A DNA stretch of 64,000 bases from Planotetraspora mira (lineage in GTDB: Bacteria > Actinomycetota > Actinomycetes > Streptosporangiales > Streptosporangiaceae): assembly GCF_016863275.1 (NCBI RefSeq), contig NZ_BOOO01000030.1, positions 62,001-126,000 of the forward strand. Reading direction: 5' to 3'. A model generated the notes under the pieces. That model was not told the origin of the DNA and searched no databases. It saw only the letters and a program-made list of their open reading frames with translations. Shown here in pieces: positions 1 to 64,000 of the stretch. Each line of letters starts with the position of its first letter. Position 1 is the first letter of the stretch. The translations under genes were made by a program, and so were the position numbers.

Positions 1-5
1 CGCGC

Positions 6-183
6 GAATCTGCGCATGATCACACATGGAGGATCAGCAGGTCGGGAGCGTCACACGCGAACCCGTGCATGATCACGGGCGATGTTTTCCCAGGTGGACC
101 CGGGTAAATCCGAATCTGCGCATGATCACGACCGGGGTTTGGGCTGGTCGGACACCATGATCACGAACCTGTGCATGATCACG
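6..183 (+). repeat. 53-bp periodic repeat array, locus A (4 copies)
   Basis: Four copies of a 19-bp block like GAACCTGTGCATGATCACG start at 6, 59, 112 and 165, exactly 53 bp apart. The 12-bp core (G[TC]GCATGATCAC) starts at 12, 65, 118 and 171. The 34 bp between blocks differs from unit to unit, but GGTC lies 28 bp after the core start in units 1 and 3 (40-43 and 146-149), and GGTG at that place in unit 2. Unit 3 ends with an extra partial core, CATGATCAC at 156-164. The last core ends 18 bp before the stop codon of the minus-strand MFS gene. The array may extend left of the window. It is not coding, because 53 is not a multiple of 3. Confidence 0.9.
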
Positions 184-200
184 GCGGAGGGGGCGGGGGG

Positions 201-1661
201 TTACGCGGGGGTCTCCTCTCGGGCTTGTTTGGGGAGGAGGAAGGCCACCGCGTAGGTGACGATCAGCATTCCGGCCACCACCCAGAGGGTGACCTTCATG
301 GCGTGGTCGAAGGTCGCACCGCTCGGAACGGAGCCCAGCAGATCGAAGAAGACCGTGCCGAGCAGCGCCACGCCGAAGGCGTTCCCCAACTGCTGGACGG
401 CCGTGAGCGTGCCGGACGCCGATCCGGTCTCGTGCTGCTCCACGCCCGCCAGGACGATGTCGAAGAACGGCGCCATCAGCAGGCCCATCCCCACACCGCT
501 GACGATCAGAGCCGGAACGAGTTGCCACGGCGTGACCTCGAGCCCGGCGGAGCTCACGGTGAACAGCACGGCGATCACACCGACGGTCATGATCAAGGTG
601 CCGCCGTGCAGCACCTTCCGCCCGAACCTCTGCACGGCCTGGGCGAGCCCGAATCCGACGATCATGCCGGCCGACCAGGGCACCATCGTCAGTCCCGCCT
701 TCAGCGTGGAGTAGCCGAGCCCGATCTGGGTGTACAGGTTGAAGACCAGCATGAAGCCGGCCATGCCGGAGAAGAACACCGTGCCCGTGAGAAGGCCGCC
801 CGTGAAGGCGCGCTTGCGGAACAGGCTGGGCACGATCAGCGGGTCACCGCCCTGGCGGCTCTTGCGCGACTCGAACCAACCGAACGCCGCGAAGACGACG
901 ACCGCCGCCCCGAGCATGACGAACGTCCAGGCGGGCCAGTCGCTCTCACGCCCCTGAACCAGGGGGTAGATCACCAGGAATCCGCCGAGCGAGGCGAGGA
1001 TGATTCCGGGGATGTCGAGCCTGAGCGGGTGCGGCGACCTCGACTCGGGCAGGTAGCGCATGCCGGCGAGCAGCGCGGCGGCGCCGAGGGGCAGGTTGAT
1101 GAGGAAGATCATGCGCCAGCCGGTGCCGAAGTAGTCGGCCTCGACGAGCCAGCCGGCCAGAATCGGACCGCCTACGGCTGAGAGCCCCATGACCGGGCCG
1201 AACATTCCGAAGGCGGCCTGCATCTCCTTCGGCGGGAACATCTCCTTGATCATCCCCAGACCCTGAGGAAGCATCACCGCGCCGAACAGGCCCTGCATGA
1301 CGCGAGCGCCGATCAGCATCTCGGGCGACTGCGCGACGGCACAGGCCAGCGACCCGAGGGTGAACCCCACGGCGCCGATCAGGAACATCCGCTTGCGCCC
1401 GAAGATGTCACCCAGCCTGCCGCCGGTGATCAGGCCCACGGCCATCGAGAGCGTGTACGCGGCGCCCAGCCACTGGATCGTCGCGGGGGTTCCTCCGAGA
1501 TCGGCGCGCATGGTGGGCGCGGCGATGTTGGTGACCATGGCGTCAAGCAGGTCCATGACCTCCGCGGCGAGGATCACGAACAGAGCCGCCCAGCGCCACC
1601 TGTACGGCACGGCCTCACCGGCCGGCGCCGCGGACGCCGTCACATCGGTGGGATTGACCAT
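201..1661 (-). CDS. MFS drug-export transporter, DHA2 (EmrB/QacA-like)
   Basis: This is a 486-residue integral membrane protein with about 14 hydrophobic segments. It shows DHA2-type MFS signatures: GGRLGDIFGRKR after TM2, and MQGLFGAVMLPQGLGMI in the TM4-5 region. Such proteins export drugs or other cations and lipophilic compounds using the proton gradient. The start at 1661 (MVNPTDVT) is chosen over an in-frame codon 11 residues upstream because AGGAGG sits at the right distance before it. The gene is divergent from a TetR regulator at 1860, with a long inverted repeat between them, so TetR-repressed efflux is likely (inference). Substrate unknown. Confidence 0.9.
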   Translation of the reverse strand: MVNPTDVTASAAPAGEAVPYRWRWAALFVILAAEVMDLLDAMVTNIAAPTMRADLGGTPATIQWLGAAYTLSMAVGLITGGRLGDIFGRKRMFLIGAVGFTLGSLACAVAQSPEMLIGARVMQGLFGAVMLPQGLGMIKEMFPPKEMQAAFGMFGPVMGLSAVGGPILAGWLVEADYFGTGWRMIFLINLPLGAAALLAGMRYLPESRSPHPLRLDIPGIILASLGGFLVIYPLVQGRESDWPAWTFVMLGAAVVVFAAFGWFESRKSRQGGDPLIVPSLFRKRAFTGGLLTGTVFFSGMAGFMLVFNLYTQIGLGYSTLKAGLTMVPWSAGMIVGFGLAQAVQRFGRKVLHGGTLIMTVGVIAVLFTVSSAGLEVTPWQLVPALIVSGVGMGLLMAPFFDIVLAGVEQHETGSASGTLTAVQQLGNAFGVALLGTVFFDLLGSVPSGATFDHAMKVTLWVVAGMLIVTYAVAFLLPKQAREETPA

Positions 1662-1700
1662 CACTCCTCCTGAAACCGAAAGAACACTGTTCACAATGTG

Positions 1701-1733
1701 CTGAGCACTGTTCTACTATTGAACAGTGCTCAG
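1701..1733. promoter_or_regulatory. Probable TetR operator, 13-bp inverted repeat
   Basis: A perfect inverted repeat, CTGAGCACTGTTC / GAACAGTGCTCAG, has a 7-bp AT-rich spacer. It lies between the divergent MFS and TetR genes, 40 bp upstream of the MFS start. A related half, GAACACTGTTC, sits at 1682-1692. This is the expected place and form for the operator of the adjacent TetR protein. Confidence 0.75.
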
Positions 1734-1754
1734 TGACAAGTTCGGTGTTCTCAC

Positions 1755-1793
1755 GATATATCTCAACTTGAGGAGAGACAAGATATATCTCAA
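1755..1793. promoter_or_regulatory. Direct repeat GATATATCTCAA (x2) before the TetR gene
   Basis: GATATATCTCAA occurs at 1755-1766 and again at 1782-1793, 27 bp apart, upstream of the TetR start. Its GATATATC half is self-palindromic. The AT-rich pair stands out in GC-rich surroundings and may be a second regulator site or promoter element. No regulator can be assigned from sequence. Confidence 0.45.
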
Positions 1794-1859
1794 AAAGAAG
1801 CGCTGTTCGCCCGCACCGAGCGCCGTTCCCTACGATGGGCGCGACAGCGGGAGGACCTC

Positions 1860-2600
1860 ATGAGTCAGCAGGACGACGTGCCCACACCGCCGTGGGAGCG
1901 TCCGCGGAAGCGCCAGGCTCCGGCCAGGATTCCTCTGACCAGGGAGCGGATCGTCGACGCCGCGTTCGTCGTCCTCGACAGGGACGGCTTCGACAAGCTG
2001 AGCATGCGCCAGGTGGCGGCCGAGCTCGGCGTCGCCGTGTCGGCGCTGTACGTCCACGTCGACGACAAGGACGAGTTGCTCCGGCTGATGTACAACCGGC
2101 TGTTCGAGGGCGTCGATCTGCCGGAGCCCGATCCCGAGACGTGGCAGGAGCAGATCAAGGACTTCGCCCGATCAGGGCGTGAGCGCCTACTGCGTCACCG
2201 CGACATGGCCCGGATCTCTATGGCACACGTCCCCTTCACGGTGGAACTGCTCCCGCACATCGAGAAGCTGTTCGCCATCCTCAGGGCCGGCGGCCTGCCC
2301 GACAATGTGATGGCGATCGCCGGTGACCTGCTCTCGACGTACATGGACGGCTTCACCCTCGAGGAGAACATGTGGCGGGAGCGCATGAGCGACGCCTCCT
2401 GGCAGACGATCAGCACGGAGACGGAGAACTACTTCGCCTCGCTGCCGCCCGACCGCTTCCCGAACCTGGTCGCCCTCGCCGACCTGATGGTGGGCGAGAC
2501 CAACGACTACCGGTTCGAGTTGGGCCTCGACATCATCGTCCGGGGGCTCGCGTCATACAGCGTGTCCCCGTCCTCCCCCGATGGGGACGAAGCCTCCTGA
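1860..2600 (+). CDS. TetR/AcrR family transcriptional regulator
   Basis: This 246-residue protein has an N-terminal TetR helix-turn-helix at about residues 25-70 (LTRERIVDAAFVVLDRDG, then LSMRQVAAELGVAVSALYVH). A longer ligand-binding domain follows, of the type in TetR proteins that control efflux pumps. A GGGAGG ribosome site precedes the ATG. It is divergent from the MFS exporter and probably represses it through the inverted repeat at 1701-1733 (inference from arrangement). Confidence 0.88.
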   Translation: MSQQDDVPTPPWERPRKRQAPARIPLTRERIVDAAFVVLDRDGFDKLSMRQVAAELGVAVSALYVHVDDKDELLRLMYNRLFEGVDLPEPDPETWQEQIKDFARSGRERLLRHRDMARISMAHVPFTVELLPHIEKLFAILRAGGLPDNVMAIAGDLLSTYMDGFTLEENMWRERMSDASWQTISTETENYFASLPPDRFPNLVALADLMVGETNDYRFELGLDIIVRGLASYSVSPSSPDGDEAS

Positions 2601-2651
2601 TGTACGGCTGAGCCGTGCCGGCAGGCGGGTCATCGTGAGTAGTCTGATCAT

Positions 2652-2873
2652 GTGCAGGCCACTGTGAAGACCTTCGACGGCGAGACCCGCTCGGGATCGG
2701 TTTTCCTCGACGACGGGACGGAGATCCCGTTCGACGCCGCCGCGTTCGACGCCGGGCCGCTGCGGCACCTGCGTTCCGGGCAGCGGGTCAACATCGTCAT
2801 GACCGGCGAGCGGATCACCTACGTGACGCTTTCCACGTTCCCGCTCCCCGAGACCGGCCCCGATACGGCCTGA
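2652..2873 (+). CDS. Small conserved protein, cold-shock-like beta-barrel (73 aa)
   Basis: The 73-residue product begins at GTG (QATVKTFDGETRSGSVFLDD) and contains VKTFD..TRSGSV and SGQRVNIVM stretches that resemble a short OB/cold-shock-like fold. The classical RNP1 motif is not clear. The start fits a leaderless transcript: TAGTCT at 2640-2645, then 6 nt, then GTG. Small proteins of this kind occur widely in actinomycetes and remain uncharacterised. It converges on hup with a hairpin between. Function not assigned. Confidence 0.7.
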   Translation: MQATVKTFDGETRSGSVFLDDGTEIPFDAAAFDAGPLRHLRSGQRVNIVMTGERITYVTLSTFPLPETGPDTA

Positions 2874-2917
2874 GCCCACGGGGAACCGGCCGCAGGAGGG
2901 CAGGCCCCGGACAAGCG

Positions 2918-2950
2918 GAAACGGCGCCCGGGGTTACCGGACGCCGTTTC
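2918..2950. terminator. Hairpin between convergent genes (hup 3' end)
   Basis: GAAACGGCG at 2918-2926 pairs with CGCCGTTTC at 2942-2950, with GC-rich sequence between. It lies just past the hup stop and past the small gene at 2652-2873, so it could serve both directions. There is no clear T-run. Confidence 0.6.
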
Positions 2951-2975
2951 ATGGCTCTGATGATGGTTCCGCTGA

Positions 2976-3275
2976 TTACTTCCTCTTCGAGGACGCCTTG
3001 CCCCCGGCGTTGACCTGGTCGCGGAAGTCGGCGCCAGGGCGGAACTTCGGCGCCCAGCTCTCCGCAACCTTGATCGGGTCGCCGGTCGAAGGGTTGCGCG
3101 CCGTACGGGCGGGCTTGTGCACCATCTCAAAAGCGCCGAAGCCGGTGATCGAAACCTTGTCACCACTTGCGACGGCCTGCTGGATCGCGTCGAGTACCGC
3201 GTTGACGGCCTCTGTGGCCGTCTTCCGGTCACCTACGCGGTCGATGATCGCGTCGACGAGTTCTTTTTTGTTCAT
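2976..3275 (-). CDS. hup: HU-family nucleoid DNA-binding protein
   Basis: The 99-residue protein matches HU over its whole length: MNKKELVDAIIDRVG at the start, the GFGAFEM core strand, and the arm motif RNPSTGDPI with the conserved proline that intercalates into DNA. It ends in a short basic tail (GGKASSKRK) and lacks the long lysine-rich extension of mycobacterial HupB, so it resembles the short actinomycete HU. A strong GGGGGAGG ribosome site precedes the ATG. HU dimers bend and compact DNA. The 287 bp upstream of it (3276-3562) hold no gene I can support. Confidence 0.95.
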   Translation of the reverse strand: MNKKELVDAIIDRVGDRKTATEAVNAVLDAIQQAVASGDKVSITGFGAFEMVHKPARTARNPSTGDPIKVAESWAPKFRPGADFRDQVNAGGKASSKRK

Positions 3276-3562
3276 TGGTTCCTCCCCCTTACGCGCTTGA
3301 AATTAGGGGACGAGGGCGCGGGACTCAATCACCGGGGGGCATGTTTCGCCTGCTCGGCGTGTCGAATGCGCCGTCCAGACAGGCGATGAAGGCGTCCGGC
3401 CGGGCGAGCCGCATGGGTTATGTCCCGATATGCCACGTCACAGATGGCGAGCACCGTCGAATCGGGCGCACCGCTTCTCCTGTGGTAAGGCTAGCGCGCC
3501 GACACGGCGCTGCGCATCACACAGTCGCCGTGCCAGCAGGCAATATACGCTCTGAAGATCGT

Positions 3563-4150
3563 TCAGACGGTCGTCGGCAGCCACCGCTGGCGGCCGTTCT
3601 CATACTCCGCGATGTCGTCCGCGTGACGCAGAGTGAGCCCGATGTCGTCCAGGCCCTCCATCAGGCGCCACCGCGTGTAGTCGTCGATCTCGAACTCCGC
3701 CACCAGATCGCCAAGCCGTACCTGCCGCTCGACGAGGTCGACGGTCACCTCGGCGGCCGGGTCCGCCTCGACCGCGGCCTGGACGCGCTCGACGACGTCG
3801 GCGGGGAGCACGACCGGCAGCAGGCCCATCTTCGTGGAGTTGTTCCGGAAGATGTCGCCGAACCTCGCGGAGATGACGACGCGGAAGCCGTACTGCTGGA
3901 GCGCCCAGACCGCATGCTCGCGGGAGGATCCGGTGCCGAAGTCGGGGCCGGAGACGAGGATCGAGGCGCCCTCGTAGACCGGGTCGTTCAGGACGAAGGC
4001 CGGGTCCTCGCGCCAGGCGGAGAACAGGCCGTTCTCGAAGCCCGTACGGCTGACCTGCTTGAGCCAGACGGCCGGGATGATCTGGTCGGTGTCGACGTTG
4101 CTACGGCGCAGCGGCACGGCCCGGCCGGTGTGGGTGGTGAAGGCGTCCAT
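3563..4150 (-). CDS. leuD: 3-isopropylmalate dehydratase small subunit
   Basis: The 195-residue product is Leu[21 protein letters not shown] at the N-terminus and the swivel-domain motif [13 protein letters not shown]. With LeuC it isomerises 2-isopropylmalate to 3-isopropylmalate in leucine synthesis. It starts 29 bp after the leuC stop, with AGGAGAG before the ATG, so the two genes form one operon read from the leuC promoter. Confidence 0.97.
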
Positions 4151-4179
4151 GAGTGTTCTCTCCTAGGAACGGGCCGGGA

Positions 4180-5565
4180 TCAGAGGTCGGCGGGGGCGGT
4201 GAGCCGGCCGGTGACGGCGGTCGCGGCGGCGACCTGCGGCGACACCAGGTGGGTCCGTCCGCCCTTGCCCTGACGGCCCTCGAAGTTGCGGTTGGAGGTC
4301 GAGGCGCTGCGCTCCCCCGGCTTGAGCGTGTCGGGGTTCATTCCGAGACACATCGAGCAGCCCGCCTCGCGCCACTCGGCGCCGGCGGCCTTGAACACCT
4401 CGTGCAGGCCCTCCTCCTCGGCGGCCTTCTTGACCTGCATCGACCCGGGGACGATCAGCGTGCGGGTCACGACCGTGCGGCCGCGCAGGATGTCGGCCGC
4501 GGCGCGAAGGTCCTCGATCCGGCCGTTGGTGCAGGACCCGACGAAGACCGTGTCCACCTCGACGTCCCGGAGCGGTGTGCCGGCGGCCAGCCCCATGTAT
4601 TCCAGCGCCCGCTCCGCGGCGGACCGCTGGACCGGGTCGGCGAAGTCCTCAGGCGACGGTACGGCGGAGCCGATCGGCACACCCTGGCCGGGGTTGGTCC
4701 CCCACGTGACGAAGGGCGTCAGCGTCGAGGCGTCGATGTGCACGACCTTGTCGAACTCGGCGTCGTCGTCGGTGCGCAGGCTCTTCCAGTACTCGACGGC
4801 CTCGTCCCACGCCGTCCCCGTGGGGGCGTGGGGCCGGCCGCGAAGGTACTCGAACGTCGTCTCGTCGGGCGCGATCATCCCCGCTCGGGCCCCGGCCTCG
4901 ATCGACATGTTGCAGACCGTCATCCGGCCCTCCATGGAGAGCTTGCGCACGGCCTCGCCGCGGTACTCCACGATGTAGCCCTGGCCGCCGCCCGTGCCGA
5001 TCTGGGCGATGATGGCGAGGATCAGGTCCTTGGCCGTCACGCCGACCGGCAACTGGCCGGCGACCTCGATCGCCATCGTCTTGGGCCGGTAGGCGGGCAG
5101 AGTCTGGGTGGCCAGCACGTGCTCCACCTCGGAGGTGCCGATGCCGAAGGCCAGCGCCCCGAAGGCGCCGTGCGTGGAGGTGTGGGAGTCGCCGCAGACG
5201 ACCGTCATGCCGGGCTGCGTGAGACCGAACTGGGGGCCGATGATGTGCACGACGCCCTGGCCCGCGTCCCCCATGGGGTGGAGCCGGATGCCGAACTCGG
5301 CGGTGTTCTTGCGCAGGGTCTCGACCTGGGTGCGCGACACCAGGTCGGCGATGGGACCGAGCACGGTCGGGACGTTGTGGTCCTCGGTGGCGATCGTGAG
5401 GTCGGGACGGCGCACGGTCCGGCCGCTGAGACGCAGGCCGTCGAAGGCCTGCGGGCTGGTCACCTCGTGGATGAGGTGCAGGTCGATGTAGAGCACGTCG
5501 GGTTCGCCCTCTGCGCGGCGGACGACATGCTTCTCCCAGACTTTTTCAGCCAGTGTGCGGCCCAT
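4180..5565 (-). CDS. leuC: 3-isopropylmalate dehydratase large subunit
   Basis: The 461-residue product is an aconitase-superfamily enzyme. It has the SCTNGR motif (about residue 340) and the CSMC pair (about 400-403), which give the three cysteines for the 4Fe-4S cluster, plus [11 protein letters not shown]. The start at 5565 ([16 protein letters not shown]) has AGGAGG about 12 nt upstream; the in-frame sequence further upstream lies over the promoter and ndgR. The promoter region carries the NdgR-type operator, so leucine-linked control by the divergent IclR protein is likely. Confidence 0.97.
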
Positions 5566-5595
5566 GATTGTGACGCCTCCTTGCGCTCTACCCCG

Positions 5596-5704
5596 GCATC
5601 TCTGATGATGAGACGGAAATATCGGGATATGGACACTGTACCCGCTGTGTTCCCGTATTGGGTTTGCATCTCGGATACCGAGACGGCAGTATCGGGGTAT
5701 GGAC
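5596..5704. promoter_or_regulatory. Duplicated NdgR/LtbR operator in the leuC-ndgR intergenic region
   Basis: Two 39-bp direct repeats (5596-5634 and 5666-5704) differ at only 7 positions. Each contains GCATCTC-N7-GAGACGG; in the second copy TCTCGG-ATA-CCGAGA is a perfect inverted repeat. The left copy lies about 30-70 bp upstream of the leuC start. The right copy runs into the ndgR start codon, and the left copy even repeats the TATGGAC that forms the ndgR start. IclR proteins of the LtbR/NdgR group are known to control leuCD and leuB in actinobacteria. Confidence 0.82.
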
Positions 5705-6415
5705 AACTCTAGCGGGGTCGGAGTACTCGACAAGGCGGTTCTCGTACTCAACGCCCTGGAGGCGGGCCCCGCTTCCCTCGCACAGCTGGTCCAGGCGACC
5801 GGACTTGCCAGGCCCACGGCACACCGGCTCGCGGTGGCGCTGGAGCACCATCGCATCGTCTCCCGCGACACGCAGGGACGATTCGTTCTGGGACCCCGGT
5901 TGTCGGAGTTGTCCACCGCGGCGGGAGAGGACCGGCTGCTCGCGGTGGCCGGGCCCGTCCTCATCCACCTCCGCGACCTCACCGGGGAGAGCGCGCAGCT
6001 TTACCGCCGCCAGGGGGACGAGCGCGTCTGCGTCGCCGCGGCGGAGCGGGCGAGCGGCCTGCGCGACACGGTTCCCGTCGGGTCGGCGCTGCCGATGACC
6101 GCCGGATCCGCGGCGCAGATCCTCCTCGCCTGGGAGGAGCCCGACCGGCTGCACCGCGGGCTGCGGGGAGCCAAGTTCACCGCCGCCACCCTCGCGAGCG
6201 TACGCAGGAGGGGCTGGGCCCACAGCGTCGGCGAGCGCGAACAAGGCGTGGCCAGCGTCTCCGCCCCCATCCGCGGCGCCGGCGGCAAGGTGATCGCGGC
6301 CGTCTCGGTGTCAGGTCCGATCGAGCGCCTCACCCGCACGCCCGGCCGTATGCACGCCGCCCCCGTCCTCGCCGCGGCCGAGAGGATCACCGAGGCGATG
6401 CGGCGGGCTAACTGA
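5699..6415 (+). CDS. ndgR: IclR-family regulator of leucine synthesis (NdgR/LtbR-like)
   Basis: This 238-residue protein has an N-terminal winged helix ([17 protein letters not shown], then [19 protein letters not shown]) and an IclR effector domain ending near residue 230 ([18 protein letters not shown]). Its divergence from leuCD and its length match NdgR of Streptomyces and LtbR of Corynebacterium, which regulate leucine and related amino acid genes. Its own start codon lies inside an operator copy, so autoregulation is expected. No ribosome site is visible, so translation may be leaderless. Confidence 0.92.
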
Positions 6416-6451
6416 TTAGAGAGCTGCGGCTGTTGGCCCTAGGCTGGCGGG

Positions 6452-8146
6452 GTGACAGATCGCATCGAGGCAGCCGCCGCTGAACTGCGTCCCCTGCTCC
6501 AAGAATTCATCCTCTGGGCGCCGGCCAACGCACCGGGCAGTGACCCTGACCTCGTGGGCCCGGCCGCGCTGTGGCATCGCCTGGACGTCAAGGGCGACGC
6601 AGGGCTGTGGAAACGACAGGATCTGCGCAACCTGCTTCTGGAGCGGATGCCGCAGGCCGTCGAGGATCCCGACGCCGCCGCGGACGGCATGGTGCCGGCC
6701 CTCCGGGCGTACTTGACCTTCCTGTCCTCGACCGGCCACCTGTCGGCCGGCTCGGACACGCTGGAGGGCCTGATCGAGGAGCTCGACGAACTCGAGGACG
6801 ACTTCGTCGACGCGATGGAGGACGCACTCTCCGAGCGGGACTGGGACGAGGAGGAGGACGAGCTCGACGAGGACGAGAGCCTCGGCGACTTCGAGCCCTT
6901 CGCCGACGAGATCTCCGACCTCCCCACCATCCGGTTGCGGCCCGACTCCGAGCTGGCCGGGGCCGCCCGCCAGGTCGGGCTCGTCGGCCAGGCGCGCGAT
7001 CTGGCGCTGTGGGTCGGCACGGGCCGCAAGGTCGGCGAGGAGACCCTGCTCAGCGACGAGGAGGTCGCCGACGCCGTCAAGGTGCTCGGCCTGTCCGAGC
7101 CGCAGTCCCTCTGGAACATCTGGAACCTCGCCATCGATCTGGAGTTCATCGCTCCCGACGGCGAAGACACCGTGAGCGTCGACTCCGACACCGCCGCCTG
7201 GCCGTTCGAGGACGACGAGGACGCCCTGGACGTCTGGATGCTCGGTCTGCACTCGATCGACTACGGCGACCCCGAACTCGACGACGACGACCTGACACTG
7301 GCCCTTTCCGGGCTCACCCGGGCACTGCTGATCAGGGTCCTGCTCAACGGCGGCAGCCGCTCTCTCGACGAGTTGCGAGACGAGCTGGCCGAGGCCACGG
7401 CCGAGTACGACGATCTCGGCACGGACGCGTGGGCCGCCGCCGGCGACCCGCTCGCCCCCGTCATCGCCTGGCTCACGGGCTACGGAATGGTCACCGTCGA
7501 GGACAGCGATGTCACACTGACGCCGCTCGGCACCGAAGGCGTCGTGCACATGATCGATGAGGCGGACATCGAGGTGGACGCCCGTCCGGCGATCGACGCG
7601 ATGACGGCCCTCGATCTGCTGTCGTTCAGCGCCGACCTGCCTGAAGAGGAGGCCGACGCCGAGTTCGCCGCCTGGATGGCCCTTCGCGACCCCGGTCGCG
7701 CGGCTTCCGAACTCCTGGCCGCCGCCGCGGAGGACGAGGCCGACGCCCTCATCCGGGTCCAGGCGGCCAGCATGGTGGGTTCCCTCGGCGAGGCCGCCGT
7801 ACCGGCCTGGCGCGAGGCGCTCGAGGAGGCCTCGCTCCGGCCGTACGCCGCGACCCACCTCGCCCAACTCGACGCCGAGGACGCTCTCGAGCCCACCCAG
7901 GCGGACACGCACTGGTTGATCCTCGACATGTGGACGATCTCAGCGGGTCTCGGCCGCACCGAGTTCGTGAGCAGCCTCCACGACATCGGCACGGCGCAGA
8001 CGATCATCGGCCTGCTCGACGTGATCTGGAAGGTCCCTCACCCGCACCTGGAGGAGCTGCTGGAGGCCGTGGGCGACGCCCACCCGGACCAGCAGGTGGG
8101 CAAGGCCGCCAAGCGGGCCCTGTTCAAGGCGCGGTCGGGAAAATAG
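6452..8146 (+). CDS. Acidic protein of unknown function (564 aa)
   Basis: I do not recognise this family. The start GTG fits a leaderless mRNA: TAGGCT at 6440-6445, 6 nt, then GTG. The protein is strongly acidic. Residues about 110-150 are dominated by Asp and Glu (EELDELEDDFVDAMEDAL, then DEEEDELDEDES), with more Asp runs near 255-285. The C-terminal third has Ala/Leu-rich helical repeats resembling HEAT repeats (RVQAASMVGSLGEAAVPAWR, then LRPYAATHLAQLDAEDAL). No signal peptide or membrane span is seen. Its last 23 bp overlap the convergent thioesterase gene. Confidence 0.82.
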   Translation: MTDRIEAAAAELRPLLQEFILWAPANAPGSDPDLVGPAALWHRLDVKGDAGLWKRQDLRNLLLERMPQAVEDPDAAADGMVPALRAYLTFLSSTGHLSAGSDTLEGLIEELDELEDDFVDAMEDALSERDWDEEEDELDEDESLGDFEPFADEISDLPTIRLRPDSELAGAARQVGLVGQARDLALWVGTGRKVGEETLLSDEEVADAVKVLGLSEPQSLWNIWNLAIDLEFIAPDGEDTVSVDSDTAAWPFEDDEDALDVWMLGLHSIDYGDPELDDDDLTLALSGLTRALLIRVLLNGGSRSLDELRDELAEATAEYDDLGTDAWAAAGDPLAPVIAWLTGYGMVTVEDSDVTLTPLGTEGVVHMIDEADIEVDARPAIDAMTALDLLSFSADLPEEEADAEFAAWMALRDPGRAASELLAAAAEDEADALIRVQAASMVGSLGEAAVPAWREALEEASLRPYAATHLAQLDAEDALEPTQADTHWLILDMWTISAGLGRTEFVSSLHDIGTAQTIIGLLDVIWKVPHPHLEELLEAVGDAHPDQQVGKAAKRALFKARSGK

Positions 8147-8618
8147 CGCAGGCCGTCGTGCCGTGGGCGTAGAGCTTGCCGTCGTTCGCGCCCACGAGCC
8201 GCGCCTCCGCGGTGGCGGTCGTCCTTCCGACGTGCACGGTGTTCGCCTCACAGCGGAGGACTCCGGTGTGGGCGAACGCCGGCCTGATCATGTGGACCCC
8301 CAACTGTGTGGTGGTGTAGCCCCGGCCGGCCGGTAGCCGGGTCATCACCGCGCAGCCGAGGGCCGAGTCGAGCAGGGTGGCGTAGTAGCCGCCGTGGATC
8401 GAGCCCAGCGGGTTGTACAGGTGCTCACCGGTCTCCCCTTCGAAGATCGCCTTGCCCGGCTCCACGTGAACGAGGGTGAAGCCGAGCGTGCCGGCGATCG
8501 GCGGGGGCGGGATCTCCCCGTCGATCAGGGCGCGGAGGAAGTCCAGCCCGCTGAGCTCCCCAGTGGCCGGGGTCGGGGGAAACCAGGAATGCGTTCGCGA
8601 GTTGGCGGTCGTCGTCAT
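8124..8618 (-). CDS. PaaI-family hot-dog thioesterase
   Basis: The 164-residue product carries the hot-dog/PaaI motif YNPLGSIHGGYYATLLDSALG (in part), with the HGG turn at about residue 80 and the partner Asp on the following helix. Such enzymes hydrolyse acyl-CoA thioesters; the substrate is unknown. The start at 8618 (MTTTANSRTHSW) gives normal family length. The gene is convergent with the acidic protein gene and the two coding ends overlap by 23 bp. Confidence 0.85.
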   Translation of the reverse strand: MTTTANSRTHSWFPPTPATGELSGLDFLRALIDGEIPPPPIAGTLGFTLVHVEPGKAIFEGETGEHLYNPLGSIHGGYYATLLDSALGCAVMTRLPAGRGYTTTQLGVHMIRPAFAHTGVLRCEANTVHVGRTTATAEARLVGANDGKLYAHGTTACAIFPTAP

Positions 8619-8674
8619 GGGTCTAAGTTTGGAACCCAGGTGCCGCCGAACGCAATCGAAAGCCGCGGGTTCCC

Positions 8675-9694
8675 TCAGGCGCGTACCTCCGCTGCGGCGC
8701 CTCCCCCCGACCAGTCCGGCAGCGGGCGGTAGATGGCCACCCCCCTGGCCTCCAGTTCGTCCCTGAGCCTGAAGTACTCGTCGCCGAAGGGGTCGGCCCC
8801 GCTCAGCGGCATCAGGCTCCGCCTGACGGCCACATCGTGCGGCGCGAGCTCCGCCGCCTCGCGAGCGTGTCCCTGTGCGGGAGCCGTACGGCCATGGCGG
8901 AACAGCCACGCGGCGAGCCGCGCGTGCAGGCGCGCGCGGCGCTCCTCCTCCGTCGGGATCCGCAGATGCTCCCGTACGACCTCCGGCGTCAGGCCGGACT
9001 CCTCGTCGAGGACCCACCTCCGGAGGGCGTTCTTGGCGTCCTCGGAGGACAGGCCGTTCATCTCACGGAACGTGTCCGTCGCGGTCATGGTGTCCTGCGG
9101 CCGCGCGATCCGGCCCTCCTCGTCGATCCATACGACGGTCGGCACGTTGACGACGTTGTAGAGCTCCGCCACCGAGCCCTCGGCGTCGATCAGCGACGGA
9201 TGCTCCAGGCCCTCGATCCACGGCCGGGCGTCCTCGGGATCACGATCGAGGGAGACGCTGACGACGGTGAGCCCGCTCGGCGAGAGCTCCTCGTGGAGCT
9301 CGTCCCACGCGGCCAGGTCATAGCGGCAACCGCACCAGGAGGCCCAGAAGACGAGCGCGATCTTGCTGCCTCGCGCCTCTCGGAGGGAAAAGCCGTCGAG
9401 CGTGAAATCCGGCGCCTCGTCCGGGCCGAGCCTCTGGGCCTCGCCAACCGCGATCAGCCGCTCGACGGGATCGACCACCGCGATCCGGCCCAGCAGCCCG
9501 GCGAACCCGGCGAGGTCGACACCCTCCGGCGTCTCGACCTCGGCCGCACGGAAAGCGGGTATGCACGCGTCGTCGCGGCACCAGCCATGCGGCTTGCGCA
9601 CCCACCCGAAGATCGCTTCGCCGTGCGGAACGGTCAGACTCTCGACCCGGTCCTCCCGGCCGTCCATCAGCAACGTGAACACGGACACCTCCAT
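8675..9694 (-). CDS. Thioredoxin-like (AhpC/TSA or ResA-type) domain protein
   Basis: The 339-residue protein has a thioredoxin-like core at about residues 90-215: PDFTLDGFSLREARGSKIAL, the redox-type motif WCGC at 120-123, and the cis-Pro loop NVPTVVW. The N-terminal 80 residues are unfamiliar and carry two further cysteines. The C-terminal part is a helical region rich in Arg and Ala that looks TPR-like. No signal peptide is present, so it should be cytoplasmic. The start at 9694 (MEVSVFTLL) overlaps a palindromic operator, suggesting tight repression. Confidence 0.8.
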   Translation of the reverse strand: MEVSVFTLLMDGREDRVESLTVPHGEAIFGWVRKPHGWCRDDACIPAFRAAEVETPEGVDLAGFAGLLGRIAVVDPVERLIAVGEAQRLGPDEAPDFTLDGFSLREARGSKIALVFWASWCGCRYDLAAWDELHEELSPSGLTVVSVSLDRDPEDARPWIEGLEHPSLIDAEGSVAELYNVVNVPTVVWIDEEGRIARPQDTMTATDTFREMNGLSSEDAKNALRRWVLDEESGLTPEVVREHLRIPTEEERRARLHARLAAWLFRHGRTAPAQGHAREAAELAPHDVAVRRSLMPLSGADPFGDEYFRLRDELEARGVAIYRPLPDWSGGGAAAEVRA

Positions 9695-9738
9695 TGGATA
9701 GCTTCGCTCTCCAATTATTGGATAGCGGCGCTGTCCAG
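9694..9738. promoter_or_regulatory. Paired palindromic operator over the start of the thioredoxin-like gene
   Basis: Two tandem imperfect palindromes of the form TTGGATAGC-N3-GCTNTCCAA occupy 9694-9714 and 9718-9738, with centres 24 bp apart. The first touches the ATG. The form is typical for a TetR-type dimer pair. No regulator gene adjoins, so the repressor is probably encoded elsewhere. Confidence 0.6.
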
Positions 9739-9851
9739 TCAATGTCGGAGACGGCGGATGATGCCGGACAGCTTGCGAGGCCGCGAAGAGTCGCGATGGA
9801 CAGCGGGCGGCGGGGTGGGCGCGTGGGCGGGTGAAATGTCGGAAAACAGCG

Positions 9852-9882
9852 AAAAACCCCCGGACAGGAGCGTCCGAGGGTT
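9852..9882 (-). terminator. Intrinsic terminator of the tRNA cluster
   Basis: On the minus strand a stem (CGGAC/GTCCG, extended by CCC/GGG with one bulge) is followed by five T residues (9852-9856 on the plus strand). It lies 14 bp past the 3' end of the last tRNA-Glu. Confidence 0.85.
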
Positions 9883-9895
9883 CTACCCGAGTTTG

Positions 9896-9968
9896 TAGCC
9901 CCGACCGGATTCGAACCGGCGCTACCGCCTTGAGAGGGCGGCGTCCTAGGCCACTAGACGACGGAGCC
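9896..9968 (-). tRNA. tRNA-Glu (CTC)
   Basis: A 73-nt cloverleaf. The anticodon stem CCGCC/GGCGG encloses CTCTCAA, giving anticodon CTC. The T-arm GGTTCGAATCC is present and the acceptor is GGCTCCG with wobble pairs. CCA is not encoded. It lies 12 bp from a second, nearly identical tRNA-Glu. Confidence 0.97.
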
Positions 9969-9980
9969 TTGCGCAGTGAG

Positions 9981-10053
9981 TAGTCCCGAGCGGATTCGAA
10001 CCGCCGCTACCGCCTTGAGAGGGCGGCGTCCTGGGCCACTAGACGACGGGACC
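9981..10053 (-). tRNA. tRNA-Glu (CTC), second copy
   Basis: A 73-nt cloverleaf with the same anticodon arm as its neighbour (anticodon CTC) but a different acceptor stem (GGTCCCG) and T-stem. The two copies differ mainly in paired positions, consistent with an old duplication kept functional. Confidence 0.97.
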
Positions 10054-10097
10054 TTCGCACTGCATCTTATCCAGCAGAATCCCATGGGGGGATCCAG

Positions 10098-10169
10098 CTG
10101 GGGTACCAGGACTCGAACCTAGACTAGCTGAACCAGAATCAGCCGGGCTGCCAATTACCCCATACCCCA
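10098..10169 (-). tRNA. tRNA-Gln (CTG)
   Basis: A 72-nt cloverleaf with acceptor TGGGGTA, anticodon loop TTCTGGT (anticodon CTG) and T-arm GGTTCGAGTCC. It leads a tRNA-Gln, Glu, Glu cluster read leftward to the terminator at 9852. GltX and GatCAB in the same window are the enzymes of the indirect Gln-tRNA route. Confidence 0.97.
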
Positions 10170-10329
10170 TCTGCTCGCGAACCACAGGGGCCGCTTGCGA
10201 CTCCGAAAGAATAGCCCAGCTTGGGACCCACCACCAAAACGATTCTCGCGCGTCCTGCGATCACAGCGTGAGCTTGACTTATGCGAGGGTGGAACCACAC
10301 GTCAGCACCCCTGTGAGGAGTCGTCACCG

Positions 10330-12309
10330 ATGACGCCGGATGCGAATCCCTTCTTGAGCACCAGCCCGCTCCCCTACCGGTTGCCTCCGTTCCGGGAGAT
10401 CAGGGAGGAGCACTACGCGCCGGCGTTCGAGCAGGGCATGGCCGAGCATCTCGCCGAGGTGACGGCGATCGCGGACGATCCGGAGCCGCCGACGTTCGCG
10501 AACACCATCGAGGCCCTGGAAAGGTCTGGAGAGCTCCTGGACCGGGTCTCCACGGTCTTCTTCAACCAGGTGTCCTCCGACGCGACTCCGGGCGTTCAGG
10601 AGGTCCAGAAGGACATCACGCCCAGGCTGGCCAAGCACGCCGACGCCGTCCACCTCAACGCGAAGCTCTTCGCCCGCATCCAGGCGGTCGAGGCGGCCGA
10701 TGAGGAGCAGCGCTGGCTGCTCGATCGGTATCTCACGGACTTCACCCGGGCGGGGGCCGTACTCGACCGGGAGGACCAGGAGCGCCTCAGGCTGCTCAAC
10801 GAGCGGCTCTCCACGCTGGCGACGACGTTCCAGCAGAACCTCCTCGCCGACACCAACGCGCGGGCCGTGGTCGTCGACGACGTCTCGGAGCTCGACGGGC
10901 TGTCGGCCGACGCGGTGCAGGGGCTCCAGGAGACCGCGAAGGAGCGCGGCCTCGACGGCGAGTACCTGGTGACACTCGTGCTGCCGACCAGCCAGCCGTA
11001 CCTCACGGAGCTGACCGACCGGTCGCTGCGGCAGCGGATCCACGAGGCGTCCACCGGACGCGGCGCCGCCAACGCCGGGCTGATCACCGAGATCGCCACG
11101 CTACGGCAGGAGCGGGCGGGCCTGCTCGGATACGCGAACCACGCGGAGTACGTCCTGGCCGACCAGACGGCCAAGACGACCCAGGCCGTCACGGACATGC
11201 TCGACAGACTCGTTCCCCCGGCCGTCTCGAACGCCCGCAAGGAGCAGTCCGACCTCGAGGAGATCGCCGGACACGCCGTGCAGCCGTGGGACTGGCCCTT
11301 CTACGCCGAGAAGGTGCGAAAGGCGCGCTACGACATCGACAGCGCCAGCATGCGGCCGTATTTCGAGCTGAACACCGTCCTGGAGAAGGGCGTCTTCCAC
11401 GCCGCGACCCGGCTGTACGGCATCACCTTCACCGAGCGGTCCGATCTACACGGATACCACCCGGATGTTCGGGTCTTCGAGGTCTTCAACGAGGACGGCA
11501 CACCGCTCGGCCTCTTCCTCGGGGACTTCCACGCCAGGGCCTCCAAGCGGGGCGGCGCGTGGATGAACAGCCTGGTCAAGCAGTCGGCGCTCCTGGGCAC
11601 CGGGCCCGTCGTGGTCAACAACCTCAACATCGTCAAGGGTGAGCCGACCCTGATGACCTTCGACGAGGTCAACACGATGTTCCACGAGTTCGGGCATGCC
11701 CTGCACGCCCTGTTCTCCGACGTCAGGTTCCCGCGCTTCTCGGGTACGGCCGTGCCGCGTGACTTCGTGGAGTACCCGTCACAGGTCAACGAGATGTGGG
11801 CGACCGATCCGGAGATCCTGGCGAACTACGCGAAGCACTACGAGACCGGCGAGCCCATGCCGCAGGAACTCGTGGACCGCATGCTGGAGGCGCAGAAGTT
11901 CAACCAGGGGTTCGCGACCGTGGAGTACCTGGCCGCCACCCTGCTCGACTGGGCCTGGCACACGGCCTACACGGGCGGCGAGGCGGAGCGGTTCGAGGCG
12001 GAGGCGCTGAAGCGCGCCGGAGTGGACCTTGCGGCCGTGCCTCCCCGCTATCGGAGCACGTATTTCGCTCACATCTGGGCGAGCGGCTACAGCGCCGGCT
12101 ACTACTCCTACATCTGGAGCGAAGTGCTCGACGCCGACACGGTGGAGTGGTTCCAGGAGAACGGCGGCCTCCAGCGTGAGAACGGCGACAAGTTCCGGCG
12201 GGAGTTGTTGTCGAAGGGCGGCAGCGTCGACGCGCTCACGGCCTTCCGGAACTTCCGCGGACGGGACCCGGAGATCACCCCCCTCCTCACCCGCCGCGGC
12301 CTCCTCTAA
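10330..12309 (+). CDS. dcp: M3-family zinc metallopeptidase (peptidyl-dipeptidase Dcp-like)
   Basis: The 659-residue protein has the M3 catalytic motif FHEFGHALH (HExxH, about residues 450-458) and the third zinc ligand Glu in EYPSQVNEMW. Length and the PRDFVEYPSQ region match the Dcp/oligopeptidase A group of cytoplasmic enzymes that trim short peptides. The start at 10330 (MTPDANPFLSTSPLPYR) has GAGGAG upstream. The gene converges on gltX; its 3' flank holds a 19-bp tandem repeat and then the largest 53-bp array. Confidence 0.92.
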   Translation: MTPDANPFLSTSPLPYRLPPFREIREEHYAPAFEQGMAEHLAEVTAIADDPEPPTFANTIEALERSGELLDRVSTVFFNQVSSDATPGVQEVQKDITPRLAKHADAVHLNAKLFARIQAVEAADEEQRWLLDRYLTDFTRAGAVLDREDQERLRLLNERLSTLATTFQQNLLADTNARAVVVDDVSELDGLSADAVQGLQETAKERGLDGEYLVTLVLPTSQPYLTELTDRSLRQRIHEASTGRGAANAGLITEIATLRQERAGLLGYANHAEYVLADQTAKTTQAVTDMLDRLVPPAVSNARKEQSDLEEIAGHAVQPWDWPFYAEKVRKARYDIDSASMRPYFELNTVLEKGVFHAATRLYGITFTERSDLHGYHPDVRVFEVFNEDGTPLGLFLGDFHARASKRGGAWMNSLVKQSALLGTGPVVVNNLNIVKGEPTLMTFDEVNTMFHEFGHALHALFSDVRFPRFSGTAVPRDFVEYPSQVNEMWATDPEILANYAKHYETGEPMPQELVDRMLEAQKFNQGFATVEYLAATLLDWAWHTAYTGGEAERFEAEALKRAGVDLAAVPPRYRSTYFAHIWASGYSAGYYSYIWSEVLDADTVEWFQENGGLQRENGDKFRRELLSKGGSVDALTAFRNFRGRDPEITPLLTRRGLL

Positions 12310-12320
12310 CTGTGCGCAGC

Positions 12321-12415
12321 GGTGGGTGGTAGTGGTAGCCGCGGGTGACGGTGGCAGCGGTAGGTAACGGTGGTAGCGGTGGGTGATGGGGGTAGCGGTG
12401 GGTGATGACGGTAGT
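12321..12415 (+). repeat. 19-bp tandem repeat, five units
   Basis: Five consecutive 19-bp units (consensus GGTGGGTGAYGGTGGTAGC) fill 12321-12415 with no spacing errors. The strand is G-rich and almost lacks C. A sixth partial unit (GATGGGTGATCA) merges into the first core of the neighbouring 53-bp array at 12421. It begins 11 bp after the M3 peptidase stop. Confidence 0.88.
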
Positions 12416-12420
12416 GATGG

Positions 12421-12644
12421 GTGATCATGCACAGGCTCGCGCATGTGCCCCGCGGCCTGCCCAAACCCCGAGCGTGATCATGCACAAGTTCGTAAAGTTG
12501 CCCGCTGACCAGCGCAGATCTCAAACGTGATCATGCACGAGTTCGGCCGCGAGGCTCCTGAGCTGCGAACCCCCCGCACGTGATCATGCGCACATTCTTC
12601 TAAGCGACCCCTGACCAGGAGCATCATCATTGGTGATCATGCAC
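12421..12644 (-). repeat. 53-bp periodic repeat array, locus B left arm (5 copies, inverted)
   Basis: Five copies of the core in reverse orientation (GTGATCATGCAC, once GTGATCATGCGC) start at 12421, 12474, 12527, 12580 and 12633, all exactly 53 bp apart. Read on the minus strand, GGTC or GCTC lies 28 bp after the core in three of four complete units (GGCC in the fourth), flanked by complementary arms such as CGCT-GGTC-AGCG (12503-12514). It faces the right arm at 12692-12917. Confidence 0.92.
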
Positions 12645-12691
12645 TCGGCAAGTGCGACCACCGCCGGTCGCTATAGACCACAAGGGCCGCC

Positions 12692-12917
12692 GAGTGCATG
12701 ATCACGAACGGCATACGGGCAGCTCATGGCATGCTCCCGCGAACTTGTGCATGATCACGAAAGACGTCCGGCCTGGTCAGGCCTCATGAACAAGAACCTG
12801 CGCATGATCACGATTGAGGTCGGTGCAGGTCATGCACCCAAACCCCGAACCTGCGCATGATCACGCCCGGTGTTCGGCCAGCTCAAGGCCTACTTTCACG
12901 AACCCGTGCATGATCAC
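12692..12917 (+). repeat. 53-bp periodic repeat array, locus B right arm (5 copies)
   Basis: Forward cores start at 12694, 12747, 12800, 12853 and 12906, all 53 bp apart. G[GC]TC is at +28 in every complete unit. Self-complementary arms include GGCCT-GGTC-AGGCC (12770-12783) and GGTGCA-GGTCA-TGCACC (12822-12838). The innermost copies of the two arms form a perfect 17-bp inverted repeat (GTGATCATGCACTCGGC at 12633 and its complement at 12689). The last core ends 19 bp before the gltX stop codon. Confidence 0.92.
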
Positions 12918-12936
12918 GCCCCGGGGAAGGGGGGGA

Positions 12937-14301
12937 TCAGGTGAGTTTGGTCAGGGTGGTGCGGAGGCGGTCGAGGGAGCGGGCTCGGCCGAGGACCTCG
13001 ATGGACTCGAACAGCGGCAGGCCGACCGTCCTGCCCGTGATCGAGACCCGCACCGGGGCCTGGGCCTTGCCCAGCTTGAGCCCCCGCTCGGCGCCGACCT
13101 CCTCCAGAGCGGCCTTGAGCGACTCCGCGTCCCAGCTGACCGTCTCCAGCCGCTCGGCGTAGCCGGAGATGATCTCCGCCGCGCCCGGCTTCATCGCCTT
13201 GTCCCAGGACGCCTGGTCGAAGGCGGGCTCCTCCAGGAAGAGGAAGTCGACGTTGGCCGTGATCTCCGAGAGCACCGCGATCCGAGTCTGGGCCAGCTCC
13301 GCCACCCTGCCGAACACGCCCCGGTCCCAGGACGGGTCCAGCCACGGCTCGCAGCGGGCGACGAAGATGTCGAGCGGCAGCGCCCGGATGTACTCGCCGT
13401 TGAAGGCCCGCAGCTTCTTCTCGTCGAAGAACGCCGGCGACTGGTTGACGTCCTCCAGCCGGAACAGCGGCATCATCTCCGACCAGGGCAGGATCTCGCG
13501 GTCGTCACCGGGCGACCAGCCGAGCAACATCAGGTAGTTGACCATCGCCTCCGCGAGGTAGCCCTCGTCCCGGTAGGACTCCAGGGCGACCTTGTCGCGA
13601 CGCTTGGACAACTTCTGCCGCTTCTCGTTGACGATCACGGGCACGTGCGCCCACTGGGGCGGCTCGGCGCCGAGCGCCTCCCAGAGAAGCTGCTGCTTGG
13701 GCGTGTTCGACAGGTGCTCCTCGGCCCGGACGACGCGGTCGATCCGCATCTCCATGTCGTCGACCACGTTGGCGAGGACGAACAGCGGCGAGCCGTCGCC
13801 GCGGACGATCACGAAGTCCTCCATGGCCGAGTTCGGGAACTCGACCCGGCCGCGGACCTTGTCCTCCACGACGGTGACGCCGTCGTCGGGCGTGCGGAAG
13901 CGAACCGCGCCCTCGGCCAGACCCCGGTCCCGGCAGAAGCCGTCGTAGCCCTGGTGCTCGGAGCCCGTCCTGGCCTTGACCTCGTCGCGCGTGCAGGTGC
14001 AGTGGTAGGCGCGCCCGTCCTTCAGCAGCTTCGCCGCGGCCTCGCGGTGCTGCTGCTCGTAGGCCGACTGGAAGTAGGGACCCTCGAAGTGGGGCGAGTC
14101 GCCGTTGATGCCGATCCAGGCGAGGGCCGAGATGATGCCCTCCGTCCACTCCGGCCGGTTGCGCGCCGCGTCGGTGTCCTCGATGCGCAGGACGAAGGTG
14201 CCGCCGGACTGCTCGGCGAGCGCCCAGTTGAACAGCGCGGAGCGTGCCCCGCCGACGTGGAACATGCCGGTGGGCGAGGGGGCGAAGCGCACCCTAGTCA
14301 C
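12937..14301 (-). CDS. gltX: Glutamate--tRNA ligase
   Basis: The 454-residue class I synthetase has the HIGH-type motif in [17 protein letters not shown] and the KMSKS-type motif KLSKR (about residue 240). A zinc-site-like CTC.../C segment lies near residues 105-125. It charges tRNA-Glu and, where GatCAB operates, also tRNA-Gln. The GTG start overlaps the stop of the upstream FAH-family gene by 8 nt, so the two are translationally coupled. Its 3' side faces the locus B array. Confidence 0.97.
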
Positions 14302-15064
14302 GTGAGACCACCCGGTTCGTGAGAGTTCCGATTCCTTCGATGCCGATGCTGACCTCGTCGCCGACGGACAGCGGGCCGACCCCGGCGGGAGTGCCCGTCA
14401 GGATGACGTCCCCGGGCAGCAGGGTCATGAAGGCGCTGACGTGCGCGATGAGCGCGGGAATGTCGTGGAGCAGCAGCGACGTGCGCGCGCTTTGCCGAAG
14501 CTCGCCGTTGACGGTAGTGGTGAGCGCGAGGTCGCTCGGGTCGAGCGAGGTCTCGATCCACGGGCCCAGCGGGCAGAACGTGTCGAAGCCCTTGGCCCGC
14601 GTCCACTGACCGTCCTTGGACTGGAGGTCACGGGCGGTCACGTCGTTGGCGCAGGTGTAACCGAAGATCACGTCGAATGCGCGCTCGACCGGCACCTCAC
14701 GGCACAGCCGCCCGATGACCACGGCGAGTTCGCCCTCGAAGTCGACCCTCTCGGACAGCTTCTCCGGGTACGCGATGGCCTCGCCCGACCCGATCACCGA
14801 CGTGTTGGGCTTGAGGAACACGATCGGCTCTGCCGGAGCCTCGTTGCCCATCTCCTTGGCGTGGTCGGCGTAGTTGCGGCCGATCGCGATGACCTTGCTC
14901 GGCAACATCGGGGCGACCACCCGGACCTCCGCCAGCGGATACCGCTCACCCGTGAGCTGGATCCCGCCGAAGGGATGACCGTCGATCTTGGCGATGACCT
15001 GCTCGCCCTCTTCCACCACTCCGAAAGCGACCCCGTCGCCTGTGGAGAACCTCGCGATACGCAC
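14294..15064 (-). CDS. Fumarylacetoacetate hydrolase (FAH) family protein
   Basis: The 256-residue product has the FAH-family fold and metal-binding residues: [13 protein letters not shown], the acidic triad region [12 protein letters not shown], and [13 protein letters not shown]. Members include acylpyruvases, 2-hydroxyhepta-2,4-dienedioate isomerases and oxaloacetate decarboxylases, and sequence alone does not decide among them. The start is GTG at 15064, preceded by TAGGCT and 6 nt, which fits a leaderless transcript. It is the first gene of a two-gene operon with gltX, a pairing common in actinomycetes. Confidence 0.93.
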
Positions 15065-15218
15065 GTCACGAGCCTAGTGCCGATCGACGAGTGGTCACAC
15101 TCGAGTTTCGCTTCGCGGCGAGCCGCCCGCCAGGCCGGGCCGTACGGTCGCCGTAAGGTGGTCCTTGGTGCCCGAGGGGTCACCGGTCAGACGAGCATCG
15201 AGTCGTACGGGAGTCCAT

Positions 15219-15599
15219 GTGCCTTCGGTCGTGAAGATCAATGTGCTGACTGTGCCCGGGGAGATGCGCGAGCAACTGGAGAAGCGGTTCGCCAACCGCG
15301 CCGGGATGGTCGAGTCCTCCGACGGGTTCGAATGGTTCGAGCTTCTGCGCCCCGTCGAGGGCACGGACCGCTACCTCGTCTACACCCGTTGGCGGAGCGA
15401 GGAGGACTTCCAGCGCTGGCAGCAGAGCCAGGCGTTCCAGGCGGGCCACGCCCGGGCGGCGGCGGAGGCCGGCGCGCAGGGCCACGGTCACGGGCAGGCC
15501 CAGGGGCAGGGCCACGGTCACGGACAGGGCCCGGCCGCCTCCGGATCGGAGTTGTGGTCCTTCGAGGTCGTCCAGAGCGCCGCGCCCCGCGAGTCCTGA
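15219..15599 (+). CDS. Heme-degrading monooxygenase (IsdG/MhuD-like)
   Basis: A small antibiotic-biosynthesis-monooxygenase-fold protein of 126 residues starting at GTG (VPSVVKINVLTVPGEMREQ). The IsdG catalytic triad Asn-Trp-His is visible as N8, W67 and H77, at almost exactly the IsdG spacing (7/67/77), so heme oxygenation to release iron is likely. After the fold comes a low-complexity Gly/His/Gln stretch at about residues 85-107 (GHGHGQAQGQGHGHGQG) that could bind metal. GGAG precedes the start. It converges on cimA, with a GC-rich stretch of about 46 bp between. Confidence 0.87.
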   Translation: MPSVVKINVLTVPGEMREQLEKRFANRAGMVESSDGFEWFELLRPVEGTDRYLVYTRWRSEEDFQRWQQSQAFQAGHARAAAEAGAQGHGHGQAQGQGHGHGQGPAASGSELWSFEVVQSAAPRES

Positions 15600-15645
15600 T
15601 CTCCGCGGCCGGGCCCCGACTCCCTCGCGGGCCGGGCCCGAACGA

Positions 15646-17220
15646 TCAGGCAGTGTGTCCCGCGCGCAGGAGCCCGTACGTCACGGCCTGCTCCAGCGCG
15701 TGCCACGAGGCCTCGATGATGTTCTCGTCGACGCCCACGGTCGCCCACTCGCCGGTGGCGTCGCTTGAAGTGATCAGCACGCGGGTGACCGCGTCCGTAC
15801 CGAGCGTGCCCTCCAGGATGCGCACCTTGAAGTCGACCAGTTGCACCGCCGCGAGCTCCGGGTAGAGCTGCTCGAGGGCCAGCCGTACGGCCTTGTCAAG
15901 CGCGTTGACGGGGCCGTTGCCCTCGCCCGTGGCGACGATCCGCTCGCCCTTGGCGTGCAGCTTGACGGTGGCCTCGCTGACGATGTCCCCGGCGGGACGC
16001 CGTTCGACGATCACCCGCCACGACTCGACCGAGAAGTGCCGCTTCCGCTCGCCTGAGACCGTGTCGCGCAGCAGGAGCTCGAACGACGCGTCCGCCGCCT
16101 CGAACGTGTGCCCGCGGGACTCCAGCTCCTTGACCCGGTCGACGAGCTGGCGGGACTGGTCGCCGCTGAGCTGGTAGCCCAGCTCGCGGCCCTTGAGCTC
16201 GACCGACGCCCGGCCGGCCATGTCGGACACCAGCATCCGCATGTCGTTGCCGACCTCCGCGGGGTCGATGTGCTGGTAGAGGTTGGGATCGACCTTGATC
16301 GCCGACGCGTGCAGCCCTGCCTTGTGCGCGAACGCCGAGGTCCCGACGTACGGCTGGTGCGAGTTGGGCGTGACGTTGGTCACCTCGGTGATCGCGTGGG
16401 CGATGCGCGTCATGTCTCCGAGCGACTGCGCGGGGACGAGGTCGAAACCCTTTTTGAGCTGCAGGTTGGCGACCACCGTGAACAGGTTGGCGTTCCCGGC
16501 GCGCTCGCCGTAGCCGTTGGCACAGCCCTGCACGTGGGTCGCGCCGGCCGCGACCGCGGCGAGGGTGTTGGCCACCGCGCAGCCGGTGTCGTCGTGGCAG
16601 TGGATGCCGATCCGGGCGCCCGTGCCCACCGCCGCGTGGACGACGCCCGCGAGTTCGTCGGGCAGCATGCCGCCGTTGGTGTCGCAGAGCGCGATCACCG
16701 ACGCCCCGGCCTCCGCCGCGGTACGGAGGACCTCCAGCGCGTACGCCGGGTTCGATTTGTAGCCGTCGAAGAAGTGCTCGGCGTCGAGGAAGACGCGCTG
16801 GCCCTCCGTGCGCAGATGGGAGACCGTGTCGCGGATCATCGCGAGGTTCTCCTCAAGTGTCGTCCGGAGGGCCAGCTCCACGTGCCGGTCGTGGCTCTTG
16901 GCGACAAGGGTCACGATCGGCGCGCCGGACTCGCGCAAGGCGGCCACCAATGGATCGTCGGCGGCCTTCACTCCGGCCCGGCGGGTCGCGCCGAACGCGG
17001 CGAGTTGCGCGTGCTTCAGGTCGAGCTCTGTTCGGGCCCGCCGGAAGAATTCGGTGTCCTTGGGGTTGGCGCCGGGCCAGCCGCCTTCGATGAAGCCGAT
17101 GCCGAGGCCGTCCAGGTGCCGCGCGACCGCCAGCTTGTCGGCCACCGTGAGATTGAGCCCCTCCTGCTGGGCGCCGTCACGGAGCGTCGTGTCATACACA
17201 TGGAAGCCGTCATCGGCCAT
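15646..17220 (-). CDS. cimA: Citramalate synthase
   Basis: The 524-residue enzyme starts with MADDGFHVYDTTLRDGAQQEG, the catalytic DTTLRDG motif of the HMGL-like acyltransferase domain. It continues with the HCHDDTGCAVANTLAA metal-site region and ends with a LeuA-type dimerisation/regulatory domain (about residues 390-520). It condenses pyruvate and acetyl-CoA to citramalate for threonine-independent isoleucine synthesis. AAGGAG precedes the ATG at 17220. Upstream lie a leader peptide with Leu-Leu-Ile-Ile and an attenuator, so charged-tRNA control is expected. Confidence 0.93.
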   Translation of the reverse strand: MADDGFHVYDTTLRDGAQQEGLNLTVADKLAVARHLDGLGIGFIEGGWPGANPKDTEFFRRARTELDLKHAQLAAFGATRRAGVKAADDPLVAALRESGAPIVTLVAKSHDRHVELALRTTLEENLAMIRDTVSHLRTEGQRVFLDAEHFFDGYKSNPAYALEVLRTAAEAGASVIALCDTNGGMLPDELAGVVHAAVGTGARIGIHCHDDTGCAVANTLAAVAAGATHVQGCANGYGERAGNANLFTVVANLQLKKGFDLVPAQSLGDMTRIAHAITEVTNVTPNSHQPYVGTSAFAHKAGLHASAIKVDPNLYQHIDPAEVGNDMRMLVSDMAGRASVELKGRELGYQLSGDQSRQLVDRVKELESRGHTFEAADASFELLLRDTVSGERKRHFSVESWRVIVERRPAGDIVSEATVKLHAKGERIVATGEGNGPVNALDKAVRLALEQLYPELAAVQLVDFKVRILEGTLGTDAVTRVLITSSDATGEWATVGVDENIIEASWHALEQAVTYGLLRAGHTA

Positions 17221-17283
17221 TGCTCTGTCTCCTTCGCGGGTGTTCATGTCGCCGCGCGCGCTTCCCGGGGTTTCCGGCCAAAC

Positions 17284-17313
17284 AAAAAGACCCCCCACGG
17301 ACGTGAGAGGTCT
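17284..17313 (-). terminator. Transcription attenuator of cimA
   Basis: Between the leader peptide and cimA, the minus strand forms a hairpin with arms AGACCTCTCACG and CGTGGGGGGTCT (17288-17313, including G-U pairs) followed by a T-run. This is the form of an intrinsic terminator used in amino acid attenuation. Confidence 0.85.
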
Positions 17314-17331
17314 GCGCGCCGGCGTTGTCCT

Positions 17332-17373
17332 TTAGCCGGCGCGCCTGCTGATAATGAGCAGACCGAAGCGCAT
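17332..17373 (-). CDS. Leader peptide of cimA, MRFGLLIISRRAG
   Basis: A 13-codon ORF upstream of the attenuator encodes Leu-Leu-Ile-Ile in a row (CTG CTC ATT ATC). It stops about 20 nt before the terminator stem. Ribosome stalling at uncharged Leu/Ile tRNA would let cimA be transcribed. This is established logic for actinobacterial branched-chain amino acid genes; the stem-switching is inferred. Confidence 0.82.
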   Translation of the reverse strand: MRFGLLIISRRAG

Positions 17374-17548
17374 AGTGCCTTGCAGTCTGCCATACGACTT
17401 CAGCATCTGGCACATCGATCTCGAATGACGAGACGGCGGCCTACCGCGACGGCGGCCTTCGGACCGCCGCCGGGGCGGTGTGAACGCGGTGCGAAGCATG
17501 TCCGAATCGCCCTGCTTCTCGCGATCGGCGTTGTCTAGGGTGGTCACC

Positions 17549-18202
17549 ATGAAGGCTGCCAATTTCATCGACATCGCCGTGGCCGAGTACGCCGCCTCGC
17601 ACACCGACCCGCCCGACGACCTGCTGCTCGGCCTGGCGGAGGAGACTCTGCGGATCACCGGCGGGAACGCCGGCATGCAGATCGCCCCCGAGCAGGGCAC
17701 GCTGCTCACCATGCTCGTCCAGCTCACCGGAGCACGGCAGGCCGTCGAGGCGGGGACCTTCACCGGCTACTCGTCGATCTGCATCGCCCGGGGCCTGCCG
17801 TCCGACGGGCACCTTCTGGCCTGCGACGTGAGCGACGAATGGACGTCGATCGCGCGCCGCTACTGGGACAAGGCGGGCGTGGCCGGCAAGATCGAGCTTC
17901 GCCTCGGCCCGGCGGCCGAGACGTTGCGGGCACTGCCTCGCGAGGAGTGGATCGACTTCGCGTTCATCGACGCGGACAAGGCCGGCTACCCCGTTTACTA
18001 CGAGGAGATCCTCGTACGGCTCGCGCCGGGCGGGTTGATCGCCGTGGACAACACGCTGCAGCACGGCAAAATCACCGACGCCTCCAACGGAGGCAATGTG
18101 CCGGGGATGCGTGCGTTCAACGACCTCGTGGCGGGTGATTCCCGAGTGACCAGCGTGCTGCTGCCGATCGCCGACGGGCTCACCCTGGTCCGTAAGAACT
18201 GA
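17549..18202 (+). CDS. O-methyltransferase, family 3 (CCoAOMT/COMT-like)
   Basis: The 217-residue SAM-dependent enzyme shows motif I (VEAGTFTGYSSICIARGL), the metal-site region IDFAFIDADKAGYPVYY, and VDNTLQHGKI. Members methylate catechol-like hydroxyls using a divalent metal. The ATG at 17549 is preceded by TAGGGT and 7 nt, so it is probably leaderless. The start of the 53-bp array locus C is 9 bp after its stop. Confidence 0.9.
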   Translation: MKAANFIDIAVAEYAASHTDPPDDLLLGLAEETLRITGGNAGMQIAPEQGTLLTMLVQLTGARQAVEAGTFTGYSSICIARGLPSDGHLLACDVSDEWTSIARRYWDKAGVAGKIELRLGPAAETLRALPREEWIDFAFIDADKAGYPVYYEEILVRLAPGGLIAVDNTLQHGKITDASNGGNVPGMRAFNDLVAGDSRVTSVLLPIADGLTLVRKN

Positions 18203-18205
18203 CTC

Positions 18206-18402
18206 CGGCGTGTGCATGATCACGGATGGTGGAAGGCCAGGTCGGCGGCCTTCCACCGAATTCATGCATGATCACGAATGGTGAATGCGCAGGTCACGGA
18301 TGCTCCTCCCGAACCTGTGCATGATCACCACAAGGGTTGTGGCAGCTCAGCCGCCCTCGCCACGAACCTGTGCATGATCACCACAAGGGTTGTGGCAGCT
18401 CA
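18206..18402 (+). repeat. 53-bp periodic repeat array, locus C (4 copies)
   Basis: Cores start at 18212, 18264, 18317 and 18370 (spacings 52, 53, 53). G[GC]TC lies at +28 in all four. Unit 1 holds a perfect 11-bp hairpin, GGTGGAAGGCC / GGCCTTCCACC (228-238 and 247-257 past 18000), around the loop AGGTCGGC. Units 3 and 4 share their variable part almost completely (ACAAGGGTTGTGGCAGCTCAG), so one is a recent copy. The ilvE stop codon (18400-18402) lies inside the GCTCA of unit 4. Confidence 0.92.
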
Positions 18403-19491
18403 GCAGATCTTGCGGACCCAGTTGTGGGTGTCGGGGCGGGTGCCGAACTGGATGCCCATGAGCTCTTCGCGGATCTTGAGGGTGACCGGGCCGGGGGTGC
18501 CGTCGCCGACGGTCCAGCCGCGGTCGGATCCCTTGACCGTGCCCACGGGCGTGACGACGGCGGCCGTCCCGCACGCGAAGACCTCGGTGAGCTCCCCCGA
18601 CTCGCAGGCCGACTGCCACTCCTCGATGGAGATCTTGCCCTCCTCGGCCTTGACCCCGAGCTCGCCCGCCATGCTCAGGATCGAGTCGCGGGTGATGCCC
18701 GGAAGCAGGGTGCCGGTCAGGGCCGGGGTCACGAGGCGGTCGCCGAAGACGAAGAACAGGTTCATCCCGCCCATCTCCTCGACCCAGCGGTGCTCGAAGG
18801 CGTCGAGCCAGACCACCTGGTCACAGCCCTCCTCGACGGCCTGGCGCTGGGCGACGAAGGCCGCCGCGTAGTTGCCGCCGCACTTGGCGAACCCGGTGCC
18901 GCCGGGAGCCGCCCGGGTGTACTCGGTCGACAGCCAGACCGACACCGGCCGCACGCCGCCGGAGAAGTACGACGCCGCCGGCGAGGCGATCACCATGTAC
19001 CGGTAGTTCCGCGACGGGTGGTTCACCCCGAGCCCGGCCTGTGTGGCGATCATGAAGGGGCGCAGGTAGAGGCTGTGTCCCTCGGTGGTCGGCACCCAGT
19101 CGCGGTCGGTCTGGACGAGCAGTTCGAGCGACTCGACGAAGGTGTCCTCGGGCAGTTCCGGCATCGCCATGCGGAGGGCGGACTGGTTGAAGCGGGCGGC
19201 GTTGGCGTACGGGCGGAACGTGACGATCGACCCGTTGGACTGCCGATAGGCCTTGAGACCCTCGAAAAGCTCCTGGGCGTAGTGGAACACCGAGGTCGCG
19301 GGGTCGAGGACCAGCGGCCCGTACGGCTCGAGCCTGGCGTCGTGCCAGCCGCGTCCTTCGGTCCAGTCGATGGAGACCATGTGATCGGTGAACGTCTGCC
19401 CGAAGCCGGGGTTCGCCAGTACCTGCTCGCGCTCGGCCACGGTGCGGGCCTGCTGGTTGAGCTGCACGTCGAAGCTGAGCTGGGTGGTCAT
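18400..19491 (-). CDS. ilvE: Branched-chain amino acid aminotransferase
   Basis: The 363-residue PLP enzyme of fold type IV has the pyridoxal lysine in TGFAKCGGNYA (about residue 200), FHYAQELFEGLKAYR near residue 70, and FACGTAAVVTPVG near 315. It carries out the last step of Leu, Ile and Val synthesis. The start at 19491 (MTTQLSFDVQLNQQ) has GAAGGAT upstream. It follows leuB on the same strand after a terminator. Its stop codon lies within a 53-bp repeat unit. Confidence 0.97.
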   Translation of the reverse strand: MTTQLSFDVQLNQQARTVAEREQVLANPGFGQTFTDHMVSIDWTEGRGWHDARLEPYGPLVLDPATSVFHYAQELFEGLKAYRQSNGSIVTFRPYANAARFNQSALRMAMPELPEDTFVESLELLVQTDRDWVPTTEGHSLYLRPFMIATQAGLGVNHPSRNYRYMVIASPAASYFSGGVRPVSVWLSTEYTRAAPGGTGFAKCGGNYAAAFVAQRQAVEEGCDQVVWLDAFEHRWVEEMGGMNLFFVFGDRLVTPALTGTLLPGITRDSILSMAGELGVKAEEGKISIEEWQSACESGELTEVFACGTAAVVTPVGTVKGSDRGWTVGDGTPGPVTLKIREELMGIQFGTRPDTHNWVRKIC

Positions 19492-19573
19492 GGCGAGGAT
19501 CCTTCTCTCTACGTCGTCATCTTCATTGTGCGACGAAGCGGCTAACGAAAACCTAGGGCATCCGATGGGTATG

Positions 19574-19612
19574 AAAAAGCGCATGGTGGCCCTAACCGGG
19601 CCGCCATGCGCT
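19574..19612 (-). terminator. Intrinsic terminator downstream of leuB
   Basis: A long stem, AGCGCATGG...CCATGCGCT with GGCCC/GGGCC inside (19578-19612), is followed on the minus strand by TTTT. It lies 25 bp past the leuB stop and before ilvE, so ilvE probably has its own promoter. Confidence 0.85.
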
Positions 19613-19636
19613 GTGAAGGGGGTGAGCGGCCCGGCT

Positions 19637-20683
19637 TCAGCCGGCTACTCGTGCGGCGATGTCGTCGCCGATCTCGCGGGTCTGCCTGTCTGATCCGGCC
19701 ACCTGACGCCCGATCAGGTCGTCGGCCACCGCCTGCTCGACCCGTGCCGCCGCGGCGGCGAGGCCCACGTGGTCGAGGAGCATGGCGACCGACAGGATCG
19801 TCGCCGTCGGGTCGGCCTTGCCCTGGCCCGCGATGTCGGGCGCGCTGCCGTGGACCGGCTCGAACATGGACGGCGTGGTCCTGGAGGGGTTGACGTTGCC
19901 ACTGGCCGCGAGCCCGATGCCGCCCGCGACGGCCGCGCCGATGTCGGTGAGGATGTCGCCGAACAGGTTGTCGGTGACGATCACGTCGAACCGCTGCGGC
20001 TGGTTCACGAAGAACATCGACGCCGCGTCGACGTGGCAGTAGTCGGTCGTGACCTCGGGATACTCGACGCTGACCCGATCGACCGTACGGGCCCACAGGT
20101 CGCCGGCGAAGGTCAGCACGTTGGTCTTGTGGACCAGGGTGAGCTTGCGGCGCGGCCGTGCCTGCGCCTTGTCGAAGGCGTAACGGACGACGCGCTCGAC
20201 GCCGAAGGCCGTGTTCAGGGATTCCTGCGTGGCGATCTCCTGCGGCGTGCCGCGGCGCAGGACGCCACCGGCTCCGGCGTACAGGCCCTCGGTGCCCTCG
20301 CGGACGACGATCATGTCGATGTCCTCGGGACGGACGCCGCCGAGGGGGGTCTCCACCCCCGGGAAGAGCTTGACCGGGCGCAGGTTCACGTAGTGGTCGA
20401 GCTCGAAACGCAGCCGCAGCAGCAGATCGCGCTCCAGGACGCCCGGCGGGACGCTCGGGTCGCCCACCGCGCCGAGCAGGATCGCGTCGAAGCCGCGAAG
20501 CTCCTCGAGGACGCCGTCGGGGAGGGTCTCCCCGCTCGCGTGGTAACGCCTGGCTCCCAGGTCGTACTCGACCGTCTCCGTCTTGACGCCCGCTGCGTGA
20601 AGGACCTTGAGGCCTTCGGCGACGACCTCGGTGCCGATCCCGTCACCGGGGATCACCGCGAGGCGGATGCTGCTCGACTCCAT
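19637..20683 (-). CDS. leuB: 3-isopropylmalate dehydrogenase
   Basis: The 348-residue protein has [21 protein letters not shown] at the N-terminus, [31 protein letters not shown], and the metal-binding region [16 protein letters not shown]. It oxidises and decarboxylates 3-isopropylmalate, using NAD, to 2-oxoisocaproate. The ATG is preceded by TAGGGT and 6 nt, so it is likely leaderless. A degenerate NdgR-type box lies about 50 bp upstream. Confidence 0.96.
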
Positions 20684-20723
20684 GCGTGTACCCTACCGGC
20701 TCGTCTCGGAGCTCGAACAAACG

Positions 20724-20738
20724 GTCTCACTATCCGAG
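20724..20738. promoter_or_regulatory. Candidate degenerate NdgR/LtbR box before leuB
   Basis: GTCTC-N7-GAG at 20724-20738 keeps the spacing and inner half-sites of the GAGAC-type operator found at leuC and ndgR, but the outer bases differ. It lies about 50 bp upstream of the leuB start and overlaps the 3' end of the ROK gene. LtbR-type control of leuB is known in Corynebacterium. The match is weak. Confidence 0.4.
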
Positions 20739-21920
20739 CGGCGTCATGGCCACCGCGCGCTCGAAGACGAGGTCGCGCGCGGTGGTGAGCCCGAAGGCCA
20801 GGGCGCCGAGGAGCACCGCGTCCGACCCGAGGGTGGAGCTCTCGATCCGCGGCGGCCTGAGGGCCACGAGCGACTCCAGCCGCCCGGCGACGGGCTCGAT
20901 CAGCAGGTCACCCGCCTGTGCGCCGATCCCCCCGCCGAGCACGACCAACTCGGGGTCGAGGACGGCGGTGACGCCCGCGAGCGCGTGCGCCACGTGATCG
21001 GCCTCGGCGGCGACGACCTTCCCCGCGGTCTCGTCGCCCGCCCTGGCCGCGTCGAAGACCTCCTTGGCCGTGGCCGCGACCATGCCGAACCGTCCCGCCG
21101 CGGCGACGACCCCGTCGGCCGACGCGACGGACTCGAACATGCCGCGCCCCGGGTTGACCAGCGGATCCCCCTCGCCGACGGGCAGGTAGGAGATCTCCCC
21201 TGCCGCCCCCTGGGAGCCGCGGTAGAGCTTGCCGTCGATGACGACGCCCATGCCGATTCCCGTGCCGATGGAGACGTAGACGAAGTGGGACACGCCCTGG
21301 CCGAGGCCGTAGGCGCCCTCCCCCACCGCGGCGAGGTCGACGTCGTTCTCCACGACGTACGGCGACTCGGTCACGTCGGCGAGCCGCTCGACCGCCCCTG
21401 GCTGCTCCCAGCCGGGGAGATTGGGGGCGAGCCGCAGGATGCCCGTCTCCTTGTCATGGATGCCGGGGGTGCCGAACACGCTGAGCGTGATGTCCGCGCG
21501 GGTCATCCCGGCCTCGGCGGTGAGCTGGTCGACGATCCCCGAGAGCTGGGAGAGCACCTCGTCGTAGCTCTCCGCGCGCGACGGCTCGTCCTTGCGCGCG
21601 ACGATGTCGCCGACCAGGTCGGCGAGCGCGAGCCGGACGTACGCCCTGCCGATGTCGACCGCCAGCACCGAGCCCGCCTGGGGGCGGATCTCGTAGAGCA
21701 GCGCGGCACGGCCCGCGTTGCCGGTGCGCAGGCCGACGGGGCGGACCAGCTTGGCACGCTCCAGATCGGCGAGCGCCACGGAGATGGTCGGCTTGGACAA
21801 CCCGGTGGCCTGAGCGAGCTCCGGCCGGGAGACCTTGCCGAGCCGGAAGATCTCACCGAACACCGCCCGCTCGTTCATCACCCTGAGCAGGCTGGTCGTG
21901 TTGGCGGTCCCGCCGCTCAT
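20730..21920 (-). CDS. ROK-family transcriptional repressor (XylR/NagC-like)
   Basis: The protein has about 396 residues. An N-terminal winged helix at about residues 15-75 (FRLGKVSRPELAQATGLSKP) is followed by a ROK sugar-kinase-like domain (VLAVDIGRAYVRLALADL, then VSIGTGIGMGVVIDGKLYRG). The zinc-binding CxCGxxGC motif of many ROK proteins is absent. The start at 21920 (MSGGTANTTSLL) is tentative; in-frame starts lie up to 26 codons upstream. It is divergent from the sugar ABC operon and probably represses it, with sugar as inducer (inference). Confidence 0.85.
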   Translation of the reverse strand: MSGGTANTTSLLRVMNERAVFGEIFRLGKVSRPELAQATGLSKPTISVALADLERAKLVRPVGLRTGNAGRAALLYEIRPQAGSVLAVDIGRAYVRLALADLVGDIVARKDEPSRAESYDEVLSQLSGIVDQLTAEAGMTRADITLSVFGTPGIHDKETGILRLAPNLPGWEQPGAVERLADVTESPYVVENDVDLAAVGEGAYGLGQGVSHFVYVSIGTGIGMGVVIDGKLYRGSQGAAGEISYLPVGEGDPLVNPGRGMFESVASADGVVAAAGRFGMVAATAKEVFDAARAGDETAGKVVAAEADHVAHALAGVTAVLDPELVVLGGGIGAQAGDLLIEPVAGRLESLVALRPPRIESSTLGSDAVLLGALAFGLTTARDLVFERAVAMTPLG

Positions 21921-22044
21921 ACTCACCACGTTCCCAAGGTTGACATACCCGCCGCGGAAGGCGGGCCAGTTGATCATCAGTGGATCGCCCTGCACCATGC
22001 GGCCTCCGCGAACGTGATCTTCCCCAACCCCTAGTCATTCCACC

Positions 22045-22069
22045 TGATAGTAAATTACCTTTCTTATCA
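22045..22069. promoter_or_regulatory. Probable ROK operator upstream of the sugar ABC operon
   Basis: TGATAGTAAA-TTACC-TTTCTTATCA is an inverted repeat with 8 of 10 arm positions matching. It is AT-rich in a GC-rich region, between the ROK repressor and the substrate-binding protein gene and 33 bp before the latter. AT-rich inverted repeats are typical targets of ROK repressors. Confidence 0.6.
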
Positions 22070-22101
22070 ACCCTCCGGGTCGTGAGAAAGGATCGTGTCC
22101 A

Positions 22102-23190
22102 ATGCGTCGAGGAATGCTGGCCATATCCGCCGCGGCGCTTCTGCTCGCCGCGGCCTGCGGGAACGGTTCGACCACGGGCGCCACACAGTCCGGGGAGACG
22201 GGCGGCGGCGGCAAGACCATCGCCCTCTTCCTGCCCGAGTCGAAGACGACCCGCTACGAAGCCTTCGACCGGCCGCTGTTCGAGGCGAAGGTGAAGGCGC
22301 TCTGCGCGGACTGCAAGCTCCTGTACTCCAACGCCGACCAGGACGCCACCAAACAGCAGCAGCAGGTCGAGGCGGCCCTGACCCAGGGCGCCGACGTGCT
22401 GGTGCTCGACGCGGTCGACGCTGCGGCCGTGGCGCCGCTGGTCAACCAGGCCAAGCAGAAGAACGTGCCGGTCATCGCGTACGACCGGCTGATCTCCGGC
22501 ATCGGCTACGAGTACTACGTGTCGTTCAACAACGTCCGGGTCGGCGAGATGCAGGGTCAGGGCCTGCTGGACGCGCTGACCGCCAAGGGGACGGTGGACA
22601 AGGGCCAGATCGTGATGATCCACGGCTCGCCGACCGACCCCAGCTCGGCCGACTACAAGAAGGGCGCGCACAACGTCCTCGACGGCAAGGTCAAGATCGG
22701 CCGGGAGTTCGACACCCCCGACTGGAGCCCCGACAAGGCGCAGCAGGAGATGGAGCAGGCCATCACCGCCCTCGGCCGTGACAACATCGTGGGCGTCCTG
22801 TCCGCCAACGACGGCATGGCCAGCGGCGCGATCGCCGCGATGAAGCGCGCCGGTTACAGCGCCATGCCGCCGATCACCGGTCAGGACTCCGAGCTCGCGG
22901 CCGTGCAGCGCATCCTGAGCGGCGACCAGTACATGACCATCTACCTCGACATCAGGGCCGAGGCGGAGAAGTCGGCCGAGCTGGCGGTCTCGGTGGCCAA
23001 GGGCGAGAAGCCGGCGGCGCCCACGACCGTGAACAACGGCACCGCGAGTGTCCCGTCGTTCCTGCTCGACCCCATCCCCGTCACCGCGGACAAGATCGCC
23101 GGAACCATCGTCAAGGACGGTTTCTACAAGGCGTCCGACATCTGCACTCCGGAGCTCAAGGACGCGTGCGCGAAGGCGGGCATCCAGTAG
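22102..23190 (+). CDS. Sugar ABC transporter substrate-binding lipoprotein (XylF-like)
   Basis: The 362-residue lipoprotein has a signal peptide ending in the lipobox LAAAC (Cys at about residue 19). The mature part is a periplasmic-binding-protein class I fold: KTIALFLPESKTTRYEAFDR, ADVLVLDAVDAAAVAPLVNQ, VIAYDRLI, and GQDSEL near the C-terminal lobe. The sequence style is that of xylose/monosaccharide-binding XylF and ChvE proteins. AAAGGAT precedes the ATG. The ATPase gene starts at the base after its stop codon, so the genes form one operon. The exact sugar is not known. Confidence 0.92.
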   Translation: MRRGMLAISAAALLLAAACGNGSTTGATQSGETGGGGKTIALFLPESKTTRYEAFDRPLFEAKVKALCADCKLLYSNADQDATKQQQQVEAALTQGADVLVLDAVDAAAVAPLVNQAKQKNVPVIAYDRLISGIGYEYYVSFNNVRVGEMQGQGLLDALTAKGTVDKGQIVMIHGSPTDPSSADYKKGAHNVLDGKVKIGREFDTPDWSPDKAQQEMEQAITALGRDNIVGVLSANDGMASGAIAAMKRAGYSAMPPITGQDSELAAVQRILSGDQYMTIYLDIRAEAEKSAELAVSVAKGEKPAAPTTVNNGTASVPSFLLDPIPVTADKIAGTIVKDGFYKASDICTPELKDACAKAGIQ

Positions 23191-23910
23191 ATGATCTCCG
23201 CGAAAGACGTGTCCAAGCGTTACGGCGCGGTCCAGGCTCTCCAGGATGTGAGCCTGGACCTGCACCCCGGCGAGGTGGTCGCCCTGGTCGGGGACAACGG
23301 CGCCGGCAAGTCGACACTGGTGAAGGTCATCGCCGGCGTGGTCAGCCCCGACTCCGGAGGCGTCGCGATCGACGGCGAGCCCGCGCACATCGGCGACCCC
23401 CATGACGCGCAGCGGCTCGGCATCTCGACCGTCTACCAGGACCTCGCGCTCTGCGAGAACCTCGACGTCGTGGCCAACCTCTTCCTCGGGTCCGAGTTGC
23501 GGAAGGGGTCGGTGCTGAGCCACATCCGGATGGAACGATCCGCGCGCGACCTGCTGACCTCCCTCGACGTGCGCATCCGCGACATCAGGGTGCCCGTGGC
23601 GATGCTCTCCGGCGGCCAGCGCCAGTCGGTGGCCATCGCCCGCGCGCTGATCGGCGAGCCTCGCCTGGTCATCCTGGACGAGCCGACCGCCGCGCTGGGA
23701 GTCGAGCAGACCGCCCAGGTCCTCGACCTCATCAGGCGGCTGCGCGAGCGCGGCCTCGCCGTGCTGCTCATCTCCCACAACCTCGCCGACGTGCGCGCGG
23801 TCAGCGACCGCGTCGTCGTGCTGCGCCTCGGCCGCAACGCCGGCGAGTTCCGCACGGCCGACGCCACCCAGGAGTCGATCGTGGCCGCCATCACCGGAGC
23901 CGCCGCATGA
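23191..23910 (+). CDS. Sugar ABC transporter ATP-binding protein (single domain)
   Basis: The 239-residue ATPase has Walker A GDNGAGKST (about residues 34-42), signature LSGGQRQSVAIARAL, Walker B LVILDEPTAAL and switch His (LLISHNLADV). Unlike XylG, RbsA or AraG (about 500 residues, two ABC domains) it has one domain, so it must dimerise. It sits between the binding protein and the permease and overlaps the permease start by 4 nt (ATGA). Confidence 0.93.
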   Translation: MISAKDVSKRYGAVQALQDVSLDLHPGEVVALVGDNGAGKSTLVKVIAGVVSPDSGGVAIDGEPAHIGDPHDAQRLGISTVYQDLALCENLDVVANLFLGSELRKGSVLSHIRMERSARDLLTSLDVRIRDIRVPVAMLSGGQRQSVAIARALIGEPRLVILDEPTAALGVEQTAQVLDLIRRLRERGLAVLLISHNLADVRAVSDRVVVLRLGRNAGEFRTADATQESIVAAITGAAA

Positions 23911-25094
23911 ACGCCGCCACGGTCACGCGCAAGCCGTACACGCCGAAGGAGGCGATCGAGCGACTGCGGCACGGGGATCTCGGCGCCTGGCCGGTGGTCG
24001 GCGCCCTGATCGCGATCGCCGTCGTCTTCGGGTCCCTCAACGAGCACTTCCTGTCCCCGGAGAACCTCACCAACCTGGCGCTGCAGATGGCGGCGACGGG
24101 GACGATCTCACTCGGCATCATCATGGTGCTGCTGCTGGGCGAGATCGACCTGTCCGCGGGTTCGGTCAGCGGCCTGTGCGCCGTCGTCATGGCCATCCTG
24201 TCCGTACGGCAGGGCTGGAACCCGATCCTGGCGATCGTCGTCGCCCTGGCGGCCGGGGCGCTGGTCGGCCTCCTGCACGGGATCATGTTCACCCGGCTCA
24301 GGATGCCGTCGTTCGTCGTGACGCTCGCGGGCCTGATCGGCTGGCAGGGCCTGCTGCTCTACCTGCTCGGCGAGGGCGGCATCGTCAACCTGCCCTTCGA
24401 CGGCTTCGTGGCGAAGCTGAGCGACACGTGGCTGCCGCCCTGGCTGGCCTGGTTCATCGTCGCGTTGCTGGTCCTGGTCTCCGGAGGGTCGAGCCTGATC
24501 AACCGGCGACTGCGGCTCGCGGCGGAGCTTCCGGTGCCGCCGGCGTGGTGGACCGCCGTCAAGATCGGCGGCCTCACCGTGGTGCTGGCGGGAGCCGTCC
24601 TGGTCATGTCGGCCGACCGGGGCGTGCCGCTCCTGCTGGTGATCTTCGGGACGCTAGTGGTCGCCTTCGACCTCGTGCTCCGGCACACGGCGTTCGGCCG
24701 GTGGATGTACGCCGTGGGCGGCAACGTCGAGGCGGCCCGGCGGGCGGGCATCAGCGTGACCCGGATCCGGGTGCTGGCGTTCGTCCTTTCCTCCACGCTG
24801 GCGGCGTTCGGCGGCATCCTGTCGGCGAGCCGCCTGTCGGCCGTCAACCAGGGCTCCGGCGGCAGCGACATCCTCCTCATGGCGATCGCCGCGGCGGTCA
24901 TCGGCGGCACGTCGCTGTTCGGCGGCCGGGGGCGGACCTACGCGGCGCTGCTGGGCATCCTGGTCATCCAGTCGATCACGAACGGCATGTACCTGCTGAG
25001 CGTGGACTCCTCCGTCCGGTACATGGTCACCGCGGCGGTCCTCGCCCTCGCTGTGGCCATCGACTCGCTCGCCCGGCGCGGCAGCACCCCGTGA
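23907..25094 (+). CDS. Sugar ABC transporter permease (XylH-like)
   Basis: The 395-residue integral membrane protein of the BPD_transp_2 family has about ten hydrophobic segments. It carries LLLGEIDLSAGSVSGL (the conserved EIDLS-G motif after TM3) and a C-terminal AVIGGTSLFGGRGR motif. It forms the membrane channel of the sugar importer. Its stop overlaps the GTG of the ROK kinase (GTGA). Confidence 0.93.
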   Translation: MNAATVTRKPYTPKEAIERLRHGDLGAWPVVGALIAIAVVFGSLNEHFLSPENLTNLALQMAATGTISLGIIMVLLLGEIDLSAGSVSGLCAVVMAILSVRQGWNPILAIVVALAAGALVGLLHGIMFTRLRMPSFVVTLAGLIGWQGLLLYLLGEGGIVNLPFDGFVAKLSDTWLPPWLAWFIVALLVLVSGGSSLINRRLRLAAELPVPPAWWTAVKIGGLTVVLAGAVLVMSADRGVPLLLVIFGTLVVAFDLVLRHTAFGRWMYAVGGNVEAARRAGISVTRIRVLAFVLSSTLAAFGGILSASRLSAVNQGSGGSDILLMAIAAAVIGGTSLFGGRGRTYAALLGILVIQSITNGMYLLSVDSSVRYMVTAAVLALAVAIDSLARRGSTP

Positions 25095-26140
25095 GCGAAA
25101 CCACGCAACCGCTTCCCTATGTGCTGGGCATCGACTTCGGGGGCACCAAGGTGGCGCTCACCGTGGCACCGCTGAGTGCCGCGGGAGTGCCCCCCGGGGC
25201 GGCTTCCGGGGTTTCCGGAGCGGCTCCTGGTGCCGCGCTGGAAGCGGCGCTGGGAACGGCTCCGCCCGTGACACGCCTGGAGACCCGCGGCTTCGAGGGA
25301 GCGGCCGAGGTGGTGCGCCGCACCGTGCTGGCCTGCCGCGCCCTGGTCGCCTCACAGGCCGGGGACCTGGTCGCCGTCGGCGTGTCCACCTTCGGCATCG
25401 TCCGCGACGGCGTCGTACGGCTCGCGCCCAACGTGCCGGGGTGGGAGGGGCTGCCACTCCCCGGCCTGCTGCGGCAGGAGTTCGGCGGGACGCCGGTGTT
25501 CGTCGCCAACGACGTGAAAGCCGCGACGGCCGCCGAACTGCGGTGGGGCAACCTCGCGGGAGTACGTGACGGGATCTACCTCAACCTCGGCACCGGGCTC
25601 GCGGCCGGCCTCGTCGTCGACGGCAGGGTGATCCGGGGTGCGCACGGCGCCGCGGGCGAGATCGCCTACCTCGCCCGCCATGCCGACGACCTGCGCGTGC
25701 CACGGCCGGCCGACGGGTCCGGCGGGGTGACGACACGGCAGCAGGAGGTGTCCGAGCCCGCCGCGGCCCGGGCGCATCTGGAGGAGTACGTCTCCGGGGT
25801 CGCGCTGGCCGGGCGCGGCACCGAACTGCTCGGCAGTCCGGTGACCGCGGCCCAGTTGTTCGAACGCGGCGACGAGCCACGCGTGCGGACCCTGCTCGAC
25901 GACGCTTTCGACGCGCTGGGGCTCGCCCTGGCCAATCTCTGCGTCACGCTCGATCCGTCCCGCGTCGTCGTCGGGGGCGGCATGATGGGCGCGGCCTCGC
26001 TGATCATGCCCCACCTGCGCGAGGCCGTACGGCAGGCCGTGCCGTACCCGCCGGAGATCGTGGCGGCCCGTTTCGTAGACGACGCGCCCCTCTACGGAGC
26101 ACTCGCCCTGGCACTGGACGGGGACACGCCGGCCGGTTAG
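25091..26140 (+). CDS. ROK-family sugar kinase
   Basis: The 349-residue protein starts at GTG (VSETTQPLPYVLGIDFGGTK). The phosphate-binding loop GIDFGGTKVAL, NDVKAATAAELRWG (catalytic Asp-type region) and YLNLGTGLAAGLVVDG identify a ROK kinase. The zinc-finger-like CxCGxxGC motif that usually follows GAHGAAGEI is missing; that segment is polar and cysteine-free. An Ala/Gly/Pro-rich insertion (about residues 35-60) is unusual. As last gene of the ABC operon it probably phosphorylates the imported sugar, though a regulatory role is possible. Confidence 0.87.
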   Translation: MSETTQPLPYVLGIDFGGTKVALTVAPLSAAGVPPGAASGVSGAAPGAALEAALGTAPPVTRLETRGFEGAAEVVRRTVLACRALVASQAGDLVAVGVSTFGIVRDGVVRLAPNVPGWEGLPLPGLLRQEFGGTPVFVANDVKAATAAELRWGNLAGVRDGIYLNLGTGLAAGLVVDGRVIRGAHGAAGEIAYLARHADDLRVPRPADGSGGVTTRQQEVSEPAAARAHLEEYVSGVALAGRGTELLGSPVTAAQLFERGDEPRVRTLLDDAFDALGLALANLCVTLDPSRVVVGGGMMGAASLIMPHLREAVRQAVPYPPEIVAARFVDDAPLYGALALALDGDTPAG

Positions 26141-26150
26141 ACCGGCCGGC
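26128..26150 (+). terminator. Hairpin with the ROK kinase stop codon as its loop
   Basis: GCCGGCCGGT and ACCGGCCGGC form a perfect 10-bp stem (26128-26137 and 26141-26150). The 3-nt loop TAG is the stop codon of the ROK kinase. There is no T-run. It probably ends or protects the sugar operon mRNA. Confidence 0.65.
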
Positions 26151-26188
26151 CGATCCCCGTGAAGGCCACCCCTCGATCGGGGGAAGCG

Positions 26189-26299
26189 TCAGCGCTGCGG
26201 CGAGCCGCCGTTGTCACGCCGGTCGAGGGCGGTCTGCAGCGCGGCGGTGGCCTCGTCTTCGGCGTCTTCTGGGCGGTTCCAGGGATACATCTCGTACAT
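26189..26299 (-). CDS. Candidate 36-aa small protein (MYEMYPWNRP...)
   Basis: This short minus-strand ORF reads MYEMYPWNRPEDAEDEATA and continues with AALQTALDRRDNGG. It is acidic at the front and ends SPQR. An alternative in-frame ATG lies 4 codons upstream at 26311; GGAG directly abuts that ATG and is 12 nt from the ATG at 26299, so the start is uncertain. The codon pattern has strong GC at third positions. It lies downstream of a leucine-type leader peptide, a strong hairpin and an NdgR-like operator, and is the only ORF in that transcription unit. Function unknown. Confidence 0.5.
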   Translation of the reverse strand: MYEMYPWNRPEDAEDEATAALQTALDRRDNGGSPQR

Positions 26300-26414
26300 G
26301 GCGGATCTCATCTCCAAGAAAGGAATGCTGGGAGGCGGATTCCGGTCGCGAACCCGGGGCTCATGACTTTCGGGCTCCGGCGCGGATCACGCGTCTTGGA
26401 ACCGAGAAGCCATT

Positions 26415-26452
26415 GGCCGGCACACGCCGCACACCGCGGCGGGTCGCCGGCC
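26415..26452 (-). terminator. Strong hairpin after the leucine leader peptide (attenuator candidate)
   Basis: GGCCGGC / GCCGGCC forms the outer stem (26415-26421 and 26446-26452) and CGCCGC / GCGGCG the inner stem. It starts 8 nt after the leader peptide stop on the minus strand. There is no long T-run, so it could be an attenuator, a pause site or an anti-SD structure. Confidence 0.55.
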
Positions 26453-26460
26453 TGCCATGA

Positions 26461-26508
26461 TCAGGCCCCGCCGCGGCAGGTAAGGAGTACGAACACCTGG
26501 CGCGTCAT
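26461..26508 (-). CDS. Leucine-type leader peptide, MTRQVFVLLTCRGGA
   Basis: A 15-codon ORF contains Val-Phe-Val-Leu-Leu (GTG TTC GTA CTC CTT). CTCCTT is rarer codon choice than expected in this GC-rich genome, which suits a stalling sensor. It resembles the branched-chain amino acid leaders at cimA and ilvB in size, in the Arg-Gly-Gly-Ala tail and in the following hairpin. An NdgR-like operator lies 41 bp upstream. No leu or ilv gene follows on this strand. Confidence 0.65.
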   Translation of the reverse strand: MTRQVFVLLTCRGGA

Positions 26509-26548
26509 CTCCAGCCAGGTTACCCCAGTATCTTGTAGGACGACCTAG

Positions 26549-26569
26549 CATCTCACTTGTTGAGACGGA
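26549..26569. promoter_or_regulatory. NdgR/LtbR-type operator before the orphan leader
   Basis: GCATCTC-N7-GAGACGG matches both operator copies at leuC/ndgR (5596 and 5666) in all 14 defined bases and in spacing. On the minus strand it precedes the leader peptide at 26508 by 40 bp, the same relation as at leuC. Confidence 0.75.
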
Positions 26570-26673
26570 ATCCCAAAAGCATCACCGGCCTGACCAGCCA
26601 CATCCGGCTCTCTCGCATCCCGAGCCCCAGCCGTACCCCTCGGACGGCGTAGCCCTCGGAAGGACGAGCGGAG

Positions 26674-26710
26674 AAAAACGAACAGGGAGCCGATCGGCGA
26701 TCGGCTCCCT
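26674..26710 (-). terminator. Intrinsic terminator of serA
   Basis: A perfect 12-bp stem, AGGGAGCCGATC / GATCGGCTCCCT (26684-26710, 3-nt loop), is followed on the minus strand by GTTCGTTTTTC. It lies 42 bp past the serA stop. Confidence 0.9.
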
Positions 26711-26752
26711 GCCCCATATGTCCTACGGCGACCGCGTGGCCGCCGGCCGTGC

Positions 26753-28342
26753 TCAGTCCTCCAGGTCGACCGTACGGCCGCTGTCGGCGCCGATCTCGCC
26801 GCCGATCTGCTCCACGACGTCGGACGGGATGGCCGAGTCGACGGTGAGAGCGATGAGGGCCTTGCCGCCCTTCACGTTCCGGGAGACCTGCATGGAGGCG
26901 ATGTTGACGCCGTGCTCGCCGAGCAGGCGTCCCACGATGCCCACGATGCCGGGCCGGTCGGTGTAGGTGAAGAACGCCAGGTGGTCGGTGGGCTCGATCT
27001 CCATCGCGAAGCCGTTGACCTCGACGATCTTGGTGATCTGCCGGGGGCCGGACAGCGTGCCGGAGACCGACACCGTGCGGCCGTCGGCGAGCACGCCCCT
27101 GACGGTGATGAGGTTGCGCCAGTCGGGGCTCTCCCCGCTGGTCACCAGCTCGACCACCACGCCGCGGTCCTTCGCGAGCAGCGGGGCGTTGACGTAGGTC
27201 ACCGCGTCCGTCACGACGTCGGTGAAGACGCCCTTGAGGGCGGCCAGTTCCAGCACGCGGACGTCATGTGCGGCGATCTCCCCGCGCACCTCCACGTCGA
27301 GCCTGGTCGCCACCTCGCCCGCGAGGGCGGTGAAGATGCGGCCGAGCCTCTCGGTGAGCGGCAGGCCCGGCTTGACGTCCTCGGCGACGGCGCCGCCCTG
27401 GACGTTCACGGCATCCGGGACGAACTCGCCGGCGAGGGCGAGCTTCACGCTGCGGGCGACCTGGGTGCCGGCCTTCTCCTGGGCCTCGTGGGTCGAGGCG
27501 CCGAGGTGCGGCGTCACCACGACCCGGTCCAGCTCGAACAGCGGGCTGTCGGTGCAGGGCTCCTTGGCGAACACGTCGATGCCGGCGCCGGCGACGCGGC
27601 CCTCCTTGATGGCGGCGTAGAGGGCGTTCTCGTCGATGATGCCGCCGCGGGCGACGTTGATCAGGCGCACGGAGGGCTTGACCAGGTGCAGCTCGCGGTC
27701 GCCGATGAGACCGACGGTCTCCTTCGACTTCGGCAGGTGCACGGTGATGAAGTCGGCCTTCTCGAGGACCTCTTCGAGGGAGACGAGCTGCACACCCATC
27801 TGGGCGGCGCGGGCCGGCTGCAGGTAGGGGTCGTAGGCGATGAGCTCGACGCCGAACGGCTGCAGGCGCTGCGCGACCAGCTGACCGATCTTCCCGAGGC
27901 CGAGGATGCCGACGACCTTGCCGTCGAGCTCGACACCGGTGTACTTGGAGCGCTTCCACTCGCCGTCCTTGAGCGCGGAGTGGCCCTGGGCGACGTTGCG
28001 GGCGCTGGCGAGGATGAGCGCGATGGTGTGCTCGGCCGCGCTGGTGATGTTGGAGGTCGGGGCGTTGACCACCATGACACCGGCCTTGGTGGCCGCCTCG
28101 ACGTCCACGTTGTCGAGGCCGACGCCCGCGCGGGCGACGACCCGCAGCTTCGGCGCCGCGGCCACGGCCTCCGCGTCGATCTGGGTGGCGCTGCGGACGA
28201 TCACGGCGTCCACGTCGGCGAGCGCGGGCAGCAGCTGCGCCCGGTCCGCGCCGTCGGTATGGCGGACCTCGAAGTCCGCGCCGAGGACGGCGAGACCCGC
28301 ATCGGAGAGCTCTTCTGCGACAAGTACGACGGGCCTGTTCAC
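26753..28342 (-). CDS. serA: D-3-phosphoglycerate dehydrogenase
   Basis: The 529-residue enzyme is the long type of actinobacterial SerA. The NAD-binding motif GLGKIGQLVAQRL is near residue 150. The catalytic Arg is in NVARGGIIDENAL, Glu in FAKEPCTDSPLF and His in VTPHLGAST. An intervening domain (about 320-450) and a C-terminal ACT domain (FFTYTDRPGIVGIVGRLLGE) suggest serine feedback inhibition. It makes 3-phosphohydroxypyruvate, the first step of serine synthesis. The start is GTG with GAAGGA upstream; TAGACT about 40 bp before it could be the -10 box. Confidence 0.97.
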   Translation of the reverse strand: MNRPVVLVAEELSDAGLAVLGADFEVRHTDGADRAQLLPALADVDAVIVRSATQIDAEAVAAAPKLRVVARAGVGLDNVDVEAATKAGVMVVNAPTSNITSAAEHTIALILASARNVAQGHSALKDGEWKRSKYTGVELDGKVVGILGLGKIGQLVAQRLQPFGVELIAYDPYLQPARAAQMGVQLVSLEEVLEKADFITVHLPKSKETVGLIGDRELHLVKPSVRLINVARGGIIDENALYAAIKEGRVAGAGIDVFAKEPCTDSPLFELDRVVVTPHLGASTHEAQEKAGTQVARSVKLALAGEFVPDAVNVQGGAVAEDVKPGLPLTERLGRIFTALAGEVATRLDVEVRGEIAAHDVRVLELAALKGVFTDVVTDAVTYVNAPLLAKDRGVVVELVTSGESPDWRNLITVRGVLADGRTVSVSGTLSGPRQITKIVEVNGFAMEIEPTDHLAFFTYTDRPGIVGIVGRLLGEHGVNIASMQVSRNVKGGKALIALTVDSAIPSDVVEQIGGEIGADSGRTVDLED

Positions 28343-28654
28343 TAGTCAGTCCTTCGAAGTGCGACGGCTCGGACACGCGCGAGTCTAGCCGGAGCTTGTG
28401 AAAGCTCTCACGAGCGATCCGCCATCCGAGACGGAACCCGTGTCGATTCCGCGAAGACGGGGCTTCACGCGAACGGAGGCGGGGGCTCGTGTGACCACAG
28501 TGAGAGGTGAGACCTATGCCGATGTGGGCACTAGTGGGGTTGTTTACCCAACTTGGACCGGTCCTATCCGTACAAGGGTCGTCTTGGTATTGATAGCACC
28601 CAATCTTGACGATTAGCCTGCTTAAGCCATGGTTCTCTACCTATCGTTCAGCAT
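28343..28654. other. Divergent promoter region, serA / SseB-like gene, no gene seen
   Basis: These 312 bp hold no ORF I can support. They contain a likely serA -10 (TAGACT on the minus strand at 28382-28387) and a -35-like TTGACG at about 28606. TATCGT at 28642-28647, 7 nt before the ATG at 28655, fits a leaderless start. The middle is less GC-rich than the genes around it. Confidence 0.6.
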
Positions 28655-29518
28655 ATGAGCATCGGGAACCCCTCCCTCGGCGAAGTGCTCGCGCAGCACG
28701 GCGGTCCCCAGGAGCTGCTTGCGGCTCTGGCGGAATGGGGCATCCTCGTTGCCGTACGGCCAGACCGCTCCGTGGTGCTTGGGACGACCCAGAACGGCGA
28801 GCGGGTTCTGCTGGGCTACACCGGGCCCGCGACTTACGCGCGCCACAACGGCAGCCACTCGCTATCGGTCTGCGACGCCGACACCATCCTCGACATCCAG
28901 CGCGTCACCGGTGTCCGGGAGATCGTCATCGACGCGGCCGGTCCCGCTGCGGCGGCCGTGCCGATCGAGGACCTCCAGCGGCATCTCCGGACGACCCGCA
29001 CCGGCCCGACACCCGCACTGAACAGGCAGTCGGCCCCCGTTCCCGCGGCGTACGCCACGGGAGCAATGGCGGCGATCACGAGTTCGCACCTGCCGCGGAG
29101 CGCTCCCGTTCCCGTCCCGGCCCCGGTGTCCTCGTCCTGGGTCCCCGCGCCGCGGCAGCACACGCCTGGCGCCGCGCCCGTGGTCGACCCCAGCTACCGC
29201 CGGACGAGTCATCCGATCCTGCCCGCCCTCCGGGTGGCGATCGGAGAGATGCTCCGTGACTTCCCGCTGGTCCACCATGTCTGGATCTCCGAGGCGCGCA
29301 CCGCCGCCGGAACGTCGGGGATCATGCTGCACGTCAAGGTGCACACGCCCTCCGCGGACGACATCGTCAAGAGCCTGCACCGCCGGGTCCGGGCACAGCT
29401 GCCGCAACTCGCGGCCAGCGAGGCGCCCGCGCTCATGGCCCGCGTGGCGGACTCCCACACCGAACGCCGGATGATCGAACTCGGTGCGCACGTCGTCTGC
29501 GCCGACGTCACGGACTGA
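28655..29518 (+). CDS. SseB-like N-terminal domain protein, function unknown
   Basis: The 287-residue protein has an N-terminal region with SseB-family style: EVLAQHGGPQELLAALAEWG, then RSVVLGTTQNGERVLLGYTG. This is followed by a Pro/Ala/Ser-rich linker (about residues 115-180) and a C-terminal alpha/beta domain (LPALRVAIGEMLRDFPLVHH, then GIMLHVKVHTPSADDIV). There is no signal peptide or membrane segment. SseB-like domains are common in actinomycetes without known role; the link to type III secretion does not apply here. Leaderless start. Confidence 0.75.
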   Translation: MSIGNPSLGEVLAQHGGPQELLAALAEWGILVAVRPDRSVVLGTTQNGERVLLGYTGPATYARHNGSHSLSVCDADTILDIQRVTGVREIVIDAAGPAAAAVPIEDLQRHLRTTRTGPTPALNRQSAPVPAAYATGAMAAITSSHLPRSAPVPVPAPVSSSWVPAPRQHTPGAAPVVDPSYRRTSHPILPALRVAIGEMLRDFPLVHHVWISEARTAAGTSGIMLHVKVHTPSADDIVKSLHRRVRAQLPQLAASEAPALMARVADSHTERRMIELGAHVVCADVTD

Positions 29519-29595
29519 CGGCACCGCCTCTCTCGTACCCCGATTGCGATCTAGAAAGCCTTCCGGTCGGGCGCTTGCTCGGCTTGAATGACGGC

Positions 29596-30981
29596 ATGGT
29601 TTCCGCGACGGCCAGGCCCCCCTCGAACGTGTCCACCGGCGTGCGCCTCGGGTATGCCGTCGGCTCGTTCTGCTCGGCGAACTTCACGACCATTCCCGGT
29701 CTGCTGCTGCTGATCTACATGACCGACGTGCTCGCCGTACCTGCCCTGCTCGCCGGCGTCGTGGTCTTCCTCCCCAAGGCATGGGACCTGATCGCCAACC
29801 CGCTCGTCGGTCAGTGGTCGGACCGTACGACGTCGCGGTGGGGGCCGCGGCGACCGTGGCTGCTCGCCGGCGCGGCCGTCCTCCCGCTGTTCTTCGCCCT
29901 GATGTTCCTCGGCCCCCCGCTCAAGGGCACCTCGGCCGGGATCTTCGTGGGCGTGATGTTCCTGATCGCGGCCACGGGATTCGCTCTGTACGAGGTTCCG
30001 TACAAGGCGATGCCGGCCGAGATGACCAGCAGCTATCACGAGCGGACCTCGTTGCTGCAGTGGCGGATGGTCTTCATCGCCATCTCGATCGGGCTGAGCG
30101 GGATCGTCGCGCCGCTCATCGCCGGTCACACCGTGGACGGCTACCGCATGATGGGGATCGTCTTCGCGCTCATCCTGCTCGCCGCCATGATCGGCTCCTT
30201 CTACGGCACGGCCCGTGCCCCGTTCACCGGCCAGCAGCAGTCGGCGGGAGGAACACTGCGGGCGCAGGTGCGTGCCGCGCGGACGTCGAAGCCGTTCATG
30301 TGGCTGCTCGGGCTCAGCTCCGCTCAGACCCTCGCAGCGGGTGTGATGCTGGCGGGCGCTCCGTACTTCGCGGCGTACACGCTGGACGACCCGGACGCGA
30401 AGGTCACGCTCTTCGCCGCTCTCGTCGCGCCCATGCTGGTGACGATGCCGCTGTGGGTGTGGCTGGCCCGCAGGCTCGACAAGCGCGGTGCGATGATCCT
30501 CGCCGCGGCGCTGTTCGCGATCGGCGACATCCTGGCCGTCGGGGCTCCCGCTCTGGGCTCGCTGTACGCCCACCTGGCGGTCGTGGTGGTCGGCATCGGT
30601 TACGCGGGGCTGCAACTCCTCCAGTTCTCCATGCTCGCCGACGTGATCGCCTATGACGGAGCCGTCAGCGGCGAGCGCAGGGGCGGCGTCTTCACCGGCC
30701 TGTGGACCGCGGCCGAGAACGCCGTCGCCGCCTTCGGCGCGACCATCTACGGCGCCACCCTCGCTGTGGGCGGCTTCATCTCCTCCGACCCCGAGAACCC
30801 GGTGACCCAGCCGGAGAGCGCGCACACCGCCGTCATCGTCGGCCTCACCGCCATCCCCGCCGTGATCACCATCGCGAGCATCTGGATGACCATGAAGTAC
30901 GACCTCACCGCCGACCGCCTGGCCGCGATCACCGCGTCGGAGCCGAAGGAGACCTCCGAGACGGCGGCGCCGGAGGCCTGA
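29596..30981 (+). CDS. GPH-family sugar:cation symporter (MelB-like MFS)
   Basis: The 461-residue protein from ATG 29596 (MVSATARPPSNVS) has about twelve hydrophobic segments. The GPH signature NPLVGQWSDRTTSRWGPRRP at residues about 60-80 and YEVPYKAMPAEM further on place it with glycoside-pentoside-hexuronide symporters. An in-frame TTG 7 codons upstream is an alternative start. It is a lone gene and converges on the ABC permease gene with only 17 bp between. Confidence 0.88.
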   Translation: MVSATARPPSNVSTGVRLGYAVGSFCSANFTTIPGLLLLIYMTDVLAVPALLAGVVVFLPKAWDLIANPLVGQWSDRTTSRWGPRRPWLLAGAAVLPLFFALMFLGPPLKGTSAGIFVGVMFLIAATGFALYEVPYKAMPAEMTSSYHERTSLLQWRMVFIAISIGLSGIVAPLIAGHTVDGYRMMGIVFALILLAAMIGSFYGTARAPFTGQQQSAGGTLRAQVRAARTSKPFMWLLGLSSAQTLAAGVMLAGAPYFAAYTLDDPDAKVTLFAALVAPMLVTMPLWVWLARRLDKRGAMILAAALFAIGDILAVGAPALGSLYAHLAVVVVGIGYAGLQLLQFSMLADVIAYDGAVSGERRGGVFTGLWTAAENAVAAFGATIYGATLAVGGFISSDPENPVTQPESAHTAVIVGLTAIPAVITIASIWMTMKYDLTADRLAAITASEPKETSETAAPEA

Positions 30982-30998
30982 CACCGCCGTCTCGATTG

Positions 30999-33650
30999 TC
31001 AGGCCGGCCTGCGCCGGGGAGCCGGAAGCCGCGACCTGGTGAACACGCCGCAGACGAGCGCGGCGAGCAGCGGAAGCCCCACCACCAGCAGCGCGATCAG
31101 GCTCCACGGGACGTCGATCGTGAAAGACGCCGGATGTGCGGAGAGAGGCGCGCCGTCGGCGCCGAACTGCGGCTCGCCTACAGAACTCGCGGTCCGTGGC
31201 AGGCGCGCCGCCACCCCTGCCACGAGACCCGCGGCGACACCCAGGGTCACCCCGGTCAGGGAAATGACCAGCGCCTGCCCGGCCTTCACCGCACGCCGGG
31301 TCCGCGGCGCGGCTCCCACGGCGGACATCACCGCCAGATCCGGTCTCGCCTCCGCCGCCGCGAGCGCGGTGGCGACGAAGGTCATTCCCAGGACGAGCAC
31401 GGCCGCGGCCGCGGCCAGCAGGAGGATCCGGAGCGTGTCGTCCGCCGGCCGGGACGCCTCAAGGCGAGTGGTCAGCTGTTGTGGAGAGAGCTTCGCCAAC
31501 TCCGCGGTGATCCGCTGCGCCGCTTCCGGCGGCACCCGGTAATCCACGGGGTCGACCGCGAGAAACGCTGCCTGCGTGGTGAAACCGTGTTTCCTGATCG
31601 CCTCGGGAGAGATGACGACGCGCGCCCAGCCCTGGCCTGTCGCCCGTGCGGCGACGGCGGGCAGGGTCAGATCGTCGGTGTCGTCGGAGGATCCGTCCTG
31701 GGTCTGGAGCATGAGGCCGACCTTCCCGTTGTGGACGGCGCCGGGGTCGAGCACGACGGCCTTCCCCGCGCGCAACGCCGCCTCCGCTGAGGGATCAGCA
31801 CGGCGCAGGACGTAGCGCAGCAGCCGCGCGTCGCCCACGAGCAGGCCGCCGCCACCGCCGGGGTCCACACGCATCGCCCCCATGTAGTCGCCGTCGGGAT
31901 CTTGGTCCGGCGGCACGACGTCTGCCTGTAGCGGCACGCCCGACCTGGTGGAAGGGATGTCCGCCTCGACGAACGGCACATCAGCGGGGAGTTCGGCACG
32001 CATCCGTGCGCGGACCCGGTTCCACAGGTCGGGACCCAGATCCGTGCCCCTGACGAACAGCGCGCCCGCAGGCGCCTGCGGGTACGCATCAGCCCAGGTC
32101 GGCGAGTCGGACAGGCCGCTTCGCGACACGACCCCGATCGCCATGAACAGCGTGACGGCGGCCATGATCGCGGATACGGCGGGAACCGTGCGGGCCCGGT
32201 TGCGGATCGCGTCCCGCACGGCGAACCTGAGCGGGAACGGCAAGGCGGCCGCCCGACGTCCGGCCCTGGCGATCAGCCACGGCAACGCCGCCACCAGCCC
32301 CAGCTGGGTGAGCAGCGCGCCGCTGACGATCCAGGCGACGGCGTACCGCGCGCCTACGACCGTGACGGTGAGGCCGGCGGCGACGAGCGCGAGCCCAAGG
32401 GCGGGCCGGCCGGCCCGGTCACGCCCGGGGGCACGCCGGCCGGTGAGCACTGCGACCACGTCCGTACGGCCCGCGCGTTCGGCGGGCGCGAGGGAGGCGA
32501 GCAGCCCGGCGACGACGCCCATAGCCATGATGATCGCCACGGCGGTCCAGGGAACGGCGAAGGGATGGGGGATCGTGCCATTCGCGATCGCGATGCGAGT
32601 GCTGACGAGAGCCCCCACTCCGACACCCGCCGCCGCGCCGACGACCGCGGCGCCGACGCCGAAGAGCAGCCCGTCGGCCTGCGCGACACCTCTGAGCTGC
32701 CCCGGTGAGCCACCTTGTGCGCCGATCAGCGCGAACTCCCGTGCCCTGCGCCGCTGACCCACCGCGAACGCGGGCCCGGCGAGCAGGACGACCTCCAGCA
32801 ACATCAGCGCGATCCACGGAACGACTTCGAGAACGGACAGCACATCGCCGCTGCTCGACTCCGAAACGATCGTGTCGCCGCGTGTTCCGTCCGGTCCGGC
32901 GTATCTGACCACCACCGCGCCCCGCGCGTTGAGCCTCGGGACATCCGCCGAGGAGACGGCCTTCGGCGTGTCGACCATCCACACGGTTCTGCCGCCCGGG
33001 CCGCCGTCGTCCAGGTCGCCGACGGACACGGAGCCGGGGAACGCGATGAAGTCGAACGGAGGGCCGACCTGTGGGGTAAGGATGATCCCCACGACGCGGA
33101 GCTGCGGTCGCCGATCGATCGCGACGGTCTGACCGATCTTCAGTCCCCTGTCGGCGGCCTCCGAGGATATGACGATCTCCCCAGGTGCGGTGGGCAACCG
33201 TCCGTGGACGAGGTAGTAGGTGCCGCCGAAGATCGGATCACGGAGGTCCTGCGACTGGACCATGTCCGACCGGTACCCCTGAGGCGTCCGGTAGCGCACA
33301 TAGCCCCGGTCGATCTGCACGACGCGCGTCCCGGGGCCGAACATGCCGATCACCTGGTCGGCGGTGAACGGCTTCCCGTCGTCGGGGCCCTCCCAGCTCA
33401 CGGACGAGCCGTCGCCGGCTTCCTCCTGGACGACGTTGGTCGTCTCGGGGGAGCCGCCGATGATGGCGTCGGCCCGGCCCAGGGGCATCTCCCCCTGGTC
33501 CTCCGGACCGAGGGCGCCGGTCATGGCCGTCGCCAGGAACGTCGCGACGGCCACCGGGAGCGCGATCATGGTGAGGATCAGCGCGCTGCGTTTCTTGGAG
33601 CGCCAGGCGTTCCTGCGGGAGATCCGGAGCGCGACTCTGAAGGCGCTCAT
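30999..33650 (-). CDS. ABC transporter permease, FtsX/MacB-like with two FtsX domains
   Basis: The 883-residue membrane protein has an N-terminal TM (SALILTMIALPVAVATFLA), a large extracellular domain, then two FtsX-type TM blocks around residues 290-480 and 730-870. The start at 33650 overlaps the ATPase stop (ATGA). With the ATPase and PadR genes it forms a typical actinobacterial operon for peptide/drug resistance or envelope-stress export. It is long compared with 400-residue MacB proteins because both FtsX halves are fused. Substrate unknown. Confidence 0.88.
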   Translation of the reverse strand: MSAFRVALRISRRNAWRSKKRSALILTMIALPVAVATFLATAMTGALGPEDQGEMPLGRADAIIGGSPETTNVVQEEAGDGSSVSWEGPDDGKPFTADQVIGMFGPGTRVVQIDRGYVRYRTPQGYRSDMVQSQDLRDPIFGGTYYLVHGRLPTAPGEIVISSEAADRGLKIGQTVAIDRRPQLRVVGIILTPQVGPPFDFIAFPGSVSVGDLDDGGPGGRTVWMVDTPKAVSSADVPRLNARGAVVVRYAGPDGTRGDTIVSESSSGDVLSVLEVVPWIALMLLEVVLLAGPAFAVGQRRRAREFALIGAQGGSPGQLRGVAQADGLLFGVGAAVVGAAAGVGVGALVSTRIAIANGTIPHPFAVPWTAVAIIMAMGVVAGLLASLAPAERAGRTDVVAVLTGRRAPGRDRAGRPALGLALVAAGLTVTVVGARYAVAWIVSGALLTQLGLVAALPWLIARAGRRAAALPFPLRFAVRDAIRNRARTVPAVSAIMAAVTLFMAIGVVSRSGLSDSPTWADAYPQAPAGALFVRGTDLGPDLWNRVRARMRAELPADVPFVEADIPSTRSGVPLQADVVPPDQDPDGDYMGAMRVDPGGGGGLLVGDARLLRYVLRRADPSAEAALRAGKAVVLDPGAVHNGKVGLMLQTQDGSSDDTDDLTLPAVAARATGQGWARVVISPEAIRKHGFTTQAAFLAVDPVDYRVPPEAAQRITAELAKLSPQQLTTRLEASRPADDTLRILLLAAAAAVLVLGMTFVATALAAAEARPDLAVMSAVGAAPRTRRAVKAGQALVISLTGVTLGVAAGLVAGVAARLPRTASSVGEPQFGADGAPLSAHPASFTIDVPWSLIALLVVGLPLLAALVCGVFTRSRLPAPRRRPA

Positions 33651-34402
33651 CGGGCGCTCGCCAGGCCTGCCGTGGCCGAGTCGACGATCTGCCCGTCCCT
33701 GAGGAAGACGACGCGATCGGCCCATCCGGCATAGCGAGGCTCGTGGGTGACGAGGATGACGGCCGCGCCGGCGTCGGCTCGGGCGCGGAGCAGGCGCAGG
33801 ATGTCGTCGCCCGTCGCGGTGTCGAGGGCGCCGGTCGGCTCGTCAGCCAGGATGAGCCGCCGCTCCCCCACCAGCGCGCGGGCGATGGCGACCCGCTGAC
33901 GCTGTCCTCCGGACAGCTCGTCGGGGAAACGTTCTGCCAGGTCCGCGACGCCGATCTCGCCGAGCACGGCCAGGGCCTCCTGCCTCGCCTTCGCCGTACG
34001 GACCCCGTCCAGCTCCCTCGGCAACATGACGTTCTCGACGGCGGTCAGCGACGGGATGAGGTTGAGGTCCTGGAAGACGTAACCCACGCGCCTTCTGCGT
34101 AGGGCGGCCAGTCGCGAGGGGAGCAGGACGTTGAGGAGTTCGCCCTCCACCATGACCCCTCCGGACGTCGCCCGATCGAGGCCGCCGGCGATGTTGAGCA
34201 AGGTGGACTTGCCGGACCCCGACGGCCCCATCACCGCGATGAGCTCACCCGCCGAGACCTTCAGGCTGACCTCTTTCAGCGCGACGACGAACTGCGTACC
34301 TTCCACGTGGACACGGCTGACGTCGGCCAACTCCACGACCAGAGCACGCCCCGGATCCTCCTCGGCGACGGGTGGGACGGGGGACGGATCACGATCGATC
34401 AT
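33647..34402 (-). CDS. ABC transporter ATP-binding protein (MacB/LolD type)
   Basis: The 251-residue ATPase has Walker A GPSGSGKST (about residue 58), signature LSGGQRQRVAIARAL, Walker B LILADEPTGALD and the His switch ILVTHEPRYAGWADR. The ADEPTGALD form is typical of MacB/LolD/FtsE-type mechanotransmission transporters, matching the FtsX-domain partner gene. It overlaps the PadR gene stop by 4 nt (ATGA). Confidence 0.93.
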   Translation of the reverse strand: MIDRDPSPVPPVAEEDPGRALVVELADVSRVHVEGTQFVVALKEVSLKVSAGELIAVMGPSGSGKSTLLNIAGGLDRATSGGVMVEGELLNVLLPSRLAALRRRRVGYVFQDLNLIPSLTAVENVMLPRELDGVRTAKARQEALAVLGEIGVADLAERFPDELSGGQRQRVAIARALVGERRLILADEPTGALDTATGDDILRLLRARADAGAAVILVTHEPRYAGWADRVVFLRDGQIVDSATAGLASAR

Positions 34403-34938
34403 TGCTTTTCCTGAGGGTGCTGGAGGGATCTGCGGGAGAGGACGGCCTCGCAGTGGTCGAGCCAGCGCAGCTCGGCCTCGGCCTGGAAGATCTTGGAATC
34501 GAGGATCAGCGTCTGTGCGGTGTCGAGTGGAGAGTCCAGACCGCGCTTGCTCCGGGTCAGCTCCTGCAGGGTCCGCATGGTGGCGGTCCGTTGCGCCTGG
34601 ACGACCCCGGCCACATCGACATCCTGGGTGGTGACCGCCATGGCGAGCTTGATGGCGAGCTCGTCACGCGGCCGCTCGGTCTGCGTGATGGGGGTGGCGA
34701 ACCACCGCCCGACCTCCGTCGCTCCGTCCGGAGTGATCGAGTAGACGATCCGGCCCTGCTCGTCCTGCTCACCGGGCGCGACGAGACCGTCCCGCTCCAT
34801 GCGCGCCAGCGTCGTGTAGACCTGGCCGATGTTCAGCGGCCAGGTCGCCCCCGTCGACGCCTCGAACTCGGCGCGCAACTGGTAGCCGTGACGCGACCCC
34901 TGGCTGAGCAGAGCGAGCAGTCCGTGCCGGATCGACAT
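34399..34938 (-). CDS. PadR-family transcriptional regulator
   Basis: The 179-residue protein begins MSIRHGLLALLSQGSRHGYQ, the standard PadR winged-helix start, with QVYTTLARMERDGLV as the recognition helix and wing. A C-terminal helical dimerisation domain (PadR_C) follows. An in-frame ATG 10 codons upstream lies at the far end of a 32-bp palindrome, and neither start has a clear ribosome site. It leads the operon PadR-ATPase-permease and probably autorepresses it. Confidence 0.87.
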   Translation of the reverse strand: MSIRHGLLALLSQGSRHGYQLRAEFEASTGATWPLNIGQVYTTLARMERDGLVAPGEQDEQGRIVYSITPDGATEVGRWFATPITQTERPRDELAIKLAMAVTTQDVDVAGVVQAQRTATMRTLQELTRSKRGLDSPLDTAQTLILDSKIFQAEAELRWLDHCEAVLSRRSLQHPQEKQ

Positions 34939-34968
34939 GAATACTGAGTATGCATACTCAGTATTCAT
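34937..34968. promoter_or_regulatory. 32-bp perfect palindrome, PadR operator
   Basis: The perfect palindrome is centred between 34952 and 34953, with inner half AATACTGAGTATG. It spans the space between two possible ATG starts of the PadR gene and touches both. AGTATGCATACT fits the style of PadR operators. Autoregulation is inferred. Confidence 0.8.
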
Positions 34969-35209
34969 CCGGCAACCCGCCGGTGAGATATGTCACCCTT
35001 CGCGTGCTCCACGGCCACGCGTACAACCCCTGGAGAAAACGTTCCAGGGGCTATCAGAAGGCTGCGTCGGGAGTGGCTCGTGTGATCTCTGAGGCGACCC
35101 ATCTTGGGCGATATTTCAGAGAGACGAGTGATTTAGCAGGACAAACGTCATCCGAGCGCCCCATAATGGCGATTTGCATCCAGCGTCGAACCCCCACTGG
35201 AGAAAGATC

Positions 35210-36157
35210 GTGAAGAGAGCGCTCGGAGCGATCCTGTGCGTCGGAAGTCTCGCGGCCTGCGGAGGCCAGGCGGCTTCCACCCCCACCACGGCGCCCGTCG
35301 CCAACGCGCAGGCCGAGGTCTCCGCCACCCCCACACCGACGCCGTCCCTGTCCCCGTCCCCCTCCCCCAGCGCGACGGCGGGGAAGAACTGCCGGGTCTT
35401 CGCGGGAGTGCCGTCCCGCGCTTCTGACGGGAAGGTCCGTGCGGCGGGCTCGCGCGCCGGCTGTGTCGACAAGGCGACCTTCCAGGTCCGCGTCTGGAAG
35501 GTCCAGCCGGGGAACGACCGGCTGGCGAAGATCGGTTCGAAGAGCGTCGTGAACGCGCGGGTGACGATCGCCCTTCCCTGCGCGAACGGCCTGTTCTACA
35601 CGACCGTCTCCGACCAGAAGGGGCACACCGGCACCTCGAAGCAGATCCGCGTGACCTGCCCCGCGCCTCCCACGACCAGCGGCTCGACTCCCTCGGGCGG
35701 GACCTCCGGGGGCACCTCGGGCTCGGGTGGAACCTCTACGGGCGGATCCTCAGGCGGATCGTCTTCGTCGGGCGTCGGCACGGCCGTGGAGCAGGAGGTC
35801 GTGCGCCTCACCAACGTCGAGCGCGCGAAGGCCGGCTGCCGCCCGCTCAAGGCCAACGCGAAGCTCCGCGCCGCGGCGTTCGGCCATTCGGCCGACATGT
35901 CCGCGAAGAACTACTTCGACCACGACTCCAAGGACGGCAGGACGTTCGTCGACCGCATCAAGGCGGCCGGTTACTCGTTCTCCGCGGCCGCCGAGAACAT
36001 CGCCAAGGGCTACAGCAGCGCCGCCGCCGTCGTGGACGGCTGGATGAACAGCTCTGGGCATCGGGCGAACATTCTGAACTGCACCTATACGGAGATCGGC
36101 GTCGGCTACGCCAAGGCCGGCGGGCCGTACTGGACCCAGGACTTCGGCAAGCCCTGA
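35210..36157 (+). CDS. Secreted CAP/SCP-domain lipoprotein
   Basis: The 315-residue product starts at GTG (VKRALGAILCVGSLAACGG) with TGGAGA upstream. The lipobox LAAC puts the lipidated Cys at about residue 17. A Thr/Pro/Ser linker, a domain with paired cysteines (about 60-155) and a Gly/Ser/Thr-rich linker (about 158-190) precede a C-terminal CAP domain. CAP motifs seen are HSADMSAKNYFDHDS and GWMNSSGHRANIL, close to the bacterial YkwD type. It should be anchored outside the membrane. Enzyme activity is not known for this group. Confidence 0.88.
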   Translation: MKRALGAILCVGSLAACGGQAASTPTTAPVANAQAEVSATPTPTPSLSPSPSPSATAGKNCRVFAGVPSRASDGKVRAAGSRAGCVDKATFQVRVWKVQPGNDRLAKIGSKSVVNARVTIALPCANGLFYTTVSDQKGHTGTSKQIRVTCPAPPTTSGSTPSGGTSGGTSGSGGTSTGGSSGGSSSSGVGTAVEQEVVRLTNVERAKAGCRPLKANAKLRAAAFGHSADMSAKNYFDHDSKDGRTFVDRIKAAGYSFSAAAENIAKGYSSAAAVVDGWMNSSGHRANILNCTYTEIGVGYAKAGGPYWTQDFGKP

Positions 36158-36243
36158 CCAAACAGTGGATAACAGCGCCCCAAAAAGGAGAGAATGCAGG
36201 GATCTTCTGGACACTCCGCGCGCATGCGTCGGATACTCCAGTC

Positions 36244-36780
36244 ATGAGTTCTCCCCCGGTCCGCGCCTCCGACGGGGATCGCGAGCGCGCGCTCAGCGAG
36301 CTTCGCGACCGCGCCGCCGAGGGACGCCTGTCCATGGAGACCTTCGTCGGCCGAGTCGACATGGCGTTGCGGGCACGGAGCCGCGGCGAGTTGGACGAGC
36401 TGATCGCCGACCTGCCTCACCGCGGCCGCTGGCGCAGACGCATCACCGAGGCCGTCGGCTCGGTGTCGGATTTCACCCACCGGGTCGAGGCCGCCTGGCG
36501 ACGGCCCCGTCTTCCTCGCCTGGCCCTGCCTGTGGACAACCGCGCCCGGTACGTCGTGGGCAGGGGAACGACCTGCGATCTCGTGCTGACCGACCTGACG
36601 GTCTCCCGGGTCCACGCCGAGTTGCGCAAGGACACCGACGATTCCTGGATGCTGGTCGACCTGGGTTCCATGAACGGGACCAGGCTGAACGGCTGGCGGC
36701 TGGCCGGGCCTGCCAGGGTTCGGACGGGCGACGAGATAGCCTTCGGTGACTGCGCCTTCCTGGTGGCCGCACAGGCCTGA
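36244..36780 (+). CDS. DUF1707 + FHA domain protein
   Basis: The 178-residue protein has an N-terminal DUF1707 segment (VRASDGDRERALSELRDRAAEGRLS) and a C-terminal FHA phosphothreonine-binding domain (about 95-175) with YVVGRG, LTVSRVHAEL and DLGSMNGTRLNG. FHA proteins of this kind take part in Ser/Thr kinase signalling and cell wall control. No membrane segment is seen. The stop runs into TGATCACG. Confidence 0.9.
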   Translation: MSSPPVRASDGDRERALSELRDRAAEGRLSMETFVGRVDMALRARSRGELDELIADLPHRGRWRRRITEAVGSVSDFTHRVEAAWRRPRLPRLALPVDNRARYVVGRGTTCDLVLTDLTVSRVHAELRKDTDDSWMLVDLGSMNGTRLNGWRLAGPARVRTGDEIAFGDCAFLVAAQA

Positions 36781-36876
36781 TCACGCCTTATCCGGGAACA
36801 GTTACGCATATTTCCGTATTGAGGCGCCGTCGAGAATTCTCAATGATCGCGAAAGGCCTATCATTGGGGGTTGATT

Positions 36877-38424
36877 GTGCGGTCATCACGACGAATTTCG
36901 ATCGCGCTCGCGGGCGCGGTTCTCGTGACGGGGGTCGCGGGTTCCGGCATTCCGGCGAGCGCTCTCGATCCGGCGCCCGGGGTCAGCGACCTGACGCACG
37001 ACATCGACCAGATCCTCAGCGACCCGCGGCTCACGGTCGCTCAGGCCGGGGTGGTCGTGAAGAGCGCGGAGACGGGCGAGGACCTCTACTCGCTGCACTC
37101 GGGCAAGCTGTTCATCCCGGCGTCCAACACGAAGCTGGTCACCTCGTCCGCCGCGGTCGAGACGCTCGGCCTGGACTACCGGTTCAGCACCAGGGTCCTC
37201 GCGACATCGAAGCCGGGGCGCTCGATCAAGGGCGACCTCGTGCTCAAGGGAACGGGCGACCCCACCATGCTGGCCGCCGACTACGACGCGCTCGCCGCGA
37301 AGGTCGCCAGGTCGGGGGTCAAGGAGGTCACCGGCCGTCTGATCGCCGACGACACCTGGTTCGACGACGTACGGCTCGGCACCGACTGGACCTGGGACGA
37401 CGAGCCGTACTACTACGCGGGCCAGATCTCAGCGCTGACCACCTCGCCCGACACCGACTACGACGCCGGATCGGTGATCGTCTCGGCGGATCCGGGCAGC
37501 GCGCCGGGCAAGCCCGCCAAGATCTCCACCACACCCCCCACCGACTACCTGAAGATCGTCAACAAGGCGGTCACCGGGACGACCACCGACGCGAACATCG
37601 TCCGTGAGCACGGCACCAACACCGTCGTGATCACCGGCACCGTGGCCGACCGGTACGAGGACTGGATCTCGGTGTGGGACCCCACGCTCTACACGGCGTC
37701 GCTGTTCCGGGCCGCCCTCGCCGAGCACGGAGTGCGCGTCCACGGTCCCACCGTTCGCGGGGCCGCCCCCAGCGGTGCGACGACCGTGGCCGACCATGAA
37801 TCGATGCCGCTCAGCAAGCTCCTCGTCCCGTTCATGAAGCTGAGCAACAACATGCACGCGGAGATCCTGACCAAGGCGATGGGCCGGAAGGTGTCCGGCC
37901 AGGGCACCTGGTCGGCCGGACTCGCGGTCACCTCGGCGTTCGCGCAGGCCAACGGGGTCCCCACGGCACGGCTCCGCGACGGCTCAGGCCTGTCCAGGAT
38001 CGACGGCCTCACGCCGTCGGGCATCACCTCGCTGCTCGTGACCCTCAAGGGCAAGCCCTGGTTCCAGACCTGGTACGACGCGCTGCCCGTCGCGGGTGAA
38101 AGCGAGCGGTTCGTCGGCGGGACGCTCAGCAGCAGGATGGCGGGCACTCCCGCGGCGGGGAACGTGCATGCGAAGACCGGGTCGCTGACCAGCGTCTCGG
38201 CGTTGTCGGGCTACGTGACCAGCGCCGACGGCGAGCCCCTCGTCTTCTCCGTGATCTCCAACGGCTACCTCTCCGGGTCGCCCAAGGATCTGGAGGACAA
38301 GATCGCCATCCGGCTGGCCGAGTTCAAGCGGTCGACCGCGGTCGACGGGGCTTCGGTCCTCCGGGTGAACCCGCCCGCGGGCGGCGACCTGGAGTGTTCG
38401 TGGCTCAAGCCCGTCCAGTGCTGA
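36877..38424 (+). CDS. dacB: D-alanyl-D-alanine carboxypeptidase, PBP4/DacB type (S13)
   Basis: The 515-residue exported protein has a signal peptide (ISIALAGAVLVTGVAGSG) and the S13 active-site motifs: SxxK in PASNTKLVTSSA (about residues 88-91), SxN in KLSNNMHAEI (about 325) and KTG in HAKTGSLTSVSAL (about 430). It trims D-Ala from peptidoglycan stem peptides or acts as an endopeptidase. GTG at 36877 is preferred because GGGGG lies 6 nt before it; TTG at 36871 is in frame too. It converges on ilvC across a strong terminator. Confidence 0.93.
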   Translation: MRSSRRISIALAGAVLVTGVAGSGIPASALDPAPGVSDLTHDIDQILSDPRLTVAQAGVVVKSAETGEDLYSLHSGKLFIPASNTKLVTSSAAVETLGLDYRFSTRVLATSKPGRSIKGDLVLKGTGDPTMLAADYDALAAKVARSGVKEVTGRLIADDTWFDDVRLGTDWTWDDEPYYYAGQISALTTSPDTDYDAGSVIVSADPGSAPGKPAKISTTPPTDYLKIVNKAVTGTTTDANIVREHGTNTVVITGTVADRYEDWISVWDPTLYTASLFRAALAEHGVRVHGPTVRGAAPSGATTVADHESMPLSKLLVPFMKLSNNMHAEILTKAMGRKVSGQGTWSAGLAVTSAFAQANGVPTARLRDGSGLSRIDGLTPSGITSLLVTLKGKPWFQTWYDALPVAGESERFVGGTLSSRMAGTPAAGNVHAKTGSLTSVSALSGYVTSADGEPLVFSVISNGYLSGSPKDLEDKIAIRLAEFKRSTAVDGASVLRVNPPAGGDLECSWLKPVQC

Positions 38425-38452
38425 GCCGTACCGGCGCGGGGTGAGTGAACGC

Positions 38453-38490
38453 GCGACGCGGCGCCGCCGAGGTCGGCGGCGCCGCGTCGC
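38453..38490. terminator. 18-bp perfect hairpin between dacB and ilvC
   Basis: The arms at 38453-38470 and 38473-38490 are perfectly complementary over 18 bp (arm begins GCGACGCGGCGCC) with a 2-nt loop. It lies between convergent genes and can act in both directions. There is no T-run. Confidence 0.82.
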
Positions 38491-38539
38491 ACTGTGTCAC
38501 GCCGTGTAACGCTGCCGGCGCGAGCGCCGGCGCTCCGGG

Positions 38540-39535
38540 CTACTCGCCCTTCAGCCAGCTCATCATCGGGCGCAGCTTGGCACCGGTCTGCTCGATCGGG
38601 TGCCCGGCGAGCTCCTCGCGGTACTTGTTGAAGTTGCCCTGGCCGGAGTCGAACTCCTCGACCAGTTCGCGGGCGAAGCGGCCGTCCTGGACCTCGTCGA
38701 GGATGCGGCGCATCTCCTTCTTGGTCTCCGGGTTGACCACGCGCGGGCCCCGCGTGTAGCCGCCGTACTCGGCGGTGTCGGAGACCGACCAGTACATCTT
38801 GGACAGGCCACCCTCGTACATCAGGTCCACGATCAGCTTCATCTCGTGAAGGCACTCGAAGTAGGCGACCTCGGGCTGGTAGCCCGCCTCGATCAGCGTC
38901 TCGAACCCGGCCTTGATGAGCTCGGACACGCCGCCGCAGAGCACGGCCTGCTCGCCGAACAGGTCGGTCTCCGTCTCCTCGGTGAAGGTCGTCTTCAGCG
39001 CGCCCGCGCGGGTGCCGCCGATGCCCTTGGCGTACGACAGGACCAGCGGCCACGCGTTGCCGGTGGCGTCGCGCTCGACGGCGACGAGGACGGGAACGCC
39101 GCGGCCGGCCGCGTACTGCCGGCGGACGAGGTGGCCCGGGCCCTTGGGCGCGACCATGGCGACGTCGACACCCTCCGGCGCCTCGATGAGGCCGTACCGG
39201 ATGTTGAGGCCGTGCCCGAAGAACAGGGCGTCACCCTCGACCAGGTTCGGGGCGACGTGCTCGGCGTACAGGTGCCGCTGGATGTGGTCCGGCGCGAGGA
39301 TCATCGTGAGGTCGGCCTCCTCGACCGCCTCGGAGGGCGTGAGCACGCGCAGGCCGTCGGCCTCCGCCTTCTCGCGGCTCTTCGAGCCCTCGAGCAGCCC
39401 CACCCGGACGTCCACACCGGAGTCGCGCAGGCTCAGCGCGTGGGCGTGACCCTGGCTTCCGTATCCGAGGACGGCGACGTGGCGGTCCTGAATGATCGAC
39501 AGGTCGGCGTCGTCGTCATAGTAGATCTCAGTCAC
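38540..39535 (-). CDS. ilvC: Ketol-acid reductoisomerase (class I)
   Basis: The 331-residue enzyme starts at GTG ([16 protein letters not shown]). It has the NADPH site [17 protein letters not shown], the metal-binding Glu/Asp residues in [10 protein letters not shown] and in [17 protein letters not shown], and length typical of class I. It converts acetolactate and acetohydroxybutyrate for Val/Leu and Ile. AAGGCAAG precedes the start. It ends the ilvB-ilvN-ilvC operon, 81 bp after ilvN. Confidence 0.97.
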
Positions 39536-39616
39536 TTGCTTGCCTTTCGGAATCGGATGGTCGCGCTCGCTCGGCACGGGCCCGACCACGTGCGTACGGC
39601 TGTGCGGCGCGTACGG

Positions 39617-40141
39617 CTATGCGATGCGGTCGAGCGCCCGCAGCGAACGATCGGTGATGGAACGGGCACCCCGGCCGACGGCCACCATGCCCGACTGCAC
39701 AAGCTCCTTGATGCCGTACGGCTCGAGGACCTTGACGAACGCGGCCAGCTTGTCGGTCGTGCCGGTGACCTCGATCGTCACCGCGTCCGGGGCCACGTCG
39801 ACGCAGCGGGCGCGGAACAGGTTCACCAGCTCCAGGACGTGGGACCGGCTCTCCGAGTCGGTCCTGACCTTGATCAGCATCAGCTCGCGCTGCACCGACT
39901 GGACGTTGTCCAATTCAACGATCTTGAGGACGTTGACCAGCTTGTTGAGCTGCTTGGTGACCTGCTCGAGAGGGAGGTCCTCCACGTTGACCACAATGGT
40001 CATCCGCGAGATGTCGTGGTGCTCGGTCGGGCCGACGGCCAGGGAGTCGATGTTGAACCCGCGCCGGCTGAACAGCGCGGCGACCCGCGCCAGGACTCCC
40101 GGCTTGTTCTCGACCAGCACGGACAGCGTGTGACGGCTCAT
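39617..40141 (-). CDS. ilvN: Acetolactate synthase small (regulatory) subunit
   Basis: The 174-residue protein has an N-terminal ACT domain (HTLSVLVENKPGVLARVAAL) that binds valine and activates or inhibits IlvB, and a C-terminal ALS_ss domain (PYGIKELVQSGMVAVGRG). GGAGG precedes the ATG. It is 49 bp after ilvB, in the same operon. Confidence 0.97.
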   Translation of the reverse strand: MSRHTLSVLVENKPGVLARVAALFSRRGFNIDSLAVGPTEHHDISRMTIVVNVEDLPLEQVTKQLNKLVNVLKIVELDNVQSVQRELMLIKVRTDSESRSHVLELVNLFRARCVDVAPDAVTIEVTGTTDKLAAFVKVLEPYGIKELVQSGMVAVGRGARSITDRSLRALDRIA

Positions 40142-40190
40142 GCCACCCTCCTCATGGCGCCTTCGGCGCAGGCCCCGTTGCCCCGCTCGC

Positions 40191-41936
40191 TCATTCTTCG
40201 CTCTCCCACTTCGGCGCCATGTCACGGGCGTACTTGATGTCGTCGTTGCTGGTGCCGGCCGCGACCATCGGCCAGACCATCGCGTCCTGATGGACGACGA
40301 AGTCGATCACCACAGGCACGTCGTTGATCTCCATGGCCTTGCGGATGGTGGCGTCGACGTCCTCCGGCCGCTCGCAGCGCAGACCGACGCATCCGTATGC
40401 CTCGGCCAGCTTCACGAAGTCCGGAATCCTCTTGACCCTCTGCAGGTCGGTGTTGGAGTAACGCTGCTCGTAGAACAGCGTCTGCCACTGCCTGACCATG
40501 CCGAGGTTACCGTTGTTGATGAGTGCGATCTTGACCGGCACACCCTCGATCGCGCAGGTGGCGAGCTCCTGGTTGGTCATCTGGAAGCACCCGTCGCCGT
40601 CCACGGCCCACACCGTGGCGTCCGGCCGGCCCATCTTGGCGCCCATGGCGGCGGGGACGGCGAAGCCCATCGTGCCCGCGCCGCCCGAGTTGATGAACGA
40701 CCCCGGGTTCTCGTATCCGATGAACTGCGCGGCCCACATCTGGTGCTGGCCGACGCCCGCCACGTAGAACGCGTCCGGGCCGACGATGGCGCTCAGCCGC
40801 TCCATGACGTACTGCGGGGCGAGGGATCCGTCGGCGAACTCCTCATAACCGAGGGGGTAGGTCTTCTTGTAGTCGTTGAGCAGCTTCCACCATTCGGAGT
40901 AGTCGCCCCTGCGGCCCTCGTTGTGCTCGTTGCGCATGGTCGTGACCAGGTCGCCGATCACCTCGCGGCAGTCGCCCACGATCGGCACGTCCGCGTGTCG
41001 GTTCTTCGAGATCTCCGCCGGGTCGATGTCGGCGTGGATGACCTTGGCGTGCGGCGCGAAGCTGGACAGCTGGCCGGTCACCCGGTCGTCGAACCGCGTG
41101 CCCAGCGCGATCAGCAGGTCGGAGCGCTGCAGGGCGCCGACCGCGGAGACGCTGCCGTGCATGCCCGGCATGCCCATGTGCTGGGGGTGGCTGTCGGGGA
41201 ACGTCCCCCGGGCCATCAGCGTGGTGACGACGGGAATGCCGGTCAGCTCGGCGAGCTCGATCAGCTCGGCCGACGCCCCCGCGCGGTGCACGCCGCCGCC
41301 GACGTAAAGGACCGGGCGCTTGGCCTCGATCATCAGCTTCGCGGCCTCACGGATCTGCTTGGAGTGCGGCCGGGTGACGGGACGGTAGCCCGGAAGCTGC
41401 ATGACCGGCGGCCACGAGAACTCCATCATGTCCTGCAGCGCGTCCTTGGCGATGTCCACCAGCACCGGCCCCGGACGGCCGGTCGACGCGATGTGGAACG
41501 CCTCCGCGATGGTCCTGGGGATGTCCGCGGCCTCGGTGACGAGGAAGTTGTGCTTGGTGATCGGCATGGTGATGCCGGAGATGTCCGCCTCTTGGAAGGC
41601 GTCGGTCCCGATCAGCTGGGACGCCACCTGGCCCGTGATCGCGACGATCGGCACCGAGTCCATGTAGGCGTCGGCGATCGGGGTGACCAGGTTGGTGGCC
41701 CCCGGACCACTGGTCGCCATGCAGACCCCCACCTTGCCGGTGGCCTGGGCATATCCCTCAGCAGCGTGGCCGGCGCCCTGCTCGTGCCGTACAAGCACGT
41801 GCCGGACCTTGACCGAGTCGTAGAGGGGATCGTAGGCGGGGAGTACCGCGCCGCCCGGGATCCCGAACACCGTGTCGACCCCAACGTGCTCCAGGGCTCT
41901 CACGAGGGCCTGGGCACCTGTCATCTGTTCGGTCAT
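40191..41936 (-). CDS. ilvB: Acetolactate synthase large subunit
   Basis: The 581-residue ThDP enzyme starts [20 protein letters not shown]. It has the catalytic Glu in [19 protein letters not shown], the FAD region, and the ThDP/Mg motif [17 protein letters not shown] (GDG...N). It joins two pyruvates, or pyruvate and 2-oxobutyrate. The start at 41936 has AAGGAACGAG upstream; in-frame sequence further upstream is the attenuator region. First gene of ilvBNC. Confidence 0.97.
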
Positions 41937-41984
41937 CGGCTCGTTCCTTGTGACTGAGCTTGTCTGCTGGGATTGCGCTGGCAT

Positions 41985-42020
41985 AAAAAACGCCCCAATC
42001 CGCTGAGCGGAGCTGGGGCG
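41985..42020 (-). terminator. Transcription attenuator of ilvB
   Basis: On the minus strand CGCCCCA...TGGGGCG with an inner CCGC/GCGG stem (41991-42020) is followed by TTTTTT. It lies between the leader peptide and ilvB, 49 bp before the ilvB start. Confidence 0.92.
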
Positions 42021-42040
42021 CGCGCAGGACCGAGACTTCG

Positions 42041-42088
42041 TCAGGCTGCGCGCCTGCGAAGTACTACGAGGATCCCATCGCGATGCAT
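42041..42088 (-). CDS. Leader peptide of ilv[18 protein letters not shown]
   Basis: A 15-codon ORF encodes Ile-Leu-Val-Val-Leu in a row (ATC CTC GTA GTA CTT), so it can sense all three branched-chain amino acids. Its stop is 21 nt before the attenuator stem. The rare GTA GTA CTT codons fit a stalling site. This is the classical arrangement for ilvB in actinobacteria. Confidence 0.9.
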
Positions 42089-42165
42089 GGCTACACCATG
42101 TCCGATCCCCGGCCCTCACGTCAAATCATCTGGGACGGATATCTCAGCATCCGGGATGGTGCCCG

Positions 42166-42194
42166 CTATTGCCTCGCCTCCGGCGAGGCAATAG
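42166..42194 (-). terminator. 13-bp perfect hairpin after the GGDEF-EAL gene
   Basis: CTATTGCCTCGCC and GGCGAGGCAATAG form a perfect stem with a 3-nt loop, 1 bp past the stop of the GGDEF-EAL gene. It separates that gene from the ilvB promoter downstream. No T-run. Confidence 0.7.
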
Positions 42195-42195
42195 G

Positions 42196-45081
42196 TCACG
42201 CGGTGTTCTGCAGGGATGTGCGCATGAGGGAGTCGACGCCGCGGGCGGCCATGGGGCGTCCGACCAGGTAACCCTGACCACGGGTGCAGCCCATCTCGCG
42301 CAGCAGTTCGAGCTGCTCGGGGCGCTCGATTCCCTCCGCGACGACGATCAGGCCGAGATCGTGGCCGAGCCGTACGATCGTTCGGGTCAGCAGGGTGAGG
42401 GTCTCGTCCCGCCCGAGGCCGGACACGAACGACGGATCGATCTTGATCATGTCCACGGGCAGCTGGCGGAGGAACGCCAGCGACGCGTAGCCGGTGCCGA
42501 AGTCGTCGATGGCCAGCCGTACGCCGAGAGCCCGCAACTGCGACAGCTTGTTGATCGTGTCCTCGGCGTCCTCGACGAGCATCTCCTCGATGACTTCGAG
42601 GGTCAGCGCGCTCGCGGGCAGGCCGCTCTCCGCGAGCGCCTGGGAGACGGTCTCGACGAACCGGGGAGCGGTGATCTGGCGTAGGGACAGGTTGAGCGAC
42701 AGGCCGATGTCGAGCGACGAGGCCCGCCAGGCGGCCACTTCGTTGCACGCCTCGCGGAGGATCCATTCGCTCAGCGGAACGATGAGGCCGGTGTCCTCGG
42801 CCGGCCCGAGGAACTGCTCGGGCGGGACGAACGTGCTACCCCGCCACCACCGGACCAGCGCCTCGACCGCCGTGACGCGGGAGGTCGCCAGATCGACGAC
42901 GGGCTGGTATTCGATGGCGAACTGGTTGTCGAGCAGGGCCCTTTGGAGGTCGGCCGCGATCTCCAGCCGACGTACGACGTCGGCGTGCATGTGGGCGGCG
43001 AACACCTCGACCCGCCGGCCGCCCAGTTCCTTCGCGCGGGACATCGCGACGTCGGCGTTGCGGAGGAGGTCGCCCGCGGACAGGCCGTCCTCGGCGAACG
43101 CGACGCCCACGCTGGCGGTGAGGGCCATGTCGCGGTCCGCCACCCGGAAGGGCTCGGACGACACCGCGCGCACCAGACGTTCCGCGAGGTCGATCGCGGT
43201 CTGGGCGTCCGAGCCGGTGGAGACGCCGCCTTCCAGCAACACCGCGAACTCGTCGCCGCCCCAGCGGGCCAGCGTGTCGTCGGCCCGTACGGCGGAGCGG
43301 AGCCTGCGCGCGGCCTGGCCGAGCAGGTAGTCGCCGCTCGCGTGGCCGACCGAGTCGTTGACCCCGGTGAAGCCGTCGAGGTCCAGGAAGATCACAGCGG
43401 TACGGCCGGAGCCGCGGCGGGCGAGGACCTCCCGGGCGCGTTCCTCGAAGTAGGCCCGGTTGGGCAGGCCCGTGACACCGTCGTGGAAGGTCAGGTGGGT
43501 GACCTGGTTCCGCAGGGCCACCTGATCGCTCATGTCCCGGACGCTGACGAGGATCTGGTCCTCGTTCCTGACGTCTCGCGTGGCGACCGACTCGGTCGGC
43601 CGCCAGGTGCCGTCCGCCGCCCGGACCCGGCAGGCGATCCGGCAGGTCCCGGGCCCCTCGGGCCCGACCTCTTCGGCGGCCATGCGCCGCAGCAGCGCCT
43701 GGATGCCGGGCACGTCCTCGGGATGGATGTAGTCGAACATCGGGCGGCCGGCGAGATCGTCGGGGCAGTAGCCGTACGTCTCCTGGACGGCCGCGCCGAT
43801 CTCCCTGATGACGCCGTCGTGATCGCACACGAGAACGAGGTCGCCCGTGTTCTCCGCCAGTTGGCGCAGTTGCCGCTCGCCGACGTCGACGAGGCGGCGC
43901 ATCCCCGCGGTCTCCACCAGAAGCACGAACAGCCGCCCGAGCAGGACGAGGACGACGGAGGCGGCGATGGCGGACAGGGCCGCGTCCCGGTTGCCGCTGA
44001 TCGCCTGGACGGCGACCGCGACGGTGGCGACGGCCACGAGCACGAGCGGCGTGGCCGCCGTGAGCGCGATCGGCAGAGGCCGGCGAAGGCGCCGCTGGTC
44101 GAGCCACGGCGCGACGGCGAGCACGAGGAACGCGGCCGGCGCGATGAGGACCGTGGCCAGAGGCGGGTCGTCTCCGCTGAGTCTGGCGAGGGCGGTGCTC
44201 ACCTCGGCCACGGTGATCGCGCCTAGCACGATCACACCGGCGAGACCCACGACGCGGCCTCCCGAGCGGGCGGCGGCCACGGCGGGCGCCACCGCGCAGG
44301 CCGCGAACAGGCAGACGATCGGCAGCGCCAGCGTGGAGAAGAACGCTCCGGGCTCCTCCGCCTTCTGGAAGGCGGGGCCGAGGAGGAGGACCCAGCCCAC
44401 GGTGAAGATCGACGCGGCGCCCAGATAGGCGTCGGCGGCCTGCCGGACCGCGCCCCTGCTGTAGGCGGAGGGAGTCACGGCGACCCCGCAACCGATCGCC
44501 ATCAACACGGATCCGACGAGAAGCAGCAGGTCAGCGAAGGTGAGAACGAAAGGGGTGCCGTCGGCCGCCGGGCGCAGGCCGATGCCGACGAGCCAGGTCA
44601 GCGTCCCCACGGCCAGCCAGCGCCAGGCGGCGGGCCGCGGCCGTTGCCCCGGCTGGGAGCGGAGGGCGGCCAGGAACAGCGAGAAGGCCGCGAGAAGGCC
44701 GGCGGCGACGCCCGCCACGGCGGCGATGACGGACGAGGAGCCTCCGCCGATCAACGCGGCGGCGAGCCCCACCGCGCCGAGCCCGGCCGCGGCGGTGAGC
44801 GAACCCCTCGGGTTGCGCCTGCCGTCCACGCGAATCGCCCCTGTGTCCCTTGTCTCTGCAGCCGTCTCTGTAGCTGTCTGTGTGGCCGTCTGCGCAACTG
44901 TCTGCGCGGCCGTCGCCGCGTGGCCCGATTCGGCGGCGTCGGACACCACCGCGTCCGCTTCCGCCGTCCCCGGTGGCTCCGTGTCCGGTGCCGGTGCCTC
45001 CGAAGCCGGTACGTCCGGCGCCGTCGTCTCCGGAGATGGAGCCGCGTCGGCGTCGTCGCGCCCGGCGGGGTGTGATGTCAC
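42196..45081 (-). CDS. Membrane PAS-GGDEF-EAL c-di-GMP enzyme
   Basis: About 961 residues in order: an Ala/Thr/Pro-rich cytoplasmic N-terminus, about 8-10 TM segments (about 95-395), a PAS domain (about 410-525), GGDEF (RWGGDEFAVLL, about 620) and EAL. EAL catalytic residues are present: EAL in VTAVEALVRWW, Asn in LSLNLSLRQ, Glu in LTLEVIEEML, DDFGTGYASL, Lys in DMIKID, and Gln in GCTRGQGYL. Both synthesis and breakdown of c-di-GMP are possible. The GTG at 45081 is chosen for its GGGAGGGG ribosome site; in-frame starts reach 45198. Confidence 0.9.
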   Translation of the reverse strand: MTSHPAGRDDADAAPSPETTAPDVPASEAPAPDTEPPGTAEADAVVSDAAESGHAATAAQTVAQTATQTATETAAETRDTGAIRVDGRRNPRGSLTAAAGLGAVGLAAALIGGGSSSVIAAVAGVAAGLLAAFSLFLAALRSQPGQRPRPAAWRWLAVGTLTWLVGIGLRPAADGTPFVLTFADLLLLVGSVLMAIGCGVAVTPSAYSRGAVRQAADAYLGAASIFTVGWVLLLGPAFQKAEEPGAFFSTLALPIVCLFAACAVAPAVAAARSGGRVVGLAGVIVLGAITVAEVSTALARLSGDDPPLATVLIAPAAFLVLAVAPWLDQRRLRRPLPIALTAATPLVLVAVATVAVAVQAISGNRDAALSAIAASVVLVLLGRLFVLLVETAGMRRLVDVGERQLRQLAENTGDLVLVCDHDGVIREIGAAVQETYGYCPDDLAGRPMFDYIHPEDVPGIQALLRRMAAEEVGPEGPGTCRIACRVRAADGTWRPTESVATRDVRNEDQILVSVRDMSDQVALRNQVTHLTFHDGVTGLPNRAYFEERAREVLARRGSGRTAVIFLDLDGFTGVNDSVGHASGDYLLGQAARRLRSAVRADDTLARWGGDEFAVLLEGGVSTGSDAQTAIDLAERLVRAVSSEPFRVADRDMALTASVGVAFAEDGLSAGDLLRNADVAMSRAKELGGRRVEVFAAHMHADVVRRLEIAADLQRALLDNQFAIEYQPVVDLATSRVTAVEALVRWWRGSTFVPPEQFLGPAEDTGLIVPLSEWILREACNEVAAWRASSLDIGLSLNLSLRQITAPRFVETVSQALAESGLPASALTLEVIEEMLVEDAEDTINKLSQLRALGVRLAIDDFGTGYASLAFLRQLPVDMIKIDPSFVSGLGRDETLTLLTRTIVRLGHDLGLIVVAEGIERPEQLELLREMGCTRGQGYLVGRPMAARGVDSLMRTSLQNTA

Positions 45082-45321
45082 TGCCCCTCCCGTCCTCGAC
45101 CCGGCTTTACTCTCCATGTCACATGGCCAGTCTGCGCACAGCCGCCTGATCCGTAAGGCGACAACCCGCGAGTCGTCACCGATCTGATAACCGGCCACGC
45201 GCGACGAGGTTCACCGTACGCACTACAGGTCACGGAGCAGCCACGTTCCGGATTCCTTAATGGACCAGTCAGGACCGCCAGTCAAGTCCCTGGTCGCTCG
45301 TGTCGTCTCGACGGCGAGCGC

Positions 45322-46254
45322 TCAGTAATGATCCGTGATCATGTTAGCGAGTCTCTCGCCGGTCACGTATCTGATGACCTGAGCGCGCACGAGTTCTCGT
45401 GTCCGCCGTACGGATGCGGGGGTGCTGCCGGCGACATGCGGCGTGATGAAGGCTCCGGGCGCGGTCCACAGGGGATGGTCCGGGGGCAGCGGCTCGGGTG
45501 AGGTGACGTCGAGGGCGGCGCGCAGGCGCCCGCTCTCGAGTTCGGCGACCAGAGCGTCGGTGTCGACGACGGTGCCCCGTGCCGCGTTCACGAGCACGGC
45601 CCCGTCCCGCATCCGTGCGAGGAAGCGGGCGTCCACCATGCCCACGGTGCCGGCCGTGACGGGGACGAGCAGGACGACGACGTCGGCCGAGGGCAGCAGA
45701 GCGGGAAGTTCGTCCTCCCCGTGGACGTTCTCGCGCGCGGTCCTGGCCACGCGGACGACGTCGACCTCGAACCCGGCGAGCCGGCGTTCCACGGCCTCAC
45801 CGATCGAGCCGTACCCGACGATGAGAACGGTGGCGCCGTCGAGGACGCCGGTGTGGTGGTAGGTCCACTCGCGCCGAGCCTGGGCCGCGGCGAAACCGGG
45901 GAACTCCCGGAGCACGGCGATCGCCGCGCCGACGATCCACTCGGCGGTTCCCGCGTCGTGGACGCCACGGGCGTTGCAGAGCATCGCGTGCTCCGGGACA
46001 TGCGGAAGGTACGCCTCGACGCCCGCGGTCACGGTCTGCAGCAGGCGCAGTCCGGTCATCCGGCCGAGCAACCCGGGGGTGTCGGGCACCGGGATGAGCG
46101 GCGGCACCCAGATCTCCACCTCCTCGGGCGGGCCGGGCAGCGCTCCCCTGCCGTCATAGACGGCGCACTCGATCTCCGGAGGATCGTCCGGCGACTCCTT
46201 GGGCAAATCGGACAGCACGTCGGCGAGGTCCTGCGAGGCGACCCAGATCTTCAC
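45322..46254 (-). CDS. D-2-hydroxyacid dehydrogenase family protein
   Basis: The 310-residue NAD(P)-dependent oxidoreductase starts at GTG (VKIWVASQDLADVLSD). It has the Rossmann motif VGYGSIGEAVERRL, catalytic Arg in LVNAARGTVVDTDAL, Glu in TSPEPLPPDHPLW and His in ITPHVAGSTP. Substrate unclear (glyoxylate/hydroxypyruvate-type is common). TAGGTT plus 7 nt before the GTG suggests a leaderless mRNA. It is divergent from the sugar dehydrogenase lipoprotein. Confidence 0.9.
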   Translation of the reverse strand: MKIWVASQDLADVLSDLPKESPDDPPEIECAVYDGRGALPGPPEEVEIWVPPLIPVPDTPGLLGRMTGLRLLQTVTAGVEAYLPHVPEHAMLCNARGVHDAGTAEWIVGAAIAVLREFPGFAAAQARREWTYHHTGVLDGATVLIVGYGSIGEAVERRLAGFEVDVVRVARTARENVHGEDELPALLPSADVVVLLVPVTAGTVGMVDARFLARMRDGAVLVNAARGTVVDTDALVAELESGRLRAALDVTSPEPLPPDHPLWTAPGAFITPHVAGSTPASVRRTRELVRAQVIRYVTGERLANMITDHY

Positions 46255-46321
46255 AAGAACAAACCTAGGGAACCTCTGCGGCGAAACGCGAGTATGGAAG
46301 GGACGAGGGAGGTCACGAACC

Positions 46322-47491
46322 ATGGTGAATACGGGCCGATTCGCACGATGGGCGTCGCCGGTGGCGCTGGCCGTGGCGATCACGGCGGTGACGGCATGCT
46401 CGGCTGCGCCGGAGCGGCCTGGCGGGACCGCGCCGGGTCAGGGCACGACGCCGGGACGCGCGGGCGGGGCCCTGACGCCCGGCCCGCTGGCCGGATCGGC
46501 GCCGGCGCAGGTCTCCGGAGCACCGCGCACGCTGGTGACGGATCTCGCCGTGCCCTGGGCCATCGCGTTCCTGCCGGGCGGCGACGCGCTCGTGACGGAG
46601 CGGGACTCTGCCAAGGTCGTCCGGGTCACCCCGAAGGGGCAGGTCACGGACGTCGGCGTGATCGACGGCGTATCCCCGAGCGGGGAGGGCGGCCTCCTCG
46701 GCGTGGCCGTGTCCCCGAGCTTCGCGACCGATCACTACGTCTTCGTCTACTTCTCGGCCGACGGCGACAACCGGGTGGTCAGGTACCGGTACGACGGCGG
46801 CCTGTCCGACCCCGTCCCGCTCGTCACGGGCATCCCGAGGGGGTCGATCCACAACGGGGGGCGCCTGGCCTTCGGCCCCGACGGCTACCTCTATGCGTCG
46901 ACCGGCGAGACCGGCGAGCGCGGGCTCTCCCAGGACAGGAACTCCCTGGCCGGCAAGATCCTGCGGATGACGGTGGACGGCAAGCCGGCGCCCGGCAACC
47001 CCTTCGGCAGCCTGGTCTGGTCGTACGGCCATCGCAACGTCCAGGGGCTGGCCTGGGACTCCAGCGGTCACATGTACGCCACGGAGTTCGGCCAGAACAC
47101 CTACGACGAGGTCAACCTGATCGAAAAGGGCCACAACTACGGCTGGCCCGATGTCGAGGGCATGGGCGGAGGCGCGGACGGCAAGTACACCGACCCGCTG
47201 CTCACCTGGTCGACCGACGAGGCCTCGCCGTCGGGGCTCGCCTACGCCGACGGCTCGCTGTGGGCGGCGGCCCTGCGCGGCCAGCGGCTGTGGCGGATCC
47301 CGCTGAGCGCGGACGGCAAGGCCGGACGGCCGGAAGCCCTCTACACCGGGGAGTACGGCCGGCTGCGCGCGGTGACCACCGCTCCGGACGGGACCTTGTG
47401 GGTCGGGACCAGCAACAAGGACGGCCGCGGGTCTCCCCGCCGGGGCGACGACCGCATTCTCGTGGTGCCGACCGGGAAGTCGGCCGGCTGA
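46322..47491 (+). CDS. PQQ-dependent sugar dehydrogenase, lipoprotein (soluble-GDH/YliI-like)
   Basis: The 389-residue product starts MVNTGRFARWASPVALAVAI with lipobox VTAC (Cys about residue 25). The mature part is a six-bladed GDH-type propeller: LAVPWAIAFLPGG, GEGGLLGVAVSPSF, the Ca/PQQ region GGRLAFGPDGYLYASTGE, and WSYGHRNVQGLAWD. It should oxidise aldoses outside the membrane if PQQ is available. GGAGG precedes the ATG. It converges on VanW across repeat locus D. Confidence 0.9.
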   Translation: MVNTGRFARWASPVALAVAITAVTACSAAPERPGGTAPGQGTTPGRAGGALTPGPLAGSAPAQVSGAPRTLVTDLAVPWAIAFLPGGDALVTERDSAKVVRVTPKGQVTDVGVIDGVSPSGEGGLLGVAVSPSFATDHYVFVYFSADGDNRVVRYRYDGGLSDPVPLVTGIPRGSIHNGGRLAFGPDGYLYASTGETGERGLSQDRNSLAGKILRMTVDGKPAPGNPFGSLVWSYGHRNVQGLAWDSSGHMYATEFGQNTYDEVNLIEKGHNYGWPDVEGMGGGADGKYTDPLLTWSTDEASPSGLAYADGSLWAAALRGQRLWRIPLSADGKAGRPEALYTGEYGRLRAVTTAPDGTLWVGTSNKDGRGSPRRGDDRILVVPTGKSAG

Positions 47492-47517
47492 TCACGCACG
47501 GGCGCCCTGGGGGGCGG

Positions 47518-47694
47518 GCGCCTGCGCATGATCACGGTCGGTGTAAGTGCAGGTCGGGCGCGATGATCGCGAATTTGCGCATGATCACGAATTGGATCGG
47601 CGCAGGTCAAGTGGGCCACACCCGAACCTGTGCATGATCACGACAGGTGTGGGCGCAGGTCAGGCGGGATGTTTCCGAAGGTGTGCATGATCAC
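47518..47694 (+). repeat. 53-bp periodic repeat array, locus D (4 copies)
   Basis: Cores start at 47524, 47577, 47630 and 47683, all 53 bp apart; GGTC is at +28 in the three complete units. Common flanks such as GCGCAGGTCA recur. Unit 1 ends with a degenerate extra core (GATGATCGC) like the one in locus A. The last core overlaps the stop codon of the minus-strand VanW gene (TCA at 47691-47693 within TGATCAC). Confidence 0.92.
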
Positions 47695-49643
47695 GCGGGA
47701 GGGGCGGGGCAGGTGATCTCGGCTTGGGGGCGGTAGACGGTCGTGAACGACTGGCGGTCGTCGGCCTTCCCCTCCCGCCTGATGACCCGCGTGACCTCTG
47801 CCGTGAAGCCCAGCTGCTCGGGAACCGGCACGCAGTCCGGTCCCGCTCCCTCGACCGGCGCGGCGTGGAGGAACCGGGACTTGACCGGCCCACTGATCTG
47901 CACGTCGTACCGCTGGGTGCTCCAGAGGGAGATGGTCAACGACGTGTCGCTCGCCGACGCCTGGATCAGCACGCCGTACGGCGAGGCGTTCGTCCACTTC
48001 AGGTCCGGCTCCGGGTAGGACACCGTGGCGTCCATCCCGGCCGGATACTGCGGCATGTACACATCAGGGGCCGTGCGCTCGACGTCCGCCATCCCGGCGC
48101 GCATCACCGCGTTGAGCATCGTGGTGGCGACCTGGGTCATGCCCGCGACGTCCGAGCCGGCCTTCCCCCGGATCGAGGTGGGCAGGGCGACTCCGCTGAA
48201 CCCGCCGGCGGCGTCCCGCCTCCCGACGAACTCGTTGAACGAGAACGTCTCCCCCGGCTTGACCAGATGGGTGTTCAGCACGCGCGCGGCGGCCTGGATG
48301 TCGGCCACCCGTGGCTGGCAGCAGGCATAGGAGGTCGTGAACTCGCCGACCTTCTCCTTGACGCCCATCTTCGCCGCATCGTCGTCCGTCACGACCGGCG
48401 GCGCGCTGACCAGCGTCACCGGCACGGTACGGCTCCCGCCCTCCATCGCCGCGATCACGTCGACGCCGAGCCGTCCGGTGTCCACCCTCTTGCCCGCCCG
48501 GGCGTGCACCAGGACCGGCTTGCCGTCCTCGATCGTGAACGTCGCGTTCCTGGCTCCCGCCTCTGCGGCGACCAACCGGTGTTCGAAGCCGACGGCGGCG
48601 GCCGCGGCGTCGAACCGCGGCTTCAGGGAGTGTCCCTCCGGCACGAAGGACAGGTGCCCGGCCAGGGTGGCCGGGGGAAGCTGGACGGACTTCGCGCCGA
48701 CGGTCAGCGTGATCGGCTCGGAGACCGCGCGCTTCGCCCAGGTCACGGCCCGCTGCACGGCGGCTCGGTCGACCTGGGGGTCGTCCTTCACCGCCGCGGC
48801 CATGACCGTGACGTTCGGGCTGAGGTAGGCCCGCTGGATGTCCCGGGCCACGACCGTCTTGTCGATCCCGTTGCCCGGGTGCGGGTAGACCGGGACGGGA
48901 GTCGTCCCCTTGAACGTGACGTCGCCCTCTTGGGCCGGGTCCTCGAGGGAGGCGCCGATGTCCTTGGCCACGGCGGCCTCCAGCTTGACCTGGTCGACCG
49001 AGACGACCGGCGCGAGATGACGGCCTCCGAAGATCGACCCCAGGACCTGCGCGGGGGTGGGGAAACCCGTCGGCGCCTGCCGTACGGTCGCTTCGGCGTC
49101 GAACTGGAGACCCGCCTCGTTGGGGTCCACGGGAATGCGGTGGGTGCCCTGCCGGACGACGATGGGCGAGCGGGTCTGGGTGTACAGCTTCTCCTGCAGG
49201 CTCAGCACCGCGTCGGACGTGCTCTGCCCGCCGATGTCGACGCCGAGGACCAGGGTGCCGGGCAGGATCCGGCTGGACATGGAGATCGCGGGGATCAGGT
49301 AGGCGAGCAGCAGCAGGACGACCAGGCCGACGATCGTGTAGCGCAGCGTCCGCCGCTTCGGCTCGGGTTCCGGCTCCAGCGCGACGGGCTCCTCGATGAC
49401 CGTCGTGTCGACCACGGGCCACAACTCGACCGGGGACGCGGGCGGAGGGAGGCTGCTGCCCTGCTTGGAGGCCGACGGCCCGGGCGTGGGGTGCGCCGAC
49501 CTCTCACCGAAGATGTCGGCGGAGACTCCGGGAGGCAGCGAGGACGCGTTCGACCGGACCGGATGCTTCTTGGGCGGATCGGAGGCGGGCACGGCCGACA
49601 GCGGATCTGTCGGCGGATCGATGGACGCTCCGGCGTTCCGCAC
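47691..49643 (-). CDS. VanW family protein, single-pass membrane, with peptidoglycan-binding-4 domain
   Basis: The 650-residue protein has a cytoplasmic Pro/Ser-rich N-terminus (about 1-95) and one TM (YTIVGLVVLLLLAYLIPAIS, about residues 102-121). An extracellular PG_binding_4-like region follows, then a C-terminal VanW domain with TSYACCQPRVADIQAAARVL and FSFNEFVGRRDAAGGF. It ends in a G5-like/beta tail with paired cysteines. The role is probably in the cell wall; VanW has no proven activity. The GTG start has GGAGGAG upstream. Confidence 0.9.
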   Translation of the reverse strand: MRNAGASIDPPTDPLSAVPASDPPKKHPVRSNASSLPPGVSADIFGERSAHPTPGPSASKQGSSLPPPASPVELWPVVDTTVIEEPVALEPEPEPKRRTLRYTIVGLVVLLLLAYLIPAISMSSRILPGTLVLGVDIGGQSTSDAVLSLQEKLYTQTRSPIVVRQGTHRIPVDPNEAGLQFDAEATVRQAPTGFPTPAQVLGSIFGGRHLAPVVSVDQVKLEAAVAKDIGASLEDPAQEGDVTFKGTTPVPVYPHPGNGIDKTVVARDIQRAYLSPNVTVMAAAVKDDPQVDRAAVQRAVTWAKRAVSEPITLTVGAKSVQLPPATLAGHLSFVPEGHSLKPRFDAAAAAVGFEHRLVAAEAGARNATFTIEDGKPVLVHARAGKRVDTGRLGVDVIAAMEGGSRTVPVTLVSAPPVVTDDDAAKMGVKEKVGEFTTSYACCQPRVADIQAAARVLNTHLVKPGETFSFNEFVGRRDAAGGFSGVALPTSIRGKAGSDVAGMTQVATTMLNAVMRAGMADVERTAPDVYMPQYPAGMDATVSYPEPDLKWTNASPYGVLIQASASDTSLTISLWSTQRYDVQISGPVKSRFLHAAPVEGAGPDCVPVPEQLGFTAEVTRVIRREGKADDRQSFTTVYRPQAEITCPAPPA

Positions 49644-49812
49644 GCCTCGGTCTCCTCCTGCTCAAGGGCCACTCCGTTCAGCCAACCCTAAAGCCTGCCT
49701 TTGAGATATGTCATGAAACAACAACGTTCTGTGTGCAAGAAACTCGCGGGTACAACAGCGTCCCCGAACGCCACACAGGCTTCTCGCCGGCACATCTCTC
49801 ATTCGGGCATGA

Positions 49813-49833
49813 AAGCCCCGCCGGAGCGGGCTT
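49813..49833 (-). terminator. Hairpin downstream of gatB
   Basis: AAGCCCCGC / GCGGGCTT forms a stem 52 bp past the gatB stop, with one mismatch/bulge. On the minus strand it is followed by TC and mixed sequence, so it is a weak intrinsic terminator. Confidence 0.5.
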
Positions 49834-49884
49834 CCCGCCGCGCGCCGCCCGCCGTCAGGCGAGCCACGCGCGGCGAGTGCGGAA

Positions 49885-51393
49885 CTATCCCTCGACCCCG
49901 AGCTTCTCGAGGATGAGCTCGCGGGCCCGGCCGGCGTCGGCCTTGCCGCGGCTGGCCTTCATGACTCCGCCGACCAGGGCGCCCACGGCCGCGATCTTGC
50001 CCGATCGCACCTTGTCCGCCGCGTCGGCGTTGCCCGCCAGCACCTGGTCGATGATCGCGGACAGCTCGCCCTCGTCGTTGACGATCCGCAGGCCCCGCTT
50101 CTCGACGACGGCCTCCGGCGTGCCCTCTCCGGCCAGCACGCCTTCGAGCACCTGGCGGGCCAGCTTGTCGTTCAACGCCCCCGAGGCCACCAGTTCGGTC
50201 ACCTTGGCGACGTCGCCGGGCGTGATGGGCAGGTCCGCGAGAGCCGTACCGGACTCGTTGGCCCGGCGGGCCAGCTCGCCCATCCACCACTTGCGCGCGT
50301 CGGCGGCCGGAGCCCCGGCCGCGACCGTCGCCTCCACCAGCCCGATGGCGCCGGCGTTGTGCATGGCCGCCATGTCGAGATCGGAGACTCCCCACTCCTC
50401 CTGGATGCGCGCCCGCCGTACGGACGGCAGCTCGGGCAGCTCGGCCTTCAGCGTCGCCACCCACGCGGGGTCGGGCGCGATCGGCACCAGGTCGGGCTCG
50501 GGGAAGTAGCGGTAGTCCTGCGCCTCCTCCTTGGACCGGCCGGACGTGGTGGCCCCGGTGTCCTCGTGGAAGTGGCGGGTCTCCTGGATGATCCGCCCGC
50601 CGTCCGCCAGGATCGCCGCCTGGCGTTCGATCTCACCTCGGACGGACCGCTCGACGCTGCGCAGCGAGTTGACGTTCTTGGTCTCGGTGCGGGTGCCCCA
50701 CGTCGAGGACCCGCGCGGCATCAGGGACACGTTGACGTCGCAGCGCAGCGAGCCCTCCTCCATCCGGACGTCGGACACGCCGAGAGAGCGCAGGAGCTCA
50801 CGCAGCTCCGTGACGTAGGCCTTGGCGACCTCGGGAGCGAGCCTGTCGGTTCCCTCGACGGGCTTGGTTACGATCTCGACGAGCGGGATCCCCGCCCGGT
50901 TGTAGTCGACGATCGAGTAGTCGGCGCCCTGGATGCGGCCGGTGGCGCCGCCGACGTGGGTGGATTTGCCGGTGTCCTCCTCGAGGTGGACCCGCTCGAT
51001 CTCCACCCGGACGGTCTTGCCCTCGACCTGGACGTCCAGGTAGCCGTCCGTGCACAGCGGCTCGTCGTACTGGCTGATCTGGTAGTTCTTCGGCATGTCC
51101 GGATAGAAGTAGTTCTTCCGGGCGAACCTGCACCACTCCGCGATCGAGCAGTTCAGCGCGAGGCCGATCCTGATGGTCGACTCGATCGCCTTGACGTTGG
51201 CCACCGGCAGCGAACCGGGCAGCGCCAGGCAGATCGGGCACACGTGCGTGTTGGGCGGCGCGCCGAACGTCGTCGAGCAACCGCAGAACATCTTCGACAC
51301 GGTGCCGAGCTCGACGTGCGTCTCCAGCCCCAGCACCGGCTCGAAGCGCTCCAGCGCCTCGTCGTACGGCATGAGCGTCTCAGTGCTGCTCAC
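49885..51393 (-). CDS. gatB: Aspartyl/glutamyl-tRNA amidotransferase subunit B
   Basis: The 502-residue subunit starts at GTG ([20 protein letters not shown]) and has [19 protein letters not shown] with the zinc cysteines, [13 protein letters not shown], and a C-terminal GatB/Yqey domain. It activates Glu-tRNA-Gln (or Asp-tRNA-Asn) for amidation. Its GTG overlaps the TGA of a 31-codon ORF (GTGA), so translation is coupled to it. No ribosome site of its own is obvious. Confidence 0.96.
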
Positions 51394-51485
51394 AGGTAAG
51401 CCCGTCCCTTCAATGCGTTCCTCGCATCGGCGATCCGGTCCGCGCACACGGGGGCCGGAACCGCGAGATCGATGTGGTTGACCAT
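51390..51485 (-). CDS. 31-aa small ORF between gatA and gatB
   Basis: This ORF starts 16 nt after the gatA stop, with a strong ribosome site (GGGGAGGG about 6 nt before the ATG), and ends in TGA overlapping the gatB GTG by 4 nt. It reads [20 protein letters not shown] and continues [11 protein letters not shown]. The tight packing and ribosome site support real translation. It could simply deliver ribosomes to gatB or make a small subunit-like peptide. No family is recognised. Confidence 0.65.
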
Positions 51486-51501
51486 GCGTCGTCCCTCCCC
51501 T

Positions 51502-52992
51502 CTAGAGCGCGGGCGCCTTGGACAGCAGGGGCCCGCCCCAGCGGTCGGTGAACGCCTTCTCCACCGCCGCGCCGACGCGGTAGCACCGGTCGTCGCCGAG
51601 CACCGGAGCCATGATCTGCAGGCCGACCGGCAGGCCGTCCTCGTCGGCGAGACCGCACGGCACCGAGATCGCGGCGTTGCCCGCGAGGTTGCTCGGGATC
51701 GTGCACAGGTCCGCCAGGTACATCGCCATCGGGTCGTCGGCCCGCTCCCCGATCGGGAAGGCGGTCGTCGGCGTGGTCGGCGAGATCAGCACGTCGACCT
51801 GGTGGAACGCCGCCTCGAAGTCCCGCGAGATCAGCGTGCGGACCTTCTGCGCCTGGCCGTAGTAGGCGTCGTAGTAGCCCGACGACAGGGCGTAGGTGCC
51901 CAGCATGATCCGCCGCTTGACCTCGGGCCCGAATCCGGCGGCCCGGGTGAGCGCCATGACCTCCTCGGCGCTGCGGGTGCCGTCGTCCCCGACGCGCAGG
52001 CCGTACCGCATGGCGTCGAAACGGGCGAGGTTGGACGAGCACTCCGAGGGCGCGATCAGGTAGTACGCCGGGAGGGCGTAACCGAACGTCGGGCAGGAGA
52101 CCTCGACCACCTTGGCCCCGAGGGACTCCAGCAGGTCGACCGTCTCGTGGAACCGGGCGAGGACGCCGGGCTGGTACCCCTCGCCGCCGAACTCCTTGAC
52201 CACGCCGATGCGCAGCCCGGCGACGTCCCCCTGCCTGGCGGCCTCGACCACCGGCGGGACCGGCGCGTCGATCGAGGTCGAGTCGAACTCGTCGTGACCC
52301 GAGAACGCCTCCTGGAGCAGCGCCGCGTCGAGCACGTTGCGGGCGAACGGGCCCGGTGTGTCGAGCGACGACGCGAACGCGATGAGGCCGTATCGGGACG
52401 ACCCCCCGTAGGTCGGCTTCATTCCGACGATGCCGGTGACGGCGGCGGGCTGGCGGATCGAGCCGCCCGTGTCGGTGCCGGTCGACAGCGGCGCCTGGAA
52501 GGAGGCGACGGCCGCGGACGAGCCGCCCGACGAGCCACCCGGGATCCTGGACAGGTCCCACGGGTTGTGCGAGGGCCCGTACGCCGAGTTCTCCGTGGAG
52601 GAGCCCATCGCGAACTCGTCGAGGTTGGTCTTGCCGAGGATGATCAGGCCGGCCTCGCGGAGGCGGCGGGTCACCGTCGCGTCGTACGGCGGGCGCCAGC
52701 CTTCGAGGATCTTCGACCCGGCGGTCGTCGGCATGTCGTCGGTGGTGAAGATGTCCTTGTGGGCGATGGGCACGCCCGCCAGCGGGCCGAGCCTGTCGCC
52801 GTTGGCGATCCGCTCGTCCACCGTGCGCGCCTGCTCGAGCGCCCGCTCCGCGTCCACGTGCAGGAACGCGGAGACCTTGGAGTCGACCTCGGCGATCCGG
52901 TCGAGATGGGCCTGCGTGACCTCGACGGCGGAGGCCTCCCGGGAGGCGACGAGCCGTCCCAGCTCCGCGGCGGTCTTGTGGATCAGGCTCAT
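51502..52992 (-). CDS. gatA: Aspartyl/glutamyl-tRNA amidotransferase subunit A
   Basis: The 496-residue amidase has the Ser-cisSer-Lys machinery: Lys in [12 protein letters not shown] (about 78), the serine loop [12 protein letters not shown] (about 150-160), and [11 protein letters not shown] with the nucleophile region (about 175). It supplies ammonia from Gln. The start at 52992 ([13 protein letters not shown]) overlaps the gatC stop (ATGA), with GGGAGGAAG upstream. Confidence 0.97.
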
Positions 52993-53288
52993 GCTTCCTC
53001 CCCGAGGATGCGGGGCACGCGGAACCGGTCGTCCTCGACGGCGGGCGCGCCCGAGAGCGCCTGCTGCGGCGTCAGGCACGGCCGTACCTCGTCGGGACGG
53101 AACACGTTGGTCAGCGGCAGTGCGTGCGAAGAGGGCGGGATGTCTCCGGCCGCGACCTCCGCGACGCGGGCGACCGCGCCGACGATCTGGTCGAGCTGGG
53201 CGGCGAAGTGGTCGAGCTCCCCCTCGTCCAGCGCCAGCCGGGACAGCCGGGCGAGGTGAGCGACCTCATCGCGGGTTATGGCGGACAT
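52989..53288 (-). CDS. gatC: Aspartyl/glutamyl-tRNA amidotransferase subunit C
   Basis: The 99-residue subunit starts [20 protein letters not shown], then [20 protein letters not shown] and RFRVPRIL, the standard GatC layout. It stabilises GatA-GatB. The start at 53288 aligns with the family; an ATG 7 codons upstream is possible. First gene of gatC-gatA-(small ORF)-gatB. Confidence 0.96.
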
Positions 53289-53393
53289 GAGTCGTCGAAC
53301 CCGTTTCATGGATGGAGATTGGACTTTCCCATCCTAGGGCTCGTCTCCGAGCGCGACCGACTCATTAAGGCCGGGCCGTCGAGGCCGGGCAGG

Positions 53394-55475
53394 TCAATGG
53401 GGGGCGAGCCGTACCTGGTCGACGGCGCGCGCGACGAAGGCCGGGCTCAGGCGGGACCGCAGCCAGACGGCGGTCTCCGTGGCGGACATGGGCTTGGCGA
53501 GCCACCGGCCCTGACCGGCGGGACAGCCCATCTCGCGCAAAATCGTGGCGATCTCCAGGGACTCCACGCCCTCGGCGACGGCCCGCAGTCCCAGCGAGCC
53601 GACCAGGTCGACGATGGATCGGACGATCTGCTCGTCGTCGGCCGACTCCGCCAGCCGCCGGACGAACGACGCGTCGATCTTGACCTCGGAGACGGGCAGC
53701 CGCTGGAGGCGGACGAGGGAGGAATAGCCGGTGCCGAAGTCGTCCAGGGAGAGATGGACCCCCATGTCCGCCAGCGTCCTGACGGTGTCGGCGATGTAGG
53801 CCTGGTCGGTCATCAGGACCCGTTCGGTGATCTCCAGGCGGATCGCGTCCACCGGCAGGCCGAACTCCTTCAGCCCCGCCTCCAGTTGCTCGGGCAGGTT
53901 GGAGTCGAGCAGGTCGCGCGCCGACACGTTCACCGAGATCGGCACGCCGATGCCGGCCTCCCACCACCGCCCGGCCTGGGCCAGCGCCTTCTTGATGACG
54001 TACCGGGTGATCTCGCGCATGAGGTACGACTGCTCGGCGAGCGGGATGAACTCGACCGGCGAGACGGGGCCGCGCAGGGGGTGCCACCAGCGCAGCAGGG
54101 CCTCGACGCCTTCGACCGTGCCGTCGCTCAACCTGACCTTGGGCTGGTAGTGGAGGTCGAGGTCGCCCGACTCGATGGCCAGCCGCAGATCGCCGAGCAG
54201 GCTCAGCCGCTCGGGCGAGTTGCGGTCCTTGTCCGCCACATAGAACTCCACACCCGTCCGGTGCTCCTTGGCCAGGTACATCGCGACGTCCGAGCGTTGC
54301 AGCAGCAGTTCGAAGTCGGGCGCGTGGTCGGGGTAGAGCGCGATGCCGATCGAGGCGTCCAGATCGAAGGTCATGCCCTCCAGCCGGACGGGCTGGGTGA
54401 GCGCGACCCGTAACCGCGAGGCGACCTCCTTGGCCGCGTGGGCGTCCCTGATGGACGGCAGGAGCACGGCGAACTCGTCTCCGCCGAGGCGGGCGACCAC
54501 GTCTCCTGGCCGCACGCTGTGGCTGAGCCGATGGGCGACGAGTTGGAGGAGCCGGTCGCCGACCGGGTGGCCCAGCGTGTCGTTGACCTCCTTGAACCGG
54601 TCGAGATCGAGGAGCAGCAGGCCGACGCGCTCGTGCTCGCGTGCCTCGGCGAGCGCCTCCATGGTGCGCAGGATGAGCATCTTCCGATTCGGCAGGCCGG
54701 TCAGGCCGTCATGGGTGGCCTGGTGGTCACGGCGCAGCGACAGCGTGGCGGTGAAGTGCACCGCCGCGAGGGGCGCCACGAACAGCGGGACCAGGGCCGA
54801 CGAGTGCGACATCACCACCGCGACCAGGGGCGCGAGCCCGAGGAGCGCGCCGTAGACGAGGGCCTGCGGGCCGATCGACGCCTTGACGACGCGCAGGACC
54901 GGCTTGCGCTCGTGGAGAGCGACGGCCGAGCAGACCAGCGATGCCCGGACCACGAAGTAGGCGAACGCGGCCAGGGCGAGGGCCGGGATGTCCATGCCGT
55001 CGGGCGTCCAGGGGGCCTTCGGCCGCGGATGGATCCCGAACGCGGCGAACGCGAGGGCCGCCGCCGTGCAGGCCAGCGTCACCTGCCCGATGTTGAACAT
55101 CACGCGGTGCCACGCCCTGCGGCGCAGCCCACCGCTGACGACCACCGCGACGGCCTGCATCAACGCCGCCGTCGGCAGGCCGTAGTGCATGAGCACCGCG
55201 AAGGTGAACATCGCGGACGCCGGGGTGCCGCCGACCAGGGTGGAGGAGCTGACCATGACGGGGCGCAGCTCACCCAGCACGACGAGAACGGCCAACATCC
55301 AGAACAACGGGGTCCGCGTGGCGTCCATGAGATCGGCGACGCCGAGCCGTATCTGTCCCGCGATCAGCGCGGCGAAGCCCAGGACGATGACGGCCGTGAA
55401 GTAGCCCCACAGGGGCGAGCCGGGGCGCGGCCCGGTGTCGCGCGCGTCGGCTGGAGCAATCTCAGAAGTCACCAT
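53394..55475 (-). CDS. Membrane GGDEF-EAL c-di-GMP enzyme (second)
   Basis: About 693 residues: six or more TM segments in the first 250 residues, GGDEF (RLGGDEFAVLLP, about residue 345) and EAL (GVEALLRWWHP, about 475). EAL catalytic residues are visible: VNVSARDL, RLEITERVLM, LDDFGTGYSSL, EVKIDASFV, AEGVES and GCPAGQGRWLAKP. No PAS domain is present, unlike the protein at 42196. The start at 55475 (MVTSEIAPADARD) is tentative; an ATG at 55532 is in frame and a repeat element lies between. Confidence 0.9.
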   Translation of the reverse strand: MVTSEIAPADARDTGPRPGSPLWGYFTAVIVLGFAALIAGQIRLGVADLMDATRTPLFWMLAVLVVLGELRPVMVSSSTLVGGTPASAMFTFAVLMHYGLPTAALMQAVAVVVSGGLRRRAWHRVMFNIGQVTLACTAAALAFAAFGIHPRPKAPWTPDGMDIPALALAAFAYFVVRASLVCSAVALHERKPVLRVVKASIGPQALVYGALLGLAPLVAVVMSHSSALVPLFVAPLAAVHFTATLSLRRDHQATHDGLTGLPNRKMLILRTMEALAEAREHERVGLLLLDLDRFKEVNDTLGHPVGDRLLQLVAHRLSHSVRPGDVVARLGGDEFAVLLPSIRDAHAAKEVASRLRVALTQPVRLEGMTFDLDASIGIALYPDHAPDFELLLQRSDVAMYLAKEHRTGVEFYVADKDRNSPERLSLLGDLRLAIESGDLDLHYQPKVRLSDGTVEGVEALLRWWHPLRGPVSPVEFIPLAEQSYLMREITRYVIKKALAQAGRWWEAGIGVPISVNVSARDLLDSNLPEQLEAGLKEFGLPVDAIRLEITERVLMTDQAYIADTVRTLADMGVHLSLDDFGTGYSSLVRLQRLPVSEVKIDASFVRRLAESADDEQIVRSIVDLVGSLGLRAVAEGVESLEIATILREMGCPAGQGRWLAKPMSATETAVWLRSRLSPAFVARAVDQVRLAPH

Positions 55476-55519
55476 GAGACTGCCAGAACGGGCAATCTCG
55501 GCAGATGGCCAGAGATTGC
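55456..55519. promoter_or_regulatory. Three GCAATCTC boxes at the start of the GGDEF-EAL gene
   Basis: GCAATCTC occurs at 55456-55463 and 55492-55499 (36 bp apart) and inverted as GAGATTGC at 55512-55519. The cluster covers both candidate start codons. It looks like a regulator site, or shows that the true start is at 55475 with an operator in the leader. Confidence 0.45.
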
Positions 55520-55686
55520 TAGATAGCGCCATAGGTCAGAAACCCCCCAAGAGGTCACTATGGGAGGGTACGACCTCTGGGCCACTTCGCGAAACCGGTT
55601 GGGCACGGTCAGTTACGGTAGATTTCCTGAGATCCACTGACAAAAGCGGCCCAGATTCGCCGGAACGGTGAAAGTTCCAGCGCGAC

Positions 55687-55706
55687 GCCGGGGCCGGAGC
55701 CCCGGC
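55687..55706 (-). terminator. Hairpin downstream of ligA
   Basis: GCCGGGGC / GCCCCGGC with a 4-nt loop lies 41 bp past the ligA stop. No T-run. It probably ends the ligA transcript. Confidence 0.55.
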
Positions 55707-55747
55707 TTCCTGCGGTGATTACGTTTGATGTCCAGCCTTATCAGCGA

Positions 55748-57952
<2,205 letters not shown>

Positions 57953-58063
57953 TCATCGACGACCTGTGGAAACCGTATCGCCGACCACCGACATCTCTTC
58001 AGGCATCTTCCATCGGCGCCGCGCGCCATCGCCAGACGTGGGCACGGCGGACGCGCCACGCGG

Positions 58064-59149
58064 CTATTGCGCCGGGTCGTCCCTGAGCACCTTGGCCGCC
58101 TCCCGGCACGCGGCCAGGGCCGCCCTGGCGTACCGCGGAGAGGCTCCGGCGAGCCCGCACGCGGGCGTGAGCACGACCTGCCCGGCGAGCAGTGTGGGAT
58201 CGAACCCGAGCCGCCGCCACAACTCGATCGCCGGCTTGGCGATCACCCCCGCATCGGGGATGCGGGTGTCGGTGCCGGGCACGACTCCCAGGAACAGCGC
58301 CGTGCCGGCCTCGATCGCCTCACCGATCGCGTCCTCGTCGCGGTGGCGCAACAACGACATGTCCACGGACACGCCGCGCGCGCCCGCCGTACGGAGCAGC
58401 TCGAACGGCGTGCCCGGCGCGCAGCAGTGCACGATCGGGAAGACCCCGGACCCCGTCTCGCCCTCCGGCGTCTCCTCCGTCCGCGGGCCTTCGAGCCACG
58501 CCTGTGTGCCGGGGCGCGGCGGGCTGGGCGCGACGGCCGAAAGGACGGTGGCGAGATGCTCGCGGGCGATCACCGGCTCCACGGCACGGAGACGGCCGAA
58601 CCCCGACGCCGTCGGCACGGTTCCCGCGAGCACCCCGGGCAGCCCCGGCTCGTCGAGCTGGACGACGAGGCGCGCTCCCGGCACCCGGCCGCGGATGTCG
58701 GCGACGTGCCTGGCCAGCCCTTCCGCCAAAGAGTCGGTCAGATCCCGTACGGCTCCCGCGTCAGCGAGCACCTTGTCCCCGTACCTGAGCTCGATCGCCC
58801 CCGCGAGGGTCCACGGCCCGCAGACCTGGATCTTCAGAGGGCCCTCGTAGCCCTGGGTGGACTCCTCGAGCCCGTCGAGGTCACGGATCAGATGGTCGCG
58901 GGCGCGCTTCGCGTCCCGCCCCGGCCTGTCGGCGAACCGCCATCCAGAGGGCTGCACCTCGACGGGCATCTCCACCAGGAGCGCGGCACCCCTGCCGATC
59001 ATGTCCGCGCCGACGCCCCTCGCGGGAAGCTCGGGCAGATACGGCATGGGCAACTCGTCGAAGGCCACACGAAGGGCTGCGAGGTGATCCTCTTCGGGAT
59101 ACGACCCCACGCCTGTGGCCGTGGCCTCGCCCCACGGATAGTCATTCAC
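58064..59149 (-). CDS. Cobalamin-independent methionine synthase, short (core MetE) form
   Basis: The 361-residue protein starts at GTG (VNDYPWGEATATGVGSYPEE). It covers only the catalytic C-terminal half of MetE (full MetE is about 750 residues). Zinc ligands are seen as HCCAPG (His and Cys, about 240) and TPACGLAG (Cys, about 335). Short MetE proteins in actinomycetes may transfer methyl groups to homocysteine from another donor; activity here is not proven. The start is leaderless (TAAGCT, 7 nt, GTG) and shares its promoter with the divergent MBL gene. Confidence 0.85.
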   Translation of the reverse strand: MNDYPWGEATATGVGSYPEEDHLAALRVAFDELPMPYLPELPARGVGADMIGRGAALLVEMPVEVQPSGWRFADRPGRDAKRARDHLIRDLDGLEESTQGYEGPLKIQVCGPWTLAGAIELRYGDKVLADAGAVRDLTDSLAEGLARHVADIRGRVPGARLVVQLDEPGLPGVLAGTVPTASGFGRLRAVEPVIAREHLATVLSAVAPSPPRPGTQAWLEGPRTEETPEGETGSGVFPIVHCCAPGTPFELLRTAGARGVSVDMSLLRHRDEDAIGEAIEAGTALFLGVVPGTDTRIPDAGVIAKPAIELWRRLGFDPTLLAGQVVLTPACGLAGASPRYARAALAACREAAKVLRDDPAQ

Positions 59150-59168
59150 GAGGACTAGCTTAGGGACT
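59150..59168. promoter_or_regulatory. Overlapping divergent leaderless promoter, 19 bp
   Basis: Only 19 bp separate the GTG of core metE (minus) from the ATG of the MBL gene (plus). The palindrome CTAGCTTAG at 59155-59163 gives TAGCTT 7 nt before the ATG and TAAGCT 7 nt before the GTG. The two -10 boxes share five of their six bases. Confidence 0.75.
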
Positions 59169-59801
59169 ATGAAACTCACCAAATTGGGCCATGCGTGCTG
59201 GCGGTTGGAGAAGGACGGTTCGACGGTCGTCATCGACCCGGGATCTTTCAGCGGAGAGGGCCTGCTCGACGGAGCCGACGCGGTTCTGATCACTCACGAG
59301 CACTTCGACCATGTGGACGAGAAGCTGCTGAAGGGCGCGCCGGCCGGTCTCGAGATCTGGACCTGCCAGGCGGTCGCCGACCAGCTCGGCGACATCCCGG
59401 CGAAGGTCCAGGTCGTACGGAACACCGACGCCTTCAGCACCGCCGGGTTCGACGTGAAGGTGATCGGCGAATGGCACGCCGTCAACCTGCCCGGCGTGGA
59501 TCCCATCCAGAACGTCGGTTTCCTGGTGGACGAGGAGGTCTTCTATCCCGGTGACGCGTTGACCGTTCCCGGAGTCGACGTGCCCACGCTGCTCGTGCCG
59601 ACGACAGGGCCCTGGGTCAAGCTCGCCGAGACGGTCCAGTATCTCCGCGACGTGCGCCCCGGCCGCGCGTATTCCACGCACGACGGCCTCGCCAACGACA
59701 TCGGCCTGATGCTGATCGACAACTTCCTGGGTATGGAGGCCGACAGCCAGAAGGCCGACTTCCGCCGCGTCCCCATCGGCGAGTCGGTCGAGCTGTCCTA
59801 G
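59169..59801 (+). CDS. MBL-fold metal-dependent hydrolase (UlaG-like)
   Basis: The 210-residue protein has a short beta-lactamase fold: LGHACWRLEKDGSTVVIDPG, the metal motif THEHFDHVD (HxHxDH, about residues 42-49) and DALTVPGVDV further on. Similar proteins include L-ascorbate-6-phosphate lactonase-like and YtkL-type hydrolases; the substrate is unknown. Translation is probably leaderless. Its stop lies in the first unit of a 14-bp triple repeat. Confidence 0.88.
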   Translation: MKLTKLGHACWRLEKDGSTVVIDPGSFSGEGLLDGADAVLITHEHFDHVDEKLLKGAPAGLEIWTCQAVADQLGDIPAKVQVVRNTDAFSTAGFDVKVIGEWHAVNLPGVDPIQNVGFLVDEEVFYPGDALTVPGVDVPTLLVPTTGPWVKLAETVQYLRDVRPGRAYSTHDGLANDIGLMLIDNFLGMEADSQKADFRRVPIGESVELS

Positions 59802-59830
59802 ACGAGCTGTCCTAGTCGAGCCGTCCTAGA
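59789..59830. repeat. 14-bp tandem triple repeat over two convergent stop codons
   Basis: CGAGCTGTCCTAGA, CGAGCTGTCCTAGT and CGAGCCGTCCTAGA lie end to end at 59789-59830. The first unit holds the stop of the MBL gene (TAG at 59799) and the third the stop of mnmA (CTA at 59826, TAG on the minus strand). The repeat unit thus supplies both stops. Confidence 0.92.
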
Positions 59831-60911
59831 CGGCCGAGGCGATCGTGGCCGACCCGATCACGGTCTCGCCGTCGTAGAGCACGGCGCCCTGGCCCGGCGC
59901 GACACCCGTGGCCGGGGTGTCGAGCTCGATGTGCAGCAGGTCGCCGGACAGCTGGGCGCGGCAGCCGTACACCTCACCGTGCGCGCGCAACTGGACCGTG
60001 CAGCGGATCGGCTCGTACGGCTCGGGCACGGGCCCGTTCCACACCGGCCGCTCGCCCACGATGCCGCGCACCTCCAGGGAGGTCCGGGGACCGACCGTGA
60101 CCGTGTTGGAGACCGGCTCGATCGACAACACGTAACGCGGCCGCCCGTCGCCGGCAGGGCGGTCGATGTGCAGCCCCTTGCGCTGGCCGATGGTGAATCC
60201 GAAGGCGCCCTCGTGGCTCCCGACCACCTGGCCCGTGAGCGCGTCGACGATCGGCCCCTCCGACGCGCCCAGGCGCTCGGACAGGAACGCGCGGGTGTCG
60301 CCGTCGGCGATGAAACAGACGTCGTGGCTGTCCGGCTTGTCTGCCACGGCGAGCCCCCGGCGAGCGGCCTCCGCCCGCACCTCCGCCTTGGTGGAGTCGC
60401 CCAGAGGGAAGATCGCGTGGGCGAGCTGCTTTCGCGTGAGCACCCCCAGCACGTACGACTGGTCCTTGCCCTCGTCGACGCTGCGCCGGAGCACCCCGTC
60501 CGAAAGGCGTGCGTGATGGCCCGTGGCGACGGCGTCGAATCCGAGGGCGAGCGCGCGGTCGAGCACCGCCTCGAACTTGATCTTCTCGTTGCAGCGCAGG
60601 CACGGGTTGGGCGTGCGGCCCGCGGCGTACTCGTTGACGAAGTCCTCCACCACGTCGTGGTGGAACCGCTCCGCCATGTCCCAGACGTAGAACGGGATGC
60701 CGATCACATCGGCGGCCCGCCGGGCGTCACGGGAGTCCTCGAGCGTGCAGCAGCCGCGGGCCCCGGTCCGATACGACTGGGGATTCGACGACAACGCAAG
60801 GTGGATGCCGGTCACGTCGTGCCCCGCCTCGGCGATCCTGGCGGCGGCCACGGCGGAGTCCACGCCGCCGGACATGGCGGCGAGCACGCGAAGCCTCTGA
60901 GTGGAACTCAT
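59826..60911 (-). CDS. mnmA: tRNA-specific 2-thiouridylase MnmA
   Basis: The 361-residue enzyme has the PP-loop [11 protein letters not shown] (about 13-23), catalytic Cys pair in NPCLRCN (about 104) and HDVCFIAD (about 200), and [11 protein letters not shown]. It makes 2-thiouridine at the wobble base of Glu, Gln and Lys tRNAs, with sulfur from a cysteine desulfurase; one is encoded about 1.2 kb away (62102). The tRNA-Glu and tRNA-Gln in this window carry CTC and CTG anticodons and are not the usual targets. Confidence 0.97.
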
Positions 60912-61013
60912 AACACTTCGAGATTACCCGTACGGCAGGGCTGATCCGCCGCCGCCGACGGCTCTCGCGCCCGCGTTGGCACCGGGATGATCGACCTGCG
61001 AGGATTCAGGGTC

Positions 61014-62054
61014 ATGCGACTGTTCGGGCGCAAGAGCCAGCCGGTCGATCCGGCCGAGGCCATCGCGGACTTCTGGACCTGGTGGCGGCAGACCCGCCCC
61101 GAGATCGACGCGTACATCGAGGCGGAGGACACCGAGGCGCTCTCCGAGCTCGTCGGCGCCGCCGTCACCACCCTTGATCCGGCCCTCATCTGGGAAATCG
61201 CACCAGGCCGGACGGCACGGCACGCCCTCGTGGTCAGCGCGTCCGGCGATCCCGAGTTGCGCTCCTTCGCGCACAGGTGGGCCCTGGCCGCTCCCCCGGC
61301 GGACGATCTCTGGGAGTTCCACCCGTCCCGCCAGGCCAATCCGAGGGCGGCCGAGATGGCCGTCGACGTCGCCGGCAGGGAGTTCGGCCTCGACCGGCTG
61401 GTGCTGGGCCTGCGCGTTCCTCCGGGCACGGCCCGGGTCGACGTTTCCGCCTTTCACCCGATATTTCCCGATATCGATGATGAGACCCGGCTGGAGACGA
61501 CCCTCCTCGCCCTCGACTGGCTCCTGGGCGAGGACGAGGTCGCCCGCTGGGTGGGGGACATCGTCGCGGCCGAGTTCGAACCCATCGACGCCATCCCCGC
61601 GATCCACCTTCCCGCCGTCGTCGCCGACGTGGCCGACGGCTTCAAGGCCGACCAGTGGGCCGTGCTCGAAGGCCAGACCGCACAGGGCGCCCGTCTGACG
61701 GTGGCGGCCCGCTACCCCCTGCGCCCGGTCGACCATCCGCTCTTCGACCAGCACATCGCGATCAGCCTGCCGTACGAACACGCGGACGGGGACGGGCAGC
61801 CGTCCGGGGCGTCCCTGCCGGCGCTGCGCGCCTTCGAGGAGCGTCTCGGCGAGCGGCTCGACAAGCTCGGCTCGGCCGTGCTGGCCGCGCATCTGAGCAC
61901 CGGGGGCACGCGCGTGCTGCACGTCTACGCCGACCCGTCGAGCGACGCCGCACTCGTGATCAAGGAACTCGTCCTGAGCTGGGCGGAGGGCCGGGCGCGC
62001 GTCGACGTGTCCGACGATCCGTCCTGGAGCGCCGTCGCGCACTTCCTGACCTGA
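61014..62054 (+). CDS. DUF695-like protein of unknown function
   Basis: The 346-residue protein starts at ATG 61014 (MRLFGRKSQPVDPAEAIADF); an ATG 9 codons upstream is in frame. It has FWTWWRQTRPEIDAYIEAED near the N-terminus and an alpha/beta middle with WEFHPSRQANPRAAEM. Its C-terminal part (FEERLGERLDKLGSAVLAAH, then LHVYADPSSDAALVIKELVL) resembles DUF695 proteins. No signal peptide or membrane segment is seen. It is divergent from mnmA. Function unknown. Confidence 0.75.
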   Translation: MRLFGRKSQPVDPAEAIADFWTWWRQTRPEIDAYIEAEDTEALSELVGAAVTTLDPALIWEIAPGRTARHALVVSASGDPELRSFAHRWALAAPPADDLWEFHPSRQANPRAAEMAVDVAGREFGLDRLVLGLRVPPGTARVDVSAFHPIFPDIDDETRLETTLLALDWLLGEDEVARWVGDIVAAEFEPIDAIPAIHLPAVVADVADGFKADQWAVLEGQTAQGARLTVAARYPLRPVDHPLFDQHIAISLPYEHADGDGQPSGASLPALRAFEERLGERLDKLGSAVLAAHLSTGGTRVLHVYADPSSDAALVIKELVLSWAEGRARVDVSDDPSWSAVAHFLT

Positions 62055-62090
62055 CCCGACCTGACCTGACCTGACCTGGCCTGCCCTGAT
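62046..62090 (+). repeat. Pentanucleotide tandem repeat (CTGAC)9
   Basis: Nine 5-bp units (mostly CTGAC, with CCGAC, CTGGC, CTGCC and CTGAT variants) run from 62046 to 62090. The first two are coding and supply the stop codon TGA of the preceding gene. It lies in the convergent space before the cysteine desulfurase stop. Slippage here would change the C-terminus. Confidence 0.85.
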
Positions 62091-62101
62091 CTGGGCCCGG
62101 C

Positions 62102-63271
62102 TCAGCCTCCGGAGACCGAGGTGAGCCCGGCGCGGCGGGCGCGCTCCACGACCATGCCGATGACCTCGGCCACCCGCTCCACGTCGGCCACGGTCGAAGT
62201 GTGGCCGAGGGAGAACCGCAGCGAGCCGCGGGCGCGGGCGCCGTCCTGCCCCATCGCCAGGAGCACGTGGGACGGCTGCGCCACACCGGCCGAGCAGGCC
62301 GATCCGGTCGAGCACTCCACTCCCCTGGCGTCGAGCAGCATGAGCAACGCGTCGCCCTCGCAGCCGGGGAAGGAGAAGTGGGCGTTCCCCGGCAGCCGCT
62401 CGGTGGGATGACCGTTCACGATGACGTCGGGGACGGCCTTGCGCACCCGGCAGATCAGGTCGTCGCGCAGGATGGACAGCCGCTCGGCGGTGTCGGCGCG
62501 GCGGTCGACGGCCGCGCGCACGGCGGCCGCGAACCCCGCGATGGCGGGGGCGTCCAGCGTGCCCGACCTGACGTCGCGTTCCTGCCCGCCGCCGTGCAGC
62601 ACCGGCACCGGGTCGACGCCGCGTGCCAGCAGCAGCGCGCCGACGCCGATGGGACCGCCCACCTTGTGCCCGGAGACCGTCATCGCGTCGACGCCCGACT
62701 CGGCGAACGACACGGGGAGTTGGGCGACCGCCTGCACGGCGTCGGTGTGGAACGGGATGCCGTATTCGTGCGCGATCGCGGCGAGCGCCTTGATCGGCTG
62801 TACGGTTCCCACCTCGTTGTTGGCCCACATCACGCTCACCAGGGCGACGCCCTCCGGGTCGCGCTCGATGGCGGCGCGAAGCGTGTCGGGGTGCACGCGC
62901 CCGTGCTCGTCGACCTCGAGGAGTTCGGCCGTCGCACCGTGGTTTTCGGCCAGCCAATGGGCGGGGTCGAGCGCCGCGTGATGCTCCACCGCACTGACCA
63001 GGACCCTCGGCCGCTTCCTGGCCCAGAACAACCCCTTGATCGCCAGGTTGTCGGCCTCGGTGCCGCCGGCGGTGAAGACGACCTCGCTCGGCCGGGCCCC
63101 CAGCGCGCTCGCGATCGTCTCCCGGGACTCCTCCACGACACGGCGGGTGCGCCGGCCTGTCGCGTGCAGGGAGGAGGCGTTGCCCACCTGCCCCAACTGC
63201 GCGGTCATGGCCTCGAGCGCCTCGGGAAGCATGGGGGTGGTCGAGGCATGGTCCAGATACGCAGTTCCCAC
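62102..63271 (-). CDS. Cysteine desulfurase (NifS/IscS family)
   Basis: The 389-residue PLP enzyme starts at GTG ([20 protein letters not shown]) with GGAGGGG upstream. The PLP lysine is in [15 protein letters not shown] (about 200) and the persulfide Cys in [18 protein letters not shown] (about 325-330), typical of the IscS/NifS class. It provides sulfur for Fe-S clusters and tRNA thiolation; proximity to mnmA supports the latter. Confidence 0.95.
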
Positions 63272-63377
63272 GGCCCCTCCAGATTCCTTACCTCAGCCAA
63301 CCAAGCGTATCCGGGGTTCGGCGACGCTCCATCCCCGGATTTGGCTACTTAACCGTCCAGCCGGTACAGTAACGGCC

Positions 63378-63869
63378 ATGAGGAGGGACGAGCTACTCGA
63401 CGCGGCGGAATGCCTGCTGGAGGACCAGGGGTCCCAGGGGCTCACGCTGGCCGCCGTGGCCGAGCGTGCCGGCGTCAGCAAGGGCGGTCTCCTCTATCAC
63501 TTCTCGGGCAAGGAAGCCCTGATCAAGGCCATGATCGAGCGCCTCATCGGCGAATTCGACGCGATGATCGAGGCACAGCACGAGAGCACGTACACAAGGG
63601 CCTATCTGAAGGCGACCTTCGAGGCCATCGAGACCGGCAGGCTCAGACGCTGGGCCGTGGTGACGGGGGCGGCGGGTGATCCGGCGCTCCTCGCACCACT
63701 GCGGGAGGCGATGGCCCGCTGGCACCGGCACGGCCTCGACGACGAGCCTCATCCGCAGACGTCCCAGATCGTACGGCTGGCGTGCGAGGGCGTCTGGGAG
63801 GTCGCCACCCACTGTCCCGCGATCGTCGACTACGGAGCGGTCCGGCAGGGACTTCTCGCCCTGCTCTGA
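63378..63869 (+). CDS. TetR family transcriptional regulator
   Basis: The 163-residue protein (short for TetR) has the HTH in RRDELLDAAECLLEDQG, then LAAVAERAGVSKGGLLYHFS (residues about 1-50), and a TetR_C-type helical domain. The ATG at 63378 is preceded by TACAGT (63365-63370) and 7 nt, so it is probably leaderless. ACCG-N6-CGGT next to that -10 could be its operator. It is divergent from the cysteine desulfurase gene, 106 bp away; target unknown. Confidence 0.87.
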   Translation: MRRDELLDAAECLLEDQGSQGLTLAAVAERAGVSKGGLLYHFSGKEALIKAMIERLIGEFDAMIEAQHESTYTRAYLKATFEAIETGRLRRWAVVTGAAGDPALLAPLREAMARWHRHGLDDEPHPQTSQIVRLACEGVWEVATHCPAIVDYGAVRQGLLALL

Positions 63870-63882
63870 GCCCCTTTGCCGG

Positions 63883-63956
63883 GCTCTTTTCTGAGCTCTT
63901 TTCTGATCCCTTTTTGGTGGTCGCCCCTTCCGGCAAGTCAACCGGTAAGGGCGACC
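63883..63956. repeat. 12-bp duplicate and hairpin after the TetR gene
   Basis: GCTCTTTTCTGA occurs twice in tandem (63883-63894 and 63895-63906), then a T-run. A hairpin follows with GGTCGCCC / GGGCGACC arms (63919-63926 and 63949-63956) and inner CCGG/CCGG pairs. This probably ends the TetR transcript; T-runs lie before rather than after the stem. Confidence 0.55.
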
Positions 63957-64000
63957 GGCTTCTGTCTGCCCGCTTCACCCGACTCGGAAACCCTGGAAAG

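Follow-up and report, generated by a model that had tools for sequence, protein, structure and literature searches.

The window, by which is meant the whole 64,000-nucleotide stretch of DNA from the soil actinobacterium Planotetraspora mira that was analyzed, contains 22 copies of a short core, RYGCATGATCAC, all recovered by exact match at the four places (6-183, 12421-12917, 18206-18402 and 47518-47694) where a first-pass annotation had reported them. With one mismatch allowed there are 23 core matches, compared with a mean of 1.18 in shuffled sequence, and 0 of 100 shuffles reach 23. Core spacing is 53 bp with a single 52-bp exception (18212 to 18264), exactly as that annotation had it. The ten cores of 12421-12917 are likewise real, but it had been overlooked that they form two opposed arms, one of five minus-strand cores and one of five plus-strand cores, whose innermost core starts lie 61 bp apart (Table 1). 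Read in the sense of the gene that its arm faces, each unit is CGTGATCATGCACAGGTTCG... and continues, ~31 bp past the core, with TGACCTG, a second and weaker motif of each 53-bp unit, the next core following 22 bp further on (31 + 22 = 53). Apart from tRNAs the window yields no Rfam match at gathering thresholds, in keeping with the annotation, which knew of no named element with such features, and four related loci yield two Rfam matches, both far below the gathering score. Gene calls here and throughout are our own codon-usage calls and are approximate. The window also carries three minus-strand tRNA genes at 9896-10169 and a 19-bp tandem repeat, AGCGGTGGGTGACGGTGGT, at 12316-12425, which occupies the whole space separating the left arm from the stop of the M3 peptidase gene.

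Table 1. Arms of the phased arrays in the window and the genes beside them
Feature	Coordinates	Strand	Context
Arm, four cores, 53-bp spacing	12..182	+	ends 18 bp before the stop of a minus-strand MFS transporter gene (201-1694)
Left arm, five cores, sense reading GTGATCATGCAC...	12421..12644	-	111 bp downstream of a plus-strand M3 peptidase gene (10195-12309)
Right arm, five cores	12694..12917	+	ends 19 bp before the stop of a minus-strand class I (E/Q) tRNA synthetase gene (12937-14301)
Meeting point of the arms	12633..12705	.	inner cores extend to a 17-bp inverted repeat (GTGATCATGCACTCGGC / GCCGAGTGCATGATCAC), read from the sequence
Single arm, four cores	18212..18381	+	between convergent O-methyltransferase (17480-18202, +) and class IV aminotransferase (18400-19584, -) genes
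Single arm, four cores	47524..47694	+	between convergent genes; the right gene's called stop TGA lies inside the outer core

The array at 18212..18381 is also present at a P. phitsanulokensis locus (L063). For the arm at 47524..47694, the orthologous gene pair in P. thailandica (L056) carries an arm in the opposite orientation, and the aligned stretch of Planotetraspora sp. A-T 1434 carries no arm at the counterpart position; the opposite orientations would reflect either reciprocal arm loss or independent placement.

The first-pass annotation had suggested searching for the motif through the whole genome and in related genera, and it is widespread in the genome and found elsewhere in the family. 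The P. mira genome (hereafter G000; the other genomes with a Planotetraspora name are G125, P. kaengkrachanensis; G022, P. silvatica; G077, P. thailandica; and G059, Planotetraspora sp. A-T 1434) has 332 + 311 = 643 core pairs spaced 50-54 bp, compared with 0 for the reversed control pattern, corresponding by extrapolation at about three pairs per arm to roughly 200 arms. The strict pattern occurs in 7 of 150 family genomes, comprising five of one genus (P. mira included), G059 and G119 (three pairs); strict pairs number 505 in G059, 138 in G104 and 575-734 in four sister genomes of G104. In the 102 named Planotetraspora loci plus the fetched stretches, 761 within-arm intervals measure 53 bp (688), 52 bp (58), 54 bp (13) or 51 bp (2), chaining having been permitted at 51-55 bp only; when core distances of any size up to 130 bp are tabulated in three stretches, 53 and its double are by far the commonest. 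The same material holds 275 arms with 1036 cores in 186 loci (87 '-+' pairs, 98 single arms and one '-++'), orthologous loci entering this and some other counts repeatedly unless these are marked as non-redundant. Neighboring units are somewhat alike, and unit number differs between species by whole units. On the core strand, GAACCTGT is the commonest form in the sister species; in P. thailandica 21 of 33 sampled cores have GAACTTCT or GAAGTTCT at this position.

The sole lone exact core in 380 kb of contig C1 (G000 C1:100830, L116) is conserved at G125 C1:102509 and at G022 C2:65115. It precedes a subtilase-like gene, and in G000 and G125 an array stands at the 3' end of that gene; the idea that a lone core marks a regulator gene was abandoned, as its neighborhood on C1 yielded no regulator.

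Arrays in further genera are picked up by a model of the unit built from sequence alone, and the core is met again, with different suffixes, in other genera as well as in three distant families. In genera g65 and g34 the arms inspected consist mostly of three cores 52-54 bp apart, their suffixes being position-specific; a palindrome (for example CGTGATCATGCAATTGCATGATCACG) marks the junction of several arm pairs. The pattern GTGATCWTG at 52-54 bp is present in 19 of 297 genomes of the order, seven of them with one or two matches only; among the 15 g65 genomes it is found in G186, G243, G119 and G193, with two matches in G199 and none in ten. At one g65 locus, compared over 14 genomes of which 10 reached alignment, inspection by eye finds a plain hairpin in the corresponding gap of three relatives without arrays; in three more the hairpin is accompanied by remnants resembling the core. 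A looser pattern is found in 13 of 394 genomes of the class, of which six have one match and may be chance; multi-copy genomes besides G000 and G119 are G384, G790, G740, G831 and G915, each with its own suffixes and with spacing from 22 to 68 bp. The annotation had named as refuting its proposal a motif confined to this stretch or a random spacing elsewhere; within the family neither is the case, and in the distant families the spacing does vary. The inverted-core pattern occurs in 47 of 200 genomes (array centers included), and genus g48 and others have, in place of arrays, single palindromes with the same core. Fifteen g48 palindromes have complementary interiors (0.74 vs 0.52) and flanks (0.79 vs 0.53). 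The GTGATCWTG-core hairpins at L257-L271 in genus g48 lie in many cases 9-20 bp from a called gene end, and the two g48 genomes concerned gave no match to the nuclease profile described below. Between the arms of several G384 loci (L278-L282) a further repeat is visible by eye; its ends, CAGAATGCT...AGCATTCTG, are inverted.

Comparison of orthologous loci shows that the arrays are inherited and that the core is under selection. For 12 of the 13 array loci of G000 contig C1, G125 also has an array at the corresponding position, the exception being the 60-kb site, where its DNA is different; there has therefore been little recent mobility. Between G000 and G022 (8 loci) the cores differ at 8/440 and the rest of the spacer at 161/1040 positions; between G000 and G125 (10 loci, the non-homologous 60-kb locus excluded) the values are 8/394 and 375/933, or 47/447 and 443/1063 if that locus is kept. 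Divergence at orthologous loci is accordingly 0.018-0.020 in cores and 0.155-0.402 in spacers, a contrast of ~nine- to twenty-fold. The spacers look neutral, because they differ at least as much as the synonymous sites of the nuclease gene described below (one gene; dS 0.151 for G022 and 0.390 for G125). Their length is nearly fixed. In pairwise alignments, which started from 140 intergenic regions (11 with arrays), the G022 arrays show 177 substitutions and three gaps (15, 16 and 32 bp), with 0 gaps of 1-2 bp compared with ~10 predicted from control intergenic DNA (1108 substitutions and 100 gaps, 61 of 1-2 bp), and the G125 arrays show 437 substitutions and nine gaps, with one of 1-2 bp compared with ~14 predicted from control (2620 substitutions and 163 gaps, 85 of 1-2 bp). 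Multi-species alignments give four 1-bp gaps per 240 substitutions for G022 (~13 predicted) and two per 560 for G125 (~18 predicted). The core is under purifying selection and small indels are rare within arrays; the earlier description of variable spacers of fixed length thus holds, with intervals inside arms of 51-54 bp, mostly 53, and spacers that drift. A CRISPR array was rejected, the spacers being inherited and drifting between species.

In G104, 6 of 8 compared loci retain at least two exact cores, and the other two retain one and none. Its remaining arrays have a core divergence of 4/97, a spacer divergence of 48/234 and zero gaps of 1-2 bp; the pairwise gap ratio (0.066 vs 0.068 in control) is driven largely by long gaps. 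The conserved cores and the absence of 1-2 bp gaps give no support to relaxed selection after gene loss, and a reading of relaxed spacing was dropped; G104 thus shows loss of units and of whole arrays, and no decay in the cores still present.

Arms begin ~18 bp past stop codons and mostly face the 3' end of a gene. Among 267 classified arm ends 182 lie towards a 3' end and 85 towards a 5' end, and of those at a distance of -10 to 60 bp, 141 are of the first kind and 26 of the second. For arms of at least two cores that start within 150 bp the 3':5' ratio is 26:4 in G000 and G022, 106:36 over the named loci, 9:3 in A-T 1434 and 25:4 summed over five distant genomes; depending on set and distance limit, 13 to 32% of arms face 5' ends. 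The polarity of single arms is modest (58 of 81 outer and 48 of 81 inner ends towards a 3' end). In 36 arms the gene-end distance is -10 to -1, and lower quantiles fall at -4, where the core's own TGA is the stop of the called gene. Array loci are convergent in 67 cases, tandem in 91 and divergent in 13 (15 lie at sequence edges), compared with 97 convergent, 251 tandem and 101 divergent among intergenic gaps of at least 100 bp in five stretches (array gaps included). On non-redundant ends, with correction by dinucleotide shuffles, hairpins more than 5 kcal/mol better than shuffled sequence occur at 13 of 101 arm-facing ends and at 100 of 300 control ends (P 6e-5), a scarcity that points to a role in termination. 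Arm pairs 0.6-3 kb apart are arranged '-gene+' in 11 of 14 cases, with one called gene enclosed in ten and three in L012; to judge from their sequences, the genes enclosed by close pairs are presumably typA-, fdhD- and UbiA-like, so that unrelated single genes (for example the typA-like one) are also bracketed by arms.

One bracketed gene recurs. In G831 and G915 large array clusters each enclose one gene, homologous to the gene enclosed at P. thailandica L068, with identities among the three proteins of 64% and 36-38%. A profile built from these three bracketed seeds and searched in 27 genomes gives strong homologs (E 3.5e-69 or better), one each, in G000, G022, G077, G125, G119, G186, G243, G384, G790, G740, G831 and G915; only weaker matches in G059, G034, G084, G754, G768, G103 and G023; and no match at E 1e-8 in G104, G193, G139, G167, G065, G097, G089 and G048. 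When ~1.5 kb on each side was scanned for cores with one mismatch allowed (30 fetched loci), the strong homolog was found between a '>' arm on its left and a '<' arm on its right in 12 of 12 genomes, with zero wrongly oriented cores. The link was noticed post hoc in three genomes, which seeded the profile because their genes were bracketed, and was then confirmed in the other nine (9/9), which are independent. Apart from a fragment in G084, the fetched set includes 17 weaker loci, which represent 16 genes because one gene is split over two loci; 0 of 17 are bracketed, and a single stray core lies near three of them (Fisher 3e-8 for strong vs weaker, 16 controls). The gene also keeps company with the arrays: 12 of 17 array-bearing genomes have a strong homolog and one more, G084, has a fragment of the nuclease gene placed between arms, compared with 0 of 8 array-less genomes (Fisher 0.0016). 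Array-poor G104 and G193 have no strong homolog, and in G059 and G034 arrays are present and no strong bracketed homolog was detected; we conjecture that in assemblies of 140 contigs (G059) and 170 contigs (G034) a repeat-flanked gene could be missed. In P. mira the gene lies at C30:192057-192935 (L308), 66 kb to the right of the window, and its protein has 322 residues. The annotation's statement that no transposase, cas gene or integrase is near may hold in the window and is misleading for the genome.

Each bracket examined spans about 1.1 kb and has room for a single gene, of about 0.9-1.0 kb; a bicistronic AbiEi/AbiEii operon is thus not found inside the brackets. The gene is under purifying selection (dN/dS 0.10-0.17 in six pairs, and 0.11-0.17 in three comparisons of the P. 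mira gene). Four of four proteins examined (P. mira, G119, G384 and G790) match AbiEi_1 (PF09407, cut-off 22.2 bits) at 22.2 to 46.3 bits, and one of the four reaches the AbiEi_4 cut-off; of the seeds, L068 falls below the AbiEi Pfam cut-off and L283 and L284 show no such match. PADLOC AbiEi profiles match the P. mira protein to 8e-15 and match L283 too. MTES_1575 (PF18741, cut-off 38.2) is reached by P. mira (40.9 bits) and G119 (43.9 bits), with G384 (31.2 bits), G790 (34.0 bits), L283 (21.1 bits) and L284 below cut-off. Residues E192, D224, E235, D237 and H242 are invariant in 12 rows, D224, E235, D237 and H242 being putative catalytic residues. Vsr chains in the PDB match the nuclease only at E 0.3-0.5, and AlphaFold on one protein gave pLDDT 39. 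A DUF559 protein from Caulobacter is treated in one study as a Vsr-like endonuclease (PMC12907096).

Together, arrays and gene point to a bacterial system, so far undescribed, by which transcription would be ended or insulated. The explanation preferred here, to which we give roughly an even chance, is that the arrays are dispersed boxes of the bracketed AbiEi/Vsr-like protein and act as DNA-bound barriers at gene ends. The protein would combine an AbiEi-type winged-helix DNA-binding half with a Vsr-like PD-(D/E)XK (MTES_1575/DUF559) nuclease half, and the bracketed nuclease probably recognizes the repeats. Its putative box is GTGATCATGCACAGGTTCGG, of which the winged helix would read the ~11-bp core common to all lineages (CGTGATCWTGC, sense) and the AbiEi C-terminal part the ~10-bp lineage-specific suffix. 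We infer binding from the anatomy that the boxes share with AbiEi sites, an 11-bp core plus a lineage suffix. Streptococcus AbiEi binds inverted repeats, and it is proposed that each 23-bp half site takes up one monomer, whose winged helix contacts a conserved ~11 bp and whose C-terminal domain contacts the remainder (PMC3985639). The two systems share the AbiEi-type winged helix and C-terminal domain and inverted boxes (~11 conserved plus further bases) beside the own gene, whereas here the AbiEi half is fused to a predicted Vsr-like nuclease, a single gene stands between the arms in the brackets examined, and boxes are dispersed through the genome in phased arrays at gene ends. In Planotetraspora and relatives mostly 3-5 boxes would stand head to tail every 53 bp, that is, every five helical turns, an arrangement that would let protein copies align along a single side of the DNA, and TGACCTG at +31 would split the 53 bp into three plus two turns. 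The sense box ~18 bp past the stop would face the incoming RNA polymerase, and the loaded arm may form a barrier that stops it, ending or insulating transcription in place of a hairpin terminator. The annotation had offered a nucleoid, insulator or 3'-end system; the evidence favors the latter two, and what it had missed is the stop-codon adjacency, the +31 motif, the two-arm design and the bracketed gene.

TTF-I Sal boxes are roadblock terminators, and the mode proposed here is alike in that a DNA-bound protein would halt the polymerase at gene ends. Roadblocks (Reb1, LacI) in which a DNA-bound protein stops RNA polymerase are described in one report (PMC10310618). Among the papers listed in searches of the open-access PMC literature there was no dedicated genome-wide set of bacterial roadblocks. 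Nor did any listed paper describe the arrays or the gene-array pairing, most subscription journals and bioRxiv lying outside the coverage, and among the matches listed for the core 10-mer in PMC text the subjects were unrelated.

Several observations would also suit a REPtron-like selfish element, in which '>>> nuclease gene <<<' would be the autonomous form, the remaining arrays internal-deletion derivatives or captured-gene cassettes, and gene 3' ends merely tolerated sites. The bracketing of the nuclease gene between outward arms in all 12 genomes, the '-gene+' order of most close arm pairs (11/14), the patchy distribution over distant families with genome-specific suffixes, and the weaker G059 member flanked by two copies of a different GATCATG palindrome would all be expected of such an element. 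REP/RAYT systems comprise high-copy intergenic repeats with a constant tag and a variable part, and an enzyme gene flanked by its own repeat (PMC3733652; PMC2817692); REPtrons and BIMEs share with the arrays the high copy number, the constant plus variable part and the flanked enzyme gene, whereas the units here are tandem, phased direct repeats without hairpin covariation. A REP/RAYT system as such was rejected, as there is no palindromic hairpin covariation and the Y1/HUH (PF01797) transposase is absent from 7 of the 13 array-bearing genomes tested (G000, G022, G104, G125, G059, G186 and G243), P. mira included; it is present in the six others and in array-less ones. Purifying selection on the core and the rarity of small indels would be unexpected in dead copies, the sharing of nearly all C1 loci with G125 and the hairpin scarcity at arm-facing ends do not favor the selfish reading, and no target-site duplications were noticed when the alignments were read by eye. 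The selection seen on the dispersed arrays speaks against their being purely selfish; a REPtron-like past is likely, although as an account of what the arrays are at present it is rather unlikely.

If the same protein bound the same sites without a direct effect on termination, the arrays would be chromosome-organizing or supercoil-insulating sites (BIME- or nucleoid-protein-like). The enrichment of convergent regions, the depletion of divergent ones and the five-turn phasing are consistent with this; the hairpin scarcity at arm-facing ends points instead to termination, and such a role appears improbable. Slightly harder to credit is a Rho-dependent or other RNA-level 3'-end signal, in which the C-rich, hairpin-poor sense strand would matter and the core would be an RNA or pause signal. 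Sense spacers in G384, G831 and G915 do have C 0.63-0.66 and G 0.15-0.22, control ends in the same genomes (7 to 14 per genome) being without C skew, and the sense polarity at 3' ends would fit; but in Planotetraspora the skew of the spacers is mild (C 0.36-0.39, G 0.27-0.29) and yet their length is nearly fixed, the arms directed towards 5' ends do not fit, and the bracketed gene of DNA-binding type is left unexplained. Nor is there RNA covariation. An RNA hairpin unit was rejected, as no pairing covariation is found within 237 non-redundant units, the strongest core-centered signals being most likely artefacts because 52- and 53-bp registers mix there; arm-arm pairing in Planotetraspora was likewise set aside, being weak at the center (0.40 vs 0.36) and in the outer flanks (0.51 vs 0.46). 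Functionless neutral tandem repeats (VNTR or MIRU-like), with which the likeness of adjacent units and the whole-unit variation in number would agree, can be practically dismissed, being contradicted by the core-versus-spacer divergence in G022 and G125 as well as by the rare small indels, the 3'-end placement and the gene link. Mycobacterium tuberculosis, also an actinobacterium, has intergenic MIRU repeats, several of them with units of 53 bp; unlike these, the arrays conserve mainly the core and have inverted arms, and we take their sequence to be unrelated.

The gene-end barrier explanation has points against it: the exceptions G059 and G034, the conserved cores of G104, the arms facing 5' ends, the modest polarity of single arms, the unrelated bracketed genes, the variation of spacing in distant genomes, and the seeds L283 and L284, in which AbiEi Pfam matches are lacking and MTES_1575 falls below its cut-off. 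Conserved cores in gene-less G104 would fit either recent loss or a further binding factor. A bolder form of the barrier explanation, put forward tentatively and with rather less than even confidence, is that a solitary AbiEi-guided Vsr-like nuclease and its hundreds of dispersed, phased boxes constitute a two-component roadblock termination that replaces hairpins in several actinobacterial lineages, suffix and protein switching specificity together (CACAGGTTCGG vs CAGAAGTTCGG in P. thailandica). If true, many bacterial gene ends would have dedicated, site-specific protein-on-DNA termination or insulation, comparable to eukaryotic roadblock termination and assembled from toxin-antitoxin and DNA-repair parts. 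The uncharacterized AbiEi + MTES_1575/DUF559 family would thereby gain a testable role, G104 and G193 offer natural gene-less genomes for comparison, and the many natural suffix/protein pairs would allow the joint change of a DNA-binding protein and its hundreds of sites to be followed.

Two further members of the nuclease family lie beside repeats of other kinds. On either side of a weaker G059 member (L317:1415-1477 and 2453-2515) stands a different palindrome, TCGATCATG...CATGATCGA, of GATCATG type; its two copies are 92% identical, and the arrangement suggests that other nuclease/repeat pairs exist. A 47%-identical homolog in Nonomuraea gerenzanensis (L333, NZ_LT559118.1) has no GTGATC core array adjoining it and has 22-nt inverted repeats and a 27-nt direct repeat beside it, perhaps another box family; the record NZ_LT559118.1, of 11.85 Mb, is filed as a plasmid.
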